Below, one piece after another: positions 1 to 12,769 of a stretch of 12,769 nt of DNA. The stretch lies in NCBI GenBank assembly GCA_002404095.1, contig DHJA01000084.1, forward strand, positions 1 through 12,769, given 5' to 3'. The notes beneath the pieces were generated by a model, which was given only the letters and a program-made list of their open reading frames with translations, was not told the origin of the DNA and did no database searches. How positions within the stretch are numbered: position 1 is the first letter of the stretch; each line of letters opens with the position of its first letter. The position numbers were made by a program, and so were the translations under genes. The stretch is from Planctomycetaceae bacterium UBA4732 (GTDB taxonomy: Bacteria; Planctomycetota; Planctomycetia; Gemmatales; Gemmataceae).

Positions 1-13
1 GGGCGCTGTAGTA

Positions 14-129
14 TTAGAGTCTGTCCCATAAGCCGTCGAAACACGGCTGAAACAGCCGTGGCACACTTGAAAACTCGGTGTGCCACGGCTGTTTCAGCCG
101 TGTTAGACCCCTTATGGGACAGACTCTTA
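14..129. mobile_element. MITE-like long hairpin with terminal inverted repeats
   Basis: Positions 16-32 are exactly complementary to 111-127 (outer stem, 17 bp; end sequence AGAGTCTGTCCCATAAG). Positions 41-66 are exactly complementary to 78-103 (inner stem, 26 bp). The loop is 67-77, and an unpaired 8 x 7 nt internal loop separates the stems. Each inner arm also holds a smaller palindrome, CACGGCTGAAACAGCCGTG at 42-60 and its complement at 84-102, so the element can fold as one long hairpin or as two short ones. TTA occurs on both sides (14-16 and 127-129) and could be a 3-bp target duplication. No transposase is present, so this looks like a non-autonomous miniature element; the ends resemble IS5-type ends, but that is only an impression. 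It may also act as a bidirectional transcription terminator. The inverted-repeat structure is seen directly; mobility is inferred. Confidence 0.6.
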
Positions 130-342
130 GTCGTTGACGTAGACGTACTCGCGCGTCTCCGCTTCCGCGTCTTGTTCGAGGGCGTAGACCGACATGCCTT
201 CCACGTCCAGGAATGCCAACGGGACGTGGACCAGGGCGGCCTCCAGGGAGGCGCCCGCCGGGCGCGCCAGCGCCAACGCCAGCGGCACGGCATGTTCCGC
301 GAAGGCCGAGCCGTCGAGGGCGATGAGAAGCGAGCGGACCAT
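127..342 (-). pseudogene. Truncated universal stress protein (UspA family), N-terminal part
   Basis: The 71-residue product begins MVRSLLIALDGSAFAEHAVP, which matches the first strand and helix of UspA domains (hydrophobic strand, then D-G-S near the nucleotide pocket). A UspA domain is normally about 140 residues, so the C-terminal half is missing, including the glycine-rich ATP-binding loop. The TAA stop at 127-129 falls exactly on the proposed TTA target duplication of the hairpin element. Removing the element but keeping one TTA still leaves the stop, so the sequence does not prove that insertion caused the truncation. The start lies 45 nt after the P-type ATPase stop on the same strand, preceded by a G-rich stretch, so it was probably the last gene of that operon. 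It is most likely a non-functional remnant; a short functional protein is less likely. Confidence 0.6.
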
Positions 343-387
343 GAGAGTGACCCCCCAAAGAGAACCAGGCCGCCGCCTAACGCCCGG

Positions 388-2724
388 TCATGCTATATCA
401 AGCGCCCGGAAGAGCCAAACCTTGAGGAAATCGAGCAGTATGGTGTAGGCGCCCACCGCCGCCAGGAGTTCCAGGATCAGGACCACGGGGACGGCGGCCA
501 TCAGAAATCCTTCAGAAGCAAGGACGCTCACGGCGATGACGTCTGCGACGGAGAAGACCAACAGCCATCGGCCCGGCACGGATCGCCAGAAGCGTCCGCG
601 CTCGCGCACCAGGTAGACGTTCGCCTGTCCGGTGAAGACCAAAAGGAGAAAAATCAGGGTCTGTAAGCGCGGCAGGTCGAGGCCGAGAGCGTCCCGTCCG
701 ACGAAAAAGACGGCGAAGGAAAGAACCAGCCAGCCGCAGGCAAGCGCCAGCGCGGCGACCACGAGGGCGCGGACGGGCCAGCGGTCGGGCTTGCGGGAGA
801 ACGACGCCCGGTCGGAAGCCAGCGACATCGTCACGAAGTCGTTGGCGAATAGCAGGAGCAAGACCAGGCGGGGCGTGGTCACGAAGACGCCGGTGGCGAT
901 CAGACCGGCCGTCAGGAAAAGGGCGATTTGGAAGGTCTTGACGATCTTGTTCAGGGTGTAGGTTAATAGACGCTGGTAGATGCGGCGGCCGGTCTCGACC
1001 GCCTGCGGCGCGTCGGCCAGGCCCGGCCGTGTCAGGACCAGACTGGCGGCGGCCTTGGCCACGTCGGTCGCGTTGGCCACCGCGATGCCGACCTCGGCCT
1101 GTTTTAGCGCCGGGGCGTCATTGACGCCATCGCCCGTCATGCCGACCACATGGCCGGCCCGTTGCAGCGCATCGATCAGGCGAAACTTGTCCTGCGGCAG
1201 GACGCCAGCGAAGACGCCGTACTCCAGCACGTCGGCCCCCATGCCCTCGCGCAAGGCGTCGGCGGGGCATACGCGGCCGTCGATTCCCACCGCTGCGGCG
1301 GCCGCCCGGGCGGTATCCTCGCCATCGCCCGTAACCATCACCGTGCGGACGCCGAGATCCTTTAGGCGTCGCACCATCGCCGCGGACTCTGGACGGGGCG
1401 GGTCGTGCAACGCCGCCAGGCCCGCCCGGCGCAAACGCCCCTCCGGCCCCGCGGCGACGGCCAGGATGCGGAAGCCCTTGGCTGCCAGTTCGCGCACGTC
1501 CCCATTCCAATCCGCCCCCTCAGCAACCAGTCCGGCGACGACCGCCGGCGCCCCTTTGATCACGTGGAGCGTCTCATCGCCGTCGCGCAGCCGGACTTCC
1601 GAGCGCTTAGTCGCGGGGTCGAAGGGGAGGAATTGAAGGAGCGGGGGCCGGTCGGCCAGTAAGCCTTGATCCCGAGCTGGGCCGAGGAGGGCCAAGTCGA
1701 TGGGATCTTGGGTGGACTCGTCGCAGGCGAGGGCGGCCAGGCGCAGCACGTCCCGTTCGCTGAACGGAGGATAGGCCCGCAGGACCGCCAGAGTGAGCCG
1801 ATTCTCCGTTATGGTCCCCGTCTTATCGCTGCACAGCACGTCCATGGCGGACGCCTCCTCGACGGCCGCCAGGCGCGTCGCGAGAACCCCGCGCTTGGCC
1901 AGTTCCAGCGCGCCAAGGGCGGTGGCCAGGGTATAGGTTGCCGGCAGCGCGACCGGGACGGAGGCGACCAGGAGAATCAGGGCGTACGGCAGCACTTCCG
2001 CCCAGGGAAGATTCGAGAACCAGGCATAGGCCAGGAGGACGACCAGCAGAACGACGTCAAAGGCCACCAGGTACTTGACGATGGTAAAGATTACGGCCTC
2101 CTGGCGGCTGGGGGCGTGGGCCGTCCGGACTAACTCGGCCGTCTTGCCGAAGGAAGTACGGCCGCCCGTGGCCGTGACGCGGCCTGTCGCCTCGCCGCGC
2201 CGAACCACGGCTCCCGCGCAGGCCGGATTTCCCGGTCCCGTCTCCACCGGGGCGGACTCGCCCGTCAGCGCGGACTGATCGAGGAGGACGCCGCCGTCCA
2301 GGACGAGCAGGTCGGCCGGTACAAAATCGCCGACGCGCACGTGAACCACGTCGTCTGGCACGAGATCCCGGGCCGGAACGAGTTGCCAGCAGCCGTCGCG
2401 GCGAACCCGCGCCTGGACTTCGAGGCGCTGGCGCAGCAGGGCGAGGGCGCCGCGCGCCCGGCTCTCCTGCACAAAGCTGACCGTGGCGTTCAGGAAGAGA
2501 AGGCCGACGATGATGACGGCCTCGACGATCTTTCCCGAAGCCAGTTCCAGCGCCAGGGTCAATTCGAGCATCCACGGTACGGGGCCCCAGAACTTTCGCA
2601 GAGCGAGCAGGACCGCGTTCGCCCGCTCCTCCGGCGTCTCATTCGGCCCCCATTTCCGGAGCCGTTCGCCGGCCTCCTGGTTGGTCAGACCCTCGGGGGG
2701 GCCTGCTTGGACCGCATTGCTCAT
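388..2724 (-). CDS. Plasma-membrane-type H+-exporting P-type ATPase (P3A-like)
   Basis: This is a P-type cation pump of 778 residues that most resembles the proton-exporting P3A group; it should use ATP to expel H+ across the inner membrane. Visible in order: an N-terminal cation-ATPase region (LTNQEAGERLRKWGPNE, about 13-29), TM1-2 (about 50-85), the actuator loop TGES (154-157), TM3-4 with PVALP (257-261), the phosphorylation site CSDKTGT (Asp300), KGAP in the nucleotide-binding domain (390-393), TGDGEDTA (about 465-472), the hinge GDGVNDAP (531-538), and a C-terminal membrane block. An Asp in the segment ANDFVTMSLASDR sits where plant and fungal H+-ATPases have their M6 proton-binding Asp. 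No C-terminal autoinhibitory domain is seen. An upstream in-frame ATG (2826) exists, but the ATG at 2724 has GGAGG five bases before it and matches where the domain begins. It follows the CBS gene on the same strand and precedes the uspA remnant. K+ or other cation transport cannot be excluded from sequence alone. Confidence 0.92.
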   Translation of the reverse strand: MSNAVQAGPPEGLTNQEAGERLRKWGPNETPEERANAVLLALRKFWGPVPWMLELTLALELASGKIVEAVIIVGLLFLNATVSFVQESRARGALALLRQRLEVQARVRRDGCWQLVPARDLVPDDVVHVRVGDFVPADLLVLDGGVLLDQSALTGESAPVETGPGNPACAGAVVRRGEATGRVTATGGRTSFGKTAELVRTAHAPSRQEAVIFTIVKYLVAFDVVLLVVLLAYAWFSNLPWAEVLPYALILLVASVPVALPATYTLATALGALELAKRGVLATRLAAVEEASAMDVLCSDKTGTITENRLTLAVLRAYPPFSERDVLRLAALACDESTQDPIDLALLGPARDQGLLADRPPLLQFLPFDPATKRSEVRLRDGDETLHVIKGAPAVVAGLVAEGADWNGDVRELAAKGFRILAVAAGPEGRLRRAGLAALHDPPRPESAAMVRRLKDLGVRTVMVTGDGEDTARAAAAAVGIDGRVCPADALREGMGADVLEYGVFAGVLPQDKFRLIDALQRAGHVVGMTGDGVNDAPALKQAEVGIAVANATDVAKAAASLVLTRPGLADAPQAVETGRRIYQRLLTYTLNKIVKTFQIALFLTAGLIATGVFVTTPRLVLLLLFANDFVTMSLASDRASFSRKPDRWPVRALVVAALALACGWLVLSFAVFFVGRDALGLDLPRLQTLIFLLLVFTGQANVYLVRERGRFWRSVPGRWLLVFSVADVIAVSVLASEGFLMAAVPVVLILELLAAVGAYTILLDFLKVWLFRALDIA

Positions 2725-2729
2725 CTCGA

Positions 2730-2734
2730 CCTCC
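2730..2734 (-). promoter_or_regulatory. Ribosome binding site deciding the P-ATPase start
   Basis: On the minus strand this is GGAGG, five bases before the ATG at 2724. It favours that start over the longer reading that begins at 2826, whose extra 34 residues are not like the family. Confidence 0.75.
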
Positions 2735-2974
2735 GCCGCTCGCTTCGCCGAGGCGCCTCGCGTCGGGCGCTCGGTGCGGGGCGCTGACAATGCTTCGTCC
2801 AGCAAGCACATGAAATGCTCGGCCACTTCTTTTCAGCCGGCGGCTGCGACGGCCGGCCGAAGGAAGTCTACTGGGCGAGGCCGGCCGCGGATCAGGTTTC
2901 TTCTGCCGGCTCTGTCCGCTAGCCTTGCCTCCGTGCTCTTCAACCTGGGGGAAGTGTGGACTTCAGCCCGGATG

Positions 2975-3006
2975 GCCATCGGAGCTGCGGTCGCGGCTCC
3001 GATGGC
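2975..3006 (-). terminator. Hairpin after the CBS gene, possible terminator or attenuator
   Basis: Positions 2975-2985 pair perfectly with 2996-3006 (11 bp, GCCATCGGAGC against GCTCCGATGGC) around a 10-nt loop. On the minus strand the hairpin starts 16 nt past the CBS stop codon. There is no run of T after it, so it is not a classical intrinsic terminator. It may stabilise the transcript end or partly separate the CBS and ATPase transcripts. Confidence 0.4.
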
Positions 3007-3022
3007 TCGAAGCGTTCCGCTG

Positions 3023-3526
3023 TCATTGCTCCCCGAACTTCGTGCGGGCGTCGTCCTGTGCAACCGCGGCAAGGATGTCACCGCCGGTCACCATCCCGAC
3101 CGGCCGCTGTTGGCGGTCCAGGATGACGACGCGATGGATGTGGGCGTCGATCATGCAGCGGGCCAAATGGCCGAGCCGGGCCTCCGGGTCCGCCGTCACC
3201 AGATCGGTCGTCATGTACTGGCGGACCTCGTCCTCCGGGACCTGCTCCAGCTCCAGCATCTGCCAGTCGGAGCAGACGCAGGCGGCCGCCTCCGCGACGG
3301 GCGTGGCCGTCCCCTCGCCGCGGTCCATCCAACGGATCAGGTCGGTTCGAGACAGCACGCCGACGCAGCGGCCCTGTTCGTCGGTCACGGGGGCGCCGCT
3401 GACCCGTGCCGTGGCGAGCAGGTGGGCCGCCGCACGCAGCGACATGTGACGCGGGATGACCAGCACGTCGCGGCTCATCACGTCCGCGGCGTTCAGGTCG
3501 AGGGGGGATTTTGTCGCCGTCATCAT
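3023..3526 (-). CDS. Tandem CBS-domain protein
   Basis: A soluble 167-residue protein made almost entirely of two CBS motifs, a Bateman pair that in this family binds adenine nucleotides or related ligands and acts as an energy or ionic-strength sensor. The first CBS motif covers about 14-66 (AADVMSRDVLVIPRHMSLRAA, then SGAPVTDEQGRCVGVLSRTDLI); the second covers about 103-155 (VRQYMTTDLVTADPEARLG, then HRVVILDRQQRPVGMVTGGDIL). A linker of about 35 residues with several Cys and Glu joins them. No catalytic domain or membrane segment is attached. Two ATGs are adjacent (3526 and 3523); GGAGG lies six bases before the first, so 3526 is chosen over the upstream candidate at 3559. It is the first gene of the minus-strand block leading to the H+-ATPase and UspA, so a regulatory or stress-sensing role in that group is plausible but not shown. 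Confidence 0.9.
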   Translation of the reverse strand: MMTATKSPLDLNAADVMSRDVLVIPRHMSLRAAAHLLATARVSGAPVTDEQGRCVGVLSRTDLIRWMDRGEGTATPVAEAAACVCSDWQMLELEQVPEDEVRQYMTTDLVTADPEARLGHLARCMIDAHIHRVVILDRQQRPVGMVTGGDILAAVAQDDARTKFGEQ

Positions 3527-4060
3527 AAGACACCTCCGGGAGAGGGAAATCGGCTCCATCTGAGCCTGGGAGGGCGGTCTTCCTCATAAAGCAAGCGCCG
3601 TGCCGCCTGCGGGCGTCCAGTGATCGACTCGAAAAATGGGCTTGTTTTGCCGAGAGATTCCAAGGAAGTGGGGGCGATGCCCCCTGCTCAGGCCGCCGCT
3701 TCGTTCATGGCGGGAGTGGGCGTTTCCGCACGGGAGCAGGCCGAAGCCGCACAGGTCCACGGCGGAGCGGCGCCGGACTGCTGGAGAACCCGCATGCTGT
3801 TGAGTTCAGAGATTGCGAGCGACTGGATTCGCCCCGTAACCGGCCGCCGCCACTAAAGATAAAGGGCTGTCGGACCCTTAAGGGATATCAGAAGATGAGC
3901 TGGGAACAACCGTTCGAGAAGCGCTCCGGCATGGAGGTTGCTTGCAAGGCGCGCGGGACTTGCAAACGAACGGGAGAGAGACTCAGGGGGCGACTCTGGA
4001 CGCCGTACTGGAACGGAGACCGGCCGCGTCGGCACGTTCGGACCGAACAGGAGAATACCC
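3527..4060. other. Divergent intergenic region between CBS gene and ygaP
   Basis: These 534 bases must carry the promoters of both divergent blocks, but no convincing -35/-10 pair was recognised. The region includes the CBS ribosome binding site (CCTCC at 3533-3537, minus strand) and the ygaP ribosome binding site (4049-4053). It also holds a 10-bp palindrome CCCTTAAGGG at 3875-3884, with AAGGG at 3862-3866 able to pair with its first half. Short open frames (3620-3856 plus, 3895-4206 plus) have no recognisable domain and unconvincing composition. I see no RNA gene or riboswitch fold here. Confidence 0.45.
4049..4053 (+). promoter_or_regulatory. Ribosome binding site deciding the ygaP start
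   Basis: AGGAG seven bases before the ATG at 4061. It supports the 186-residue form that begins MNTTTITPQEL, as in other YgaP proteins, over the longer frame from 3938. Confidence 0.7.
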
Positions 4061-4621
4061 ATGAACACGACCACGATCACGCCGCAGGAGCTGTACGAGA
4101 TTCGGCGGAGCGGCAAGCAGGTGGACCTCATCGACGTGCGCACGCCGGTGGAGTTCCGGGAGGCGCACGTCGAGGGCGCCCGCCTGGTCCCGCTGGACGG
4201 CCTTGACCCACCGGCCGTGATGACGCGGCGGAATGGGAACGCGAAGGAACCGCTGTATGTGATCTGCCGCTCCGGCAACCGCGCCCGCCAGGCGTGCGAG
4301 CGCTTCGTCGCCGCGGGGTTCACGGACGTCGTCACCGTCGAAGGAGGCGCAATGGCCTGGGAACAGGCCGGCCTGCCCCTGGTGCGCGGCAAGAAAGCCG
4401 TTTCGCTGGAGCGCCAAGTACGCATCGCGGCCGGATCGCTGGTCCTCCTCGGGGCGGTGCTTGCCTTGGCCGTTCATCCCTGGTTCGTCTTGCTGCCGGC
4501 TTTCGTCGGGTCGGGGTTGGTGTTCGCGGGCGTTACGGACGCCTGCGGCATGGGGCTGCTACTCGCCCGCATGCCCTGGAACCAGGTGAAGGGTCAGAAA
4601 GGCGCCTGCTGCTCGCGCTGA
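4061..4621 (+). CDS. ygaP: Membrane-anchored rhodanese, YgaP-like (rhodanese + DUF2892)
   Basis: A 186-residue inner-membrane sulfurtransferase with the same layout as E. coli YgaP (about 174 residues). The rhodanese domain spans about 5-108: TPQELYEIRRSGK, the DVRTPVEF motif at about 25-32, and the active-site loop CRSGNR with catalytic Cys69, which should carry the persulfide. A DUF2892 region follows (117-174): SLERQVRIAAGSLVLLGAV, two transmembrane helices (about 121-139 and 141-160), then CGM and the conserved MPWN (171-174). The tail ends in a Cys pair (ACCSR), which is not in E. coli YgaP and could be an extra thiol site. The next gene starts 46 nt downstream, so the two are probably co-transcribed. 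Known members move sulfane sulfur at the membrane; the donor and acceptor here are unknown. Confidence 0.93.
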   Translation: MNTTTITPQELYEIRRSGKQVDLIDVRTPVEFREAHVEGARLVPLDGLDPPAVMTRRNGNAKEPLYVICRSGNRARQACERFVAAGFTDVVTVEGGAMAWEQAGLPLVRGKKAVSLERQVRIAAGSLVLLGAVLALAVHPWFVLLPAFVGSGLVFAGVTDACGMGLLLARMPWNQVKGQKGACCSR

Positions 4622-4667
4622 GCGACCGGCGGATTCCGAGGGGTTTTTACAGAGGGTGAGGCGCGTC

Positions 4668-6368
4668 ATGAAACTGGTGATCGTGGGCGGCGTGGCGGGA
4701 GGCGCCTCGGCGGCGGCCCGCGCCCGTCGTCTTTCGGAAGAGGCTGAGATCATCCTGCTCGAGCGGGGGCCGGACGTCTCGTTCGCCAACTGCGGCCTGC
4801 CCTACTACCTCGGCGGAGAGATCTCCGAACGCGAGCGCCTCCTGGTGGTGACGCCCGAGCGGATGAAGGAGCGTTATCGGCTGGAGGTGCGGACGCGGAC
4901 CAACGTGGAAGCCATCGACAGGCAAGCAAAGCGGGTTCGCGTCCGCGACCTGGCGTCCGGCCGCGAGTACGAGGAGTTTTACGACAAGCTCATCCTGGCG
5001 CCCGGCGCCACGCCGATCCGGCCGCCGCTACCGGGCATCTACCTGCCCGGCGTCTTCACCTTGCGCAATATGCAAGACATGGACCGGATCAAGGAAGTCC
5101 TCGACAGGGGCGTCCGGCAGGCCGTTGTCGTCGGCGCGGGCTTCATCGGTCTGGAGCTGGTGGAGAACCTGGTCCGGCGGGGCGTGGGGACCACCGTCGT
5201 TGAACTGCAGGACCAGGTGCTGCCGCCGTTCGACCCGGAGATGACCACGCCGGTCGCCGACCACCTGGCGGCGAAGGGCGTCGTCCTACTGCTGGGCCAG
5301 TCGGCCGAGGCGTTCGAGGCTTCCGAGGACGGCCTGACCGTGCGGTTGAAATCCGGCCATCGCTTGCCCGCCCAGCTGGTGGTGCTGGGGGTGGGCGTCC
5401 GGCCCGAGAACAAGCTGGCGGTGGACGCCGGGCTAGAGGTCGGCTCCCGCGGCGGCATCCGCGTCAACGAGCACATGCAGACCAGCGACGCGGACGTCTA
5501 TGCGGTCGGCGACGCCGTGGAAGTGAAAGACTTCGTGACCGGGGAGGCGACGCAAGTCCCCCTGGCGGGGCCGGCCAACCGGCAGGGCCGCATCGCCGCC
5601 GACCACGTGTTTGGGCGCGACAGCCGCTATCGGGGCACGCAGGGCACCGCCGTCGTGCGCGTCTTCGACCTGACGGCGGCGCTGACCGGAGCCTCGGAAA
5701 AGACCCTCCGCCGCCTCGGCAGGCCGTACCGCAAAGTGTACATCCACCCGACGCACCACGCCGGCTACTATCCCGGCGCGCAGCCGATGACCCTCAAGCT
5801 GCTCATCGACCCCGGAAGTGGGAGGGTGCTCGGGGCGCAGGCCGTGGGCGGGGCGGGAGTGGACAAGCGCATCGACGTGCTGGCCGTGGCCATCCAGGCC
5901 GGGATGACGGTCTTCGACCTAGAGGAGGCGGAGTTGGCCTATGCGCCGCAGTACGGCGCTGCCAAAGACCCGATCAACATGGCGAGTTTCGTGGCCGGCG
6001 GCTTGCTCAGGGGCGACCATCCGCAAGTATCCGTCGAGGCGCTTGCCGACGCCAATTGTCCCGTCGAGGGGGTAACGCGCCCCTTCCTGCTCGACGTCCG
6101 CACAGCCGAGGAATTCGCCGCCGGACACATTCCCGAAGCAGTGAACGTCCCCCTGGACGAGCTGCGTTCCCGCCTCGGCGAACTGCCGCACGACCGCACA
6201 ATCGCCGTGTACTGCCAGGTCGGGCAACGCGGCTACCTGGCCCTCCGCATTCTCCAGCAGTCGGGTTGGCAGGCGGCGAACCTCGGCGGCGGGTTCAAGA
6301 CCTACCGACTGTACGCCGAAAGAGACGCTGGCGTATTCTCCGCCGGCAACTGCGGCCGCGTGCGGTAA
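4668..6368 (+). CDS. cdr: CoA-disulfide/persulfide reductase with C-terminal rhodanese (CoADR-RHD)
   Basis: A cytoplasmic 566-residue FAD enzyme of the single-cysteine disulfide reductase group. It begins with the FAD-binding motif VIVGGVAGGASAAARARR (4-21), then the redox cysteine in SFANCGLPYY (Cys42, matching Cys43 of S. aureus CoA-disulfide reductase). The NAD(P)H-binding motif GAGFIG is at 156-161, and the second FAD motif DVYAVGDAVEV at about 280. The dimerisation domain contains the family-typical YAPQYGAAKDPIN (from Tyr425). A rhodanese domain follows (about 475-560): LLDVRTAEEFAAGHIPEAVN, with active loop CQVGQRG and Cys516. Family members with this fusion reduce CoA disulfide, CoA persulfide or polysulfide with NAD(P)H; the rhodanese is thought to present the persulfide. 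GTG at 4656 could lengthen the protein by four residues, but the ATG at 4668 has TGAGG six bases ahead and starts directly at the FAD strand. With ygaP upstream it forms a reactive-sulfur pair. Confidence 0.93.
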   Translation: MKLVIVGGVAGGASAAARARRLSEEAEIILLERGPDVSFANCGLPYYLGGEISERERLLVVTPERMKERYRLEVRTRTNVEAIDRQAKRVRVRDLASGREYEEFYDKLILAPGATPIRPPLPGIYLPGVFTLRNMQDMDRIKEVLDRGVRQAVVVGAGFIGLELVENLVRRGVGTTVVELQDQVLPPFDPEMTTPVADHLAAKGVVLLLGQSAEAFEASEDGLTVRLKSGHRLPAQLVVLGVGVRPENKLAVDAGLEVGSRGGIRVNEHMQTSDADVYAVGDAVEVKDFVTGEATQVPLAGPANRQGRIAADHVFGRDSRYRGTQGTAVVRVFDLTAALTGASEKTLRRLGRPYRKVYIHPTHHAGYYPGAQPMTLKLLIDPGSGRVLGAQAVGGAGVDKRIDVLAVAIQAGMTVFDLEEAELAYAPQYGAAKDPINMASFVAGGLLRGDHPQVSVEALADANCPVEGVTRPFLLDVRTAEEFAAGHIPEAVNVPLDELRSRLGELPHDRTIAVYCQVGQRGYLALRILQQSGWQAANLGGGFKTYRLYAERDAGVFSAGNCGRVR

Positions 6369-6655
6369 CGAACCGGGCGCGTGCGAATTCGCACAGTGGT
6401 GGCGTACGGCAACCGCGCGGCCTCGGCCCGTGTAGGCATTCGCCCGGCAAAAATCAGACGGATTTTCCAGGGCGCAGCGCGCCTTCGGAGCCGCGGCTGA
6501 TTCCTCGGCGTCGGTTTGGCCGGTGCGATGTTCTGCCTATCGGTTCTCTCCCTAAGGCCGCCCGGCATTGGAATTGCTGAGGAGCTTGACGCAGACCTCT
6601 GCTGCTCGTAACTCAGGGGGACGCACGGCCCACAATTACCTCGGGGATTGAATCT
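6369..6655. other. Intergenic region before the Rieske/ACIII block
   Basis: These 287 bases contain no supported gene. They hold a perfect 14-bp palindrome GTGCGAATTCGCAC (6381-6394) just after the CoA-disulfide reductase stop and a short dyad AAAATC-5nt-GATTTT (6450-6466). A weak promoter-like pair TTGACG-17nt-TAACTC (6586-6614) sits about 40 bases before the Rieske ATG; its -35 is good and its -10 poor. This is the likeliest place for an ACIII operon promoter. The ATG at 6656 is preceded by GGGGA eight bases away. Confidence 0.4.
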
Positions 6656-7006
6656 ATGCCGGACCAAAGTCCGAATCGGAGAAGCTTCGTAAGTTGGCTG
6701 ACGACCGCGCTCTTTACGCTGATCGGCGCATTGCTGGCGTCGCCAGCCGTTGCCTATGTCACGTCGGCCTTGTGGAAAAAGCGGGCGGCGGACAAGGGCG
6801 AATCCGACTTCTCGGACGCCGGACCGATCGCCGACTTGGCCGCCGGCGTGTGGCGGCTGGTGACGGTCGAAGTGGTGCGGAAAGACGGCTGGGAAACGAC
6901 TCGCTCCAGCCGCTCGATCTGGGTTCGCCGTCCGGGGGAGGGGAGCCAGGATGTCATCGTTCTTTCCCCCATTTGTCCTCACCTCGGATGCTCAACTAAT
7001 CTGTAG
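6656..7006 (+). pseudogene. Rieske 2Fe-2S protein, interrupted by an in-frame TAG
   Basis: This reading frame gives 116 residues of a Rieske protein: a twin-arginine type N-terminus (NRRSFV at 7-12, then a hydrophobic segment to about 38), a soluble domain (WRLVTVEVVRKDGWE), and the first cluster-binding motif CPHLGC (107-112). Four residues later a TAG codon (7004-7006) stops it. The second motif, which supplies the other Cys and His ligands, lies just past the stop in the same frame (CPCHKG), so the 116-residue product could not hold the 2Fe-2S cluster. CAG (Gln) to TAG is a single-base change, so this is probably a nonsense mutation or a sequencing error. Intact proteins of this type transfer electrons from quinol in bc complexes or sit beside ACIII genes. 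No cytochrome b gene is adjacent. TAG is a genuine stop in actB, which argues against a recoded genetic code. Confidence 0.75.
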
Positions 7007-7129
7007 GCGGACGAGGGGCGGTTCCAGTGCCCCTGCCACAAGGGGACCTTCAACGGCGTGCGGGAGGTTCTTGGGGGGTTAGCCAGGTATCGCCTGCAAT
7101 CCGCGGCACACCATCGGCGAGGGCGCGAC
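7007..7129 (+). pseudogene. Detached 3' part of the Rieske gene, running in frame into actA
   Basis: Directly after the TAG the frame continues ADEGRFQCPCHKGTFNGVRE, which is the second Rieske cluster motif (C-P-C-H) in its normal place. After TFN a functional Rieske usually has 30-50 more residues with a GPPPR-type proline loop. Here the sequence becomes Arg-rich (LGGLARYRLQSAAHHRRGRD) with no such loop in any forward frame, then meets the actA ATG in the same frame. This suggests a deletion joined a broken Rieske gene to the actA leader. The GTG at 7058 is in frame with actA but is better read as part of this remnant. Confidence 0.6.
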
Positions 7130-7783
7130 ATGGTAAGACGGCTCCTGACCCTGGTTCTGCTGGTCGGCCTGGTCCTCAGCGGCGAGGATCTCGTCGGACG
7201 ACTGCGGAGCTATCCGCCGCCGGGCGACCAGCAGGGATACGAGCCTCAGCAGCCCATCGCTTTCTCCCATCGTCTCCACGCAGGAGATTTACAAATCTCC
7301 TGTCAATACTGTCACTATGGGGCGGAAAATAGTCGCCATGCGGGCATCCCGGCCGCCGGCATTTGCATGAACTGCCATCGCTTCGTGACGGCCTCGCAAA
7401 AGGCCATGCTCGGCGAAATCCTGGCGGCCCGCAAAGACAACCGGACGCCCGAGCCGGTCGTGTCGCCCGAGCTGCAAAAGCTCTACGACTCCTTGGCGCT
7501 GAACGGCAAGCTGGAGCGGGATCCGGACATGACGCCCCAACCCATAAAGTGGGTGAAGGTCCACAATCTCCCCGATTACGCGTGCTTCGATCACCGGGCC
7601 CACGCGAACGCGGGCGTGGCCTGCCAGCGCTGCCACGGACCCGTGGAGAGCATGGAGCACTTGCGCCAGGCGTCCGACCTTTCCATGGGCTGGTGCGTTA
7701 ACTGCCATCGAGAATGTCAGCGAACCGGCGTGGACGGCAAGGCGGTCCAGCCGTCGCTGGACTGCGCGACCTGTCATCACTGA
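7130..7783 (+). CDS. actA: ACIII subunit ActA, pentahaem cytochrome c
   Basis: A 217-residue membrane-anchored, periplasm-facing cytochrome with five haem c sites: CQYCH (58-62), CMNCH (79-83), CQRCH (165-169), CVNCH (189-193) and CATCH (212-216). The N-terminus MVRRLLTLVLLVGLVL is a signal anchor, and PIAFSHRLH before the first haem matches the ActA/cytochrome c7-like pattern that supplies distal His ligands. Five haems and this length match ActA of known Alternative Complex III. The role is to pass electrons from the ActB Fe-S chain to a soluble or fused cytochrome c or directly to the oxidase. The ATG at 7130 is chosen over the GTG at 7058 because the signal anchor starts there; a modest GAGG lies seven bases upstream. 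The stop is 14 nt before actB. Confidence 0.93.
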   Translation: MVRRLLTLVLLVGLVLSGEDLVGRLRSYPPPGDQQGYEPQQPIAFSHRLHAGDLQISCQYCHYGAENSRHAGIPAAGICMNCHRFVTASQKAMLGEILAARKDNRTPEPVVSPELQKLYDSLALNGKLERDPDMTPQPIKWVKVHNLPDYACFDHRAHANAGVACQRCHGPVESMEHLRQASDLSMGWCVNCHRECQRTGVDGKAVQPSLDCATCHH

Positions 7784-7785
7784 CT

Positions 7786-7791
7786 AGGAGG
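7786..7791 (+). promoter_or_regulatory. Ribosome binding site deciding the actB start
   Basis: AGGAGG, six bases before the ATG at 7798. It fixes the actB start there rather than at an in-frame ATG at 7714 that would overlap actA by 70 bases. Confidence 0.8.
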
Positions 7792-7797
7792 GAGAGG

Positions 7798-10700
7798 ATG
7801 CGTCTTCCAGAGCAGTACCGTCAAGGGCTTGGGCCCCACCGCAACGACGGCGCCGGCCGCCGCGCCCTGCCGGTTCTTACCGGCGCCGACAGCGCTCCGT
7901 TCAGCCGGCGGGACTTCCTGACGCTGGCCGGGTTCGCGCTCGCCGGGGCCGCCGTGGCGGGTTGCCAGCGGGCCCCGGTCCGCTACGCCGAAACGTACCT
8001 CGATCCGCCGGCCGGGCTGATTCCGGGCCGGTCTTATGATTATGCATCGACGTGCGGCGGCTGCAGCGCCGGGTGCGGCCTACTGGTCCGGAATCGCGAC
8101 GGCCGTCCCATCAAGCTCGAAGGCAATCCGGATCATCCGCTGTCGCGCGGCGGGCTTTGCGCCGCCGGGCAGGCGTCGCTCCTGGGACTCTACGACCAGC
8201 AACGCCTGGCCAAACCGCTGGCGGGCGGCCAGCCCGGTGAATGGCAAGACGTGGATCCGGAAGTGGTGCGCCGACTGGAGGCCATTCGGCAGACGAAGGG
8301 GGTCGTGCGCTTCCTGACGGGCCCGGGCCTCAGTCCCGCCGTCCGCGCCTCGATCCGCCGGTTCCTGGACGGTTTCGCCGACGCCCGCCACGTGGTGCAT
8401 GATCCGCGTTCGTGCGCGGCCATTTTGGAGGCGCACGCGCGCACCCACGGGGCCCGTTTGCTGCCGCATTACCATCTGGACAAGGCCGAGGTGATCGTCG
8501 GCTTTGACGCGGACTTTCTCGGCGCCTGGATTTCGCCGGTCGAATTCACGGCCGCCTACCAGGCCGGGCGTCGCCCGGATGAGCCGGGAGGACGATTCTC
8601 TTATCACGTCCAGTTCGAGTCTCTCCTGACGCTCACCGGCGCGAAGGCGGATCAACGGCTGTGCGTCGCTCCGGGAGAGTTGGGCGCGGTGATGGGTCAC
8701 CTGGCCGCACGCCTTGCCGAACTCGCCAAAAACCCCGACCTGGCGCCTCCGATGGGTTCGCTGCCGGAGCCGCCAGTTTCGGGGCGCTTCCTCGACAAGC
8801 TGGCCGCTTCTCTCTGGCAGCATCGGCAACGCAGCGTGGTTCTCTGCGGCAGTCAGGACGCGGACCTCCAGGTGCGCGCGAACGTTCTGAATCACCTCCT
8901 GGACAACTACGGCGCCACCGTGGACCTCGCCCAGCCGTCCTACCAGCGTGACGGCGACGACCGCGAGGTGGAAACACTGCTTCAGGAGCTTCACGACCCG
9001 GAGAGCAAGATCCAGGCCCTCTTCGTCTACCAGAGCAATCCCGTCCATGATCTGCCCGGCGGAGAAACCATCGCGGAGGATCTGAAACGAGTGCCGCTGC
9101 TCGTCAGCCTGGCGCCCCGTCTGGACGAGACGGCGGAACTCGCCCACTTCGTGTGCCCGGACCACCACTACCTGGAAAGCTGGAGCGACGCTGAGCCGGT
9201 GAGCGGAACGGCGAGTTTGGTTCAGCCCGCGATCAGCCCGCTCGGCGACACGCGCTCGGTGTTGGAGAGCCTGGCGGCCTGGACGGGCAAGCCGCGCCCG
9301 GCGTACGACCTTTTGCGCGAACACTGGGAGAAAGAAGTCTTCCCGCGAAGCACGCGGAAAGTCGGCTTCGCGGAATTCTGGGACCGCACCCTGCTCGACG
9401 GCTTCGCGCTTGTCGCGCCGGCGCCTGGCAGGGCGCCAGCCTTCACACCGCCTCCTGCTGTCGCCGCAGCAAGTCCGCGCGACGAGGCGACGTACAGCGT
9501 CGTCCTGTACTCCAAGGTCGGGCTGCCGGATTCCAGCCATGCCTACAACCCCTGGCTTCACGAGTTGCCCGATCCCATCAGCAAAGTCACCTGGGACAAT
9601 TACGCCACCGTGTCGCCGGCGACGGCGGAGAAACTGGGCGTGGCGGACGGCGACCTGCTCCGGCTGGAAACGGGCGGCGACGCGGGAGCGTCCGGCGTCC
9701 TGGAGTTGCCGGTGTGCGTGCAGGCCGGACAGCACGACCGTGTGGTGGGGGCGGCGCTGGGCTACGGGAGCGTGCTCAGCAAGCGCTTCGCCAACATCGG
9801 GCCGTCGTGGCTTCAGGCGGGACCCACCGTGGGGCCGAACGGCCTGGTCGGGAAGAACGCGGCGCCGTTGCTTCAGTGGGTGGAAAGCGGCCTGCATTAC
9901 ACCCGCGATGGCGTGCGCCTGTCCAAGGCCCCCGGGCAGCAGCCCCTGGCTTCGACGCAAGGCAGCAGCTTGCTGACCTTGCCCTCGCGCTTTGCTTCGC
10001 TGGAGAACGAACGGCAACCTATCATCCGCCAGAGAACTCTTCAGGCCCTGCAGCAGGAATCGGCCGGCAAGCCGGACGCCGCGCCTGCCGCCGAAAAAGA
10101 AGATCTCTGGCCGGCGGATCACCCGGAAAAAGGTCTCCACTGGGGCATGGTGATCGACCTCAGCGCATGCACGGGTTGCTCGGCCTGCGTTATCGCTTGC
10201 CAGGCCGAGAACAACATTTCCGTGGTCGGCAAGGACGAGGTCCGGCGGCACCGTGAAATGCACTGGCTGCGCATCGACCGCTACTACATGGAACACGACG
10301 GCGGCGTGGAAGTGGCGCACCAACCCATGTTGTGTCAGCACTGTGGCAACGCCCCGTGTGAAGCGGTCTGCCCGGTCCTGGCGACGGTGCACAGTGAAGA
10401 TGGGCTCAACCAGCAGGTGTACAACCGCTGCGTGGGCACGCGCTACTGCGCCAATAACTGTCCGTACAAGGTGCGGCGGTTCAACTGGTTCGACTACGCC
10501 CACGACGACCTGCTGCAGAACCTGGTCCTCAACCCCGACGTCACCGTCCGGTCGCGCGGGGTCATGGAGAAATGCACCTTCTGCGTGCAACGCATCGAGG
10601 AGGGCAAGGCCGCGGCCGGGGGGAACGGAAAGATTCCGGGCGACGGAGTGGTCCAGACGGCGTGCCAGCAGTCGTGTCCCGCGCAGGCCATCGTGTTCGG

Positions 10701-10863
10701 CAACCTGAACGATCCAACGAGCCGGGTGGCCCGGCTGGCGGCCGGCTCGCGCAGCTACCAGGTCCTGGCGGAGCTGAACGTGCGGCCTTCGGTGAGCTAC
10801 CTCACTCTGGTCAGGAATCGTCCGGCTGGGCGGCCGGAAGGGGAGAGCGAAACGCATGGCTAG
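7798..10863 (+). CDS. actB: ACIII subunit ActB, MopB-like domain fused to Fe-S domain
   Basis: A 1021-residue periplasmic electron-transfer subunit of ACIII. It has a twin-arginine signal SRRDFLTLAGFALAG (36-50) followed by AVAGC (52-56), which could be a lipobox with Cys56 lipidated. The first domain (about 80-770) has the molybdopterin-oxidoreductase fold sequence but is expected to lack Mo cofactor, as in known ActB. It keeps a full C-x2-C-x3-C-x27-C set (Cys86, 89, 93, 121). The second domain (about 780-1000) is a four-cluster ferredoxin-type module: CTGCSACVIAC (from 791), CQHCGNAPCEAVCPV, the ACIII-typical CVGTRYCANNCPYKVRRFNWF, and CTFC with CQQSCPAQAI. These carry electrons from quinol oxidised at ActC towards ActA. 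Its TAG stop overlaps the actC start by eight bases (ATGGCTAG), which suggests translational coupling. The identification as ActB is firm; which clusters are filled cannot be seen. Confidence 0.95.
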   Translation: MRLPEQYRQGLGPHRNDGAGRRALPVLTGADSAPFSRRDFLTLAGFALAGAAVAGCQRAPVRYAETYLDPPAGLIPGRSYDYASTCGGCSAGCGLLVRNRDGRPIKLEGNPDHPLSRGGLCAAGQASLLGLYDQQRLAKPLAGGQPGEWQDVDPEVVRRLEAIRQTKGVVRFLTGPGLSPAVRASIRRFLDGFADARHVVHDPRSCAAILEAHARTHGARLLPHYHLDKAEVIVGFDADFLGAWISPVEFTAAYQAGRRPDEPGGRFSYHVQFESLLTLTGAKADQRLCVAPGELGAVMGHLAARLAELAKNPDLAPPMGSLPEPPVSGRFLDKLAASLWQHRQRSVVLCGSQDADLQVRANVLNHLLDNYGATVDLAQPSYQRDGDDREVETLLQELHDPESKIQALFVYQSNPVHDLPGGETIAEDLKRVPLLVSLAPRLDETAELAHFVCPDHHYLESWSDAEPVSGTASLVQPAISPLGDTRSVLESLAAWTGKPRPAYDLLREHWEKEVFPRSTRKVGFAEFWDRTLLDGFALVAPAPGRAPAFTPPPAVAAASPRDEATYSVVLYSKVGLPDSSHAYNPWLHELPDPISKVTWDNYATVSPATAEKLGVADGDLLRLETGGDAGASGVLELPVCVQAGQHDRVVGAALGYGSVLSKRFANIGPSWLQAGPTVGPNGLVGKNAAPLLQWVESGLHYTRDGVRLSKAPGQQPLASTQGSSLLTLPSRFASLENERQPIIRQRTLQALQQESAGKPDAAPAAEKEDLWPADHPEKGLHWGMVIDLSACTGCSACVIACQAENNISVVGKDEVRRHREMHWLRIDRYYMEHDGGVEVAHQPMLCQHCGNAPCEAVCPVLATVHSEDGLNQQVYNRCVGTRYCANNCPYKVRRFNWFDYAHDDLLQNLVLNPDVTVRSRGVMEKCTFCVQRIEEGKAAAGGNGKIPGDGVVQTACQQSCPAQAIVFGNLNDPTSRVARLAAGSRSYQVLAELNVRPSVSYLTLVRNRPAGRPEGESETHG

Positions 10864-12769
10864 CATCTCCGTCCCCTCGCCGCCCAGTCGGCCTCCCCTC
10901 ATCGTCGGGGACAAGACCGCGGGGCAGGTGACCTCGGACATTTGCGCTCCCCTGGAGCGGCGGGCCGGCGGCTGGTGGTGGCTGGCCTTCCTGGCGGCCG
11001 TCAGCGTCCTGCTGCTCGGCGTCGCCGCCGTCTCCTACCAGCTCGACGTGGGCATCGGCACGTGGGGCCTTAACCGCTCGGTCGGCTGGGCCTTTGACAT
11101 CACGAACTTCGTCTTCTGGATCGGGATCGGTCATGCCGGAACCCTGATCTCGGCCATCCTCTTTCTGTTCCGCCAGAAATGGCGGACCTCGGTCAATCGT
11201 TCCGCGGAGGCGATGACTCTTATTGCGGTGATGTGCGCCGGCATCTTTCCCATCATCCACATGGGCCGGGCGTGGCTGTTTTACTGGATCATCCCCTACC
11301 CCAACGGGCGCGGGCTGTGGATCAATTTCCGCTCGCCGCTGGTCTGGGATTTCGTCGCCATCAGCACCTACTTCCTGATCTCCCTGGTCTTCTGGTACGT
11401 GGGTCTGATCCCGGATCTCGCCACGCTCCGCGACCGCGTCCGGCCGGGATGGTACCGTCGCTTCGTCGGCCTGCTCAGTCTGGGCTGGAACGGGTCGCAC
11501 CGGACCTGGCGTCGCTACGAGGTCGTGTACCTGCTGCTGGCCGGGTTGGCGACGCCGCTGGTCGTCTCAGTCCACTCCATTGTGAGTGCGGACTTCGCCG
11601 CCACCCTGTTGCCCGGCTGGCATTCCACCATCTTTCCGCCCTACTTCGTGACCGGAGCCATCTTCTCCGGCATGGCCATGGTCCTGACCCTGATGCTCGT
11701 GGTCCGCAAGGTCCTGCACCTGGAGGACTACCTGACCCCGCGCCATATCGACGCCATGGCCAAGCTGGTGCTGGCCACGAGTTGCCTGGTGGGATTGTCC
11801 TACGCCATTGAGTTTTTCACGGCGTTTTACGAGGGCAATCCCTACGAGACCTTCACCTTCGCGAATCGCGCCCTCGGCCCGCTGGGGTGGGCCTTTGCCG
11901 TCATGGTGGCCTGCAACGTCCTGTTCCCCCAGCTGTTCTGGTTCCAGGCCGTCCGGCGCCGATTGCTGCTGGTGTTTGCGATCTCCATCCTGGTGAACGT
12001 GGGCATGTGGATGGAGCGATTCGTCATCATCGTGTCGGCGTTGGAGCGGGACTTCCTCCCGTCCAGCTGGACCGGCTACGCGCCGACGTTGATCGAGGTG
12101 GCCACCCTCCTCGGCAGTTTCGGCCTGTTCTTCTCGTGTTTCCTGGCCTTCTGCCGTCTCATGCCGGTGATCGCGATGGCCGAGGTCAAGGGCGTTTTGG
12201 CGCCGAAGCACGATGTTGAGGGGTCAGGGGTCAGGGGTCAGGGGTCAGCCAACCCCATCCCTGTCGGGCCTGACCCCTTGCCCCTTGCCCCGGACCCCTT
12301 GGCTCCCGTGGCCCCAACGGTCATCGTGGCCAGTTTCGCGAAGGAAGAAGACTTGCTGGAGGCGGTACGAGCCGTGCAGAAGCGGGCCTGGCACATCGTC
12401 GATGTATATACCCCCTATCCCGTACACGGCCTGGAGCAGGCGCTCGACTGGCGGCGCTCTTGGCTGCCGGCGGCGTGCTTGCTCGGCGGCGCGGCCGGGG
12501 CCGGGTTGGCCCTGTGGTTCCAGTTCTGGGCGTCGGCGCAGGACTGGCCCATCAATGTGGGAGGCCGGCCATGGAATTCGCTTCCCGCGTTCGTCCCCGT
12601 GGCGTTTGAGAGCATGGTCCTGCTCGCCGGCTACGGCCTGGTGGCAGCCTGGCTCCTTCGCTGCGGGCTGTATCCGGGGAAGAAGGCCCGCACGCCGCTG
12701 ACCGGCGTGACCGACGATCAGTTCGTGTTGGCCGTTCGTAACCCTGTTGTGGCACGGTCTGGAGACCGT
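10856..12769 (+). CDS. actC: ACIII subunit ActC fused in frame to ActD (DUF3341), partial at 3' end
   Basis: One open frame of 638 codons runs to the window end without a stop. Residues 1 to about 454 are ActC, an NrfD/PsrC-family integral membrane quinol-binding subunit with many hydrophobic helices and family-typical stretches such as FDITNFVFWIGIGHAGTLIS, FPIIHMGRAWLFYW and NVGMWMERF. Residues about 455-487 are a Gly/Pro/Asp-rich linker encoded by a heptamer repeat. From about 489 the protein is ActD: VIVASFAKEEDLLEAV, VDVYTPYPVHGLEQAL, two membrane helices, and the DUF3341 signature around NVGGRPWNSLPAFVPVAFE. Normally ActC and ActD are separate proteins. The only in-frame start near the junction is GTG 12308, which has no purine-rich site upstream, so a true fusion is more likely than a separate actD. 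The ATG overlaps the end of actB, with AGGGGAG about ten bases before it. The 3' end of ActD lies outside the window. Confidence 0.9.
   Translation, partial: MASISVPSPPSRPPLIVGDKTAGQVTSDICAPLERRAGGWWWLAFLAAVSVLLLGVAAVSYQLDVGIGTWGLNRSVGWAFDITNFVFWIGIGHAGTLISAILFLFRQKWRTSVNRSAEAMTLIAVMCAGIFPIIHMGRAWLFYWIIPYPNGRGLWINFRSPLVWDFVAISTYFLISLVFWYVGLIPDLATLRDRVRPGWYRRFVGLLSLGWNGSHRTWRRYEVVYLLLAGLATPLVVSVHSIVSADFAATLLPGWHSTIFPPYFVTGAIFSGMAMVLTLMLVVRKVLHLEDYLTPRHIDAMAKLVLATSCLVGLSYAIEFFTAFYEGNPYETFTFANRALGPLGWAFAVMVACNVLFPQLFWFQAVRRRLLLVFAISILVNVGMWMERFVIIVSALERDFLPSSWTGYAPTLIEVATLLGSFGLFFSCFLAFCRLMPVIAMAEVKGVLAPKHDVEGSGVRGQGSANPIPVGPDPLPLAPDPLAPVAPTVIVASFAKEEDLLEAVRAVQKRAWHIVDVYTPYPVHGLEQALDWRRSWLPAACLLGGAAGAGLALWFQFWASAQDWPINVGGRPWNSLPAFVPVAFESMVLLAGYGLVAAWLLRCGLYPGKKARTPLTGVTDDQFVLAVRNPVVARSGDR
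12220..12297. repeat. GGGGTCA heptamer tandem repeat with imperfect inverted copy inside actC-actD
   Basis: Four perfect copies of GGGGTCA lie head to tail at 12220-12247. After a 24-nt spacer come complementary heptamers TGACCCC, TTGCCCC, TTGCCCC and a diverged GGACCCC (12271-12297, one base shared at the join). The two arms can form an imperfect stem. The block is about 78 nt, a multiple of three, and is read through as EGSGVRGQGSANPIPVGPDPLPLAPDP between ActC and ActD. Tandem GGGGTCA blocks of this kind usually lie between genes in some bacterial genomes; being inside a protein is unusual. Confidence 0.85.

Follow-up and report, generated by a model that had tools for sequence, protein, structure and literature searches.

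A Rieske centre needs both cluster motifs, which a functional Rieske gene carries, as CxHxxC and CxxH, within a single open frame, and pseudogenes left at deletion joints are known in bacterial genomes. In relatives of the gene described here cytochrome b usually follows the Rieske gene directly, and it is adjacent in 49 of the 51 distinct loci discussed below. For alternative complex III (ACIII), the Rhodothermus structure has ActA anchored by an N-terminal transmembrane helix (PMC5928083). The locus analysed here lies in the first 12,769 bases (the window) of a 39,320-base contig of Planctomycetaceae bacterium UBA4732, where a broken Rieske gene stands before an operon of the ACIII type (Table 1). 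We consider it very probable that this remnant is a recently inactivated bc-type Rieske pseudogene at a deletion joint before the ACIII operon, with ActA made from its own ATG, and the finding is most likely an ordinary pseudogene in a mildly interesting setting.

Table 1. Features of the Rieske remnant and of the act operon, in window positions.
Feature	Position	Strand	Evidence
5' leader of the Rieske remnant	6621..6655	+	GGGGA before ATG; Shine-Dalgarno reading by eye
Probable Rieske pseudogene, N-terminal part, 116 codons	6656..7003	+	RRSF signal/anchor region and CPHLGC
In-frame TAG between both cluster motifs	7004..7006	+	Translation; alignment of relatives
Rieske frame continued, CPCHKGTFN up to LGG	7007..7075	+	KGTFNGVREVLGG identical in P0009
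Non-Rieske joint, 54 bases	7076..7129	+	GAGG shortly 5' of the actA ATG; Shine-Dalgarno by eye
actA, pentaheme cytochrome c of the ACIII operon	7130..7783	+	Five CXXCH
actB, molybdopterin-oxidoreductase-like and 4Fe-4S domains	7714..10863	+	Longest frame; ends in TAG
Fused actC-actD, NrfD and ActD domains	10856..12769	+	Runs on to contig position 12988

Translation of 6656-7783 gave CPHLGC, STNL and the TAG, and then ADEGRFQCPCHKGTFNGVREVLGG, after which the frame stays open through LARYRLQSAAHHRRGRD to the actA ATG at 7130 with the TAG as its sole stop. An earlier note on this DNA had reported a Rieske frame split by a TAG at 7004-7006 and running in frame to actA, and the translation bears out these coordinates and motifs; CxHxxC and CxxH do not share one open frame, the TAG lying between them. 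By eye, the RRSF region is of the twin-arginine type and no Rieske-like reading of the proline loop and C-terminus could be found in the three frames of 7058-7132. That the end of the protein is missing, as the earlier note had also claimed, was equally evident from the near-invariant positions, counted on 21 of the 25 rows of relatives (P0001, P0005, P0009 and P0013 dropped): 25 of 36 are kept and 11 are lost, every loss falling at residue 136 or later, and the 19 positions before the TAG are all intact. The 116 N-terminal codons still look well preserved by sequence; third-position GC in frame is 0.74 in the first part of the remnant vs 0.78-0.87 in three neighbouring genes. Because all lost near-invariant positions lie at residue 136 or beyond, either the loss of the gene would be recent or its N-terminal part would have been under selection until lately.

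A Rieske profile searched against the whole genome matched the remnant at 31.4 bits (Pfam cut-off 20.3) with one TAG inside the match. When the pieces were searched singly Pfam gave nothing for the first at 0.1 and only 14.6 bits for the second, so that the halves are recognised mainly together or via close relatives. Residues 1-136 of the relative P0002 aligned with the remnant at 265 bits, far above chance.

The open frame that links the remnant to actA could be taken as a sign that the TAG is read through or recoded to give a Rieske-ActA fusion protein, as the earlier note had proposed, since no other stop interrupts it up to the end of actA. At the local composition chance alone would keep 41 codons open in 38% (by formula) to 57% (by sampling of the window) of cases, and 18 codons in 66-76%, and the joint would be in frame by chance one time in three; the in-frame link is therefore unremarkable, an open frame being often expected by chance. 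Such a fusion would lack the C-terminal part of the Rieske fold and would carry the N-terminal transmembrane helix of ActA, as known from the structure cited above (PMC5928083), in the middle of the chain. Assuming a simple topology, a helix placed behind an exported Rieske domain would moreover turn the haem domain towards the wrong side. The ActB frame of the same operon also ends in TAG, and in a partial test for an amber-suppressor tRNA with a CTA anticodon none of six pattern matches was called a tRNA by ARAGORN. Nine ActA relatives were viewed. The three with the highest scores, P0026, P0027 and P0028, start with MVRRLLTLVLLVGLVLSG as at 7130; the rest begin there or close by, P0031 having a longer N-terminus. 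Since relatives start there, ActA would be translated from its own ATG at 7130, and we regard the fusion as extremely improbable.

When residues 1-116 of the remnant were used as the query, a protein search returned 25 relatives. Three of these, P0002, P0003 and P0004, are full length (184-190 residues), 85-90% identical to the remnant and intact, with both cluster motifs, a GPPPR loop and a normal C-terminus. The position of the TAG is a leucine in all three, which are the closest full-length relatives; the proposal that a single change from CAG to TAG created the stop is disfavoured by this, as glutamine is not what they carry. Close homology to intact genes thus goes together in the remnant with disabling lesions, the mark of a pseudogene. 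Two further relatives are broken themselves. P0001 has 116 residues, is 91% identical to the remnant and ends with the very residue that precedes the TAG there; its sequence differs from that of the remnant and comes from another source, and we infer that a stop codon, not the edge of a contig, terminates it. P0009 reads through the position of the TAG, carries the same KGTFNGVREVLGG and then stops, at the point where the window sequence with one base fewer in a run of G would give a stop; its N-terminus is out of frame and matches an ORF in another frame of the window at 6694. Several lesions are thus spread across related sequences.

These two relatives bear on whether the locus is real. In a draft assembly of 299 contigs a Rieske piece and the act operon could have been misjoined, or the stop could be a base error, and the Rieske-actA neighbourhood was seen in no other locus examined; but P0001, a distinct sequence of other origin, breaks off at the residue before the stop, P0009 has the same stretch up to the joint, and within the contig coherent genes lie on both sides of the joint. 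We hold an assembly artefact to be improbable. The equal length of P0001 and the intact near-invariant positions before the stop could suggest instead that the N-terminal piece of 116 residues continues to be produced and has been retained, for instance anchored in the membrane or acting as a translated leader for the act operon. Such a fragment could form no Rieske centre because only one of the two cluster motifs is present, and in P0009 the N-terminal part is in another frame; we hold a kept fragment to be slightly less probable still than an artefact. The preferred reading remains that of a pseudogene.

The in-frame translation of the leader, TSGIES, equals the end of the N-terminal extension in full-length P0003, and the 5' flank is therefore probably the same locus as that of P0003 or a close copy. 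In a 27-row tree P0003 was placed, with modest support, between the remnant on one side and P0001/P0009 on the other, and a 12-row tree left the branching order open, a clade of the three broken sequences not being rejected (p 0.225). As DNA, nothing closer than 48% to P0002 was found in 95 genomes of the family, 102 of the order and 397 of the class, the genome's own remnant aside. An alignment query against 392 genomes of the phylum found 22 genomes at 1e-35, this one included, none near enough for P0002; these four genome sets overlap. At 1e-20 a P0002-like Rieske was present in 5 of the 95 family genomes, again including that of the window.

The 51 Rieske loci are the best-scoring places delivered by the searches and not every match, and cytochrome b adjoins the Rieske gene in 27 of 29 in L010-L038 (exceptions L022 and L026), in all four of L120-L123 (L122 being the same place as L010) and in all 21 of L170-L190 (L179 and L181 being the places of L017 and L018). 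An actA match was found at none of the 51, mostly with about 1.5 kb examined on each side. Conversely, no Rieske match was found at 80 actA loci (the best 80 of 574), for which at least 1 kb of upstream DNA was available in 79 and at least 3 kb in 69, and a Rieske gene is not a member of the act operon at any of them. One actA locus, L133, has a 42-bit cytochrome b match; weak matches of this kind at L040, L042, L164, L165 and L166 lie within the ActE region and probably stem from the cytochrome c portion of the query. An actA match at 1e-15 is present in 46 of the 95 family genomes, and proteins near the window's ActA (61-66%) were seen, its own genome aside, only in G084, G017 and G027 among them; the named actA loci most like that of the window are L040 and L042 (68%, Planctomycetota). 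When the remnant and the joint were compared with the DNA before actA in G084, G017 and G027 only short matches at chance level appeared.

Nine Rieske matches were found in the genome, the remnant included. The only cytochrome b match lies on contig C68, beside an intact Rieske-domain frame of 251 residues. No cognate cytochrome b for the remnant was found in the genome, an absence which is not final because the draft is 90% complete and in 299 contigs. Three Rieske matches stand in a row on another contig (G000:C29:23502-25958) in frames of 354-413 amino acids, which probably encode proteins of the ring-hydroxylating-oxygenase type.

A second NrfD match marks a more canonical-looking ACIII operon on contig C277 (L199 4575-13782, G000:C277). 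It encodes ActA with five haem motifs by eye, ActB, ActC and an ActE-like protein with one haem motif; ActD was not identified in it, a 442-residue protein without Pfam match takes the place of ActF, and an SCO1-like gene follows. As predicted from the draft genome, the cell would keep a single bc-type complex alongside two ACIII-like operons.

The act operon next to the remnant spans 7130-12769 in the window and continues to 14760 of the contig (C75, L164). It is a variant in which ActC and ActD are fused (710 amino acids) and the ActE-like protein, of 607 amino acids, has four CXXCH as compared with the monohaem form; the true start of actB is probably later than 7714. After the ActE-like gene no ActF was found among the listed long frames, the next of which are on the opposite strand; the NrfD profile may miss ActF-type proteins, as the C277 protein in the ActF position likewise had no Pfam match. 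Upstream in the window we observed a proton-efflux-type P-ATPase above the NCBIfam cut-off (388-2826, minus strand), a small protein that is CBS-domain-like by eye (3023-3559, minus strand) and, below NCBIfam cut-offs, a rhodanese-domain protein resembling CoA-disulfide reductase (4656-6368, plus strand).

Taken together, homology, lesions, the cytochrome b neighbourhood of the relatives and the genome searches agree well with what had been called a fossil of a Rieske/bc gene. We propose that a deletion took the C-terminus of the Rieske gene and the cytochrome b gene, leaving a remnant that would end about 54 bases before the start of the ACIII operon, with the TAG as a further lesion. Because part of the fold is missing the remnant would yield no working Rieske protein, while its leader may still carry the act operon transcript. 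Judged from sequence, the remnant would be the leftover of a further bc-type complex, and it is no proof that the sole complex of this type gave way to ACIII: the suggestion that the locus records how one quinol:cytochrome c system took over from another is in keeping with the missing cognate cytochrome b but is weak, because the genome keeps another bc-type complex, the pair on C68, and a second ACIII-like operon.

One might speculate further that through the deletion the ACIII operon acquired the promoter and leader of the lost bc operon and is now expressed from this old control region, in an in-place swap of quinol:cytochrome c systems caught early. This we think unlikely, if less so than the alternatives discussed above. 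A scan of 6300-7200 for promoters and terminators gave no sites of either kind, with a consensus that may not suit the promoters of this organism. If it were true that the old promoter drives the act operon, the locus would offer a rare view of an exchange of respiratory complexes without loss of regulation. Taken as a single locus, it documents gene loss in a minor way: a bc-type complex lost a subunit gene together with its partner, beside an enzyme of like function but unrelated structure. A narrow literature search, covering parts of the sources, brought up no earlier description of a remnant Rieske gene next to act genes, a result of little weight given so limited a search.

Among known systems, the nearest relatives that can be placed as DNA are the bc-type Rieske genes of G097 and G080, whose proteins are 48% and 46% identical to P0002. 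Like the remnant they have the N-terminus with CPHLGC, and CPCH, and they lie directly upstream of a gene for a cytochrome b-cytochrome c fusion; unlike them, the remnant has a stop codon and is without proline loop, C-terminus and adjoining cytochrome b. With alternative complex III the window shares ActA with its five haem motifs, ActB, a fused ActC-ActD and an ActE-like cytochrome, whereas a Rieske gene is part of the act operon at none of the 80 actA loci and the remnant comes from a different system. The remnant also resembles pseudogenes at deletion joints, from which we found no departure: it has, as they do, a stop codon, a lost C-terminus, a missing partner and relatives with different lesions.
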